Assembly: GCA_026018925.1 (NCBI GenBank) | Contig: JAKSZU010000029.1 | Coordinates: forward strand, 14,249,778-14,313,777 | Length of the DNA: 64,000 bases | From: Tupaia tana | Taxonomy: Eukaryota > Chordata > Mammalia > Scandentia > Tupaiidae | Direction of reading: 5' to 3' | Shown here: positions 1 to 64,000 of the stretch, one piece after another | Position numbering within the stretch: the stretch's first letter is position 1 | Layout: every line of letters begins with the position of its first letter | Program-made: the position numbers and the translations under genes | Notes under the pieces: generated by a model | The model's input: only the letters and a program-made list of their open reading frames with translations | Database searches by the model: none | Told to the model about the DNA's origin: nothing

Positions 1-223
1 TCCAGAAAGAAATGATTGTGAAAAAAAATTTGGTTTATATTACAGCTCATTTAATATTGATGTATACATTTAGTCTTTAATCATTGTTCTTGCTGTAAAC
101 ATTTAAAACACCTGAAGGACTATGATTTACCCATTACTCTGTGCAAAGTTTCTATAGAATGTGACTAAGGAAAAATGATAATAATAAAATGTGACAGAGA
201 TAGAAAATAAAAGTAAAGCCAGT
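1..223. other. A/T-rich sequence without a recognised gene
   Basis: No open reading frame or repeat family that I recognise. It precedes the short SINE at 224. Confidence 0.4.
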
Positions 224-397
224 GGGGACCAGCAGGTGGCGTGGTGGTTAAGGAGCTGGACGCTCCCACATGGCCGGCCATGGTTTGAGTCCTGAACCTG
301 GTGGCTTGCTTTCTCACTTTCTCTCTCTCTCCCTCTCTCTCTCTCTGTGTCTCTCTCTGGCCAAATTAAAATAAATGAATAAATAAAAAAAAAAAAA
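224..397 (+). mobile_element. Short tRNA-derived SINE
   Basis: A tRNA-like head with the box B-like motif GGTTTGAGTCC is followed directly by a CT-rich tract, the signature GGCCAAATTAAAATAA and an A tail. This is the short subfamily: it lacks the CCCAAGATCC...GAGGAGAA body of the long copies. Confidence 0.8.
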
Positions 398-498
398 TGT
401 GATGAATCCAGTCTTTATTCCACATTCTCTGTGAGCTCTCCTGGGTCCAAAGGTCATTAGTACCTTTCACCAACTGTGAATTAAAATTTAATCGTCAT
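398..498 (-). other. Edge of an OR-unit upstream block
   Basis: Matches the far end of the duplicated upstream blocks (for example 13840-13870, 34980-35080 and 50930-51030), including the GATGAATCCAGTCTTTATT motif. The rest of this block lies outside the window or is lost. Confidence 0.5.
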
Positions 499-771
499 GG
501 GAACCAGCAGTTGGCATAATGGCTATGTCACTGGACTCCCATGTAGTCAACCATGATTCAAGTCCAGGACCCAGTGGCTTAAACTCAAGCTGGGCATGTG
601 TACGTGCGTGCCCAAGATCCTGAGAGGAGAAAGAAGGAGAAGGGATTGTGGCGTGGCCATCCCCCTCTGGGGGGTGACTTCTTGCTTTCTGTCTCTCTGT
701 CTTTCTCTGTCTTTCTGGCAAGTGCATACACCCTATAGCAAAAAACCTCTCCAAAAAAAATAATAATAATT
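499..771 (+). mobile_element. Long tRNA-derived SINE
   Basis: Nearly full length, from GGGAACCAGCAG to CTATAGCAAAAAACCTCTCC plus A tail. It is directly followed by an older SINE. Confidence 0.85.
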
Positions 772-1010
772 GTCCTGAATCAGCATGTGATGTGGAGGTT
801 AAGGGTTGGATCCCACATGGCTGACTAAATATTTTGAGTCCTGGACCCAGTAGCTTGGAAATATGCTGGTCATGTCTGCTTGTGTCCAAAATCCTAAGGA
901 GACTAGAGGAGAAGGGACTGTAGCATGTCCATCCCTCCAGGGGAGGGATTTCTCACTTTCCTTTCCTTTCTTTTTCTCTCTGGTGAGTGCATTCAAACTA
1001 TAGCAAAACA
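772..1010 (+). mobile_element. Old long SINE
   Basis: Diverged head (GTGGAGGTTAAGGGTTGGATCCC), box B-like TTTTGAGTCC, body with CCAAAATCCTAAGGAGA, TC tract and ATAGCAAAAC end. Confidence 0.7.
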
Positions 1011-1020
1011 AAACAAACAA

Positions 1021-1649
1021 ATTTAAGCAAATTAATTACACAAGAAAAAGTGACTGCATTGATGTTTTCTTATAAGTAACTAGGAGAAATCAAGGACATG
1101 AATGTTTTTACAAGAAATTTGTGACCCTGAATCAAATGACTGAGACAGGAATTCAATCTCTTGGGAGTCATCCTTTGATCACAAATTGGAAAGAGAACCT
1201 CGAGCACAAAGAAAACACATATTGGATGATATTGATATTTGTTCATTCATTGTTCCTTCAGCAGTTATAGCAAACTTTAAAATGGGATGGGGAGAAAATT
1301 TGTTTTAAGCCCTTCAAGGAGTTGTAATTACAGTCTGCACTGAAGGAGAAACAGGAAGATATTTAATGAAATAGCATAAAACACACAAGTCAGTCCTTTA
1401 CCCCAATGAATAAACACCCCTCCACATGGACAACAATTTTCCATACTTAAACAAGTAGAAGAATGGGATAAACAAAGAACATGGTGCATAGTTAATACAA
1501 TGTATGATCGAAATGTTCACTTCGTCCTATTTAAGGCTATCTCTGACTCCAAGGCCATATTTGTTCAACTGTTTGTTTAAATTTGTCTTTATGTATTCAA
1601 GGCATCTTAACTCAGGTAGCTGATAAAATACACATATGTATTCATGATA
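1021..1649. other. Duplicated distal flank of an OR unit
   Basis: No gene. It is paralogous to 38310-38880 and, in pieces, to 44905-45120 plus 45890-46085 (shared markers: GATATTTGTTCATTCA and CCATATTTGTTCAACT). Confidence 0.6.
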
Positions 1650-1713
1650 GAATGTACTGGGGCACACGAGGAGAGAGAGAAAGAGAGGGAGACAGACATA
1701 AAGAGAGAGAAGC
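1650..1713 (-). mobile_element. Remnant of a SINE variant cut by a younger SINE
   Basis: Matches the start of the minus-strand SINE at 6222-6487 (GAATGTGTTGGTGCACATGA type). The remainder is replaced by the SINE at 1714. Confidence 0.5.
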
Positions 1714-1995
1714 AGGACCAGGAGATGGTGTAATATCTATGTCACTGGACTCCCATGTAGTCAACTGCAGTTCGAGTCCCGGTCCCGGTGGCTTAAACTC
1801 ACGCTGGGCGTGTGTGCGTGCGTGCCCAAGATCCCAAGAGGAGATTGGAGGAGAAGGGATTGCGGCCTGGCCATCCCCCCTGGGTGGGTGATTTCTCACT
1901 TTCTGTCTCTCTGTCTCTCTCTCTATGTCTTTCTGGCGAGCACACATGCCCTATAACAAAAACCTTTGAAAAAAATAAAAAAGAGAGAAAGAAGC
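1714..1995 (+). mobile_element. Long tRNA-derived SINE
   Basis: Good box B (AGTTCGAGTCCCGG) and full body through CCCTATAACAAAAACC, ending in an A-rich tail. Confidence 0.85.
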
Positions 1996-2068
1996 TCAGG
2001 GCGTGATCCTGCAGAGAGTCCCTTAATCCAATCATAGGCATTATTTCAGTTCCAGTCCAATAATATTT

Positions 2069-2986
2069 TCATAATTTCCCTCCAAAGACTATTTTCAGGG
2101 ACCTCTTTATGTCTTTATTCCTCAGACTGTAGATGAAGGGGTTCAGCATGGGGGTGATCACAGTGTACATCACCAAGACTGTTGTACTTGAGTGTGAGCT
2201 GTGGGTAGTGGCAGCACTAAGGTACACACCTAGGCCTGTACAATAAAATAAGGAGACAACTGAGAGGTGAGAGGCACAGGTGGAAAATGCTTTGTACTTG
2301 CCCTGAGCTGATGAGACTGCACTAATTGAGTGTAAGAATAAATAATCCCAGCAAGGGGACCACCACCCAGGAGCACAGCTGCAAAATAGATCACAATGTC
2401 ATTAAAAAAAGGTCTCAGAGCAGGCCAGGTGGACCACCTGATTAAGATCAGAGAAAAGGTATTGGATTTCTACATGTGTACAGAAAGACAGCCGCGATGC
2501 CATTAAGGTATGTAACAAGGAATATGGAACACACAGGATCCAGGATGCCAGAACCAGCTTTCCACAGAGCCAGGGGTTCATGATGACTGTGTAGTGCAGG
2601 GGATGACAGATGGCCACATACCGGTCATAGGCCATCACAGTCAGGAGGAAGTCATCCAATGCTACAAAGAGTAGGAAAAAGAACACCTGGGTGATGCAGC
2701 CTGCATAGGTGATGGCCTTGCTCTGTGTCTGGATGTTCACCAGCATCTTTGGGACGGTGGTGGAGGTGAAACAGATTTCAGCAAAGGACAGGTTGGAGAG
2801 GAAGAAGTACATGGGGGTGTGCAGGTGGGAGTCGGAGATGGTGGCTAGGATAATGAGCAGGTTTCCACACACGGTGATCAGGTACATGGAGAGGAAAATC
2901 CCAAATATGAAGGACAGCAATTCTGGTTCTTCTGAAAATCCCAAAAGAAGGAATTCTGACATTTGTGTATCATTTCCTGGTTCTAT
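2069..2986 (-). pseudogene. Olfactory receptor pseudogene, OR family 7 (OR7A/OR7C-like)
   Basis: This was a seven-transmembrane odorant receptor of ciliary membranes that would couple to Golf. Family motifs are clear in translation: GN in TM1, [33 protein letters not shown] after TM3, and a C-terminal block ending near GGKL. The position used as start in the paralogues reads ATA (2984-2986) instead of ATG. An A-run at 2405-2411 shifts the frame after SETFF, so the first ~200 residues are cut from the rest. About a dozen bases are also missing near 2335-2345 (intracellular loop 3 side). The splice acceptor TTTTCCTCTTTTCAG lies just upstream. The candidate 5' exon at 5450 has a weakened donor. 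An in-frame ATG 14 codons upstream of the lost start cannot rescue the frameshift. Confidence 0.9.
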
Positions 2987-3286
2987 GGTGACTACCTGAA
3001 AAGAGGAAAATACAATGGCTAACTTCACACTAACAGATATTACTCACGTAGTTAAAATGCCATAGCTAATATTTTTTAGTCCCAAAGTTAATTTCTATAT
3101 TTTTGTATTGATCTAAGCCATTTTAAGCTTTCATAGTACCCTCTCACCTTAGAACTTCCTATCTCATTTCTTTATTCCCATAGATCCAAGTATTCTACAG
3201 AATTGGCTTACTTATTTATTCACAGAAAAAAAAAAACATTGTACACATTTAAGAATTGTCACATAGTTTTTCTATTAGATTTTGTT
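2987..3286 (-). other. OR intron start: splice acceptor and proximal upstream flank
   Basis: The minus-strand acceptor (pyrimidine tract plus CAG) is at about 2997-3010. The following sequence is shared by all OR units in the window. Confidence 0.6.
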
Positions 3287-3520
3287 TTTTTATTTTTGTC
3301 ATAGAGCACATGCACTCACCAGATAGGCAGAGAGACAGAGACCACTTTACCACGGAGAATGACCATGCCACAATCTCCTCTTCTTTCATGATGTGGGCAT
3401 GCATGTACACATGCCTGACATGTTTCCCAAGCCACCAGGTCTTGGATTTGGCCTGTGCAGTCCGCCATGTTGGATTCAGCAGCCTGAACTACCATGTCAC
3501 CAGCTTTTCCAATAACTGTA
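3287..3520 (-). mobile_element. Old long SINE
   Basis: Antisense copy starting CATAGAGCACATGCACTCACCAG. The same insertion recurs in the other OR units (8498, 15070, 23350, 35790, 41358, 48715, 58855), so it predates the unit duplications. Confidence 0.75.
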
Positions 3521-3529
3521 AATTTATAT

Positions 3530-3715
3530 ACATTGAAAAGCAACTCTCTTTCTCCCTTTCACCAACCCCCTGGCAACCACCATTCTGTTGCCTGAGTCTA
3601 TGATTTTTACTTCTTCAGATATCCTAGTTAACTGGAATCACACAGTATTTTATTTCAAATGTCTTCCATGAACCACAAGGGATCTCTCCTAATTTTTATC
3701 TGTTGGTAAGTACTA
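3530..3715 (-). mobile_element. Ancient L1 3' fragment (antisense)
   Basis: The CTGGCAACCACCATTCTG...ACTTCAGATA stretch is typical of antisense ends of old mammalian L1M elements. It recurs at the same position in each OR unit. Confidence 0.6.
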
Positions 3716-3743
3716 AAACATCTGTATTATAAGAGCACAATTT

Positions 3744-3895
3744 GTGGAGCCAGCAGGTGTCATAGTGGCAGAGAAACCATTTGAAATTTAAGAGCTCAGG
3801 TAAGCATGTTCTGAGGTCTGCTCATGCATACGTAACACAAACACATACATACACAGACACACATACATACTAACGCACACACCAAACTATGACCT
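3744..3895 (+). mobile_element. Decayed SINE with AC-rich tract
   Basis: Head GGAGCCAGCAGGTGTCATAGTGG remains. The 3' half has become a degenerate (AC/ACAT)n tract. Paralogous to 8973-9190. Confidence 0.55.
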
Positions 3896-4056
3896 GCTGG
3901 TGTCTTCAGCCATGATGATTAGGAAGAGAAGCATATGAGACCATTCTGCATGATCAAATCATCTTTTCCCTAAAAAACATAGAAACGGTGCCTAACTTCC
4001 TGTTGCTAAGCTTTCCATAGACAAGTAAACATGGACCTTCATTTTAACATAGACCA

Positions 4057-4322
4057 TTTTTTTTGTTTGTTTGGAGAGGTTTTTGCTATAGGGTGCAAAC
4101 GCTCACCAGAAAGACGGAGAGAGACAGAGACAGAAAGCGAGAAATCATCCCCCAGGGGGGATGGCCATGCCGCAATCCCTTCTCCTCCATTCTCCTCTCA
4201 GGATCTTGGGCATGCACGCACACACGCCCTGCGTGAGTTTAAGCCACTGGGTCCTGGACTCAAACTGCAGTCGGCTACATGGGAGTTCAGCGATATAGCC
4301 ATTACGCTAACTGCTGGTCCCC
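4057..4322 (-). mobile_element. Long tRNA-derived SINE
   Basis: Full antisense copy from GGAGAGGTTTTTGCTATAGGG to the reversed head TAACTGCTGGTCC. Confidence 0.9.
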
Positions 4323-4329
4323 CATAGAC

Positions 4330-4640
4330 CTTCCTGTTTAATCAATGTAGTTCATCATCGTTTCATCATTGCACATTGTGTGCATGTATAAATCACAGAA
4401 TCACATTGTACCTCATAAATATATAAAGTAATTATTCATCTTTGGAAATGGAATTCAAAATTTAAAAAAGAAATAGTCATAACAGGCAAAAGATAACAAA
4501 AAGGAAAAATAAATGTGAAATGATTCGTAAATATGTATAAAAGGTGGTTGATTTCTACTACCAATGAAGAGCAATTTTTCTAAATTAAAAATTTGGGAGG
4601 GATGGGTGTGTACACAATAGGATTGACTATTATATTTGAT
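4330..4640. other. A/T-rich OR-unit sequence
   Basis: No gene. Paralogous to 12360-12660 (shared marker CATTGTACCTCATAAATATATA). Confidence 0.45.
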
Positions 4641-5795
4641 AACACAAAATCTGTTAACTTTGCATATTCACCCAATATGTATCATATGTAAAAATAATAC
4701 AATGGTGTTCTGATCATTTGATTTAAAAACATCAATGCATTATTTAAAAGAGAAATATTTTTTAAAAAATCAGACACCAGAACATAAAAACTTGATAATC
4801 TTCAATGAAGGAAAAAGAAAACAGATCCACAAACACATTCAACCTCGCCAGCAAGAAAACTGTTGTAAGTAAAAACTCTTTAATAATCCCATTTTGACCT
4901 CTCAATACATTTTTTGTGTGAATTCTTAATGTATAAGGAGAACTTGTGAAAAGTTTCATGTAAGTCTCAGGAAACAGTTGTGTGATATAAATTACAAGCA
5001 ACCCATTCATCTGATCCTTCTAAATATACAGAAATATGCACAAATATATTCATTTCAAAAATTTAAGAGACCCAAAGTCATTGCACATCTCATCACGACT
5101 CTGATTCTGTTTTTCCTACTTCTTGAACTACAAATTTCTTTGACACTTCCTAATTTGACTGAAATCATTTATTTCTCCCATTCCATCTTCTCCCTCATCC
5201 AATTGGATGTCTATTCCCATCACTAAACTGACCACAAAGATGCCTACATTGCTAAGTCTGACAGACACATGGCTTCTTAACATAGTAAATAAATTACTGA
5301 GAAATAACTTGGTCAGACAGGTAACCAAATGCATCAATCTCCCGGCTCTTGCTAGGCTGGTTTGGCTCTCAGGTGATCTCAGGTAGATGTCCTTGGCATC
5401 CTTTCTCTGTGAATGATTCCTTCAGTACCTACCGGGTTCTCGGATTCACCGTGTGGAATCTCAGATAGGACAGTCTTCTTGTGGAAGGGTGAATTCTCCC
5501 TGGATGGTTGATGATAGAGACTGAAGCTCTGTCCCCAGACAAGACACAATAAGAGAATTAATCATGGTCCCCTGGCAAGACTGGAGATTCCAAAAACATC
5601 AACTATGTCTTGTCCAGCCCAAGGCTATACTCCCTGAGGGACAATGACAGATGAAATATTTACAGCTCCCTATATCTGTTCATTAGGACTATTTCCCCTT
5701 TATATCTGCAACCTCTAAGTCCTTGATTTCCCTTATGGGCAGTGGTCTGGAAAGAAAATTTTCTTGCCAATTTGCTGTTCTCAAGAGACCAAGTT
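4640..5795 (-). other. OR-unit upstream block (copy a)
   Basis: About 1.2 kb of duplicated sequence found in seven units. It contains the candidate 5' exon at 5450. No protein-coding frame is conserved across copies. Confidence 0.6.
5450..5600 (-). other. Putative untranslated 5' exon, weak donor (unit of 2069 pseudogene)
   Basis: On the minus strand the exon would end CACACG|GTGAAT, weaker than the CAG|GTGAGT of copies b and c. The upstream limit is approximate. The predicted intron to the acceptor near 2996 is about 2.45 kb. Confidence 0.45.
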
Positions 5796-6075
5796 GGGGA
5801 CCAGCAGTTAGCATAATGGCTATGTCGCTGAACTCCCATGTAGCAGACCACAGTTTGAGTCCCATACACGGTGGCTTAAACTCACACCGGGCACGTGTGT
5901 GTGCATGCCCAAGATCCCGGGAGGAGAATGGAGGAGAAGGGATTGTAGCGTGGCCATCCACCCTGGGGGGGGGGGGGGTCTCACTTTCTATCTCTCTGTC
6001 TCTGTCTTTCTGGCGAGTGCACACACCCTATAGCAAAAACATCTCCAAAAAAAGAAAGAAAGAAAGAAAGAAAGA
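5796..6075 (+). mobile_element. Long tRNA-derived SINE
   Basis: Full length with a G-run in the CCCTGGGGGG region (about 10 G near 5965) and a (GAAA)n tail. Confidence 0.9.
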
Positions 6076-6221
6076 AATGTATGATTGAAATGTTCACTTC
6101 ATCATATTTAAGTCTATCTCTGACTCTAAGGCCATATTTGTTCAACTATTTCTTTGGATTGGACTTTCCATATACAAAACATGTTGACTCAGGAAACTAA
6201 TAAAATTATTTTTTTTATTCA

Positions 6222-6487
6222 TAACAGAATGTGTTGGTGCACATGAGGAGAAAGAGAACAAAAGGGAGACAGACAGAGAAACAGACATAAGGAGACAGAA
6301 GCACCATCTACAAGGCACAGGCAGGCTGAGAGTCCCTTCCTCCAGTCTTCCAGTCCTCTGGATCCTGGCCACACACCCATCCAGTGAGATTTCAGCCTGA
6401 CTCGACTCGGGACTTGAACCAGAGTCCTCACATGGCTTTCAGCTCTGTACTCTGGTATGCTATGGCTGCACCACAGAGTCTGGGCTG
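6222..6487 (-). mobile_element. tRNA-derived SINE, divergent variant
   Basis: The antisense copy carries the box B-like GGTTCAAGTCCCGAG but a different body from the common family. A paralogous copy lies at 38900-39172. Confidence 0.6.
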
Positions 6488-6854
6488 ATCACCAAGTTTT
6501 TATAGTGATGACAGTAGGCAATGTGAACTCCGAGCTGAATAACAGAACAGGAATTTAATAAGCGAATTACAGATAATCAAACACACTAATATATTAAAGT
6601 CTACATTTCAGATAGAGATACTGGAAGCAAAGGCATGCACATACATGAAAATCTGCAGTTTCAGATTTTTCTATACTCTATATTAATGGCATTAATTGGC
6701 AAATGAAATGTGGGTTTTTTTTTCTGTTTTCTAGTTGTCGTTCTCTTTTCCATAGACAGAATAAATCCCCAAAAGTTATTTTAGTAACATACAAAAATTG
6801 CTCAGAATCATGAACGTCATGTGAGAATACATTCTTTTTAAGAGTTGTATACAG
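6488..6854. other. OR-unit 3' flank
   Basis: No gene. Paralogous to 39173-39710, which carries an extra L1 insertion. Confidence 0.5.
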
Positions 6855-6985
6855 GGGGACAGAAGATAGCATGGTGGCTAAGGAACTGGCCTCCAAAGTG
6901 GACAATTATGGTATGAGTCCCAGAACTGGTGGCAGACTTTTTTAGTATCTATCTTTATCTCTCTCTGGTCAAATAAAAAAAATCA
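6855..6985 (+). mobile_element. Short SINE
   Basis: Head GGGGGACAGAAGATAGCATGG, CT-rich tract, CTCTGGTCAAATAAAAAA end. Shared with 39710. Confidence 0.65.
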
Positions 6986-7289
6986 TCATTAAATTAAATA
7001 AAAATAATTCTATAATAAAAAGAAAGAAAAGAGTTGCATGTCATTCTATGAGATAATGATTCTTTCAGAGCTTAAGAATCATGATAATGATACAGCGCTA
7101 GGAATAACATTGAGAAAGTATAAAGATATTAAAGAAAAATTGGCTGGATATGAAAGAATGTAGAAAGCTGAATACAGCATTACTTCAATTGTACAGACAT
7201 GTAGCTTATTATTTGATTAGAGGATCACAACTGTTGGCTTTAAACTTTACAATTATGGGCATTATTTCAGCTCCAGGCCAATGATTTTT
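6986..7289 (-). other. 3' flank of the OR at 7290
   Basis: No gene. Paralogous to the 3' flanks at 39830-40129 and 57330-57591, which places these three receptors in one duplication subgroup. Confidence 0.5.
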
Positions 7290-8219
7290 TCACAGCTTCT
7301 GTCCAAAGACTATTTTCAGTGCTCTCTTTATGTCTTTATTCCTCAGACTGTAAATGAAGGGGTTCAGCATGGGGGTGACCACAGTGTACATCACCGAGGC
7401 TGCTGCACTGGAGTGTGAGTTATGGGTTGCACCAGCATTAAGGTACACTCCTAAGACTGTACAATAAAATAAAGAGACAACTGAGAGGTGAGAGGCACAG
7501 GTGGAAAATGCTTTGTACTTCCCCTGAGCTGATGCAATTACATGAATGGAGAAAACTATCTTACAGTAAGAGTAAAGGATCCCAACGAGGGGACCACCAG
7601 CCATCATCACAACTGCAAAATACATCACCATGTCATTTAAAAAGGTGTCAGAACAGGCAAGGTGGACCACCTGATTAAGTTCACAGGAAAAGTGGGGGAT
7701 TTCCACATGTGTACAGAAGGACAGCCGCAATGCCATTAAGCTATGTAACAAGGAATGCAGGACACTCATGATCCAGGACACTAGAACCAGCTCTCCACAG
7801 AGCCAGGGATTCATGATGACCGTGTAGTGCAGGGGGTGACAGATGGCCACATACCGGTCATAGGCCATCACGGTCAGGAGGAAGTCATCCAATGCTGCAA
7901 AGACTAGGAAAAAGTACATCTGGGTGATGCAGCCTGCATAGGTGATGACCTTGCTCTGTGTCTGGATGTTCACCAGCATCTTTGGGAAGGTGGTGGAGGT
8001 GAAACAAATTTCAGCAAAGGACAGGTTGGAGAGGAAGAAGTACATGGGGGTGTGCAGGTGGGAGTCTGAGACGGTGACCAGGATGATGAGCAGGTTTCCA
8101 CACACAGTGATCAGGTACATGGAGAGGAAAAGCCCAAATACGAGGGGCTGCAATTCTGGTTTCTCTGAAAATCCCAGAAGAAGGAATTCTGAAATTTGTG
8201 TATCATTTCCTGGTTCCAT
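7290..8219 (-). CDS. Olfactory receptor, OR family 7 (OR7A/OR7C-like), intact, 309 aa
   Basis: Odorant-binding seven-TM receptor, expected in olfactory sensory neuron cilia, signalling through Golf. N-glycosylation site N5-D-T, GN (41-42) in TM1, [13 protein letters not shown] (56-68), conserved cysteines C97 and C179, [12 protein letters not shown] (118-129), KAFSTCASH (236-244) and [14 protein letters not shown] (283-296). Length equals the family norm and the frame is open. The start is the ATG in a good context (GAGTCACCATGG), 9 bases after a splice acceptor (TTTTCCTCTTTTCAG), so the coding exon follows an untranslated first exon. The candidate exon at 13493 has an intact donor, giving an intron of ~5.3 kb enlarged by L1 and SINE insertions. 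One oddity is HFSCELNQ where paralogues have HFFCELNQ. The [18 protein letters not shown] start closely resembles human OR7A proteins as I recall them. Confidence 0.95.
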
Positions 8220-8497
8220 GGTGACTCCCTGAAAAGAGGAAAATAAGATAGTTAATTTCCCATGAACCGGTATTATTCACATAGTTGAAATGCCATAGTC
8301 AGACTTCTTAAGTCACAAAGTTATGTTTTATATTTTTACATGGATCTAATCTCCTTTAGGTTTTTATGTTGCCATCTCTGCTTGGGACTTTCTATCTCAC
8401 TTTTTCTTCCTGTAAATCAAGTATTCCACAGGATTAACTTATTTATTCATAAATAATCATTATACACATTTGTGGACTATAATATGATTTTTCACTT
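8220..8497 (-). other. Acceptor and proximal intron of the OR at 7290
   Basis: The acceptor on the minus strand ends CTTTTCAG next to 8228. The remaining sequence is shared OR-unit flank. Confidence 0.55.
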
Positions 8498-8735
8498 TTA
8501 TTTTTGTCATAGGGCACATGCACTCACCAGACAGAGAAAGAGAGTGAGAAAGAAAGAAAATGAAAGTGTTAAGTCACTCACCAGGGAGAATGGCCATGCC
8601 AGTCCCTTCTTCTTTCATGTTGACATGGATGTACACATGACTGGCATGTTTTCCAAGCCACCAGGTCTTGGACTTGACCTACACAGTCTGCCATATTGGA
8701 TTCGGCAGCATCAACTACCATGCCACCAGCTTTCC
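8498..8735 (-). mobile_element. Old long SINE
   Basis: Unit-shared antisense copy. The CCCAAGATCC body is partly deleted. Confidence 0.7.
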
Positions 8736-8754
8736 CAATAACTATAAATTTATA

Positions 8755-8945
8755 TATATTGAAACTCTCTCTTACTCCCTTTCACCATGCCCTTGGAAAC
8801 CACCATTCTGTTGTCTGCATCTTTTTTTTTTTTTTTTTTTTTACTACTTCAGATATCTTAGTGACGTCACACAGTATTTTATTTTAAAGGTCTTCCATGG
8901 GTCACACTAAACCTCTCCTAATTTTTATCTGTTGGTAAATACTCA
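8755..8945 (-). mobile_element. Ancient L1 3' fragment (antisense)
   Basis: Unit-shared copy, here with a 22-base T run at 8821-8842. Confidence 0.55.
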
Positions 8946-8972
8946 AAATCTGTGTTATAAGAGTCACAATTT

Positions 8973-9190
8973 GTGGGACCAGCAGGTGTCCTAGTGGTAG
9001 GGTCACAATCTGGAATTTAAGAGATCAGGTAAGCATGTTCTGAGGCCTGCTCACGTTCTACAAAACACCAGCACATACATACACACACACACATACACAC
9101 AAACACACACATACACACATCCACATACACACTAGCACACATACCCTCTAAGACACACACCAAACTATAACCTCCAGGGTCCTCGGCCAT
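8973..9190 (+). mobile_element. Decayed SINE with (AC)n
   Basis: Head GTGGGACCAGCAGGTGTCCTAG. The tail has expanded into (AC)n/(ACAT)n at about 9070-9160. Confidence 0.55.
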
Positions 9191-9506
9191 GTTGATTAAC
9201 AAAAGAATGGATTCCAGACCATTCCTCAATACCAAATCATCTTTTTCCTAAAACATGTAGGAATGGTGCCCAAATTCCAGTTGCTAAGCTTTCCATAGAC
9301 GAGAAACATGGACCTTCCTTTTAACATGACTGTTTCACAATTTGTTGTATTTTACTTTATTTTATTTTATTCTGTTTTTATCATTTTTATCATTTTTTTA
9401 ACATTTTGATCACTACATATAATTTAGCTTGTAAAGAGTTCATAATTTTTTGTAAAGAGACAGAAATATCTGCTCATTAAAATAATAATGATAATAATGT
9501 AAATAA
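9191..9506. other. A/T-rich OR-unit sequence
   Basis: No gene. Includes a short (TTTTA)n run at 9355-9375. Confidence 0.4.
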
Positions 9507-9765
9507 AGGGGATCAGAAGATGGCATAGAGGTTACATCACTGTACTCCCATGATTCAAGTCTTGAAACTGCTGGCTTGAAACTCACAATGGATACATGTG
9601 CATGTGTGCCCAAGATCCTGGGAGGAGAATGGAGGAGAAGGGATTCCAGCATGGCCATCCATCTTGGGGAATGATTTCTCACTTTCCCTCTCACTTTCTC
9701 TGTCTCTCTCTCTCATTCTCTATGGCAAGTTCAGCACACTAAGGCTAAAACTTCCAAAAGAAAAT
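9507..9765 (+). mobile_element. Long SINE, diverged
   Basis: Body CCCAAGATCCTGGGAGGAGAATGG is retained. The head has a small deletion before the box B remnant GATTCAAGTC. Confidence 0.75.
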
Positions 9766-9783
9766 AGATAAAAATGAAGAATA

Positions 9784-9980
9784 AAGGGTCAGTAGGGTTC
9801 ATGGTCATTCAGGCACTGGACTTCCACATGACCAGCCATGGTTCCACTCCTGGACCTAGCAGCTTGAAAATCACGCTGGGTACATGTGAATGCATGTCCA
9901 AAATCCCAAGAGGAGAATGGAGAATAAGAGATTTTAGAGTAGCCATCCTCCCTAAGATATGATTTCTCACTTCCGCTCCA

Positions 9981-10045
<65 letters not shown>

Positions 10046-10085
10046 GGCAACACACATCCTATAGTAAATACTCACCCCCTAAAAT
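9784..10085 (+). mobile_element. Long SINE with expanded (TC)n
   Basis: Diverged head GGGTCAGTAGGGTTCATGG. The normal TC tract has grown to a (TC)n run at 9990-10035. Confidence 0.75.
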
Positions 10086-10581
10086 GAAGAAGAAAGTGTA
10101 TGAGAAGGGAAAAATACCTAATAAGCTCAGGTGGCCCTGAGAGATGTGATGAAGAGAAAACTCCCTTGATCCTGAAGCAGACCAAGCCCAGTTACATCCC
10201 TGTATGCCCACCATAAGTAATAAACCAGCTAACATTAACATTTTTATACAGAATAGATTGGACACCTTACAGATTGGACTCCCCAAGATAACAATAAGCA
10301 AAAACAATAAACCCGCAATTCTCAAAAGGCGTTATCCAAAATACAACATATTAGATCTTTTTTAAAAAGAGTAAAAGTATATGGAATTATGTTTCATTGA
10401 AAACTAACAGAATCAGAAAACTGGGTTTTGCATCTCAGATCTAGCCCTCAGTGACTCCCCAGAAGCGAATGAAGGAGAAATTTCATAGCTTCAAACACAT
10501 GACTTGACTCTCCGTGAAAAGCTCACCTCTTCCATGCATAGCTTCAAACACATGACTCCATTCTCCACAAAGAATGCACCT
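10086..10581. other. Unclassified sequence with a short local duplication
   Basis: No gene. CATAGCTTCAAACACATGACT occurs near 10485 and again near 10540. Confidence 0.4.
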
Positions 10582-10825
10582 CTGGGACCAGTAGGTGGTG
10601 TGGTGATACAGGCACTAGATTCTCATATGGCGGACCACAGTTCAAGACCGGGACCTAGCAGCTTAAGAATCATACTGAGTCCATATGCACATGCCCACAA
10701 TCCCAAGAGAGGAATGGAAAAGAAGGGATTGTGGTATGGCCATTCTTCTGGGAAGTGAATTCTCACTTCCCCACTCTGTCTTTGTCTGTCTTTCTCCAGT
10801 AAGCACACATGACCTGTGGAGGAAA
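10582..10825 (+). mobile_element. Long SINE, old
   Basis: Head GGGACCAGTAGGTGGTGTGG, box B-like AGTTCAAGACC, body CAATCCCAAGAGAGGAATGG. Confidence 0.75.
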
Positions 10826-11015
10826 CAAATTAAGGAGAAAAATAGAAAGGTAAGACATTTATGGGAAACAGAAATGGATTATTATCTGTTGATGATAACG
10901 TGTATACTATACTCAACTGGACTGGTGTCGAATGTTTTCATGTTTGGTAAATTCACTTTATAAGCTAAGTGATGTATAATGATTGAATGTATAAATTTTT
11001 TTAAAAAATAAGAAA
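10826..11015 (+). mobile_element. L1 3' UTR fragment
   Basis: Matches the L1 3' end type seen at 30340-30500: GACATTTATGGGAAACAGAA, TCTGTTGATGATAA, TGATGTATAATGATTGAATG, then an A-rich tail. Confidence 0.65.
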
Positions 11016-11029
11016 AATTTTAAAATAAC

Positions 11030-11610
11030 CAAAGGACAGGAGAATGCTCATTTGGAAAAGCACTTGCACATCATTGTTTATTACAGCATTATTCACAATT
11101 GCTAAGACATGGACCATGCCAAATGTCCATGAACAGATAAGTAGATTGGAAAAGTGTGGCACATATAGTCAATGGAATAATATTCAGCCATAAATACAAC
11201 AAGACCCTAGCATTTGACAGAAAGTGGTTGAATATAGAAGGTTTATTGCTGAGTGACCCAAGTCAGGCTATGAAAGAGAGACATTATATCCACACTTAAT
11301 ATATACTGACTGTCTGCACTCTATGGTAGAGATTGAAAGACTGGAGGACATAAAAACAGTGAAAATTGTTATGGATTCTGGAGACAGTATGGAAGAAGGT
11401 TGGAAGAGGGGAACAGTGTAGGGTAGAAAATCAGGGAGAAAAAAACAGAGAAGCAAGACATTTGTGGGACACAGAAATGATTAATGACCTGTTGATGATA
11501 ATGTGTATTCTCAACTGGAATGGTCTGAAATGTATTTTATGTTGGGTAAATTCTCTTTACAAGCCAAATACAAATGATGTATAACAATTGAATCTTTTTT
11601 AAAAAGAAGG
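11030..11610 (+). mobile_element. L1 3' end (ORF2 C-terminus plus 3' UTR)
   Basis: Matches 29970-30480 of the full L1: GCACTTGCACATC...ATTCACAATTGCTAAG, AGAAAGTGG, GAAAGAGAGACATT and the 3' UTR end. Older and more diverged than the full-length element. Confidence 0.75.
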
Positions 11611-12159
11611 AGAATAATAATAATAATTTAAGTAATAAAAAGAAAAAATACTGAAATAAAATAAAAAGTAAAATATCTCTTACTTCTACACTTCCCACCC
11701 CTGCCACACTAATCTCCCAAACACTGAACTTCACTTTAAGCTTCACCAGATTCCAGAGCTTCAATATTCCCTTTTACATAATGTGCTTCCTTCTGCTTGG
11801 AGTCTCTGTCACTGGTATATTTGGAATTATTATTCCCTCTCCTTCTCAAGAACATCTACTCTTTCAGAACAACCTCAATCATCTTTTTTTAATACATTTT
11901 ATTTTATACAATCACTGTACAACATTTAACTTGTGAAGTCAGCTTCTTTTTAAATTTTTTTAAAAATTCTTAAATGAAATGAACACTTCCTGCATGTACT
12001 TATTTAATATACTGCTTTCTTCATTTCATTTAATTCCATGTCATTTTTCCTAGCTAGGCTCACAATGGCTAGAGAGATATTGTAATGGTACACATATCTA
12101 TCCTACCTTCGCTCCAGAATCAGTTCTTTTAGAATAATGTATTTAGTTCAATTTATTAT
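11611..12159. other. A/T-rich sequence without a recognised gene
   Basis: Starts with a degenerate (AAT)n run. No conserved open frame. Lies in the predicted intron of the OR at 7290. Confidence 0.4.
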
Positions 12160-12306
12160 TTTTTAAATTTGATGTAGAGTACGTGCGCGCAACAGAATGA
12201 GACACACACACAGAGAGAGAGAGAGAGAATGAGAAAGCAAGACACAAGGTCCAGGACTCAATCACACTTGACCATATGAGAGCCCAGTGCCTCCTGTTAG
12301 CTCTGA
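12160..12306 (-). mobile_element. Short SINE, old
   Basis: Antisense remnant with an (AC)/(GA) tract and the reversed box B-like CCAGGACTCAATC. Confidence 0.45.
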
Positions 12307-12639
12307 AATAGGAGGTTTGAAACATTTTTACCATGAAGAAATAATCAGTATATGAAGGTCAGTTAAGTAACATACCTAGTTTAATCATTGTAGTTTATCA
12401 TAGTTTAATCATTGCACATTATGTGTGTGTATATATCATAGCATCACATTGTACCCCATCAATATATAAAGCAATTACTCATCTTTGAAAATGGAATTCA
12501 AAACTAAATTTAAAAAATCAACCATAATAGGCACAAGCTAATAAGAAAGAATAAATGAGAAATAAGATGAAATATAAATACAAGATAATTTGTTTCTACT
12601 ACTGATGAAGAGGAATTTTTCTAACTTAATAAAAATTAG

Positions 12640-13760
12640 AGAGGGGTGGATGTGTAAAAAATTAGGATTCACTATTATATGTGATAACACAAAAATCTAT
12701 TAACGTTTCACATTCACCCAATATATACCTGTAAGTAAAGTAACACAATGACATTCTGATCATTTGATTTAAAAACATCAATGCATTATTTAAAAGAAAA
12801 AAATCAAAAGAATGAAAAGCACTCAGATACCAGAACATAAAACCTGTGTAATTTGAAATAAAATAAAAAGTAAACAGATCCATAAACATATTCAACTTCA
12901 TCAGGAAGTAAATAGTTGTAAGTAAAAACTCTTTAACTTAACTATTTTGACCTTCGAATAAGTTTTTTATGTGAATGCCCAATGTGAAAGCAGAAATTGT
13001 GAAACAAAAGTCTCATGGAATACTGCTGTACGGTATGAATTACAAGCAATCCATTCATCAGGATCCTCCAAAAAATACAGAAATATGCATAAATCCGCTC
13101 ATTTCAAAAATTCCTTAAGAGACCCGAAAGTCATTGTACATCTCATCAAAACTCTTATTCTATTTTCCCTACTTTATGAACTGCACATTTCTGTGGACAT
13201 TTTCTAATTTGACTGAAATCATTTATTTCTCCCATTCCATCTTCACCCTCATCCAATTGGATGTCTATTCCCATCACTAAATTGTCTGCAATGATGCCTG
13301 CATTGCTAAGTCTGACAGACAAATGCCTTGTAAACGTATTTTAAAAATTACTGTGGAATAACTTGGTCAGACACATAGCCAAATGCATCAGTCTCGGTTC
13401 TTGCCAGGCTGGTTTGGCTCTTATGTGATGTCAGGTAGAGGTTCTTGGCATCCGTTGTCTCTGAACTTTCCTGCTGTTCCGATCAGACTCACCTGTGTGG
13501 GCTCTCAGAGATGACAGTCTTCTTGTGGAAGAGTGAATTTCTCCCTGGGTTGTTGATGATGGAGACTGAAGCTCTGTCCCCAGACAAAACACAATGAAAG
13601 AATTAAGCATGGTCCCCTAGCCAGACTAGAGATTCAGAAAGCATCAACTATGTCTTCTCCAGCCCAAGGCTGTCCTCCTTGAGGGACAATGACAGATGAA
13701 TTATGTACAGCTCCTTATAGCCACTCATTAGGTACATTTCCTCCTTATACCTACAACCTC
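12640..13760 (-). other. OR-unit upstream block (copy b)
   Basis: Duplicated block that serves the OR at 7290. It abuts the 3' end of the next receptor copy (13761). Contains the exon candidate at 13493. Confidence 0.6.
13493..13640 (-). other. Putative untranslated 5' exon of the OR at 7290
   Basis: The minus strand reads GAGCCCACACAG|GTGAGTCTG, a near-perfect splice donor with the intron starting at 13492. The predicted partner acceptor is near 8228. The exon's upstream limit is not determined. Confidence 0.6.
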
Positions 13761-14791
13761 TTAGTACCTGATTTCCCTCGTGGACACTGGTCTGGAAAGA
13801 AGAACATCTTCCTGATTTGCTGCTCTCGAGAGACCAAGATGAAAGTGTGATGACTTTATTTTTCTTCCACAAAATTTGCCTCCCAAAACTATTTTCAGAG
13901 CCCTCTTTATGTCTTTATTCCTTAGACTATAGATTAAATGGTTCAGCATGGGGGAGACCACAGTGTACATCGCTGAAGTTGCTGCATTTGAGGGTGAGCA
14001 GTGGGTAACACCAGCACTAAGGTCCACTCCTATACTCATATAATAAAATAAGGAGACAACTGAGAGGCGAGAGGCACAGGTGGCAAAAGCTTTGTACCAC
14101 CCTTGGTCTGATGAGATTGCACAAATGGAGAAAAGTATCTTAGAATAAAGGATCCCAGTGATGGGACCACCAGCCAGCAGTACAGATGCAAAATAGGTCA
14201 CCATGTCATTAAGAAAGGTGTCAGAGCAGGCAAGGCCGACCACTTGCTTAAGTTCACAGAGAAAGTGGGGAATTTCCAGATGTACAAAGAAGGACAACTG
14301 CAACACCAGTAAGCTTTGAAACAAGGAATACAGGACACTCATGATGCGGGATGCCAGAACCACCTTTCAACAAGGCAGGGATTCATGATGACTGTGTAGT
14401 GCAGGGTGTGAAAAATGGCCACATACTGGTCATAGGCCATCACTGTCAGGAGGAAGTCATCCAATACTAAGAAAACTGTGTCATAGAACTCCTGGGTGAT
14501 GCAGCCTGCATAGGTGATGACCTTGCTCTGTGTCTGGATGTTCACCAGCATCTTTGGGACAGTGGTGGAGGTAAAGCAGATGTCCACAAAGGACAGGTTG
14601 GAGAGGAAGAAGTACATGGGGGTGTGCAGGTGGGAATCTGAGATGGTGGCCAGGATGATGAGCAGGTTTCCACACATAGTGATCAGATACAAGGAGAGAA
14701 AAAGCACAAATATGAGGGGCTGCAATTCTAATTCCTCTGAAAGTCCCAGAGGAAGAAATTCTGAAATTTGTGTATCATTTCCTGGTTCCAT
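13761..14791 (-). pseudogene. Olfactory receptor pseudogene, OR family 7
   Basis: The start ATG (14789-14791) and [28 protein letters not shown] are normal. The frame is lost near 14372, where the [14 protein letters not shown] region has lost one base, and the downstream part stays open in another frame. Other defects: the DRY motif reads DQY ([15 protein letters not shown]), loop 3 lacks two codons (YSKILFS for YSYCKIVFS), PMLNHLIY replaces PMLNPFIY, and the stop after GGK is lost, so the frame runs about 37 codons into the upstream block of the neighbour. The acceptor upstream and the donor at 16743 both look usable. The gene was probably a working receptor that lost coding function after the unit formed. 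Confidence 0.9.
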
Positions 14792-15069
14792 GATGACTAC
14801 CTGAAAAGAGGAAAATGAGATGACTAATTTCACACGAACAGGAATTACAGGGCTGAAATGCCATAGTTAATATTTTGTGGTCACAATGTTATTTTCTATA
14901 TTTTTTTATGGATTTAATCCCCTTTAGGCTTTCATAGTGTCATCTCTTCCTGTACTTCTTATCCCACTTCTTTGTTCCCATAGATCAGGTATCTACCTGT
15001 TTTTATAACATATTTCTTGACAAATAATAGTAGTACATATTTATGGAGTAAAATATGATGTTTCAATAG
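14792..15069 (-). other. Acceptor and proximal intron of OR copy at 13761
   Basis: The acceptor TTTTCCTCTTTTCAG is intact. The rest is unit flank. Confidence 0.5.
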
Positions 15070-15320
15070 GGTTTGGTTTTGGTTTAGTTTTACTATTGGA
15101 CAGATGCATTCACCGAACAGAGAAACAGAGAGGGGGGGGGAATGTGAGAGATGACCCTCAACAGGAAATGGCCATGCCATAATACGCTCTTCACTCAAGA
15201 TCTTGGTAGTGCATGCATACATGCCTGGCATTTTTTTTTTCTATCTGCCAGGTCTGGACTTTTAACTGACAGTCAACCATGTGTGATCCAACAGCTTTAA
15301 CCACCACACCACCAGCTGAC
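15070..15320 (-). mobile_element. Old long SINE
   Basis: Unit-shared antisense copy with a G-run at 15134-15141. Confidence 0.7.
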
Positions 15321-15344
15321 CCAATAACTAAAACTTTATATCCA

Positions 15345-15535
15345 TTGAAAACAACTTGTTTCCTCTTTCACCAATCTTTGACAACCACCATTGGGTTGTC
15401 TTCTTCTATGGCATTGATTACTTCAGATACCTTAGTTAAGTGGCATCACTCAGTATTTTAGTTTACATTTTCCATGAATCAAAATAGATCTCTTCTCAAT
15501 TTTTTCTGTTGAGACCACTGTATTATGAGATCATA
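15345..15535 (-). mobile_element. Ancient L1 3' fragment (antisense)
   Basis: Unit-shared; ACAACCACCATTGGGTTGTC core. Confidence 0.55.
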
Positions 15536-15539
15536 ATTT

Positions 15540-15800
15540 GGGGGTCAAGCAGATATCATAGTCATTAAGAAGCTGGACTCCAATATGGCCAATCGTGGTC
15601 TGAGACCTAAAACTAGGTCTTAAACAAGCACACTGGACATGTGTGCATGTGTGCCCAAAATCCTAGGAAAAAATTGAAGGAGAAGAGATTTCAGCATGGA
15701 TAACACTTGGAGGGTGATTTCTCACTTTCTCTCTCTCTGTCTCTCTGTGTCTCCCTCTCAGGTGAACAAACATGCCCAATGGCAAAATGTGGCCAAAAAA
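15540..15800 (+). mobile_element. Long SINE, old
   Basis: Head GGGGTCAAGCAGATATCATAG, body GCCCAAAATCCTAGG, TC tract, CATGCCCAATGGCAAAA end. Confidence 0.7.
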
Positions 15801-15859
15801 AGGCATTTGTGTTTATTACAGACATAGATGAATTTTTCTTAATAAAAATTTGGAGTGCA

Positions 15860-17202
15860 TTTGTGTACACAATATGATGGACTATTAGATTTGATAACAC
15901 TAAATTATTAACTTTCCAAATTCACACACACACACACGTATGTGTGTGTGTGTGTGTGTGTATATATGAAATCACATAAAAATAATTCAAAAGTATCCTG
16001 AAAATTTTATTTTCAAATGATAATTCACTATTAAAAGAAAAATATCAAAAAAATAAATATACTCAGACCCCAGAACATAAAACAAAACGGTGGCTTGATT
16101 TGCAATAAAGTAAAAAGTTAACAGACTCACAAACCTATTTGATTTCACCAGCCAGAAAATAGTTGTCAGTAAAAACTCTTCAATATTCCCATTTTAACAT
16201 GAGAATTAAATTTTTATGTGAATACCCAATGTGAAAGAAGAAACTGTGAAATATATGTCTCATGAACTACAGTTGCAAGGTATGAATTGCAAGGAATTCA
16301 TTCCTCTGGATCCTTCAAAAAATACCAAAATATGCATAAATACACTCATTTCAAAAACTCAACAGACCCTAAAGTCATTGCACATCTCATCACAACTCTG
16401 ATTCTGCTTTTCTTACTTCATGAACGGCAAATTTCTGTGCACATGTTCTAAGTTGACTGAAATCATTTTATTTCTCCCATTCCTACTTCACCCTCATCCA
16501 ACTGGATGTCTGCTCTCATCACTAAATAGTCCACTTAGCCTGCAAGCTAAGTCTGACAGACACATGGCTTGTTAACATATTAAATATATTAATGATGACT
16601 AAATTGGTCAGACAAGTAACCAAACACATTAATATCTCAGCTCCTATTAAGTTGGTTTGGCTCTCTGGAGATCTCAGGTAGATGTTCTTGGCATCCATTC
16701 CGTATGAACAGTCCTGCAGAGCCTACCAGACTCTCAGACTCACCTGTATGGGCTCTCAGAGAGGACAGTCTTCTCGTGAAATGGTGAAGTTCTACCTGAA
16801 TGGTTGGTGATGGAGACTGAAGCTCTGTACTCAGACAAGACAAAATGAAAGAATTAAGCATGGAATCCTAGCCAGTCTGGAGAGTCCAACAAAAATCAAT
16901 CATGTCGTGTCCAGCCCAGGGCTATACTCCTTTAGGGACATTGACAGATGAAATATTTACAGCTCCCTATATCAGTTCATTAGGTACATTTCCTCCTTTA
17001 TAACAACAACCACTTAGTGACTGACTTCCCTTGTGGACACTGGTCTGGAAAGAAAAGAACATTTTTCTGTTGATTTGCTGTTCTTGAGAAACCAAGATGA
17101 AATTGTGATGAATCCAGTCTTTAGTATATGTTCTCTGGGAACTCTCCTGCCACCATAGGTCCTTAGAACATTACACCAACTGTTGAGTTACATTTTATTT
17201 GT
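15860..17202 (-). other. OR-unit upstream block (copy c)
   Basis: Upstream block of the 13761 pseudogene, with an (AC)n-(TG)n microsatellite at 15925-15962 and the exon candidate at 16744. Confidence 0.6.
16744..16890 (-). other. Putative untranslated 5' exon of the OR copy at 13761
   Basis: Minus strand GAGCCCATACAG|GTGAGTCTG, donor intact at 16743. The predicted intron to the acceptor near 14800 is ~1.9 kb. The coding exon is nevertheless broken. Confidence 0.55.
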
Positions 17203-17404
17203 CCCCATGTAACAGGTGGCATGGAGGTTAAGGAGCTGGATCCCCCTTGGCTAAACACATGGTTCAAGTCCCAAACCCATTGGCTTGAACATCACACTGG
17301 GCATGTATATGTGTGTATCCAAAATCCTGACAGAAGGCTAGTGGAGAAGGAATTGTAGCATGGCCATCCTGCTAGGGAGGGATTTCTCACATTCTTTTTC
17401 TCTG

Positions 17405-17460
<56 letters not shown>

Positions 17461-17530
17461 ACATCTTTATCTCTCTCTCACTCCCTGCAAGGCCACATGT
17501 CCTATCACAAAGAAAAACCTTAAAAATATT
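17203..17530 (+). mobile_element. Long SINE with expanded (TC)n
   Basis: CCATGTAACAGGTGGCATGGAGG head, AATCCTGACAGAAGG body, (TC)n at 17405-17460. Confidence 0.7.
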
Positions 17531-18165
17531 TTTTAAATTAAAAAAGGAATTGTCATTTAGTGTTTCATTTATGTAATCTTTGGTAATTACAAGAGATATA
17601 TGTGGACCTTCTTACTCACAGTGGACTGAAGTTAGAAACTTATATGTTTTATTTCATTTACTATTTACATGATACCACACCAGTAGGACACACTATTAGC
17701 AAACTTATTCTACATTGCAGTAACGGGACTCAGGAGAGTTAAATCATGAACTGAGTAAGGATGGAGCTTTGACTAAAACTTCATCAAGATGTTTCCAGGT
17801 TTCAGTTTGTAGGCACGGAACAAACAGAAAGGAAGTATCAGTCCAAAGAAAAAAACAGAAATATGTCAAAATTCCAAGTGTAAAGGAAATAGTTCATGGG
17901 GTTCCCTTTGTTTTTTAAGTTCGTGTTTTACTTTTATGTCATTTCCATTTAATCATTGTACATTTTTACAGCATACAATGTGGGTTCTCAACACACAAAT
18001 GCATTGCATGTCAAGCAAGTCGAAGAGATTAACTTTCCATTATTTTGGCTCTTTAATGTTCTTTTTTTAAGGTTTTTTCATTTCTACTTTTGGTTAAACT
18101 TCTTATTTGGGGAAAAATGATAGATTAACATGTATTGCTAATAAATAATGTAGAGAAATCCATGT
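17531..18165. other. Segment duplicated at 53220-53880
   Basis: No gene. Shared markers include TTACAAGAGATATATGT and CACACTATTAGCAAA. Part (about 17900-18060) looks like an old antisense L1 end. Confidence 0.5.
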
Positions 18166-18515
18166 GTTCTTTTTTTTTATTTTTTGTATATATTCAATCA
18201 CATTGTTTAGCTTACGAAGTGAACATTTCAATATGTGAACATTTCTCCCCAGTCCAGTTGAGCAAAATATCTTCAACCGATAACACCACACCTCCCCATC
18301 CCATCAACGCTCTGCCTCTGTATCCCTCCTCCAAATGTCCTTCCTTATGCCCCACACACACCACATCTGTCAATCACACCCATCTCTTGTGTTTGTACAA
18401 CCTTTAGTCAATCAGTTTCAGTCATAGAGTGCAGACATTCGGTATATATTAAGTGGGGACATACAATGTCTCTCCTTCATAGCCTGGCTTGCTTCACTCA
18501 GCAGCAACTCTTCAG
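18166..18515 (-). mobile_element. L1 3' end, antisense
   Basis: Reverse complement of the full L1's 3' UTR: T-rich start, AATATCTTCAACCGATAACAC, ATAGAGTGCAGAC, GGGGACATACAATGTCTCTC. Confidence 0.8.
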
Positions 18516-18710
18516 TTTCCCCAGTGGATCCATCCTAGAAAACCACAGTACAATATCACTCCAGGTTACTAATATGGATAAGTTAAAAATACAGAACAGT
18601 TCCATCAACACAAGGATGGCCAGCTCTGCCCTCTTGCAGCCATGTCCACCCTATTCAATCCTTCGCCTTTAGCAACCATTAACCTACTCACTGTTGGTAC
18701 AATATTAACA
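18516..18710 (-). mobile_element. Ancient L1 fragment (antisense), tentative
   Basis: ACAGAACAGTTCCATCA... followed by TTAGCAACCATTAA fits an old L1M 3' region. Confidence 0.4.
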
Positions 18711-18819
18711 TTTCAAAATGTTTCATAGTATATAAAAATATCTGCATAGACAAACAGTAGAGTAATTAATTCAGGGAGCTGATTTTCTGGGTGACACCAA
18801 TATACACACAGGATTATCA

Positions 18820-18995
18820 AGATGTAAATAAAAAATAGAGAGGTATTTTTTGTGAGACACAGATATGGTTTATTACCTGTTGATAATGACTTGTATAGTA
18901 TTCTCAACCAGCTGGACTTAGGTGTTTATCATGTGAGGTAACATCTCTTTACAATCTAAATGATGTGTAGTGATTGGATGTATAAAATAATAATA
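18820..18995 (+). mobile_element. L1 3' UTR fragment
   Basis: TTTTTTGTGAGACACAGA, ACCTGTTGATAATGA and TGATGTGTAGTGATTGGATG, then an (ATA)n tail. Confidence 0.6.
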
Positions 18996-19340
18996 ATAAT
19001 TTTTTTTTAAATCTTTGAATCAAAGTTTTAAATATACAGCCAAACTATAAAACTACTCACAGGAAAATCTTAGAAGATGTTGGAGTGGGCAAAGATTTAT
19101 TAAATAAGACCTCTTAAAGACAGGCTTAATCCCAAAAATGTACAAATGGAATTATATCAAGCTAAAAATCTTCTTCACAGCAAGAAAACAATAATTATAG
19201 TGAAAAGACAACTCTCAGAATGGGACAGACTATTTGAATGTTATTTCTCAGGCAAGGAATTTATAACCAAAAAATATAAGAAACTCAATCAGGTCACCAT
19301 ATTTAAAAAAAGAATAATCTAATTAAAAATAGGCAAACCA
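18996..19340 (+). mobile_element. L1 ORF2 fragment (5' piece of a split element)
   Basis: Diverged match to the full L1 at about 29310-29630 (GGCAAAGATTTATTAAATAAGAC, AATTATATCAAGCTAAAAA). The same element resumes at 20038 after three nested insertions. Confidence 0.65.
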
Positions 19341-19604
19341 GGGACCAGCAGTTAGCATAATGGCTATGTCGCTGGACTCCCACATAGTCGACCACGGTTT
19401 GTGTCCCGGACCCGGTGACTTAAAACTCACGCCGGGCATGTGTGCATGCATGCCCAAGATCCTGAGAGGAGAATGGAGGAGAAGGGATTGCGGCGTGGCC
19501 ATCCCCTCTGGTGGGTGACTTCTCGCTTTCTACCTCTCTGTCTCTCTCTGTCTGTCTAGCGAGCGCACGCACCCTATAGTAAAAACTTCTTTAAAAAAAA
19601 AAAA
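19341..19604 (+). mobile_element. Long tRNA-derived SINE with target duplication
   Basis: Full length. GGCAAACCAGG flanks both ends (about 19332 and 19607). Confidence 0.9.
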
Positions 19605-19616
19605 AGGCAAACCAGG

Positions 19617-19850
19617 TGAAGAAGGAGAGTCTGAGGAAAAACATTAAGGAGAAAAATAGAGAGGTAAGGCATTTATGAGACAAAGAAATGGGTTATTATC
19701 TGTTGAAGATAATACATATAGTAGCCTCAATTGGACTGGTGAGAAATGTGCACGTGTTGAAATATTCACTTTGTAAGCTAAGTGACAAATGTGAATAAAT
19801 GTATAAAAGAAATTGAAATTTAAAATATATTTAATGAAAAGAAAAAAAAT
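19617..19850 (+). mobile_element. L1 3' UTR fragment inserted in an older L1
   Basis: GAGAGGTAAGGCATTTATGAG to TGTGAATAAATGTATAAAAG. The flanking GGCAAACCAGG / GGCAAATCAGG suggests a target duplication. Confidence 0.6.
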
Positions 19851-19861
19851 GGGCAAATCAG

Positions 19862-20035
19862 GGTGAGCAGCTCAGGGGGTGGTAAAGCCACTGGAATCCC
19901 ACATGGCCCACAGGAGCTAGAGTCCCAGACCAGGCAGTTTGCTTTCTCGCTCTCCCTCTCTCTGTCTCTCTGTCTCTCTGTCTCTGGTTATATTGAAGAA
20001 TAACAATAAATAAAATTAAATAAATATTTTTAATG
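19862..20035 (+). mobile_element. Short SINE
   Basis: GTGAGCAGCTCAGGGGGTGG head, CT tract, TCTCTGGTTATATTGAAGAATAAC end. Confidence 0.6.
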
Positions 20036-20037
20036 GG

Positions 20038-20702
20038 AAAAGAACTGAATAGATAACTCTCCAAAGAAGACTCCAGAATGGTTAAAAGACATATGAAAAA
20101 AATGTTCCAAATCTCTTGTCATAAAGAAATTGCAAATTAAAACAATAATTGGATATCATTTAACCCGTTAGAATTTCTAGGATCAAGAAAATAAAGAACA
20201 TCAAGGGCTGGCAAGGCCATGATGAAAAGAGAACATTTTACACTATTGCTGGAAATGTATATTTGTACAAACTCTGTGTAAAACTATGTATTGATTCTTC
20301 AAAAAATACAAATAGAACTACCATGTAACCCAGCAATCCCATTCTTTGGTATTTACTCAAAGGACAGAAAAACACTCAGATGGAAAGACAATTATACATT
20401 CATGTTTATTGTTGCATTATTCACAATTGTTAAGACATGGAATCAACCATCAACCTAAGTGTCCAAAAACTGATGACTAGGTTGAAAAATAGTGGCACAA
20501 ATATACTATGGAATATTACTCAGCCATAAGAAGCCATGACATCCCAATTATTTGATTCAAAGTAGATGAATATAGAGGACTTAATATTAATCAAAGCAAG
20601 CTAAACTTTGAAAGAGACACACTGCATATCCCCACTCAGTGTGTCCTGAATGTCTGCACTCTATGGCAGAAAAGAAAAGATTCAAAAATATGATAGTAGA
20701 GG
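20038..20702 (+). mobile_element. L1 ORF2 C-terminus and 3' end (second piece)
   Basis: Continues the element of 18996: AACTGAATAGATAACTCTCC, CAGCAATCCCATTCTTTGG, GGAATATTACTCAGCCATAAG. Paralogous to 46081-46760, so the insertion predates the duplication that made the ORs at 22103 and 47476. Confidence 0.75.
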
Positions 20703-20951
20703 GAACCAGCAGTTAGCATAATGGCTATGTTGCTGGACTCCCACATAGTCGACCGCGGTTCGTGTCCTGGACCTGGTGGCTTAAAACTCACGCCGGGCGT
20801 GTGTATGTGCGTGCCCAAGATCCTGAGAGGAGAATGGAGGAGAAGGGATTGCGTCATGACCATCCCCCCGGGGGGTGATTTCTCACTTTCTGTCTCTATA
20901 TCTCTCTCTGTCTGTCTGGCAAGCGCACGCGCCCTATAGCGAAAACCTCTC

Positions 20952-20990
<39 letters not shown>
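20703..20990 (+). mobile_element. Long tRNA-derived SINE, target duplication
   Basis: Full length, with ATATGATAGTAGAG duplicated at about 20688 and 21024. Absent from the paralogous site near 46730, so it inserted after duplication. The A tail of about 37 bases runs into a (TA)n. Confidence 0.9.

Positions 20991-21026
<36 letters not shown>
20988..21026. repeat. (TA)n microsatellite at a SINE tail
   Basis: About 19 TA units directly after the A tail. Confidence 0.9.
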
Positions 21027-21028
<2 letters not shown>

Positions 21029-21629
21029 AGTAGAGAGGTTAAGTGTAGACAGCAGAGACTGTAAGTGAGGGCAGTGGGTGGATGAAAGTGAGTTGAAAGA
21101 GAAAAGAGAATGAGCGTTTAATAGACAAATATCTGGAAAGTTCTGTTTTTTAAAAATCTGTAATTTTTGCTTTAAAAATAAAATTATAAAGAAATCTTTT
21201 GGACAGTTATAAAATCCACTGGATGCCAAAGTCCTCGTTATCACCATGAGCAGTTGAGGTCCTCGTATACGATGGAATGATGGACCCAAATGTGAAAACC
21301 TGTGGTCTCAAATATATTTCTCCCATGAAGGATTAAAATGTTTTTGCTATCTAAGCACAGTTCTTCTTTTTTATTTCCCAGAAAGGAGTACAATTCAGTA
21401 CTGTAGCTTCAGTAAAACAAAATAAATAATATTGGCTATTATCTAAGACACTGCAGAATAGCTCCTATGAAGCCTACATTATACAATAAGATGACTGATA
21501 ATTTACAAATAATTTTGATGACAATGTGGAAATGACTTAGAGAAAGTGGTAAAAATGACAAAGGGAAAGCTTTTAGATATCAGAGAGAGCAGAAATCTTA
21601 ATTTAATGGCTTGCTAAAAGTATACATAG
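21027..21629 (-). other. 3' flank of the OR copy at 22103
   Basis: No gene. Paralogous to 46740-47330 downstream of the OR at 47476. Confidence 0.5.
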
Positions 21630-21863
21630 AGGGACCAGCAATGGGTGTAATGGCTGTGTCGTTGGACTCCCATGTAGTCGACCGTGGTTCAAGTCCCGGA
21701 ACCAGTGGCTTAAATTCACATTGGGCACATATGTGTGCATGCCCAAGATCCCAAGAGAAGAATGGAGGTGAAGGGGTTGCGGGGTGGCCATCCCCCCGGG
21801 GGTTGATTTCTTGCTTTCTTTCTCTCTGTCTCTGTCTTTGTGGTGAGCACACACACCTTATAG

Positions 21864-21916
<53 letters not shown>
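21630..21916 (+). mobile_element. Long tRNA-derived SINE with ~52-base A tail
   Basis: Full length. The uninterrupted A run at 21865-21916 is the longest in the window and marks a young or expanding tail. Confidence 0.9.
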
Positions 21917-21918
<2 letters not shown>

Positions 21919-22102
21919 ACTTCAAAAAAAAAGAAGAAGAAGAAGTATACAGAAAAACTGAAATCAGAAGAATGGAAACCCCCAGCACTCATAGGAGGAC
22001 TAAGTTCTACTCCCAAATCCGATCAAGAATCAAGAAATTAGCTCTGAGACATTGAGGTTTATAATCAGGACAGCTTATTTGATTCCAAAAAAATTGATCC
22101 TG

Positions 22103-23031
22103 TTATACCATTCTCCCAGATAATCTTTTCAGAGCCCTCTTTAAGTCTTTATTCCTCAGACTGTAGATGAAGGGGTTCAGCATGGGGGTGACCACAGTGT
22201 ACATCACCGAGGCTGCTGCACTTGAGGGGGAGCTGCGGGCAGCACCAGCACTAAGATACACTCCTAGACTCATACAATAAAATAAGGAGACAACGGAGAG
22301 GTGAGAGGCACAGGTGGAAAATGCTTTGTGCTTCCCCTGAGCTGATGAGATTGCACGAATGAAGGAAACTATCTTACAGTAAGAGTAAAGGATGCAGCGA
22401 GGGGACCACCACCCAGAAGCACAGCTGCAAAACAGGTCACCATGTCATTAAGAAAGGTGTCAGAGCAGGCAAGGTGGACCACCTGATTCAGTTCACAGAA
22501 AAAGTGGGGGATTTCCACATGTGTACAGAAGGACAGCTGCAATGCCATTAAACTTTGCAACAAAGAATACAGGACACACACGATCCAGGATGCCAGAACC
22601 AGCTTTCCACAGAGCCAGGGGTTCATGATGACCGTGTAGTGCAGGGGGTGACAGATGGCCACATACCGGTCATAGGCCATCACAGTCAGGAGAAAGTCAT
22701 CCAAAACTATAAAGAGTATGAAAAAGTTCATCTGGGTGATGCAGCCTGCATAGGTGATGACCTTGCTCTGTGTCTGGATGTTCACCAGCATCTTTGGGAG
22801 GGTTGTGGAGGTGAAGCAGATTTCAGCAAAGGACAGGTTGGAGAGGAAGAAGTACATGGGGGTGTGCAGGTGGGAGTCTGAGATGGTGGCCAGGATGATG
22901 AGCAGGTTTCCACACACAGTGATCAGGTACATGGAGAAGAAAAGCCCAAATATAACAGGCTGCAATTCTGGTTCTTCTGAAAGTCCCAGAAGAAGAAATT
23001 CTGAAATTTGTGTATCATTTCCTGGTTCCAT
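22103..23031 (-). pseudogene. Olfactory receptor pseudogene, OR family 7, single-base frameshift
   Basis: All receptor landmarks are present: ATG (23029-23031), NDT glycosylation site, [41 protein letters not shown], then KAFSTCASH and [14 protein letters not shown] in the second frame, ending RLSGRMV and a TAA stop at 22103. The 929-bp length is one base short of the 930-bp paralogues. The missing base is near 22394-22396, where paralogues read GATGCCAGCGAGG and this copy GATGCAGCGAGG, so translation changes from LAGILYSYC to an unrelated short tail. No other disabling change was seen. It could be a recent pseudogene, a segregating null allele or a base error in the assembly. Its first exon (34628) has lost its donor, and the L1/HAL1 complex sits in its intron, which supports real loss. 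Confidence 0.9.
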
Positions 23032-23349
23032 GGTGACTACCTGAGAAGAGGAAAATACGATGGCTAATTTCACATGAACAGGTATTACTCTCATAGTTGA
23101 AATGCCATAGTTCGTATTGTGTACTTACAAAGCTATTTTTTATATTTTTGTATGGATCGAATCTGCTTTAGGCTTTTGTAGTATCTTCTCTGCTTAGGAC
23201 TTCTTATCTCAATTCTTTACTCCCATAGATCATGTATTCTGCAGAATTTTTAACTTATTTATTTCCTGACAAAACATAATAATACATATTTATGGAGTAA
23301 AATGTAATGTTACAATAGAATTTTATTTGTTCTTTTTTTGTTTTATTTT
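23032..23349 (-). other. Acceptor and proximal intron of the 22103 copy
   Basis: The acceptor TTCCTCTTCTCAG is next to 23041. Unit flank follows. Confidence 0.5.
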
Positions 23350-23583
23350 TAGTTTTGCTATTGTGCATGTGCACTCACCAGACGCGAAGACAGAGAGAGA
23401 GGGAAAGTGAGAAATCACTCCACACAGGGAATGGCCATTCCACAATTCTCTCTTCTCTTAGGACGTTGGGAGTGCATGCACACATGCCTGGTATTTTTTT
23501 CAAGTTGCTAGTCTGGGACTTTAACTGGCAATCGACCATCTGCAATCTAGCCACCTTAACTACCACACCATCAGGTGGCCCAA
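23350..23583 (-). mobile_element. Old long SINE
   Basis: Unit-shared antisense copy ending in the reversed head CACACCATCAGGTGGCCC. Confidence 0.7.
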
Positions 23584-24451
23584 TAACTGTATTGTTATAT
23601 TCATTAAAAAACAACACTGTGCAGTTCCTTCTGCGTGGTCACTGGGGAGAACCTGCCGCTGTGCTGACCATGCTCTGCCGGACATGGTGTCCATGGATGC
23701 AGGAGAGGTGAGTCTTCAGAAGAAGATTCCTCATGGCTCCTGCCAACTAGATTGAACTTCAAGAATTAGAAAGAAACACACCATCCATCAGATGAGAAGA
23801 AATCACCACAGGACCACAAGAAATATGGGAAAGCAAGAAAATACCTCTCCTCCAAGGGAAAAGAATAACTCCTCTTCATCCATAACCAGTTCAATGCAAA
23901 TCATGGAAATGTCTGATAAAGAATTTAGAACAGAGACCATCCGGGACTGCCAGAAGGCAATAGGCTCTCCTGCAAGCCTCTGGCCGGCAAGGGACACTGA
24001 GGGAGGGTCACCTCTGACCCCCACCTCACTTCCAGACCCCCAGGCCCCAGACTCCACCTTCTAGACCATCCGGGACTGCCAGAAGGCAATAGGCTCTCCT
24101 GCAAGCCTCTGGCCGGCAAGGGACACTGAGGGAGGGTCACCTCTGACCCCCACCTCACTTCCAGACCCCCAGGCCCCAGACTCCACCTTCTAGACCATCC
24201 GGGACTGCCAGAAGGCAATAGGCTCTCCTGCAAGCCTCTGGCCGGCAAGGGACACTGAGGGAGGGTCACCTCTGACCCCCACCTCACTTCCAGACCCCCA
24301 GGCCCCAGACTCCACCTTCTAGACCATCCGGGACTGCCAGAAGGCAATAGGCTCTCCTGCAAGCCTCTGGCCGGCAAGGGACACTGAGGGAGGGTCACCT
24401 CTGACCCCGACCTCACTTCCAGACCCCCAGGCCCCAGACTCCACCTTCTAG

Positions 24452-24544
24452 GTAGGTAGCCAGGATTTCCTTGAGGCGGTTTTTTTTTCTCTCTTGAAAC
24501 CCCTGCATTCCCTTGTTAACACCTAGCTCTCCTTCTCCCCCCAG
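24452..24544 (+). other. Putative intron in L1 monomer 4 (93 bp)
   Basis: TAG|GTAGGTAGCC at the start, branch-like TTAAC about 30 bases from the end, CTCCTTCTCCCCCCAG|A at the end. Exactly this segment is absent from the 129-bp monomers. Confidence 0.7.
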
Positions 24545-24673
24545 ACCATCCGGGACTGCCAGAAGGCAATAGGCTCTCCTGCAAGCCTCTGGCCGGCAAG
24601 GGACACTGAGGGAGGGTCACCTCTGACCCCCACCTCACTTCCAGACCCCCAGGCCCCAGACTCCACCTTCTAG

Positions 24674-24767
24674 GTAGGTAGCCAGGATTTCCTTGAGGCG
24701 GTTTTTTTTTTCTCTCTTGAAACCCCTGCATTCCCTTGTTAACACCTAGCTCTCCTTCTCCCCCCAG
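24674..24767 (+). other. Putative intron in L1 monomer 5 (94 bp)
   Basis: Same GT...AG boundaries as the preceding copy; one extra T in the T run. Confidence 0.7.
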
Positions 24768-24896
24768 ACCATCCGGGACTGCCAGAAGGCAATAGGCTCT
24801 CCTGCAAGCCTCTGGCCGGCAAGGGACACTGAGGGAGGGTCACCTCTGACCCCCACCTCACTTCCAGACCCCCAGGCCCCAGACTCCACTTTCTAG

Positions 24897-24989
24897 GTAG
24901 GTAGCCAGGATTTCCTTGAGGCGGTTTTTTTTTCTCTCTTGAAACCCCTGCATTCCCTTGTTAACACCTAGCTCTCCTTCTCCCCCCAG
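24897..24989 (+). other. Putative intron in L1 monomer 6 (93 bp)
   Basis: Same boundaries. The exon side has one change (CCACTTTCTAG). Confidence 0.7.
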
Positions 24990-25038
24990 ACCATCCGGGA
25001 CTGCCAGAAGGCAATAGGCTCTCCTGCAAGCCTCTGGC

Positions 25039-25395
25039 GAAATCGCGCGCCGACTTTTTCTTTATTTTTCTGTGTTGTCTTTCCTTTAGTTGCATATTGT
25101 CCTCTCCTCCTTATTTTTTAACGTGCCAGACAGACTAGACAGGTCCAGAATCATATATCTGAAATTTCCTAGGAAGGTAAGTGTCTCTGGGATCCTCCCT
25201 AGTACTGATCCCTTTTGAAAAAGGAGATACTGCTTGTTAGACCCTTCTGTAGAGTTCCACTCCTGAAAACACATTGGTAAAAACAACAGAAGAGAGACTT
25301 CAACAAACAGCTATTCCCATCAAAAAGGAAAGACTCTTACTTCTCGTGGGACAAAAGTTCTCCCAAGAGGTCTTTAAAAGGGAAGTAATCTTCCA
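25039..25395 (+). other. L1 unique 5' UTR with strong splice signals
   Basis: A pyrimidine-rich tract ends in CTTTCCTTTAG at 25089, and AAG|GTAAGT, a consensus donor, follows at 25176/25177. This bounds a possible 87-base exon at 25090-25176. ORF1 begins at 25396. Confidence 0.55.
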
Positions 25396-26357
25396 ATGGC
25401 TAAAAGTAGAAAAAGAGCCCCAGGTCTGAATAAACAAGAAAATATGTCTCCAACAAAGGAAAATGCCCCTCCATGTCTTGTAAATATGGAGGACGTTACC
25501 AAAATGACAGACACAGAATTTCGAACATTCATGGTGACCAAATTCTGTGAATTGGAAAAAAAAAAAGAGACAACGAACTACAGGAAATTAGGAAGTCCTT
25601 CCAGGATATGAAAGAAGAAATGGATACTCTGAGAAAGAATCAGGTGGAACTATTAGAGATAAAGTCTATAATACAAGAAATCAAAAACTCTCTGGAAAGT
25701 ATTAAGAGCCGATTAGACCATGCTGAAGATCGAATCTCTGATGTAGAAGATAAAACCTCTGATCTAGAAAAAAACTACAAAAAGATCGAGAAAATAACTA
25801 AAAAACATGAGGATAATATACGAGAAATACTAGACTCTATTAGACGCCCAAACATCAGAATAATCGGCATCCCAGAAGGTGAAGAAACTAATAGCGGAAT
25901 GGAAAATCTATTCCATGACATCTTGGAAGAAAATTTCCCAAGCCTAGAGAGGCACCGAACCATCCGGACCCAAGAAATACAAAGGACCCCAAATAGAATC
26001 AACCCCAGAAGATCTTCCCCAAGGCACATCTTAGCCAGGCTGTCTAACGTCACAGAAAAAGACATGATACTAAAACTGGCAAGAGAGAAACGAGAAGTAA
26101 CTTACAAAGGCCATCCCATAAGACTAACACCAGACCTCTCATCAGAAACAATGCAAGCAAGAAAAGAATGGGAAGACATACTGAAAGTGTTAAGAGAGAA
26201 ACAATTTCAGCCAAGACTATTATACCCTGCAAGATTATCCTTCATTTGGGAAAAAAAGATTAAAATCTTCTCAGACAAACAAAACCTGAAAGAATTTGCC
26301 AACACCAGACCAGCTCTTCAAGAAATCCTGAAGAAAGTACTGTTCCAGGAAAACTAA
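25396..26357 (+). pseudogene. L1 ORF1 (RNA-binding chaperone), one frameshift
   Basis: ORF1p forms trimers that coat L1 RNA. MAKSRKRAPG to FCELEKKKE is in one frame (25396-25611). The second frame (25608-26357) carries a long coiled coil (LEIKSIIQEIKNSLESIKSRLDHAEDRISDVEDK), the RRM-type core (NIRIIGIPEGEE, LARLSNVTEKDMILKLAREK) and the C-terminal domain (SSETMQARKEWEDILKVLREK, LYPARLSF). The frame changes in an 11-base A run at 25556-25566. Total length fits a ~320-residue protein. ORF2 follows after 44 bases, the usual spacing. Confidence 0.85.
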
Positions 26358-26401
26358 AGACGCAACAGCCAGAAACAAAGAAATAACAGGCAACTAAGAC
26401 A

Positions 26402-29400
26402 ATGGCGAACTTAAATGTCGGTACAGATCCTGTAACATCGATAATAACATTGAATGTTAATGGGTTAAATTCTCCAATCAAGAGACACAGACTGGCTGAA
26501 TGGATAAAAAAACAGAAACCCTCTATCTGTTGCCTACAAGAAACCCACCTCATGGAAAAAGACATACATAGACTGAAAGTGAAGGGTTGGAAAAAGGTTT
26601 TCCATGCAGTTGGGAACCAAAAAAGAGCTGGAGTTGCGATACTAATTTCTGACAAAATAGGCTTTAAAACAAAAAGTGTCCGAAGAGACAAAGAAGGGCA
26701 CTACATCATAGTAAAAGGCTCTATAGATCGAGAAGATATAACGCTTATTAATATCTATGCTCCTAACACAGGAGCACCCAAATATGTGAAGGAAAGATTG
26801 TTAGATCTGAAAGGGGAGATAGACTGCAACACACTAATTGTTGGAGATCTCAACACCGCATTATCCCCTCTGGACAGATCATCTAGGCAAAAAATAGGTA
26901 GAGAGATCAAGGATCTAAATGATACCATAAATCAATTGGACTTAACAGACATCTATAGAACTTTCCACCCAAAAACCACAAGATATAGTTTTTTCTCGCC
27001 CCGACATGGAACTTTCTCGAAGATTGACCACATCATAGGACACAAAGCAAGCCTCTGCAGATTCAGAGGCATAGAAACTATTTCCAGCATCTTCTCTGAC
27101 CATAATGGAATTAAACTTGAGTTTAATTTCAAGAGAAATCCTCAAAAATACCTAAAAACATGGAAACTAAATAACCTACTCCTGAATGACTCCACTATTA
27201 CCGAAGAAATAAAGTCCGAAATCAAAAGATTCATGGAAGCCAATGACAATGAAGATACAAGTTTCCATAATCTTTAGGACACTGCCAAAGCAGTCATAAG
27301 AGGGAAGTTCATAGCAATTAGTGCACATAAGAGGAAGACAGAGAAAAGGCTAATGGATCACCTAACATCAAGCCTTAGAGAATTGGAAAAGCAACAGCAA
27401 AAAAATCCAAAAAATTACAGGAGAAAGGAAATAATAAAGATCCGAGCAGAAATAAATGAAATAGAAAATAAACGTACTATACAGAAAGTAAGTGAAAGCA
27501 AAAGCTGGTTCTTTGAAAGGATAAACAAAATTGATACCCCACTAGCGAGACTTATTAAGAAGAAGAGAGAAAGGAACCAGGTGAATCAAATCTGCAATGA
27601 GGCTGGTAACATAACAACAGACATAGTAGAAATTCAAAACATCATTAGAGGATACTTTGAACATCTATACGCTAAGAAACAAGATAATCTGGATGAGATG
27701 GACAAATTCCTGGACAAATATAATCTACCAAGAATGAGCCAGGAAGAAATAGAAAGTCTGAATAGGCCCATAACAAGCCAGGAAATTGAATCAGTAATAA
27801 GTAACCTCCCAACAAAGAAAAGCCCTGGCCCCGATGGATTCACCTCTGAATTCTACAAAACTTTCAAAGAAGAGTTAACTCCCATTCTGCTCAAATTATT
27901 TCTAAAGATCCAAAAGGGTGAATCTCTCCCTAATTCATTCTATGAAGCCTCTGTCACCCTCATCCTCAAAACAGATAAGGACAGGACAAGGAAGGAAAAC
28001 TATAGACCAATATCTCTGATGAACATAGACTCAAAGATTCTCAACAAGATACTAGCAAATCGTATTCAACAACTTATACAGAAGATCATACACCATGATC
28101 AGGTAGGCTTTATTCCAGGAATGCAAGGTTGGTTCAACATACGCAAAACCATAAACATAATACACCATATTAATAGGAAGAAAGACAAAAACCATATGGT
28201 CATATCGATTGACGCAGAAAAAGCATTTGATAAGATACAACATCCCTTCATGATCAAGACTCTTAGCAAAATTGGCATAGAAGGGCCATTTCTCAATACA
28301 ATAAAAGCCATCTATGAAAAACCCATAGCGAACATCATCCTGAATGGAGAAAAGCTGAAAGCTTTCCCACTAAACACAGGATGCCCACTTTCTCCTCTCC
28401 TTTTCAACATAGTTCTGGAAGTCCTCGCCAACGCAATCAGAAAAGAGGAAAAAATAAAGGGCATTCGAATAGGAAAAGAAGAGGTGAAACTCTCTCTATT
28501 TGCAGATGACATGATTGTATACATAGAAGACCCAATGGTCTCCATGGAAAAACTACTGGAAGTAATACATGAATTCAGTAAAGTTGCAGGATATAAAATC
28601 AATATACAGAAATTGATAGCATTTCTATATACGAATAACAGGCAGACTTAGATAGAACTGAAAAAACTTATTCCGTTTACCATAGCCACTAAAAGTATAA
28701 GATATTTAGGAATAAATCTAACCAAAGAAGTTAAAGACCTCCACAAGGAAAACTATGAGAAGGTAAAAAAAGAAATTGAAAATGACACAAAAAAATGGAA
28801 GGACATCCCATGTTCATGGATTGGAAGAGTTAATATAATCAAAATGGCAATTCTACCCAAATTAATCTACCTATTTAATGCAATGCCAATCAAAGTACCA
28901 GACACATTCTTCACAGATCTAGAAAAGACAATCTTAAAATTTGTCTGGAATCATGAAAGACCCCGTATTGCCAAAGCACTTCTACACAAGAAGAATGGAG
29001 TGGGTGGCATCTCAATCCCCGATCCAAAAATGTATTACAAAGCTGTGGTAATAAAGACAGCATGGTATTGGCACAGAAACAGACATGTGGACCAATGGAA
29101 CAGAATAGAGTCCCCAGAAATAAGTGCCCAAACATACAGTCAACTGATCTTTGACAAGGGGTACCAGTCAATCCAGTGGGAAAATGAAAGCCTCTTCAGC
29201 AAGTGGTGCTGGAGAAACTGGACTTCCACTTGCAGAAAGATGAATCTGAACCCCTACCTCTCTCCTTTGACAAGAATCAAGTCAAGGTGGATCAAGGATC
29301 TAAATCTAAGACCTCAAACTATAAAGCTGCTCCTGGAGAATGCTGGGGAAACTCTGGGAGACATTGGTGTAGGGAAAGACTTCCTAAAGAAGACACTCAA

Positions 29401-30247
29401 AGCAGAGTCCATCGTCCACAAAATAGACAAGTGGGATTACATCAGACTAAGAAGTTTCTGCATGGCCAAAGACACAGTAGTTAGTGTGAATCGACAGCCC
29501 TCAGAATGGGAAAATATTTTTGTAAATGTTGCATCAGATAAGGGACTGATAACCAGAATACACAAGGAACTAAAAAAGGTGTTTGGAAAAAAGATGATCA
29601 ACCCTATTAAAAGATGGGAGAAGGAGATGAAGAAAACACTCTCTAAAGATGACATACGAATGGCCAAAAGGCATATGAAAAAATGTTCAACCTCCCTCAT
29701 CGTAAGGGAAATGCAGATAAAAACAACAATGAGGTACCACCTAACCCCAGTCAGATTGTCTAATATTAAAAAAACAAAAAATGATAAGTGTTGGCGGGGG
29801 TGTGGTGAAAGGGGAACTCTTTTACACTGCTGGTGGGAATGTAGATTGGTCCAACCACTGTGGAGAATAATTTGGAGATTCCTCAAAAATCTACAGATAG
29901 ATCTGCCATATGATCCAGAGATCCCACTCTTCGGTATCTACCCAAAGGACAGAAGAATTCTTCATTGGAAAAGTGCTTGCACATCGATGTTTATTGTGGC
30001 ACTATTCACAATTGCTAAGTCTTGGAACCAACCCAGATGTCCCCGTATGGAGGAATGGATTGAAAAACTGTGGCACATATACTCTATGGAATACTACTCA
30101 GCCATAAAAGCCAACAGAGCCCTGGCTTTTGACAGAAAGTGGAAGAATATGGAAGATGTACTGCTGAGTGAGGCAAGCCAGACTATGAAGGAGAGACATT
30201 GTATGTCCCCACTTAACATATACCGTTTGTCTGCTTTCTATGTCTGA
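26402..30247 (+). pseudogene. L1 ORF2 (endonuclease-reverse transcriptase), two nonsense codons
   Basis: A 1,281-codon frame that would nick target DNA and reverse-transcribe L1 RNA. Endonuclease: N18 in LNVNGLN, E47 in [16 protein letters not shown] near the end of the domain. Reverse transcriptase: [25 protein letters not shown], catalytic FADD at residues 700-703, the same numbering as human L1 as I recall it. C-terminal Cys/His motif [18 protein letters not shown] near residues 1130-1147. Two in-frame TAG codons interrupt it, at residue 292 (27275-27277, in LWDTAKAV context) and residue 750 (28649-28651). No frameshift was seen. An internal ATG at 28844 opens the last 467 codons but is not expected to be used. 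Confidence 0.9.
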
Positions 30248-30521
30248 AACTGATTGACTAACAGTTGAACAAACACAAGAGATGGGTGTGAATGTCAGAT
30301 GAGGTGTATGTGGAGGAGTGGGGCCCAACGAAAGACATTTAGAGAAGGGATACAGAGGTAGGGCATTGACGGGATGGGGAGGTGTGGTGTTATCTGTTGA
30401 AGATATTTCGATCAACGGGTCTGGGGAGAAATGTTCACATATCGAAATGGTCTCATTGTAAGCCAAACAATATGATTGAAAGTATATACAAAAATAAATA
30501 AATAAATTAAAAAAAAAAAAA
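30248..30521 (+). other. L1 3' UTR and A tail
   Basis: AACTGATTGACTAACAG to AAAAATAAATAAATAAATT plus A's. It defines the subfamily consensus for the truncated 3' ends elsewhere in the window. Confidence 0.85.
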
Positions 30522-30669
30522 GAATTTAGAACATTCATAATGGCAAAGCTAACAGAGCGGGAAGAGAAGAGAGACAATGAACTGCTAAAGAGAAAGGAGA
30601 AAGAAGTTGACGAGTTCCAGGAGGTGAGGAAATTCTTGCAACATCTAAAAGAGGAGTTACACACTTTAC

Positions 30670-30739
30670 AAAAGAATCAAACAAAAAATTTTTTTTTTAA
30701 TTTAAAAAATTAAAAAAAATAAAAATAAAAGAATCAAAC
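30670..30739 (+). mobile_element. 44-bp A/T-only insertion with target duplication
   Basis: AAAAGAATCAAAC occurs at 30670-30682 and 30727-30739, flanking 44 bases of only A and T inside the HAL1 ORF1. It looks like a retrotransposed tail with almost no body. Confidence 0.75.
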
Positions 30740-32517
30740 GGAACTGTTAGAGATGAAGTCTATAATACAGGAAGTCAAAATCTCCCTTGAAAGAATTCAA
30801 AGCAAACTAGATCATACAGAAAATAGAATCTCAGACGTAGAAGAGAAAATTGCTGGCCTAGAAAAATCCACCACAAAGGCTGAGAAAATTGCCCCCAAAT
30901 TTGAAAATAATATATGAGAAGTGCTAGATACCATCAAACGTCCAAACATCCAGATAATTGGCATTCCAGAAGGTGAAGAGACCCATAAGGGCATAGATAA
31001 TCTCTTCCATGAAATCCTGCAAGAAAACTTTCCAAACCTAGAGAGGCATTCAAAGATCCAGTCCCAAGAAATACAAAGAACCCCAAATAGAATCAACCCA
31101 AGATGATCTTCTCCAAGACACATTATAGCCAGGTTGACCAAAACCACAGACAAAGACAAGATACTAAGATTGGCAAGAGAAAAACATCAAGTTACCTATA
31201 AAGGATATCCCATCAGGCTAACAGCAGACCTCTCATCGGAAACAATGCGAGCGAGGAAAGAATGGGAAAATATATTCAAAGTGTTAAGAGAGAAGCAATT
31301 TCAGCCAAGAATACTGTACCCAGCAAGATTATCGTTCATGTGGGAAGAAAAGACAAGAACATTCTCAGATAAAAAAACCTGAAAGAATTTACCAGCACCA
31401 GACCAGATCTCCAAGAAGTTCTCAAGGGTGTGCTATATCAGGAAAATTAAATACAGTCACACAAAAATAAGAGTTCAAAAACTAAGAAAGTGGCCAACTT
31501 AATCATAGGGACAAGTCTAGAGTTGAATATTATATCCCAGAATTTAATCGGGAAAATTGAACCAAAACAGAAGATAAAGTACATGAAACTGATAGGTTCA
31601 TGCACCTACCATTTGAACAGAATCCTAACCTGTTTCCTGGCTTTAAGCAAAGTTCCTTAGCATTTCTTTGATTTAAGTTAAAACTGGTTTTCATAATAAT
31701 ACCAAGTGAACTTGCTATTGAAAGCAGTTAGATTATTTAAGAAATTGTGTGATCAACACAATGTGGGTGGGAAAGGAGTGGAAGACAATTGTAGACACCA
31801 GAGATAGTGTGAGAAGAGGGTGGGAAAGGACTGAGGGTCAGAAAGAGGTGTAAAAAAAATTCGAGAAACTAGAAATGGAAAATTTTTGGATAATAATATG
31901 CATGATTAAGTCACTATGCAGTATATTCTGGATGGGAAATCACATTTTGTAAGCTGTGATGATGCTTAGGGAAAGAATGTAAATTAAGTTAGGAAAAAAG
32001 TTTCAGGAAAAAAAACACGTATTCGATGACTGCAGTAAGATATATAGCCCCAGCTAGGTGCTACTTTATAGGATGTCTAAAGTTAGACTTTTGTTCATGG
32101 AAATGCATACATCAGCTGTGTTTGCTATGAAAATACTTAGATTAATTAAGATCTTTAGTAATTCAATAAAATGTGGGGGGGAAACAAACATAGAAAGCAA
32201 ACATAGATTCCAGAGACAGTGGGGAAGGAGAATGGGAGATGACAGAGGGTAAGAGAGAGGGAATCAAGGATGGGGGAAAAAAGCAAAACATACAGGAAAC
32301 AAGATATGGAAAATAATTTGTTGACAATAACATGTATGTTGATGTGCTTGATTGAGACAATATACAGTGTACTCTGGATGGAAAATCTCATTTTGTATGC
32401 TGTAACGATGTACAGTGAGTGAGTGTAAATAAAAAAATATTAAAAAAAATAAAAACCTTGAAAGTCAAAAAAAACAAAAACAAAAAAACAAAAAAAAACA
32501 AACAAAAAAAAAAAACT

Positions 32518-32675
32518 CTGGGACCAGCAGTTGGCTTGGTGGTTAAGGTGCTGGACTCCCAAATGGTCAATTGTGGTTCAATTCCTGGACATGATAAGCT
32601 GGTTTTCTCTCTCTCTCTTTCTCCTCTCTCTCTCTCTTCTGGTCAAATTGAATAATCATAATAAAGATTAAAATA
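32518..32675 (+). mobile_element. Short SINE
   Basis: GGGACCAGCAGTTGGCTTGG head, CT tract, CTGGTCAAATTGAATAATC end. A SINE sits at the same place in the units at 36046 and 48990. Confidence 0.75.
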
Positions 32676-32684
32676 AAAACAACT

Positions 32685-32850
32685 CTGTTCCCCTTTTCGC
32701 CAACCCCTTGGCAACCACCATTCTGTTGTCTGCTTCTTTTACTTTGACTATTTCACATACCCTAGTTAAGTGCAATTGTCAGTATTTTATTTCAAAAGTA
32801 TTCCATGCATTGGCCTCTTTATTTTTCTCTGTTGATTAGTATTCAGACAA
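32685..32850 (-). mobile_element. Ancient L1 3' fragment (antisense)
   Basis: Unit-shared; continues the flank interrupted by the HAL1/L1 complex. Confidence 0.6.
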
Positions 32851-32872
32851 TTGTATTATAAGGTCATAGTTT

Positions 32873-33125
32873 GGGGGACAGGCAGGTGTCACAGTGGTTA
32901 AGGTGCTGGTCTCCATCATGACCAACTGTGGTTCTATTCCTGAACCCAGAGGCTTGAAAATCACACTGGACAAGAGTGAATGTATGCCCAAAAACTCAAG
33001 AAGAAATTGGAGGAATAGGGATTTCAGCATGCACATATCCCTGGGGTATGATTTCTCACTTCTCTTTATTTGTCATTCTTTCTCTCTCAGGTGAGCAAAT
33101 GTGCCCTATGGCAATAAAGGGGGAA
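32873..33125 (+). mobile_element. Long SINE, old
   Basis: GGGGGACAGGCAGGTGTCACAGTGG head, box B remnant GGTTCTATTCC, GAGCAAATGTGCCC end. Confidence 0.7.
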
Positions 33126-33163
33126 AAGGTATTTATGTTTACTACTGATGTAGAAAAAAAATT

Positions 33164-33430
33164 TTTTTTTTCTTTTTTTGGAGAGGTTTTTGCTATAGGG
33201 CGCGTGCGCTCGCCAGACAGACAGAGAGAGACAGAGAGATAGAAAGCGAGAAATCACCCCCCAGGGGGGATGGCCACGCCGCAATCCCTTCTCCTCCATT
33301 CTCCTCTCGGGATCTTGGGCACGCACGCACACGCGCCCGGCGTGAGTTTAAGCCGCCGGGTCCGGGACTCGAACCGCGGTCGACTACGTGGGAGTCCAGC
33401 GACATAGCCATTACGCTAACTGCTGGTCCC
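33164..33430 (-). mobile_element. Long tRNA-derived SINE, very young
   Basis: CpG-rich antisense copy. By eye it differs at about three positions from the copy at 44140-44405. A GAAAAAATTTTTT-type duplication flanks it. Confidence 0.95.
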
Positions 33431-33764
33431 GAAAAAATTTTTTAAGTTAATAAACATTAGGAGTGGGTGGATGTGTACAGAATATTATGGCCGCTTAGAT
33501 TTGATAACACAAAATCTATTATTTTTCACATTCACCCAACATATATCTTTAACAATCATCACAAAAACTAACTCAAAGGTATTCTGAAAATTTTATTTTG
33601 AAACTTACATTCATTAATAAAACAAAAAACTCAAAAGAATAAAATATACTCAGACCCCAGAACATAACTCAAAACACTTGCATGATTTGAAATAAAGTAA
33701 AATGCCAATAGACTCACAAACTTATTCAATTAACCAGCAAGAATATAGTTGTAAGTAAAAACTC

Positions 33765-34060
33765 TTGACCTGTTGATGATAACATGTATAGTATTCTTTA
33801 CAGAACTGGTCTGAGAAGTATTTCAAGTCAGGTAAATTCTGTCTACAAGCCAAATGATACATAGTGATTGAATGTTTAAAAAAATAATGAGAACAAATAA
33901 TAATAATAATCTGAAAAAATAATGAAAAGCTGTTTGATTATGATGATGTGGGTAGTAATGTCTTTGTCTTGACTGATATGCATGGAACCCTAGCTGGAAA
34001 AAAATTTAATACACTGTAAAGGTATGCGTGATTAAATGTAATATTAAAATAAAATAAAAC
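33765..34060 (+). mobile_element. Two adjacent L1-type 3' ends
   Basis: GACCTGTTGATGATAACATG to GTGATTGAATG, then a second tail (GTAATGTCTTTGTC, GATATGCATGG, GTGATTAAATGTAATATTAAAA). The same pair occurs at 45135-45735, where a SINE separates them. Confidence 0.6.
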
Positions 34061-34627
34061 TAACATTCTCATTTTAACCTTAGAATAATTTTTAACGCGA
34101 ATGTGCAATGTGAAAGAAGATACTGTGTAATGCATGTCTTATAAACTACAGTTGCAAAGTATGAATTGCAAACAACCCATTCATCTGGCTCTTTCAAAAA
34201 TCATAGAAATATGCACAAATATACTCATTCCAAAACTTCCTTAAAAGACCCCAAAGTCATTGCACATCTCATCACAACTCTGATTCCAATTTTCCGACTT
34301 CTTCAACTACAAATTCCTGTGCAAATGTTCTAAATTGATTGAATTCATTTTATTTCTCCCATTCCTTTTTCACCCTCATCCAATTGGAAGTCTATTTCCA
34401 TCACTAAATTGTCTTCAATGATGCCTGCATTGTTCAGTCTGACAGACGCAGGGCTTGTTAACATATTAAATACATTAATGATAAATAACGTGGTCAGACA
34501 AGTAACCAAACACATCAGTATCTCGGCTCTTGCTCGGTCGATTTGTTCTGGGGTGATCACAGGTGTATATCATGGCATGCATTCTCTCTGCACTGTTCCT
34601 GCAATACCTACCAGGTTCTCAGACCTC

Positions 34628-34775
34628 CCTTATGGGATCTCAGAGACGACAGTCTTCTTGTGGAAGGGTGAATTTCTCCATGAATGGTTGGTGATGGAGA
34701 CTGCAGCTCTGTCCCCAGACAAGACACAATGAAAGAATTAAGCATGGTCTCCTAGCCAGTCTGGAGATATCACAA
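34628..34775 (-). other. Putative untranslated 5' exon, donor lost (22103 unit)
   Basis: The donor position reads CCCATAAG|GGAGGT on the minus strand, so the GT is gone. Exon sequence is otherwise conserved. Distance to the acceptor is ~11.6 kb because of the HAL1/L1 insertion. Confidence 0.45.
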
Positions 34776-35077
34776 AATTCAATCATGACTTGTCCAGGCC
34801 AAGGCTGCACTCCTTGAGGGATAATGACAGAGGAAACATTTGCAGCTCCCTATGTCTGCTCATTAGGTATATTTCCTCCTTATAACTACAACCTCTTAGT
34901 ACCTGATTTCCCTCTTGGACACTGGTCTGGGAAGAAAGGAAAAATGTCCTGTTTACTTACAGCTCTCAAGGGATCATGTTTAAAGTGTAATGAATCCAGT
35001 CTTTATTACACACTCGCTCTGAAGTCTCCTGCCCCTAAAGTTCATTAGCACCTTTTACCAAGCTTGAGTTAAAATTT

Positions 35078-35453
35078 AATGAAGCCTCCATCATACTCAT
35101 CCCAAAACACATAAGGCCATGACAAGAAAAGAAAACTATAGACCAATATCTTTGATGAATATAGATGCAAAAATGCTCAACCAGGTATTAGCAAGCAATA
35201 GCCAACAACATATAAAAATATTATTAATATGACCAGGTAGGCTTTATTCCAGGGATGCAAGGGGGGATCAACATACCCAAAATTATAAATGTAACACACC
35301 ATATTAGCAGAAAGAAAAAAACGTATGATCAACTCAATAGATGAAGAAAAAGCATTCGACAAAATATATCTGTTCATCTATGAGTCTCAGCAAAAGTGAC
35401 ATAGAATGATCATTTCTCAACATAATCAAAACCATCTGTCAAAAACCTATAGC
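35078..35453 (+). mobile_element. L1 ORF2 reverse-transcriptase fragment
   Basis: Matches the full L1 at about 27940-28330 (GAAAACTATAGACCAATATC, GACCAGGTAGGCTTTATTCC, AAAGCATTCGACAAAA). It lacks both L1 ends and replaces the expected receptor. Confidence 0.8.
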
Positions 35454-35586
35454 TGGGACCAGCAGTAAGTGTAATGACTATGTCACTGGACTCCCATGTA
35501 GTCGACCGTGGTTTGAGTCCCGGACCTGGTGACTTAAACTCATGCCGGGCGCATGTGCGTGTGTGCCCAAGATCCCAAGAGAAGAA
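35454..35586 (+). mobile_element. Long SINE truncated at its 3' side
   Basis: Good head and box B, then abrupt end after GATCCCAAGAGAAGAA; OR-type upstream flank follows directly. Confidence 0.8.
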
Positions 35587-35789
35587 TTTGCATATTTTTG
35601 TATGGATCTAATCTGCTTTAGGCTCTCTAAATGCCATCTCTGCTTAGGTCTTCTTACCTCACTTCTTTGTTCCCATAGATAATGATTTCTACAGGATTTT
35701 TAACTAATTTGTTTATTAACTAAAAAAGCAGTACATATTTATGGGTAAAATGTGATGTTACAATGGGATTTTTTGTTGTTGTTGTTTTA
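35587..35789 (-). other. Orphan OR upstream flank
   Basis: Matches the sequence found about 100 bp above the start codon in other OR units (ATTTTTGTATGGATCTAATC), but no receptor lies below it. Confidence 0.65.
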
Positions 35790-36028
35790 GTTTTGGTATT
35801 GGGCATATGCACTCACTGAACAGAGAAAGAGAGAGAGAAAGAGAGAGGGAAAGTAAGAAGTCACTTCCATGGGGAATGGCCATGCCACAATACTCTCTTC
35901 CCTCAGGATGTTGGGAGTGCAGGCACACATACCCGACATTTTTTCAAGCTTCCAGGTCTGGGACTTTAACTGACAGTGGACTATGTGCCATTCAACCACA
36001 TTAAACACCACATTATCAGCTGACCCAA
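35790..36028 (-). mobile_element. Old long SINE
   Basis: Unit-shared antisense copy with a (GA)n tract. Confidence 0.7.
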
Positions 36029-36045
36029 TAACTTAAAACAACTCC

Positions 36046-36185
36046 AGGGCCAACAGAGGTATGGTGATTAAGGTGCTGGACTCTCACATGGCTGATGGTG
36101 GTTCAAGTCCCTGACCTAGTGGCTTGCTTTCTCACTTGTTTCTATCTGGTCAAGTTGAATAATAATAAATAAAATAAAGTGAATA
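36046..36185 (+). mobile_element. Short SINE
   Basis: GGGCCAACAGAGGTATGGTG head, TATCTGGTCAAGTTGAATAAT end. Confidence 0.65.
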
Positions 36186-36204
36186 ATTCATTTTTTTTAA
36201 AAAA

Positions 36205-36425
36205 AGGAAGAACAGCTCTGTTTTCTCCTTTCACCAGTCCCCTGGCAATCATCATTCTGTGGTCTGCTTCTATGACTTTGATTAATTCATATACCTTAGT
36301 TAAATGGAATCACTCAGTATTTTATTTCAAAAGTATTTTATGGATCAAAATAAATCTGTTTTGATCTATTTTGAATGGATCTATTTTCATCTCCTTATTT
36401 TTATCTGTTGATTAGTCTTCAAACA
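36205..36425 (-). mobile_element. Ancient L1 3' fragment (antisense)
   Basis: Unit-shared; CTGGCAATCATCATTCTGTGG core. Confidence 0.55.
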
Positions 36426-36449
36426 ACTGCATAATAACATCATAATTTG

Positions 36450-36672
36450 GGGGGACAGAAGTGTCATATTGGTTAAGGTGCTATACTCCAACTTGGCTGA
36501 CAGTGGTTCAAGTCCCAAACCCAGAGTTTGAAAATCACACTGGACTTGTATGACTGTGTGCCCAACATCGCAAGAGGAAAATGGTGGACAATCCCCCGGG
36601 GGGTGATTTCTCATTTTCCCTCTCTCTGTCTCTCTTTCTCTCTCTCTCAGATGACCACATGTGCCAAAAAAA
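36450..36672 (+). mobile_element. Long SINE, old
   Basis: GGGGGGACAGAAGTGTCATATTGG head, CAACATCGCAAGAGGAAAATGG body. Confidence 0.65.
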
Positions 36673-36739
36673 GTATTTATGTTTACTACTAACATAGAAG
36701 AATTTTTCTAAGTTAATAAAACTTTGGGGTGCATTATTA

Positions 36740-38049
36740 TGTACACAATATGATGATCTACTATATTTGATAACACAAAATCTATTCACTTTTCACATTC
36801 ACCCAATATATGTGACATCTATTAATACATAAAATAAGTCAATGTTATTCTGAAAATTTTATCATAATACTTCAATTTGTTTTAGAAGAAAAGAAAAACA
36901 AATGGATTGAATATACTCAGACCCTAGAACATAAAAACAATACACTTGCATGATTTGCAATAAAGTAAAAAGCTAGTCACACAAACCTATTCAATTTCAT
37001 CAGCAAGAAAGTGATAGTAGTAAAAACTCTTCAATATTCTTATTTTGACCTTTGAATAAAATGTTTATGTGAATGCCCAATTTGAAGAAGGAACTATGAA
37101 ATGTGTGTCTCATGAACCACAGTTGCAAGGTATGAACTGCAAACAACTAATTCATTTGGATCCTTCAAAAAAAATACAGAAATATACATAAATATAGTCA
37201 TTTCAAAAATTCCTTATCTAACCCTAACGTTCTTACACGTCTCATCACAACTCTGATTCTACTTTTACTTCTTCATGAACTGCACATTTCTGGGCACATG
37301 TACTAATTTGACTAAAATTACTTATTCCCATTCTTGCTTCACTCTCATCCCATTGGATGTCTATTCCCATCGCTAATTTGTCCACAATGATGCCTGCATT
37401 GCTAAGTCTGACAGACACATGGCTTGTTAACATATTAAATAAATTAATGACTAACTTGTCAGACAAGTAACCAAATGCATCAATCTCTCAGCTCTTGCTA
37501 GGCTAGTTTGCCTATCAGATGATCTCAGGTAGGAGTTCTTAGCATCATTGACTCTAAACCATTCCTGCAATATCTACCCAGCTCTCAGACTCAATTGTGT
37601 GGGCTCTCAGGGACGACAGTTTTCTTGTAGAAGGGTGAATTTCTCTCCAGATGGTTGTTGATGGAGACTCCAGCTTTGTCCCCAGATAAGACACAATAAA
37701 AGAATTAAGCATGGAACCCTAGCCAGTCTGGAGATTCAAAAAAATCAACCATGACTTTTCCAGCCCCAGGCTGTCCTCCTTAAGGGGCAATGATAGATGA
37801 AATATTTGCAACTCCCTATATCTGCTCATTAGGTACATTTCTTCCTTATAACTGCAACCTATTAGTAGCTGATATCCCTCATGGACACTGGTATGGGAAG
37901 GAAGAAAAACTTTCCTGTTGATTTGCTGTTCTTGAGAGATCAAGTTGACAGTGTGATGAATTAGTCTTTATTATACATTCTCTGTGAACTCTTCGGCCTC
38001 CAACGGTCATTAGCACCTTTCACCAATCATGATTAAAAACTTAATTGTC
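36740..38049 (-). other. OR-unit upstream block (copy e)
   Basis: Full block without a receptor to serve. The exon candidate is at 37595. Confidence 0.6.
37595..37740 (-). other. Putative untranslated 5' exon, donor lost (OR-less unit)
   Basis: The minus strand reads CACACAA|TTGAGT: the GT has become TT. Confidence 0.45.
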
Positions 38050-38285
38050 ATGGACAGTAGTGGAATGGCTGTTAAGGTTCTGGATCCTGCATGGATGCAC
38101 AGATCTAGTCCCAGACCCGGTGGCGTGATAAATCATCCCTGATACTTGTGCATGTGTCCAAAATCCTGAGGGGAGATTGGAGAAGGCATTATAGTGTGGC
38201 CATCATCTCTGGGGAGTGAATTCTCACTTTGCCTCTCTTTTTCTCTCTGGCAGGCACACTTATCCTTTGGCAAAACTAATACATA
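38050..38285 (+). mobile_element. Long SINE, old
   Basis: GGACAGTAGTGGAATGGCTGTTAAGG head, CCAAAATCCTGAGGGGAGA body. Confidence 0.65.
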
Positions 38286-38899
38286 CATATATACATAAAA
38301 TAAAAATTAGAAAAAGTGACTGCATTGGTATACCCTTGGGGTAACTAGGAGAAATCTGAAGAACATGAATGTTTTCAGAGGAAACTTATTACCCTGAATC
38401 AAATGACTGGGACAGGTTTTCATACTTTTTGTTCATGAATTTCAAAGAAAGTCTTGAGCACTAAAAACATATATTGGATGATATTGATATTTGTTCATTC
38501 ACTGTCCCTTCAGCAGTTATGACAAAATTTTTAAAAAAGGGGGGATGGAGAGAAATTCATTTTAAGCACTCCAAAGAGTTGTAATTACAGACAACACTGA
38601 AGTATTCAAGAAAAAGGAAGATGTTGGATGAAACAACATAAAACACACCAATCACTCCTTCACCCCAATGACACCCTTGCACATGGACACCAATTTTCAA
38701 TCCTTCAACAAGTAGGTGAACAGGATTAACAAGAAACACAGTGCATGGTTAACACAGTGTTTGATCGAAATGTTCACTTCATTGTATTTAAGTCTCTCTG
38801 TGACTCCAAGGTCATATTTGTTCAACTATTTGTTTGTATTTGCCTTTCCATATGCAAAACATTTTGATTCAGGAAACCTATAACATTTTTTTTAATTCA
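38286..38899. other. Duplicated distal flank of an OR unit
   Basis: No gene. Paralogous to 1040-1640. Confidence 0.55.
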
Positions 38900-39172
38900 T
38901 AACAGAATGTGTTGGTGCACATGAGAGGAGAGAGAACAAGAGGGAGATAAACAGAAAAACAGACATAAAAGGACAGAAGCACCATCTACAGGGCACAAGC
39001 AGGCTGAGACTCCCTTTCTCCAGTCCTCCAGTCCTCTAGTCCTCTGGATCCTGGCCACACACCCATTCAGTGAGATTGCAGGCTGACTGGACATGGAACT
39101 TGAACCAGAGTCCTCATGTGGCTTCCAGCTCTGTACTCTGGTATGCTATAGCTGCACCACAGAGTCTGGGCT
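38900..39172 (-). mobile_element. tRNA-derived SINE, divergent variant
   Basis: Paralogue of 6222-6487. Confidence 0.6.
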
Positions 39173-39528
39173 TGTTTATCAATTTTTGATAGTGATTACA
39201 GTAGGCAATGTGAACTTTAGAACTGAGTAACAGAAGAGGATTCTAATTTTCAAATTATAGGTAAACATACTGATATATTAAAGTCTACATTTCACATAGA
39301 GATACTAGAAGCAAGGACATACACATACATGAAAATCAGCAATTTCAGATTTTTCTGTATTCTAAATTACATTAATGGTATTAGTTGCCAAATGTAATGT
39401 GGGAATTTTTTGGTTGTTTCCTAGTTGTTTTTGTCTTGTTGTCGTTCTCTTTTTACATAGGCAGAAAACCCAAGAAAGTTATTTTAGTAACATTATACAA
39501 AAATCTCTCAGAATTATATACATCACTT
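39173..39528. other. OR-unit 3' flank
   Basis: No gene. Paralogous to 6490-6820. Confidence 0.5.
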
Positions 39529-39694
39529 GAGAATACACTATTTTTTATTTTATTTTTTCATTTCATTTTCTTCCATACATTCAATCACATTATTACTTGT
39601 CTTACAAAATGGATATTTCAACAGGTGAACATTTCTCCCTAACACAGTTGATAAAACTACAAAATATCTTCAACATGGAGAATACACTATTTTT
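39529..39694 (-). mobile_element. 5'-truncated L1, antisense, with target duplication
   Basis: About 132 bp of L1 3' UTR (39546-39677) flanked by GAGAATACACTATTTTT at 39529-39545 and 39678-39694. The paralogous site near 6830 is empty. Confidence 0.9.
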
Positions 39695-39709
39695 AAGAGT
39701 TGCATATGG

Positions 39710-39820
39710 GAGGCCAGCAGGAGGCACTACACACTCACATGGCCAATTACAGTTCGAGTCCTGAAACTGGTGGCATGTTTTCTTACTTTCTGTCTCTCTC
39801 TTGTCAAATAAAATCATCAT
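39710..39820 (+). mobile_element. Short SINE
   Basis: GAGGCCAGCAGGAGGCAC head, box B AGTTCGAGTCC, TTGTCAAATAAAATC end. Shared with 6855. Confidence 0.65.
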
Positions 39821-40129
39821 CATCATTAAATTAAGCAAAAATAATTTTTAATAAATAGAAAATTTTAAAGAAAAAGTTACATGTCATTCTATGAGATAAT
39901 GATATTTTTAAAGTGTTTCTGATACAGACTAGAAATATCATTGGGAAAGGATAAAGACATTAAAGAAAAAATTGTCTGGATATGAGAGTATAGAAAGCTA
40001 AATACAGTGTCACTTAAATTATATGGACATGTACTTTCACAATCTCATCAGAGAATCACGACACTTGTCTCCTAGGCTTTATATTCTGCAATCATGGGTA
40101 TTGTTTCAGCTCCAGGCCAAAGATTTTTC
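39821..40129 (-). other. 3' flank of the OR at 40130
   Basis: No gene. Paralogous to 6990-7289 and 57330-57591. Confidence 0.5.
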
Positions 40130-41059
40130 TCACAATTTCCATCCAAAGAATACCTTTAAGGCCCTCTTTATGTCTTTATTCCTCAGACTGTAGATGAAGG
40201 GGTTCAGCATGGGGGTGACCACAGTGTACATCACTGAGGCTACTGCACTTGAGTGTGAGCTGCGGGTAGCACCAGCACTAAGATACACTCCTACAGCTGT
40301 AAAATAAAACAAGGAGACAACCGAGAGATGAGAGGCACAGGTGGAAAATGCTTTGTACTTCCCCTGAGCTGATGAGATTGCACGAATGGAGGAAACAATC
40401 TTACAGTAAGAGTAAAGGATGCCAGCGAGGGGACCACCACCCAGAAGCACAGCTGCAAAATAGATCACCATGTCATTAAGAAAGGTGTCAGAGCAGGCAA
40501 GGTGGACCACCTGATTAAGTTCACAGAAAAAGTGGGGGATTTCCACATGTGTGTAGAAGGACAGCTGCAACGCCATTAAGGTATGTAACAAGGAATGCAG
40601 GACACTGATGATACAGGATGCCAGGACCAGCTTTCCACAGAGCTGGGGATTCATGATGACCGTGTAGTGCAGGGGGTGACATATGGCCACATACTGGTCA
40701 TAGGCCATCACGGTCAGGAGGAAGTCATCCAATACTAGGAAGACGATGTAAAAGAACATCTGGGTGATGCAGCCTGCATAGGTGATGACCTTGCTCTGTG
40801 TCTGGATGTTCACCAGCATCTTTGGGACGGTGGTGGAGGTAAAGCAGATATCCACAAAGGACAGGTTGGAGAGGAAGAAGTACATGGGGGTGTGCAGGTG
40901 GGAGTCTGAGATGGTGACCAGGATGATGAGCAGGTTTCCACACACATTGATCAGGTACATGGAGAGGAAGAGCCCAAATAGGAGGGGCTGCAATATTGAT
41001 TCCTCTGAAAGTCCCAGGAGAAGAAATTCTGAAATTTGTGTATCATTTCCTTGTTTCAT
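40130..41059 (-). CDS. Olfactory receptor, OR family 7, intact, 309 aa, DQY motif
   Basis: A full-length odorant receptor. [20 protein letters not shown] start, N5 glycosylation site, GN (41-42), [13 protein letters not shown] (56-68), C97, [20 protein letters not shown] and [14 protein letters not shown] all present. The DRY arginine that controls G-protein coupling is replaced by glutamine at residue 122 ([12 protein letters not shown]), so coupling could be altered. The chosen start is the ATG at 41057-41059 (context GAGTCACCATGA), shared with the paralogues; a frame extension to 41101 is intronic. The acceptor reads CTTTTAAG rather than CTTTTCAG, a weaker AG. The first-exon candidate is at 43072, intron ~2.0 kb. 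The MKQ start is shared with the OR at 47476, while the 3' flank matches the 7290 and 57592 units. Confidence 0.93.
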
Positions 41060-41357
41060 GGTGACTCCCTTAAAAGAGGAAAATAAGAAGGCTAGTTTCA
41101 CATGAACTGGAATGACTGACAGAGCTGAAATGCCATAGTTAGTATTTTGCAGTCACAATGTTATGTTCTATATTTTTGTATGGATTTAATCCCCTTTAAG
41201 CTTCCATAGTGCCACCTCTGCTAGGACATCTTATCTCACTTCTTTGTTCCCATAGATTAGGTATTCTACAGGATTTTTAACATATTTATTACTTGATAAA
41301 TAATAATAGTACATATTTATGGAGTAAAATATATTTCAATAGGGTTTGCTTTGGTTT
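41060..41357 (-). other. Acceptor and proximal intron of the OR at 40130
   Basis: Shared OR-unit flank with no other feature. Confidence 0.5.
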
Positions 41358-41585
41358 TAGTTTTACTATTGGGAACATGTGCTCTCTGGACAGTGAGACA
41401 GAGAGTCAGAGGGAAAGTGAGAAATCACCCTCCACAGAGAATGGCCATGCCACAATACTCTCTTCTCTCAGAATATTGGAGTGCGTGTACACACGCCTGG
41501 CATTTTTTTTAAGGTGCCAGGTCTGGGCCGATAACTAAGCGTTGACCATGTGCAATCCAGCAGCCTTAACCACCAGCTGGCCAAC
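41358..41585 (-). mobile_element. Old long SINE
   Basis: Unit-shared antisense copy. Confidence 0.7.
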
Positions 41586-41599
41586 AACTATAACTTTAC

Positions 41600-41815
41600 C
41601 GTCCATTGAAAAACAACTCTGTTTTCCTCTTTCACCAGTCCCCTGGAAACCACCATTCTGTCGTCTGCTTCTATGACTCTGACTCTTTCAGATACCTCAG
41701 TTAAGTGGCATCACTCAGTATTTTAGTTTAAAAGTATTCCATGGATCAAAATAGCCCTCTCCACATTTTTATATATTGATTGGCATTGAGACCACTGTAT
41801 TATAAGATCACAATT
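41600..41815 (-). mobile_element. Ancient L1 3' fragment (antisense)
   Basis: Unit-shared; CTGGAAACCACCATTCTGTC core. Confidence 0.55.
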
Positions 41816-41821
41816 TTGGAG

Positions 41822-41915
41822 GGGCCAGCTGGTGTCATAGTCGTTAAGGGGCTGAACTCCAGTATGGCCAGTCATGGTCTGAGACCCAAATCCAGCGGCT
41901 TAAAAGTCGCAGTGG

Positions 41916-41950
<35 letters not shown>

Positions 41951-42125
41951 TGTGTGCACGCGCGCACGTGCACGCCCAAACTCCCAAGAGGAATATAAAG
42001 GAGAAGGGATTTTAGAATGGACAACACTCGAGGGTGATTTCTCACTTTCTCACTTTCTTTCTCTCTGTCTCTCTCTCTCAGGTGAGCATACGTGCTATAT
42101 GGCAAAATATAGCAAAATAAAATAA
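41822..42125 (+). mobile_element. Long SINE with (TG)n
   Basis: GGGGCCAGCTGGTGTCATAG head. The GTGTGCGTGCG part has expanded to a (TG)n at 41919-41948. Confidence 0.75.
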
Positions 42126-42149
42126 GCATTTGTGTTTACTATTGACATA

Positions 42150-43527
42150 AAATAATTTTTCTAAGTGAATAAAAATGTGGAGTGTATTTGTGTACACAAT
42201 ATGATGGCCTACTAGATTTAATAACACTAATTTATTAGGTTTTCACATTCACCCAATACAAATATATATTTATATCTATCAATACATAAAAATAATTCAA
42301 ATGCATACTGAAAATTTTATTTTAAAACTTCAATTCATTATTAAAAGGAAAACATCAAAAGAATAAATATACTCACACTCCAGAACATAAAAACAAAACA
42401 GTGGTATGATTTGCAGTTAAGTAGTTAACAGACTCACCAACCTATTCAATTTCTCCAACAAGAAAATAGTTGTAAGTGAATCTTTTCAATATTCTCCTTT
42501 TAACATGAGAATAAAAATGTTCATGTGAATGCTCAATGTGAAAGAAGAAACTGTGAAATGTATTTCTCATGAACTGCAGTTGCAAGATATGAATTGCAAA
42601 CGATCCATTCATCTGGATTCTTCAAAATATACAGAAATATGCCCAAATACACTCATTTCAAACATTCCTTAAAAGGCCTGAAAGTCATTGCAAAATAAAA
42701 AAGGTACATCTCATCACAACTCTGATTCTGCTTTCTCTATTTGTTGAACTGCAAATTTCTGTGCACATGTTCAAATTTGACTGAAATCATTTAATTTCTC
42801 CTATTCTTTCTTCATCCTCATCCAGTTGGATGTCTACTCCCATCACTAAATAGTCCACAATGATGCCTGCATGCTAAGTCTGACAGACACATGGCTAGTT
42901 AACATATTAAATAAATTAATGATGAATACATTGGTCAGACAAGTAACCAAACATATCAATAGCTCAGCTCCTGTTAGGGTGGTTGGTCTCTCAGGTGATC
43001 TCAGCTAGAGGTTTTTGACATCCATTCTCTCTGAATCAGTCCTGCAGAACCTACCAGGCTCTCAGACTCACCTATATGGGCTCTCAGAGAGGACGGTCTT
43101 CTTGTGGAAGAGTGAATTTCTCCCTGAATGGTTGCTGATGGAGACTGCAGCTCTGTCCCCTGACAAGACACAATGAAAGAATTAAGCATGGTCTCCTAGC
43201 CAGTCTAGTGGTATCACAAAAATCAACAATGACTTTTCCAGGCCAAGGCTGCACTCCTTGAGGGACAATGATGGAGCAAACATTTGCAGCCCCCTATATC
43301 TGCTCATTAATGCATTTCCTCTTATAATTGTCATCTCTTAGTACCTGATTTCCCTCTTGGACACTGATCTGGAAAGAAGGGAAAAATTTCCTGTTTACTT
43401 ACAGCTCTCAAGGGATCACGCTGAAAGTGTAATGAATCCAGTCTTTATTACACGCTCTCTGTGAAGTCTCCTGCCCCTAAAGGTCATTAGCACCTTTTAC
43501 CAACCTTGGCTTAAATTTTAATTGTCA
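42150..43527 (-). other. OR-unit upstream block (copy f)
   Basis: Upstream block of the OR at 40130, with the exon candidate at 43072. Confidence 0.6.
43072..43215 (-). other. Putative untranslated 5' exon of the OR at 40130
   Basis: Minus strand GAGCCCATATAG|GTGAGTCTG; donor intact with the intron starting at 43071. Confidence 0.6.
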
Positions 43528-43722
43528 GGGACCAGCAGTTAGCGTAATGGCTATGTCGCTGAACTTCCATGTAGTCGACCGCGGTTTGACTCCCAGACCC
43601 GGTGGCTTAAACTCATGCCGGGAGCGTGTGCATGCATGCCCAAGATCCCGAGAGGAGAATGGAGGAGAAGGGATTGCAGCGTGGCCATCCCCCCTGGGGG
43701 GGCGATTTCTTGCTTTCTGTCT

Positions 43723-44419
43723 TTCTTTTTTTTCCTTTATTCATTTTTTTTATTTAATTTTCTTCCATACATTCAATCACATTATTATTTGTCTTACAAA
43801 ATGGATATTTCAACAGGTGAGCATTTCTCCCTAGTACTGTTGATAAAACTACGAAATATCTTCAACAGATAATACCACACCTCTTTGTGCCATTAATACT
43901 TTTCCTCCCTGTCCCTCCCCCAAATGTCCTTCCTCAGACCCTCCTCTTTCACACACACTATACCTGGTATTTACATCTATATACTGCGTTTCTATATCCT
44001 TTAGACAATTAGTTTTAGTCATAGAGTGCAGACACTCGGTATATATTAAGTGGGGACATACAATGCCTCTCCTTCATAGCATGGCTTGCTTCACTCAGCA
44101 GTAAGTCTTCCATATTCATCCACTTCCTGTCAAAAGCCAGGGACCAGCAGTTAGCGTAATGGCTATGTCGCTGGACTCCCACGTAGTCGACCGCGGTTCG
44201 AGTCCCGGACCCGGCGGCTTAAACTCACGCCGGGCGCGTGTGCGTGCGTGCCCAAGATCCCGAGAGGAGAATGGAGGAGAAGGGATTGCGGCGTGGCCAT
44301 CCCCCCTGGGGGGTGATTTCCTGCTTTCTATCTCTCTGTCTCTCTCTGTCTGTCTGGCGAGTGCACGCGCCCTATAGCAAAAACCTCTCCAAAAAAAAAA
44401 AAAAAAAGCCAGGGTTTTG
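43723..44419 (-). mobile_element. 5'-truncated L1 (antisense) inside a SINE
   Basis: Antisense L1 3' UTR and ORF2 end, from the T-rich start to CCTGTCAAAAGCCAGGGTTTTG. It is itself split by the young SINE at 44140. Confidence 0.85.
44140..44405 (+). mobile_element. Long tRNA-derived SINE, very young
   Basis: CpG-rich copy close to consensus, with AAAAGCCAGGG on both sides. Third layer of a SINE-L1-SINE nest. Confidence 0.95.
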
Positions 44420-44499
44420 TTGCTTTCTGTCTGTCTTTCTGGTGAGCGCATGCACCCTGTAGCAAAAACCTCTCAAAAAAAACATAAAAATTTAATTGT

Positions 44500-44740
44500 C
44501 ACAGGTCTGCAGGTGGTGGAGGTTAAGGTGTTGGATCCCACATTGCTAACTGGGTTGTTCTAGTCCCAGACCAGATGGCTTGAAAATCACATTGGTTATG
44601 TGTACATGTGTGTCCAAAATCCTGAGAGAGGACTAGAGAAGAAGGAATTGTAGTATGGCCATCCCCCTGGGAAGTGATTTCTCTCTTTCCTTTCTTTTGC
44701 TCTCTCTCTGTGAGCACACTCGACCTATTACAATTTTTTT
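44500..44740 (+). mobile_element. Long SINE, old
   Basis: GTCTGCAGGTGGTGGAGG head, CCAAAATCCTGAGAGAGGA body. Confidence 0.65.
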
Positions 44741-44752
44741 TAATTTTTCCTT

Positions 44753-44790
<38 letters not shown>

Positions 44791-44905
44791 TAGATATAGA
44801 TATAGATATAGATATAGATAGATATAGATATAGATTTAGATATAGATATAGATATAGATAGATATAGATATAGATAGATATAGATAGATATAGATATAGA
44901 TTATA
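44753..44905. repeat. (GATA)n / (GATATA)n compound microsatellite
   Basis: About 8 GATA units, then irregular GATATA/GATA mixtures for about 110 bp. Grew from the 3' end of the preceding SINE. Confidence 0.9.
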
Positions 44906-45134
44906 TGGAAAAGTGACTGCACTGATGTTTTCTTAGAGGTAGCTAGGAGAAATCAATAGGACATAAATGTTTTAGAGGAAAGTTTGACCTTAAATCAAAT
45001 GACTAGGACACGAATTCAAACTCTTCTGAGTCATCCTTTAATCAAAAATTTCGAAGAGACTCTTGAACACAAATGAAACGTATGTTACATAACACTGATA
45101 TTTGTTCATTCACTGTCCCTTCAACATACAACAC
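44906..45134. other. Duplicated distal flank of an OR unit (part 1)
   Basis: Paralogous to 1040-1270; continues at 45890. Confidence 0.5.
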
Positions 45135-45735
45135 AAAATTTAAAAGAGGGATAGAGAGACATGACATTTGTGGGACACAAAAATGGTTTATGATCTGTTC
45201 ATGATAACATGTATACTATTCTCAATTGGACTGGTCTGAGAAGTATTTCATGGTGGATAAATTCTCTTTACAAGCCAAGTGATGTATAGTGATTGAATAT
45301 TTTTAAAATTATGTATATAGGGACCAGCAGTTAGCGCAATGGCTATCTCACTGGACTTCCATGTAGTCGACCGCGGTTCAAGTCCCAGACCTGGTGGCTT
45401 CAACTCACACCGGGCGCATGTGGGTGCATGCCCAAGATCCCGAGAGGAGAATGGAGGAGAAGGGATTGTGGTGTGGCCATCCCCCCAGGGGGTTATTTCT
45501 CACTTTCTGTCTCTCTGTCTTTCTCTGTCTTTCTGGCGAGCGCACATGCCCTATAGCAAAAAATCATATATATATATAATCTGAAAAAGAAATGAAAAGT
45601 TATTTGCTGATGGTGATGTGCATAGTAATGTCTTTGTCCTGACTGATATGCATGGTAATAATGCTGGAAAAAGAAATATTATACAAAGTAAAGATATATG
45701 TGATTAAATGTAATATAAAATAATAATAATAAAAT
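45135..45735 (+). mobile_element. Two L1-type 3' ends separated by a SINE
   Basis: L1 3' UTR at 45135-45318 and a second tail at 45593-45735, as at 33765-34060. Confidence 0.6.
45320..45565 (+). mobile_element. Long tRNA-derived SINE
   Basis: Full length. It splits the L1 tail pair here but not in the paralogue at 33765. Confidence 0.9.
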
Positions 45736-46080
45736 TAAAGAAAAAAAAGAGAAGTTCTAAGATGAAAAACTGAGGGCCCCAAGGCTTTCATGTGCCATGA
45801 GTTCTCCATAATTATTAAAAATGTTGAGAAATAGGGAAAACAAATTTAAAAGAGATGGAAGTAATTCATTTTAAACACTTAAAAAAAAAAAAAAACACTT
45901 CAAGGAGTTATAATTACAGCCAGCACTGGAGGTGTTCAAGAGGCAAAAGGAAGCTATTAAATGAAACAACATGAAACACATCAATCAATCTTTCACCCCT
46001 TCCACATGGACAGCAATTTCCCATACTTCACAAGTAGATGAACAGAGTAAACAAGAAACACTGTCCATAGATAACTCAAT
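45736..46080. other. Duplicated distal flank of an OR unit (part 2)
   Basis: No gene. Paralogous to 1300-1500, with an A run at 45881-45894. Confidence 0.45.
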
Positions 46081-46910
46081 GTATGAAACTGAATAGACAA
46101 CTCTCCAAGAAAGAAACACAAATGGCAGAAAGGCATATGGAAAATGTTCAAAATCCCTTGTCATAAGGGAAATGCGAATTAAAACCACAATGAGATACCA
46201 TTTAACCCCAATTAGAATTGCTAGGATGGAAAAACTAAAGAACAACAAATACTGGCAAGACTACGGTGGAAAGAGAACCCTCTTACATTGTTGTTGGAAA
46301 TGTATATTTGTACAACCTCTGTGCAAAACAACATATAGGTTCCTCAAAAAAACTACAACTAGAACTACCATGTAATCCAGTAATCCCATTACTTGGTATT
46401 TACTCAGAGGACAGGAAAACACTCAGTTGGAAAGACACTTACACATTCATGTTTACTGTTACATTATTCACAATTGTTAAGACATGGAATCAAACTATGT
46501 GCCGAAAAACTGATGACTGTGTTGAAAAATGGTGGCACATAGTTACTATGGAACATTACTCAGCCATAAGAAATAATGACACCCCTACTGTTTGATTCAA
46601 CGTGGATGAATACAAAGGACTTAATATAAACCAAACTGAGCCAGACTTTGGAAAGGGTACACTGTATTTCCCCATCAACATAAACTGAAAGTCTACACTC
46701 TATTACAGAAGCAGAAAATCCAAAGATATGATAGTAGAGAGGATAAGTGTAGATACCAGAGATTGGAAGAGAGGGCACTGGGTGGTTGAAAGTGGGTGGA
46801 AAGAGAAAAGAGAAGGAATGATTAACAGACAAAAGATTATAAAGTTCTGTTTTAAAAAAAAACTATTTTTTACTTTCAAAAATAAAATAAAATAAATATT
46901 TTGACCAGTT
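46081..46910 (+). mobile_element. L1 ORF2 C-terminus and 3' end
   Basis: AACTGAATAGACAACTCTCC through CAGTAATCCCATTACTTGG. Paralogue of the L1 at 20038-20702. Confidence 0.75.
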
Positions 46911-47475
46911 AGAAAACACACTAGATGCCAAAGTCCACATTATCAACAAGAGCAGTAAAGGTTCTAATATATAATGGATGATGGACCTCAAAGGTGAAAA
47001 ATTGTGGTCTCAAATACATTTCTCCCTCAGAGGATTTAAATTGTTTTACTTTCTAAGCACAGTTTTTATTTTTCCAGAAAGGAGTACAACCCAGTACTAT
47101 AGCTTCAGTAAATTAAAGAAATAATACTCATTATGACCCATGCCACTTGAGAATAAATAGCTCCAGAGCAGCCTACATTGTTCAACAAGATGACTGAGAA
47201 TTTACAAATCATTTTGGTGAGAGATTGGAAATGACTTAGGGAAAGTGGGAAAATGACAAAGGGTAAGCTGTTGGATATCATAGAGAGCAGAAAGCTTAAT
47301 ATAAAGGCTAAATAAAATTATACAGAGAGATTGAAATCAGAGGAATGGAAACTTCCAGCACTCATTGGAGGACCAAGTCCTACTCCCAAAATATCATTAA
47401 GAATCAAGAAATTACTCCTGAGGCATTGAAGCTTGCAGTCAGAGAGCTTATTCTATTTTAGAAATATTGGGGCTT
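46911..47475 (-). other. 3' flank of the OR at 47476
   Basis: No gene. Paralogous to 21180-22100. Confidence 0.5.
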
Positions 47476-48405
47476 TTATACCTTTCCCCCAAATAATTTT
47501 TTCAGGGCCCTCTTTATGTCTTTATTCCTGAGACTATAGAGGAAGGGGTTCAGCATGGGGGTGACCACACTGTACATCACCGAGGCTCCTGCACTTGAGT
47601 GTGAGCTGTGGGTAACCCCAGCACTTAGGTACACACCCATGCCTGTGCAATAAAATAAGGAGACAACTGAGAGGTGAGAGGCACAGGTGGAAAAGGCTTT
47701 GTACTTCCCCTGAGCTGATGAGATTGCACGAATGGAGGAAACTATCTTACAGTAAGAGTAAAGGACCCCAGTGAGGGGACCACCACCCAGCAGCACAGAT
47801 GCAAAATACATCACCATGTCATTTAAAAAGGTGTCAGAGCAGGCAAGGTGGACCACCTGATTAAGTTCACAGAAAAAGTGGGGGATTTCCACATGTGCAC
47901 AGAAGGACAGCCGCAACACCATTAAGCTTTGTAATAATGCATACAGGGCACTTGTGTTCCATGAAGCCAGAACCAGTTGTCCACAGAGCCAGGAGTTCAT
48001 GATGACCGTGTAGTGCAGGGGGTGACAGATGGCCACATACCGGTCATAAGCCATCACTGTCAGGAGAAAGACATCTACCCCTCCAAAGAGCATGAAAAAC
48101 ATCATCTGGGTGATGCAGCCTGCATGGGTAATGACCTTGCTCTGTGTCTGGATGTTCACCAGCATCTTTGGGACGGTGGTGGAGGTGAAACAGATGTCAA
48201 CAAAGGACAGGTTGGAGAGGAAGAAGTACATGGGGGTGTGCAGGTGGGAGTCTGAGAATGTGGCCAGGATGATGAGCAGGTTTCCACACACGGTGATCAG
48301 GTACATGGAGAGGAAAATCCCAAATAGGAGGGCCTGCAACTGTGGTTCCTCTGAAAATCCCAGAAGAAGGAATTCTGAAATTTGTGTATCATTTCCTTGT
48401 TTCAT
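47476..48405 (-). CDS. Olfactory receptor, OR family 7, intact, 309 aa
   Basis: Complete odorant receptor. [22 protein letters not shown] start with N5 glycosylation site, GN (41-42), [19 protein letters not shown]97, a normal [39 protein letters not shown] and [14 protein letters not shown]. The C-terminus is LKKLFGGKV. The start at 48403-48405 sits 9 bases after a splice acceptor (TTTACTCGTTTCAG, with a purine-broken tract). The partner 5' exon is probably at 50582 with an intact donor (intron ~2.2 kb). TM3 entry differs from the paralogues ([15 protein letters not shown]), a region that helps shape the odorant pocket. The 3' flank pairs this locus with the dead copy at 22103. Confidence 0.95.
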
Positions 48406-48714
48406 GGTGACTCCCTGAAACGAGTAAAGTAAGAAGGCTAATTTCACACGGACAGGTATTACTCACATAGCTGAACTGCCATAGATAATATTTTGCAGTC
48501 ACAAAGTTATATTTCATATTTTTATGGATCTAATCCGCTTTAGGCATTCCTAATGCCATCTCTGTTTGGACTTCTTATCTCACCTCTATTCCCATAGATT
48601 ATGTATCTGCAGGACTTTCTTCTTATGTATTTATTGACAGTAAATAATAGTATATATTTATGGAGTAAAATGTGATGTTACAATAGGATTTTATTTGTTT
48701 TTTTTGCTTTTGTT
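48406..48714 (-). other. Acceptor and proximal intron of the OR at 47476
   Basis: Shared OR-unit flank. Confidence 0.5.
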
Positions 48715-48955
48715 TTGTTTTAGTTTTGTTATTGGGCACATGCACTCACCAGACTAAGAGACAGTGAGAGAGAGGGAAAGTGAGAAATCACCCCCCATGG
48801 AGAATGGCCATTCCGCAATACTCTCCTCTCTCAGGATGCTAGGAGTGCGTGTACCCATACCTGGCATTTTTTTCCAGCTACCAGGTCTGGAACTTTAACT
48901 GGCAGTCGACCATGTATGACCAAGGCACCTTAACCACCACACTATCAGCTGGTCC
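48715..48955 (-). mobile_element. Old long SINE
   Basis: Unit-shared antisense copy. Confidence 0.7.
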
Positions 48956-48989
48956 CAAAACTGTATCATTATATCCATTGAAAAACAAC

Positions 48990-49165
48990 TCTGGGGCCAG
49001 CAGGTGGCATGGTGGATAAGGTGCTAGACTGCCATATGGCAGATTGTGGTTCATTCAAGACCAGGACCTGGTGGTTTGCTCTCTCTCTCTCTCTCTCTCT
49101 TTCTATCTGGTCAAGTTGAATAATAACAATAATTAAATAAAATAAATAATTTTTTAAATAAAAAA
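48990..49165 (+). mobile_element. Short SINE
   Basis: GGGGCCAGCAGGTGGCATGG head, (CT)n, TATCTGGTCAAGTTGAATAAT end; ACTCTG repeated on both sides. Confidence 0.8.
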
Positions 49166-49174
49166 ATTTAGAAA

Positions 49175-49365
49175 AACTCTGTTTCCCCCAATCCCCAACC
49201 CCGTCAACCACCACACCGTCATCTGCTTCTATGACTTTGACTACTTCAGATACCACAGTTAAGTTCAATAGCTCAGTATATTATTTCAAAAGTATTCAAT
49301 AGATTGATCTCCTTAGTTTTCTCTGTTGATTAGTATTCAGATAACTGTATTATGAAATCATAGTT
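49175..49365 (-). mobile_element. Ancient L1 3' fragment (antisense)
   Basis: Unit-shared; CAACCACCACACCGTCATC core. Confidence 0.55.
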
Positions 49366-49369
49366 TGAG

Positions 49370-49565
49370 GGGCCAGCAAGCATCATAGTGATAAAGGTGT
49401 TGTACGCCAACATGGCGGATCGTGGTTCAAGTCCTCAACCCAGTTGCATGAAAATAGCACTGGACAAGAGTACATGCATGCCAAAAATCTCAAAAAGAAA
49501 ATAGAGGAGCAGGGATTCTATGTGCACATCTCCCAGGGGTATGATTTCTCACTTTCCCCTCTCTT

Positions 49566-49607
<42 letters not shown>

Positions 49608-49640
49608 GTGAGCAAATGTGACCTATGGCAATAAAGCAAA
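49370..49640 (+). mobile_element. Long SINE with (TC)n
   Basis: GGGGCCAGCAAGCATCATAG head, box B GGTTCAAGTCC, (TC)n at 49568-49606. Confidence 0.75.
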
Positions 49641-49699
49641 AAAGGGAATTTATGTTTACTACTGATGTAGAATTATTCTAAGTTAATAAAAATATGGAG

Positions 49700-51035
49700 T
49701 GGGTGGGTGTGTACACCATATGACGGCCTATTAGATTTGATAACACAAAATCCATTCATTTTTCACATTCGCCCAGTATATATCTATATCAATCAATACA
49801 TAAAATAATTTAATGTTATCCTGAAATTTTTATTTTAAAACTTCAATTAATTATTAAAAGGAAAAACTCAAAAGAATCAATATATTCCAACTCCAGAACA
49901 TGAAAATAAAATGCTTGCATGATTTCCAGTACAGTAAAAAGCTGGTAGACTCACAAGCTTATTCAATTACAACAACAAGAAAACAGTTGTAAGTAAAAGC
50001 GCTTTAATATTCTTATTTTGACCTCCAATTAAATTTTTGTTATGTGAATGCCCAATGTGAAAGAAGAAATTGTGAAATGTAGGTCTCATGAGCTACATTT
50101 GCAAGGTATGAATTGCAAACAATCCATTCATCTGGATCCTTAAAAAAAAGAAATACGGAAATATGCACAAATACACTCGCTTCAAAAATTCCTTAACAGA
50201 CCCGAAAGTCACTGCATAGCTCATCACAACTCTGATTCTACTTTTCCTACTTCTTGAACTGCACATTTCTGTGCACATGTTCTAATTTGACTGACATCAT
50301 TTTATTTCTCCCATTCCTTCTTTACTCTCATCCAATTGGAAGTCTATTACCATCACTAAATTGTCCAAAATGATGCTTGCATTGCTAAGTCTGACAGACA
50401 TATGACTTGTTAACATGTTGAATAAATTAATGATAAATAACTTGGTCACACAAGCACCCAACACATCAATCTCTCAGCTCTTGCTAGGCTGGCTTGACTC
50501 TCAGCTGATCTCAGGTAGATGTTCTTGGCCTCTGTTCTCTCTGACCCATTCCTGTGGTACCTACCAGGCTCTTGGGCTCACCTGCACGGGCTCTCAGAGA
50601 GGACAGTCTTCTTGTGGAAGGGTAAATTTCTCCCTGAATGGTTGGTCATGGAGACTGCAGCTCTGTCCCCAGGCAAGGTACATTGAAAAAATTAAGCATG
50701 GAACCCTAACCAGTCTGGAGATTCCAGAAAAATCAACCATGTCTTGCCCAGTCCAAGGCTGTACTCCTTGAGAGACAATGACAGACTAAATATTTACAGC
50801 TCCCTCTGTCTGCTCATTAGGTTCATTTCCTCCTTATAACTACAATCTCTTAGTAGCTGATTTCCCTCATGGACACCAGTCTGGAAAGAAAATAACATTT
50901 TCATTCTGATTTGCCGCTCTCAAGAGACCAAGATAAAAGTGGGAAGAATTCAGTCTTTATTGCATGTTCTCTGTGAACTCTCCTGTCTCCAGAGGTCATT
51001 ACCACCTTTTACCAACCATTGAATTAAAATTTGTC
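49700..51035 (-). other. OR-unit upstream block (copy g)
   Basis: Upstream block of the OR at 47476, with the exon candidate at 50582. Confidence 0.6.
50582..50730 (-). other. Putative untranslated 5' exon of the OR at 47476
   Basis: Minus strand GAGCCCGTGCAG|GTGAGCCC; donor intact with the intron starting at 50581. Confidence 0.6.
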
Positions 51036-51290
51036 AGGGGCCAGCATGTGGCAGGAGGTTAAGGTGTTTGATCCCACTTAGCTGAATGTATGTTTCAATT
51101 CCTGGACACGATGGTTTGGACATCAAGCTGGGCAGTGTGCATATGTGTCCAAAATCCTGAGAGGAGACTGCAAGAGAAGAAAATGCAGTACAATCATGCC
51201 CCAGGGAGGTGATTTCTCATTTACCTTCTCTCTCTTTTTTTCTCCATTTCTGTGAGTGCATGTGTCCTGCAGCAAAAACTAAAAAATAAA
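51036..51290 (+). mobile_element. Long SINE, old
   Basis: GGGGCCAGCATGTGGCAGGAGG head, CCAAAATCCTGAGAGGAGA body. Confidence 0.7.
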
Positions 51291-51370
51291 AATAAAAAGA
51301 TTATTGTCACCTACTGCATGTGTATGTGTGTGTCTTGACTATATTGTATACTGCTTTCCCACTATACACG

Positions 51371-52232
<862 letters not shown>

Positions 52233-52265
52233 ATTTTTTGCCAAGAACCTAATTAAATAACTGAT

Positions 52266-52266
<1 letters not shown>

Positions 52267-52347
<81 letters not shown>

Positions 52348-52388
52348 CATACATATATACATATATATACACACACACACACACATAT
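52267..52388. repeat. (TA)n-(CA)n-(TA)n-(CA)n compound microsatellite
   Basis: (TA)n at 52268-52311, (CA)n, interrupted (TA/CATA)n, then (CA)n, at the 3' end of the RPL6 pseudogene. Confidence 0.95.
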
Positions 52389-52683
52389 TATACTATAGAA
52401 ATGCACAGTGATAGAATGTGAGTAAGAAATCATAAAATAAAATGAAATTCTTCCGAATCTAACTGAGGAATTTGTCCTTACTAGCCCTTCGGATTTCCAA
52501 AGCATAGATTCATGGTGGAGATACAAATGTTTGGATCTCCAGAAACTGATCGTATTGCCTCTTCGACATGAAGAGGCTACACATGCTACAAAACTATGTG
52601 TAGTCATGGCAATCCTTGGTTTCATAATTCTTTTGCAAAGCATTTAGTTTTATGCTCAGAACATGCATTAAGAGTTGTCATTG
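52389..52683. other. Unclassified sequence
   Basis: No gene or repeat family recognised. Confidence 0.35.
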
Positions 52684-53225
52684 AGGGGCTAGCAGGTGGT
52701 ATGATGTTTGAGGTGCTAGTCTCACACATGGTCAACTGTGGTTCAAATTCAGAACCCAGTAGTGGACCAGCAGTTAGCGTAATGGCTATGCCTCTGGACT
52801 TCCATGTAGTTAACCACAGTTCCTGTCCCAGACCCAGTGGCACGTGTGCATGCATGCCCAAGATCCCCAGAGGAGAATAGAGGAGAAGGGATTGTGGCAT
52901 GGCCATCCCCCCTGGGGGGTTATTTCTCGCTTTCTGTCTCTCTGCCTCTCTCTGTCTGTCTGGCAAGTGCATGCGCCCTACAGCAAAAATAAATAAATAA
53001 ATAAATAGATAAATAAATAAATAAATAAATAATAAAATTCAGAACCCAGCAGCTTGAAAATCAAGCCAGGCATGTGAGCCTATGGGCCCTAAATCCCAAG
53101 AGGACATAAAGGAGAAGGGATTGCAACACAACCATCTCCTGTGGGATGATTTCCGACTTGTCCCTCTCTCTGTTTGTCTCTATTTCTCTACTGCAAGCAT
53201 CGGCACTCTATCACAAACATCTGTT
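52684..53225 (+). mobile_element. Old long SINE split by a younger SINE
   Basis: Pieces 52684-52762 and 53036-53225. AAATTCAGAACCCAG is repeated at the junctions (about 52746 and 53035). Confidence 0.8.
52773..53035 (+). mobile_element. Long tRNA-derived SINE inside an older SINE
   Basis: GGACCAGCAGTTAGCGTAATGG head; the tail is (AAAT)n of about 45 bases. Confidence 0.85.
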
Positions 53226-53885
53226 AAGTATTTTCTTTTAATTTTTTAATTGTCATTTAGTCTTTGATTTATGTAGCCCTGAGTAGTTACAAGAGATATA
53301 TGTTGACCTCTTTATGCTCAATGGACTGGTTAGAAACTTACATGGTTTGTTTGATTTAATTCTTACACAATACCACAATACCATTCTACTAGGTCACACT
53401 ATTAGCAAATTCATGATAACATTGCAGAAGTGGGACTCAGGACGGTCTAATCACGAACTTACTAAGGATGGAGTTTTGATTAAAACTTCAGGATGCATCT
53501 AGATCTCAGACTGTAGGCATGGGACGAAAGGAAAGAAAATGTGACCCCAAGAGAAAAAGAGAAAGATGTCAAAACTTTAACTGTGAAGGAAAAGATAGTG
53601 CATGTAGTTTCTTTTTTAACTTTATATTTTTTTATTTTATTTAGGTTTAATCAGATTTAATCACTGTACATTTTTATAGCATGTTATGTGAGTTCTCAAA
53701 GCATAAATACATTGACTGTCAAGCAACTCAAAGATACTAACTCCATTCTTCTGTCTGTAAAATGTTCATTTTGCTTTTAAGTTTTTTTTTAATTTACTAC
53801 TTTAATTAACCTTTTAACTTGGGGATAATTAAAGATTAATGCACATTGATAATAAATAATGCAGAGAGAAAAGTGCTCAAATTCA
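53226..53885. other. Segment duplicated at 17531-18165
   Basis: No gene. Diverged copy. Confidence 0.5.
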
Positions 53886-54085
53886 TCCCACTTTCATTTT
53901 TTTAAAGAAAATGTCCTAACAAATTGCCCGTCCCTTTATACTTAATATTCTAATTTCTTCCTCCTTTTACTGGAAAATTATTTGGATATGATCTAATATT
54001 ACTAAAACCACTTATCTCACCATGTGCACTGCATGTTTTGGCTTCATGACACTTTTCCCAAAACAATAAGAAATTTCATAATTGG

Positions 54086-54245
54086 GACTGACAGAGGACA
54101 TGGTGGTTAAGGCATTGAACTCTCACATGGCTGACCATGGTTTGAATCCTGGACCTGGTGGCTGGCTTTCTCACTTCCCCTCTATATATCTCTTCTAGTT
54201 AGTGCATGTATTCTATAGCAAATTTTAAAATAGTAATAATAATAA
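54086..54245 (+). mobile_element. Short SINE
   Basis: GGGACTGACAGAGGACATGGTGG head, box B-like GGTTTGAATCC. Confidence 0.65.
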
Positions 54246-54879
54246 TTAATAAAAATTAAAAATAATTACATGAAATAATTTTAATTCAAGCAACCTAACT
54301 TCATGCCTTTCAATTCATTCATTAAATTTCTACTGGTAAGGGCATTTTGTATTAAAATTTCACTTAAGTATCCGAAGAAACTTAAGGTCAATTTAGAGAT
54401 ATTTAGCTCCATGAGCTGGGAGTAGTATTTCCCACTTATAATGTAGGTGTGGTTCTGATTTTGAGGCCATTGATCATTAAGGCAGAAAAGTAATTGACTG
54501 TGAACATGAAAGTCACCTATTCTACCTTATTTTGTGTGTCTTAATTTCTATCTTATTATATTTTCATGTTCATGCAAACGTTCTTTCATTATATTTCTAT
54601 CCTCTCCAACTTTCTATAAAGTGTTCTTTTAATTTTAAAAAATGAGATTATAAAGGACTCTGTGTATTTACATATATGGGGGTGTAGTTTTCCTCCATTA
54701 GCAGGTACAGAGTGGTCCTTCCCATTTCATAAACAGAAAGGTCGTTTTGGGAAGCAAACACATTCATCTTTTCTAACATTTCTCATTTCTTTGTGTTATA
54801 CATTATCCTTTCTATTAGAATTACACATTAAAGTATTGCATATTCATGTAGTGCAGTATTTTTGTTTGTTTCTTCGTTC
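54246..54879. other. A/T-rich unclassified sequence
   Basis: No gene recognised. The only longish frame (54662-54943) runs into a SINE and is not credible. Confidence 0.35.
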
Positions 54880-55113
54880 ATTTTTAAGGTTTTTGCAAGA
54901 GGGCACATACACTCATCTGAGGGGGACTAAGAGAGGAGAGTGAGAAGTCATCCCCCAGGGAGGATGGCCATGCCACAATCCCTTCCTCCATTTTCCTCCT
55001 GGGATTTTGCACACACACGCACATGAGTTTCAAACAGCCAGGTCCAGGACTTGAACTGCTGTCATCTATGTGGGAATCCAGTGCGTTAACCACTACACCA
55101 CCTGCTGGTCCCT
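54880..55113 (-). mobile_element. Long SINE, antisense
   Basis: From AAGGTTTTTGCAAGAGGGC to the reversed head CACCTGCTGGTCCC. Confidence 0.8.
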
Positions 55114-55624
55114 ACAATGTACTTAAAAAAAAAGTGGGGGAGAACATTGTAGTTCCTTTTCAGGTAAATAGGAGAAATGGAAGGACATGCTTATTTGTAC
55201 AGAACACCTCGTGACCTTGACCATATGACTGGGTAGGAATTCAAGCCCTCTGTGTGAGGCACCCATTGATCTTGAGGTCTCAAGAGATTCCTCAGGACCT
55301 CGGAAGTCGATGACAGATGATATCAATACCGCTCATCCATTGCTCCTTTAGCGACTATGACACGATTCAGGAAGGAGGGAACGATTTCATGTAGAAGGAC
55401 GAATGGATTGATATTGGCAGGCAGCCCTGGGTGTGCTCAGGCAGAAACAGGAAGATTATTCTTTTTTACCTTTTATTTTTATGTATTTTTCTATTGCATC
55501 AAATCCCATGTATCTTTTTTTCAGGTTTGAAAAAAACGTTAACATATAAGTTTAGGCTACTATGTTTATTTTTTCATTTTTCTATGCTTGTGAAATACCT
55601 TAAATTGTCTTTAATGACTTTTTC
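55114..55624. other. Diverged distal OR-unit flank
   Basis: No gene. 55195-55440 weakly matches 1110-1350. Confidence 0.4.
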
Positions 55625-55780
55625 CATTTTACTTTTATTACTATATTTTTATGTTACATCTAATCATATATTTCTTGACAGTGCCTAACATTTCTTTTTC
55701 CAGCACAATTACCATGAGTATCAATCAAGACAAAGACATTACTATATACATTATCATCATCAGTAAATAACATTTCATTT
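55625..55780 (-). mobile_element. L1-type 3' tail, antisense
   Basis: Reverse complement of the tail at 45593-45735 (CAAGACAAAGACATTACTAT). Confidence 0.55.
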
Positions 55781-55824
55781 GTTTCTGGAAGATAATTTAA
55801 TAGTGAAATATTAAAACGCTCCAA

Positions 55825-56090
55825 GGGACCAGCAGCTGGCATAATGGTTATGTCGCTGGACTCCCATGTAGTCAACCGCAGTTCGAGTCCCGGACCCGGT
55901 GGCTTAAATTCATGCTGGGTACATGTGCGTGTGTGTCCACGATCCCAAGAGGAAGAATGGAGGAGAAGGGATTGCAACGTGGCCATCCCCCCTGGGAGGG
56001 ATGATTTCTCGCTTTCTGTCTCTCTGTCTCTCTCTGTCTTTCTGGTGAGTGCATGCCCTACAGCAAAAACCTCTCAAAAAAATAAAATAA
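55825..56090 (+). mobile_element. Long tRNA-derived SINE
   Basis: Full length, box B AGTTCGAGTCCCGG, (AAAAT)n tail. Confidence 0.9.
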
Positions 56091-56239
56091 AATACCAAAA
56101 ACAACAACCAAAAAACCTCCAAACAATACTATACACCAAAAATAGAACCCTTCACACACAAGCAATAATCTGTCCTTCCTCCATGAGTAGATGCACAGCT
56201 TTAAAAAGAATCATATTCTATAGTAAGAGAATGTATAAT

Positions 56240-56424
56240 AAGATGTACCTGTAAAAGAGTTCCCCTTTCACCACACTGTGGTGTTATCTGTTGAAGATAT
56301 TTCGATCAACGGGTCTGGGGAGAAATGTTCACATATCGAAATGGTCTCATTGTAAGCCAAACAATATGATTGAAAGTATATACAAAAATAAATAAAGTAA
56401 TTAATAAAAAAAAAGATGTACCTG
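56240..56424 (+). mobile_element. Twin-primed (5'-inverted) L1 fragment
   Basis: 56252-56275 is the exact reverse complement of the full L1 at 29801-29824. 56276 onward matches L1 3' UTR from about 30383 to the tail. AAGATGTACCTG is duplicated at 56240-56251 and 56413-56424. Confidence 0.92.
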
Positions 56425-56605
56425 AATTATATCTAAGGTCATCTTTGATTCTCAGGCAGATTAAAACAAAATATTCCATTTCCAACCTCACACGCACTCC
56501 ACATAGTGCCATGTGTTTGATAATCAGTTTTTGCCATTGACTATGGTGGGTGCTATAAACACTGGACTGAATAAGAGAACTGGATCTTAATAATGAGAAT
56601 AAAAC

Positions 56606-56773
56606 CCAGGTCAGCAGGTGGTGTGAAGGATAAAGCACTGGATCCCACATGGCTGACTGCACAGCTCAAATCCTGGACTGCTTGCTTGAAAATCATGCTG
56701 GGCATGTGTGCTCAAACTCCAAGAGGAGACTACAGGAGAAGTGAGTGCAGTGCACCATCCTTCCTGGGGGTGA

Positions 56774-56832
<59 letters not shown>

Positions 56833-56840
56833 TTACTCCT
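56606..56840 (+). mobile_element. Long SINE with (TC)n
   Basis: GGTCAGCAGGTGGTGTGAAGG head, (TC)n of about 58 bases at 56774-56831. Confidence 0.75.
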
Positions 56841-57137
56841 CTGTTTCCTTACCAAGTTAGGAATTAATATATGAAATAGAAAAATGTACAAAAAAGAAAG
56901 CTTTCCACATATTAAATAGAGCAGAAAGTTTAATAAAGCAAGTTATTTAAATTGAATGACGAAGTTGCAAAAGGAGAAACAGAAGCTCCAGAAAATATAT
57001 AGCTGAAGCAAATTCCCAAAATCTGATCATAATAAGTACTCCCCTCTCCCCTGTATCTGAGGGTCCACATCTACAGATTCACTCAATCACAAGTATAACA
57101 TATTTGACCAAAGTAAACAATTTGAAAATAGCTACAT
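56841..57137. other. Unclassified OR-unit flank
   Basis: No gene. Parts resemble 47260-47420. Confidence 0.4.
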
Positions 57138-57300
57138 GGCAAGTCAGCGAGTGGCGTAGTGTTTAAGGTGCTAGACTCCCACATGGCCGGTTGTGGTCTG
57201 AGTTCCAGATTCAGTGGCTAGAAATTTGCATGGGGCACGTGTGCGTCCATACTCAAACTCCCAAGAGGAGGATGGAGGAGAAGGGATTATAGTGGGGCTC
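57138..57300 (+). mobile_element. SINE truncated at its 3' side
   Basis: GGCAAGTCAGCGAGTGGCGTAGTG head and GAGGAGGATGGAGGAG body, then an abrupt end. Confidence 0.65.
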
Positions 57301-57591
57301 AGAATTCCTCAGAATAATATACACTATTAGAGAATAAATGATTCTTAAAGAGTTCCATGTTATCCCATGAGCTAATGAAAATTTTAAAGTTTTTCTGACA
57401 CAAAACTGGGAGTAACTTTGGGCAAGTAGGAAAATGGCAGAGAAAATAACTTCTGACTATGAGAGAGTGTAGAGAGATAGAAACTGTGTTACTTTTTCTG
57501 CATAGACAAGTAGAACCAGCTCTACTTTCACAATCTGATCAGAGAATCACAATTTTTAGTCCCAATGCTTTGAAACTTGTTATCATGGGCA
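57301..57591 (-). other. 3' flank of the OR at 57592
   Basis: No gene. Paralogous to 6990-7289. Confidence 0.5.
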
Positions 57592-58551
57592 CTACTTCAG
57601 CTCCAGGCCATAGTTTAATAGTTTAATAGCTTGCCTCCCAAAGACTATTTTCAGAGCCCTCTTGATGTCTTTATTCCTCAGACTGTAGATGAAGGGATTC
57701 AGCATGGGGGTGACCACACTGTACATCACTGAAGCTACTGCACTTGAGTGTGAGCTGTGGATAGCACCAGCACTAAGGTACACACCTATGCTTGTACAAT
57801 AAAATAGGGAGACAACTGAGAGGTGAGAGGCACAGGTGGAAAAGGCTTTGTACTTCCCCTGAGCTGATGGGATTGCACGAATAGAAGAAACAATCTTAGT
57901 GTAAGAGTAAATTATCTCAGTGAGAGAACCACCACCCAGCAGCACAGCTGCAAAATAGATCACCATGTCATTAAGAAAACTGTCAGAGCAGGCAAGGTGG
58001 ATAACCTGATTCAGTTCACAGAAAAAGTGGGGGATTTCCACATGTGTGCAGGACAGCCGCAATGCCATTAAGGTATGTAACAAGGAATACAAGACACTCA
58101 TGATCCAGGACACTAGAACCAACTTTCCACATACCCAGGGGGTCATGATGACCATGTAGTGCAGGGGGTGACAGATGGCCACATACCGGTCATAGGCCAT
58201 CACTGTCAGAAGGAAGTAATCCAACACTGCAAAAACTATGTAAAAGAACAACTGGGTGATGCAGCCTGCATAGGTGATGGCCTTGCTCTGTGTCTGGATG
58301 TTCACCAGCAGCTTTGGGACGGTGGTGGAGGTGAAACAGATGTCAGCAAAGGACAGGTTGGAGAGGAAGAAGTACATGGGGGTGTGCAGGTGGGAGTCTG
58401 AGATGGTGGCCAGGATGATGAGCAGGTTTCCACACACGGTGATCAGGTACATGGAGAGGAAAAGCCCAAAGATGAGGGGCTGCAATTCTGGTTCCTCTGA
58501 AAGACCCAGAAGAAGAAACTCTGAAATGTGTGTCTCATTCCCTGGTTCCAT
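57592..58551 (-). CDS. Olfactory receptor, OR family 7, intact, 319 aa, extended C-tail
   Basis: Complete odorant receptor. [20 protein letters not shown] with N5 glycosylation site, GN (41-42), [14 protein letters not shown]97, [53 protein letters not shown]. One codon is missing in extracellular loop 2 (RLSCTHVE for RLSFCTHVE). The C-terminus runs about ten residues past the paralogues ([16 protein letters not shown]). The start at 58549-58551 is chosen by homology; the frame is open to 58620 but that part is intron. A short insertion puts TCCGCCGC before the ATG, giving a strong initiation context. The acceptor TTCCTCTTTTCAG is intact. No first-exon block was found above it: the block sequence stops near 59890 at a microsatellite and HAL1. 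Confidence 0.94.
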
Positions 58552-58854
58552 GCGGCGGAGGTGACTACCTGAAAAGAGGAAGGTCAGATGGCCAATTTCA
58601 CACAAACAGGTATGACTCACATAGTTGAGAAGCCATAGCTAATGTTTTAGTCTTAAAGTTAATTTCTATAGTTTTGTTTGGATCTAATCCCCTTTAGGCT
58701 TTCACAGTACCACCTCTGCTTAGGAAATTCAACTCAAGTCTTTGTTCCCACAAATCATGTGTTCTACAGGATTTTTAATTTATTTATTTATTGACAAGTA
58801 ATAATTGTACATACTTATGGAATACAATGTGATGTTTCAATAGGGTTTTTTGTT
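58552..58854 (-). other. Acceptor and proximal intron of the OR at 57592
   Basis: Shared OR-unit flank. Confidence 0.5.
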
Positions 58855-59080
58855 TTGTTTTTACTTCTGCTATTGGGCACATGCACTCACAGGACAGAAA
58901 GACAGAGAGAGGGGTAGTGAGAAATCACCCCCTAGGGAGAATGGCCACACCACAATCCACTCTACTCTCAGAATGTTGAGTGTGCATTTTTCAAGCTTCT
59001 GGGTCTGGAGCTTGAACCGACAGTCAACCATATGCCATCCATCCACCTTAACCATCACACCACCAACTGGCTCAATGATT
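58855..59080 (-). mobile_element. Old long SINE
   Basis: Unit-shared antisense copy. Confidence 0.7.
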
Positions 59081-59094
59081 ATAACTTTATATCC

Positions 59095-59300
59095 ATTGAA
59101 AGACAACTCTCTGTGTCCCCTTTCGCCAATCCCCTGGCAACCACCATTCTGTCATCTGTTTCTATGACTTTGACTACTTCAGGTACCTTGGTTAGTGGAA
59201 TCACACACTATTTTATTTCAAAAGTATTCCATGGATCAAAATAGATCTCCCTAATTTTTATCTGTCGATTGGTATTCACACATCTGTAATATAAGACCAT
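59095..59300 (-). mobile_element. Ancient L1 3' fragment (antisense)
   Basis: Unit-shared; CTGGCAACCACCATTCTGTC core. Confidence 0.55.
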
Positions 59301-59307
59301 AATTGGG

Positions 59308-59671
59308 GGGCAAACAGGGATAGTAGTAGTTAAGGTACTGGACTCCCACATGACTGATTGTGGTTCGAGTCCTGAACTCAGCAGTTTGCAAAACACACTG
59401 GAGGGGCTGGCAGTTGGTGTGCTGGTTAAGGCATTGGACTCCCATATGGCTGACTATAGTTCAAGTCCTGGACCTGGAGGGCTTGCTTTCTCTCTCTCTC
59501 TCTCTCTCTCTCCCCTCTCTCATGTCTTGTCAAATTAATAATAATAATAATAATAAATATTTTTTTAAAAAAGAGAGAGACAATCACACTGGATATGTGT
59601 GCATGCATTCCCAAAATCCTGAAAGGAAATAGGAAAGAGAAGAGAAGGTGATTCTTGCTTTCCTTGTCTCC

Positions 59672-59751
<80 letters not shown>

Positions 59752-59755
59752 GTTT
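59308..59755 (+). mobile_element. Old long SINE split by a short SINE, with (TC)n
   Basis: Pieces 59308-59402 and 59581-59755. CACACTGGA is repeated at the junctions. (TC)n of about 70 bases at 59678-59748. Confidence 0.8.
59403..59580 (+). mobile_element. Short SINE inside an older SINE
   Basis: GGGGCTGGCAGTTGGTGTGC head, (TC)n, CTTGTCAAATTAATAATAAT end. Confidence 0.8.
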
Positions 59756-59891
59756 ATGTTAAAAAAAATTCTACTACTGACAAAGAAGAATTTACCTAAG
59801 TTAACAAAAATTTGGGATGGGTTGATATACAATATAATTGCCTATTAGATTTGATAACATAAAATATATTAACTTTTCACATGCACCAAAT

Positions 59892-59892
<1 letters not shown>
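59756..59892 (-). other. Start of a truncated OR-unit upstream block
   Basis: Matches the beginning of blocks a-g (TATTAGATTTGATAACA, AACTTTTCACAT) and then stops at the microsatellite. Confidence 0.55.
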
Positions 59893-59926
<34 letters not shown>

Positions 59927-59985
59927 TGTGTGTGTATGTGTGTGCATGTGTGTGTGTATATATATATATATATGTTATATATTGC
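59893..59985. repeat. (GATA)n-(TG)n-(TA)n compound microsatellite
   Basis: About eight GATA units, a TG-rich part, then (TA)n, at the junction between OR-unit sequence and HAL1. Confidence 0.9.
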
Positions 59986-61842
59986 TCCCATTTCTTAACC
60001 TCTGCCCTTTCCCATACTCTGCTCACACTATCTCTGGTGTCTACAGTTATATTCCATTCCTTTTCCCCCTACACTTTATTAATCACATCATTTCCTTAAT
60101 AATCTAACTACTTTCAATAGGAAGTTCTGCTGGTAATTTCAAAAAAAGCAGTTTTAACTTTAATAAATCAAAGAAATGCTAAGGAACTTTGCTTAAAACT
60201 TAAAGTTAGGAAACAGGTTAGGAATCTATTCAAATAGTAGGTATATGAACCTATTGACAGCTCAAGACAGGACAAAAATCCTTAGAACAAGACAACAAAG
60301 CCTAGAATAAAATCAGCAATGTTTTAGTCAAAAGTCATAAAATGCTATTTCACCAGTTCAGTCTCATGCACTTAATCTATCTTCTGTTGTGTTTCAATCT
60401 CCCCAATTAAAATTTGGGATATAATATTTAACTCCAGACTTGTCCCTATGATTAAGTAGGCCATTTTCTTAGTTTTAGAACTCTTATTTCTGTGTGCCTG
60501 TATTTAATTTTTCTGATCTAGCACTCCCTTGAGAACTTTCTGGAGATCTGGTCTGGTACTGGTAAGTTCTTCAAGTTTTGTTTATCTGAGAATGTTCTTG
60601 TCTTTTCTTCCCACATGAAGTATAATCTTGCCAGGTAAAGTATACTTGATTGAAATTGCTTTTCCCTTAACACGTTGAATATATTTTCCGTTTCTTACCT
60701 CACTCGCATTGTTTCTGATGAGAGGTCTGCTGTCAGCCTGATGGGATATCCTTTGTAGGTATCTTGCAGTTTTTCTCTTGACAATCTTAGTATCTTGTCT
60801 TTGTGGTTTTGTTCAGTCTGGCTATAATGTGTCTAGAAGAAGATCTTCTAGGGGTCATTCTATTCAGGGTCCTTTGTATTTCTTGTGACTGGATCTTTGA
60901 GTGCCTCTTTAGCTTTGGTAAGTTTTCTTGCAGGATTTTATGGAATGTATTATCAATGCCCTTATAAGTCTCTCTGCCTTCTGGGATGCCAATTATCTGG
61001 ATGTTTGGATGTTTGATGATACCTACTATTTCTCGTATATTATTCTTACTTTGGGGGGCAATTTTCTCAGTCTTTTTGGTGGATTTTTCAAAGCCAGCAA
61101 TTTTCTCTTCTACATCTGAGATTCTATTTTCTGTATGATCTAGTCTGCTTTTAATACTTTCAAGGGAGATTTTGACTTCCTCTATTATAGCCTTCATCTC
61201 TAACAGGTCCATTTGATTCTTTTTTAAAGTGTGTAATTCCTCTTTTAGATCTTGCAAGAATTTCCTCACCTCCTGGAACTCATCATCTCCTTTCTCTTCT
61301 GCAGTTCATTGGCTCTCTTCTCTTCCTTCTCTGTTAGCTTTGCCATTATGAATATTCTAAATTCTTTATCAGACATTTCAATGATTTCCACTGTACTGTC
61401 TCTAGATGAAGAGGAGTTATTCTTTTCCAATGGAGGAGAGGTATTTTCTTGCTTTCCCATATTTCTTGTGGCCTTGCAGTGATTTTTAGTCATCTGATGG
61501 ATGTTGTGTTTCTTCCAAATTAAAATTCAATCTGAGCATTCAACAATGTGCAGAAAGAGGTGCTCTGGAATCTCTTTGCTGTTCTGTTTTGATCCCTTTG
61601 TGCAGCAGATTAAATAGATATTGAGGAATTTGTTAACCCTAATAGTATTTGGATGTTTGCCTATAGTTCCCTTAGATCCGTCTAGAAATACAGTGAATGG
61701 AGACTGAGGGGCAGAGAGATGAGATAAAAGAAAAATAAAAGGAAACACAGAGAGCAAAAACAACATCAAAGAAACAGAGAAAAGGAGGAAAAAAACAACA
61801 AAACTTTTTTTAAGCAAAAAATAGAAAATTGCGTGGTACAAA

Positions 61843-62298
61843 ATCACTATTTCTCAGGAGCCATGAAGAACTCTTCTTCTGAAGGCCTGCCCCTTGCCTG
61901 TCCTGGGTGGAAGGGGGAGAGGGGACTATTAACAAGATAAAGGGAAGTGCTGAAAGCCCAGAAAGCACTTTACCTTTAAAAAATTTTTAAAGGAACAATT
62001 ACAAAAAAAATGAGGAGACAGAGACAAAGACAGAGAGAAGGCTAGAGGGGCTTGGCTTCCTACCACTTGAGTTTGTGGGCTGGAGGCTGAATTATCAGTA
62101 GAAAATCTTCATTTCTATTTTTTGCCTGAAATCACTATTTCTCAGGAGACATGGAGAACTCTTTTTCTGAAGGCCTACCCCTTGCCTCTCCACTTGAGTT
62201 TGTGGGCTGGAGGCTGAATTATCAATAGAAAATCTTTACTTCTCTTTTTTGCCTGAAATCACTATGTCTCAGGATCCATGAAGACCTCTTCTTTATAA
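61843..62298 (-). repeat. HAL1 5' monomer array (one long, one short, one partial)
   Basis: Monomer starts share ATCACTATTTCTCAGGA (plus-strand reading) at 61843, 62132 and 62257. The lengths are 289 and 125 bp. The long one minus its putative intron is 128 bp. Confidence 0.85.
61903..62063 (-). other. Putative intron in a HAL1 monomer (161 bp)
   Basis: On the minus strand: CTCAAGTG|GTAGGAAGCC at the start, branch-like TTGTTAATAG, then CCCTCTCCCCCTTCCACCCAG|GAC. The neighbouring 125-bp monomer lacks exactly this segment. Confidence 0.7.
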
Positions 62299-62334
62299 GT
62301 ACTATTTAATATACTCTTAAGAGATAAGTAAGAA

Positions 62335-62582
62335 TGGGCCACCAGGTGGAATATTGGTTAAGGTGGTTGGAGTCTATGTGAGTAACTGCACAGTTCCAGT
62401 CCTTAACCCAGTGGCTTGAAAAACTACTCCAGGGTGTGTGTGTTCCCAAAATCTCAAAGGAAGAATGGAGAAGGGACTGTGGTGTGGTCATCCAGACCCC
62501 CCAAATTCTTACTTTTGCTTTTTCTCTGTTTCTCTGTCTCTCTCTGGTGAGCACACATGTCCTATAGGAAAAAAAAAAAAAA
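62335..62582 (+). mobile_element. Long SINE
   Basis: GGGCCACCAGGTGGAATATTGG head, CCAAAATCTCAAAGGAAGA body, GAGCACACATGTCCTATAGG end. Confidence 0.75.
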
Positions 62583-62652
62583 CTAAAACTGTTAGTTCTG
62601 CAACAATCCTAAGACTGATAATGTGCCATTCCTAGTGTGTATGTATGTGTGT

Positions 62653-62753
<101 letters not shown>

Positions 62754-62937
62754 ACCTTTTTTTCATATACTAATAAATTCCACATAAACTATTCACTGAG
62801 GTCTGTCAAGGTCTACAATAGTACGCTGGATAACCATGAGACCCACCAGAATGGCTAAGGAGAAAAGTGTTGGCAATGACATAGTTATCTCAATCAAGGG
62901 GGGAAAATAAGTTTACAAAAACTTACTGGTGCTACTG

Positions 62938-63170
62938 GGCCAGCAGGTGCTGTGGTGGTTAAGATGTTGGATTCCAACATGGCCTACAACAGTTCGAGTA
63001 CCAGACTTGGCAGACTGAAAATCATGCCAGCCATATATGTGTGCATGCCCCAAATTCCAGAAGGGTAGAGGAGAAGGGATTGTAGTGTGGCCATAACCCC
63101 TGGGGGGATTTCTCACTTTCCTTCATTGTCTTTCTCTGTCTCTCTCTCTCTCTGGTTAGCACACAAACCC
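62938..63170 (+). mobile_element. Long SINE
   Basis: GGGCCAGCAGGTGCTGTGGTGG head, box B AGTTCGAGTACC, CCTGGGGGGATTTCTCAC. Confidence 0.8.
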
Positions 63171-64000
63171 CATTCCTTTGTGACTTGTAGTTTTGGGGAC
63201 TAGATTTACAAACTGGCAAATGGCCACTGACTGTTAACACAGAGACTGGTGCTCACTCCAGCCTTCCCATACCATAGTCCACTGCCAACCCTAAAAATCC
63301 AAGTGCAACCTGTGCTCCCAGAAACAGGCATGTGCAAGGTGATATCAAGGGGACCATCAAGCCCACCCATTCATGGATACCAAGAGTTTGGCACTCTGTT
63401 GTCCCCCACCACCAATATTTGCTTTGGCCAAGGTATGGACTTGGTCCCATATCCCCCAGATTGGCTGGGGCCAAGGTCCACTGAACTCCAGGTGAACTGT
63501 CCAGCACCTTCCTATGCACAGTTCCAGACATATACTAACCAGGTCCCCTCCCATGATGCCATCTCTGGAGACACAGTAGAACCTTTTGCCCTAATCTATT
63601 AACCAGTTAGAAATAAGTTACTTAAGATGCCATTGTGGGTGTTGTCTGTTCCTATAGACCCTCTTCCTCTGGGGGCTGGATTGGGTTCACCATCCTAATT
63701 CCTTTGTGGGAAGGAGCTGCCAGGAGGGGTCAATATCAGCCTGGGATGGGGCAGGGAAGAAGTTACAGCCATTGGACAGGGCACCCATCATGCCCTGGAC
63801 TCACCCTAGACCCCTGCAGAGCTCCAGGTCCTTTTCCACAGATGTTGCTAACACTCACTCCCAGACCTAAGAAGGGCCAACTTCTGCACCTACCCATGCT
63901 GGGATCTCATAGCTGGACATTCATGCATCTAGGTGTGATGAGCTGTCCACTACATTTCCACCAAAAAGTATTTCTTGGGAGAAATATCCACTTGGGGATC
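63171..64000. other. Unclassified, more G+C-rich sequence
   Basis: About 830 bp whose composition and texture differ from the OR units. No receptor, no SINE and no L1 coding match. The longest plus-strand frame (63249-63602) has no recognisable domain, and overlapping minus-strand frames of similar length exist, so coding is not supported. It may be part of an unrecognised repeat continuing beyond the window. Confidence 0.35.

What the first reader, a model, noticed from the sequence alone, without database searches (positions are those of the whole stretch)
23933..25038. L1 5' monomers with and without an exact GT...AG intron
The array has three 129-bp monomers followed by three of 222-223 bp. 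The only length difference is a 93-94 bp segment that begins TAG|GTAGGT, contains a TTAAC branch-like motif about 30 bases from its end, and ends CTCCTTCTCCCCCCAG|A. The short monomers join the two sides exactly where splicing would. This suggests that each monomer is an exon plus an intron, and that a spliced L1 RNA was copied back into the genome. Spliced human L1 5' UTRs (SpIREs) are known; I know of no monomer family with a built-in intron. Retaining four exon copies with three clean removals would require several separate splices in one RNA, or one splice followed by array expansion. A two-base repeat (AG) at the boundaries also permits a microhomology deletion.
Basis: partly seen in the sequence, partly recalled or inferred. 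Interest (0 to 1): 0.88.

Follow-up and report, generated by a model that had tools for sequence, protein, structure and literature searches.

The report
L1 promoter repeats carrying an intron
In this unnamed mammal the jumping gene L1 carries a promoter made of repeats that each appear to hold a small intron, and the copies examined look as if they were made from RNA that had already been partly spliced, leaving short and long repeats side by side.

Summary
At 23933-25038 an L1 starts with three 129-bp monomers, three of 222/223 bp and a 49-nt stub. The size difference is exactly one GT...AG segment, joined at the best donor and best acceptor of the monomer. The genome gives 69,490 long and 49,970 short junction matches; the 100 listed of each lie on small satellite-like contigs. 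I parsed 37 independent L1 copies whose 5' end is visible. The first intron slot is empty in 33 of 34 copies with at least two slots, the last is filled in 32 of 34. Nine copies begin inside an intron; all nine keep that donorless fragment and lack the next intron. Truncation of the same arrays as DNA gives 26 of 34 empty first slots (p = 0.001) and few such starts, though it does reproduce the short-then-long order. At least three subfamilies have both forms. Best reading: a monomer family with a built-in intron whose RNA is spliced from the 5' side and copied back, while satellites multiply both forms as DNA. No RNA was available.

The parts
23920..23932 (+). 5' copy of the target-site duplication AGAATTTAGAACA
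   Evidence: same 13 bases at 30521-30533 after the poly(A)
23933..23935 (+). 5' end of the L1: extra G, then AG; inferred RNA start at the A with a cap-derived G
   Evidence: 10 of 37 independent copies start GAG directly before ACC/ACT; cap origin is inference
23936..24322 (+). three short monomers (exon part only, 129 bp each: 23936-24064, 24065-24193, 24194-24322)
24323..24451 (+). exon part of first long monomer
24452..24544 (+). 93-bp intron-like segment, donor TAG|GTAGGT, acceptor CCCCCCAG|A, TTAAC about 25 bases before the acceptor end
24545..24673 (+). exon part of second long monomer
24674..24767 (+). 94-bp intron-like segment (one extra T in the T run)
24768..24896 (+). exon part of third long monomer
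24897..24989 (+). 93-bp intron-like segment, the last slot, retained in 32 of 34 parsed copies with two or more slots
24990..25038 (+). 49-nt partial exon without a donor; junction to the unique 5' leader
25039..25395 (+). unique 5' leader (tether) before the apparent ORF1 (first ATG placed by eye)
25396..30520 (+). L1 ORF1/ORF2 region (several separate frames, so broken), 3' UTR and poly(A)
   Evidence: described only
30521..30533 (+). 3' copy of the target-site duplication

Best explanation
The L1 of this mammal carries a promoter array whose unit is a 129-nt exon plus a 93-nt U2-type intron. RNA often starts at the AG that is also the 3' splice site. The spliceosome removes introns from the 5' side and tends to leave the last one, whose downstream exon has only 49 monomer bases, no donor, and then runs into the L1 body. 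ORF2p copies this partly spliced RNA back, so a new insertion reads short...short-long. Separately, arrays with both forms grow as DNA into satellites. Shown here: exact junctions, empty first slots, intron-internal 5' ends followed by a missing intron, both forms in several subfamilies. Inferred: the spliceosome, the cap site, exon definition as the reason the last intron stays, and that mostly long arrays are the sources.
For: (1) The join uses the best donor and best acceptor (recalled matrix). (2) Of 37 independent L1 copies with visible 5' end, 34 have at least two slots: first slot empty in 33, last filled in 32, sorted short-then-long in 30; long-before-short inversions 19 against 97 expected, 0 of 20,000 shuffles. 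(3) Nine copies start inside an intron; 9 of 9 lack the next intron, against 4 L-to-S and 35 L-to-L steps inside arrays (Fisher 4e-7; one step per element 3 versus 12, p = 1.7e-4). One of these (L058) was checked for a target-site duplication and has it. (4) DNA-only truncation of the same arrays gives 26 of 34 empty first slots (p = 0.001), intronic ends in 7% (observed 9 of 34) and an empty next slot after 29% of them. (5) Of the 24 5' ends away from the canonical start, 9 are intronic, as for all-long sources (0.42 expected, p = 0.84, interval 0.19-0.59). (6) Plain, T31G and C3T+G8A arrays each have both forms sharing the exon variants. (7) Among 100 listed off-length joins the largest class above +4 is +18 (6), the length given by the next AG upstream, a candidate tested locally before. 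(8) The leader-only query alone (all 40 rows parsed; 24 independent visible copies, 22 with two or more slots): first slot empty 21, last filled 21, five intron starts all followed by an empty slot (counted by hand).
Against: No RNA data. The sorted order by itself does not discriminate: DNA truncation of the same arrays gives 30.9 sorted of 34. Satellite arrays as sources would give 23% intronic ends with an empty next slot after 58% of them, closer to the data on this one point, but fit first slot and order badly. Satellites carry both forms and lock some haplotypes to one form, so DNA processes also move the forms around. Four of 34 copies are not sorted (L002, L088, L096, L104), with no GT or AG change listed in their out-of-order long units. 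Retained introns do not show an excess of broken splice sites (weak test). No use of the second GT (+4) was found, and the +18 join was absent from the loci I held. Some off-length joins are ragged partial losses (e.g. C135). The 37 copies mix three ascertainments: one search used the window's own array, one search's query held the end of the last intron, and L080 was fetched because its match lacked it.
Confidence: 0.85

Rival explanations
1. One DNA deletion at the two-base AG repeat made the short monomer once; recombination, gene conversion and ordinary copying of mixed arrays did the rest.
For: AG lies at both boundaries; satellites are mixed and show form-locked haplotypes; both forms in a subfamily could be homogenised by conversion; truncation of existing arrays reproduces the short-then-long order.
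Against: It does not give an empty first slot in 33 of 34 copies (p = 0.001 in simulation), nor 9 of 9 intron starts followed by an empty slot. Only L096 of the 34 has its first slot filled. Windows of satellite arrays as sources give a first-slot mean of 19.8 and a sorted mean of 15.8 of 34 (the C4 string used there is approximate, since some double short units were read as long).
Confidence: 0.1
2. The short monomer is ancestral and the 93-bp segment arrived as an insertion that happens to look like, or is, a mobile intron.
For: No outgroup array was found that settles the very first origin; the segment is complete as an intron.
Against: Copies that begin within the segment but lack it in the next unit point to loss in individual insertions. 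The segment has its own variants in the diverged ACTTTCC satellite and in the L1 subfamilies, so it is at least as old as their split.
Confidence: 0.03
3. Reverse transcriptase skips the segment during target-primed reverse transcription (template jumping at AG).
For: Loss is greater towards the 5' end, which is copied last.
Against: Would need an exact skip at a two-base match several times in one cDNA, always at the best splice sites (inference).
Confidence: 0.02

Closest known systems
Human SpIREs (spliced integrated retrotransposed elements), PMC5860796 (abstract, section 7 and passages seen)
   Same: L1 insertions lacking a GT...AG segment of the 5' UTR, made by copying spliced L1 RNA
   Different: Human: one long removal, 131 of 6,609 (about 2%) annotated full-length L1PA1-6, generally dead ends. 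Here: several short introns per RNA, one in each promoter unit; at least one slot empty in 34 of 37 parsed copies (a sample of close relatives, not a genome-wide rate); last intron usually kept
Mouse L1 monomers with cryptic splice sites (Belancio 2006, not held; known only through a passage in PMC9022269)
   Same: Tandem monomer promoter; predicted donors in M8/M7, acceptors in M1/tether; 22 genomic copies possibly made by splicing
   Different: The passage speaks of sites that span monomers, not of an intron inside every unit
Processed pseudogenes (general knowledge)
   Same: Several introns removed from one RNA and copied back by L1
   Different: Here the template is L1's own promoter array and removal is partial and polar
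Satellites derived from transposable elements (reviews PMC9659126, PMC6947457; search listings only)
   Same: Element-related tandem repeats at satellite scale
   Different: Here two forms, with and without intron, lie together, e.g. alternating in the 2.4 kb read of contig C8; which came first, satellite or L1 array, is not settled

Membership tests
SpIRE | L1 insertion with target-primed hallmarks | tested here: met
   window: TSD, poly(A); L058: TSD, poly(A); 2 of 37 copies checked
SpIRE | internal loss bounded exactly by splice donor and acceptor | tested here: met
   (318 of 321)
SpIRE | spliced RNA observed | not testable with these tools
   no RNA data
SpIRE | reduced promoter activity, evolutionary dead end | not testable with these tools
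   no assay; 32 of 34 copies keep a last long unit
Monomer-type L1 5' UTR (as in mouse) | tandem units, then a unique tether, then ORF1 | tested here: met
U2-type spliceosomal intron | GT...AG, polypyrimidine tract, branch-like motif | tested here: met
   (matrix and motif recalled)
U2-type spliceosomal intron | removal abolished by splice-site mutation | tested here: inconclusive
   L100 holds three long units with broken acceptors, retained, but its other two retained introns are intact; the pattern counts planned for this did not complete

The most novel reading that the evidence does not exclude
An L1 lineage whose promoter unit is itself an exon-intron unit, in which splicing of the array is the normal course of each retrotransposition. 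Exon definition spares the last intron, so each new copy keeps one full unit from which a new array, and eventually a satellite, can be regrown: splicing and tandem expansion form a life cycle.
Probability: 0.4. Interest if true: 0.85.

Novelty: new variant of a known kind. Interest (0 to 1): 0.75.

Why it matters
Splicing of L1 RNA is described as inhibiting L1 and marks about 2% of annotated full-length human copies (PMC5860796). Here at least one slot is empty in 34 of 37 parsed copies, and each insertion would record which introns were taken out of one RNA molecule. If true, that is a genomic record of splicing order in the germ line, a natural test of exon definition, and a link between L1 promoter arrays and a large satellite.

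Tried and rejected
Considered and set aside: chance; a single deletion followed by spread (kept as a rival); mobile-intron insertion; reverse-transcriptase skipping; lariat-intermediate templates for the three copies that start at intron base 64/65 (they start upstream of the likely branch A, so I left it as unexplained). An excess of broken splice sites in retained introns was looked for and not found: 0 substitutions in 917 aligned GT/AG bases, but local alignment trims broken ends, so the test is weak. A letter search for broken acceptors found 8 matches: L100 3, L008 2, C4 2, L111 1. A tally by 129-nt haplotype found 10 of 211 haplotypes in both forms, and five with three or more copies in one form only, all C34T types. 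Literature: eight searches listed no title or abstract start describing an L1 monomer with a built-in intron, or these satellites. I opened four papers, by passages (PMC13174262, PMC9022269, PMC2176070) or abstract, section 7 and passages (PMC5860796). Most subscription papers are not held. The species was not identified.

The searches for shorter off-length joins (131) and for the +18 join by its own pattern (130, 134, 138) did not complete.

Full report
WHAT IS THERE. The window is mammalian DNA with olfactory receptor frames on the minus strand. At 23933 a plus-strand L1 begins inside an older L1. It opens with a tandem array: three units of 129 bp, three of 222/223 bp and a 49-nt stub, followed by a unique leader and broken L1 frames to a poly(A) at about 30520. 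The 13-bp target-site duplication AGAATTTAGAACA flanks it. Between the left duplication and the first exon stand G and AG.

THE SEGMENT. Long and short units differ by one segment, GTAGGT...CCCCCCAG, placed after CTAG. With a recalled vertebrate splice matrix its donor ranks first of the 5 GT and its acceptor first of the 17 AG of the monomer. TTAAC lies about 25 bases before the acceptor end. An AG repeat at the two ends follows from any exon that ends in AG, so it does not by itself argue for a deletion.

GENOME. In the window's genome (G000, 2.95 Gb) the long donor junction matches 69,490 times and the short junction 49,970 times at up to two mismatches; backward-pattern controls gave 0. 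The 100 places listed for each lie on the small contigs C4, C6 and C8. In the 2.4 kb read of C8 short and long alternate; C6 (2.4 kb) and C4 are mixed. C4 has a diverged subtype (exon start ACTTTCC, own intron variants). Its 61 parsed short joins are at CTAG|ACTTT, 55 with identical letters and 6 with a one-base change or insertion, one of these at the join; longer unparsed stretches were left out.

L1 COPIES. Two searches with the leader scored 40 copies each, of 2,698 and 2,288 candidates. With three copies and one extra (L080), 59 locus rows were parsed. I merged L045 into L002, counted five near-identical loci (four on C315, one on C440) once, and set aside 17 arrays whose 5' end lay beyond the fetched stretch. 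That leaves 37 independent copies. By hand I marked L056, L091 and L095 as intron starts from the intron tail in their upstream letters, and added one short unit to L066 and L097 for the exon tail seen upstream. L039's last long unit has a truncated intron. L074 has an ambiguous upstream stretch and was left as a plain start.

5' ENDS. Ten of the 37 begin GAG directly before ACC/ACT, three more with AG preceded by another base. I read this as an RNA start at the A of the splice acceptor plus a cap-derived G; that is inference. Fifteen begin inside an exon unit and nine inside an intron.

POLARITY. Thirty-four copies have two or more slots where an intron could be. The first slot is empty in 33 (exception L096). 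The last is filled in 32 (exceptions L080, L098). Thirty are sorted, short then long. Long-before-short inversions number 19 against 97 expected by shuffling within elements (0 of 20,000); without the last slot, 19 against 60 (p = 0.0001). Leaving last slots aside, the empty fraction falls from the 5' end: 33 of 34, 24 of 29, 16 of 20, 6 of 12. The three copies with one slot only keep it.

THE CLEANEST TEST. A copy that begins inside an intron shows that the unit above was long in its RNA. That fragment has no donor and cannot be spliced. All nine such copies keep it and lack the next intron: L056, L057, L058, L060, L061, L076, L091, L095, L104. Inside arrays a long unit is followed by a short one 4 times and by a long one 35 times (Fisher 4e-7; one step per element 3 versus 12, p = 1.7e-4). 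L058 has its own target-site duplication, (A)AAGAAAGGGG, so its intron-internal start is a true insertion end; the other eight were not checked. Of 24 ends away from the canonical start 9 are intronic, against 42% expected from all-long sources (p = 0.84, interval 0.19-0.59).

DNA-ONLY SIMULATION. Plain truncation of the 37 arrays gives an empty first slot in 26 of 34 (p = 0.001), 7% intronic ends (observed 9 of 34), and an empty next slot after 29% of those. It does reproduce the sorted order (mean 30.9, observed 30), so order alone is no evidence. Satellite windows as sources give 23% intronic ends, 58% of them followed by an empty slot, but a first-slot mean of 19.8 and a sorted mean of 15.8 of 34. 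The C4 string in that test is approximate.

SAMPLING. The sources are biased differently: the window's own array as query (L002, L003, L039), a query holding the end of the last intron, a leader-only query, and L080, chosen because its match lacked the last intron. All 40 rows of the leader-only query were parsed: 14 open arrays, 2 duplicates and 24 independent visible copies, 22 with two or more slots. First slot empty 21, last filled 21; five intron starts, all followed by an empty slot (counted by hand). All are close relatives of one leader sequence.

RECURRENCE. Plain, T31G (intron mostly C86G) and C3T+G8A (intron mostly T35G) arrays each contain both forms with the subfamily's exon variants. 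In 505 scored units, 10 of 211 exon haplotypes occur in both forms. Conversion could also do this, so I give it less weight than the slot tests. In C34T arrays several haplotypes are locked to one form, which points to DNA-level amplification there.

PRECISION. Of 321 short joins parsed, 318 keep exact length. Genome-wide, 111 joins have 1-30 bases too many. Among the 100 listed, 68 are +1. Of the 24 with +4 or more, 6 are +18, the length expected from the next upstream AG (CACCTAG). I had looked for that join before, in the loci held, and found 0. Six of 24 in one of 27 classes has p = 0.0002, or 0.001 if the two neighbouring C308 sites count once. Letters were shown for 30 of the 100; two of those are +18 and read as that join with one or two substitutions. 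The +4 class (second GT) is empty. Some others are ragged partial losses (e.g. C135).

NATURAL MUTANTS. In L100 three retained introns have a broken acceptor (CAC or CAT); the one short join in that array lies elsewhere, and two further retained introns are intact. The genome counts planned to test this did not complete.

MECHANISM. Retention of the last intron is what exon definition predicts, since the exon after it has no donor. This is inference. Whether the long units are the better promoter, and whether the satellite or the L1 array came first, is unknown.

VERDICT. A new variant of a known kind: it works like SpIRE formation in human L1 (PMC5860796), but with an intron in every promoter unit, several removals per RNA, and an empty slot in 34 of 37 sampled copies against about 2% reported for human.

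Noticed in passing
L057, L058, L060: Three copies from different loci start at intron base 64/65, at the TTAAC branch-like motif; a second RNA start or something tied to splicing.
   Followed up: partly
window about 23640-23932 and 30521-31560: The L1 sits inside ORF1 of an older L1 on the same strand (78% identity over 30728-31502); no monomer match was found elsewhere in the window.
   Followed up: partly
window 25039-25060; L003 3045-3086: A GC-rich palindrome between the 49-nt stub and the leader varies in length between copies and is missing in some (L093, L096).
   Followed up: no
L009-L038, L043, L046, L047, L107 (contigs C4, C429, C8, C6, C16): Monomers form long satellite-like arrays; the parts read of L043 and L107 are all long units, L046 alternates short and long. 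C16 carries an L1 leader below such an array.
   Followed up: partly
L091 949-1236: A tRNA-like SINE with poly(A) is inserted in the 49-nt stub of an L1 array.
   Followed up: no
L065, L067, L070, L072, L073: Five nearly identical L1 loci with the same flank, four on contig C315 and one on C440: a duplicated locus.
   Followed up: no
window 2402-58551, minus strand: A cluster of olfactory receptor reading frames, four of 309-319 aa, others shorter.
   Followed up: no
window 60452-61308, minus strand: Part of another L1 ORF1 (74% identity).
   Followed up: no
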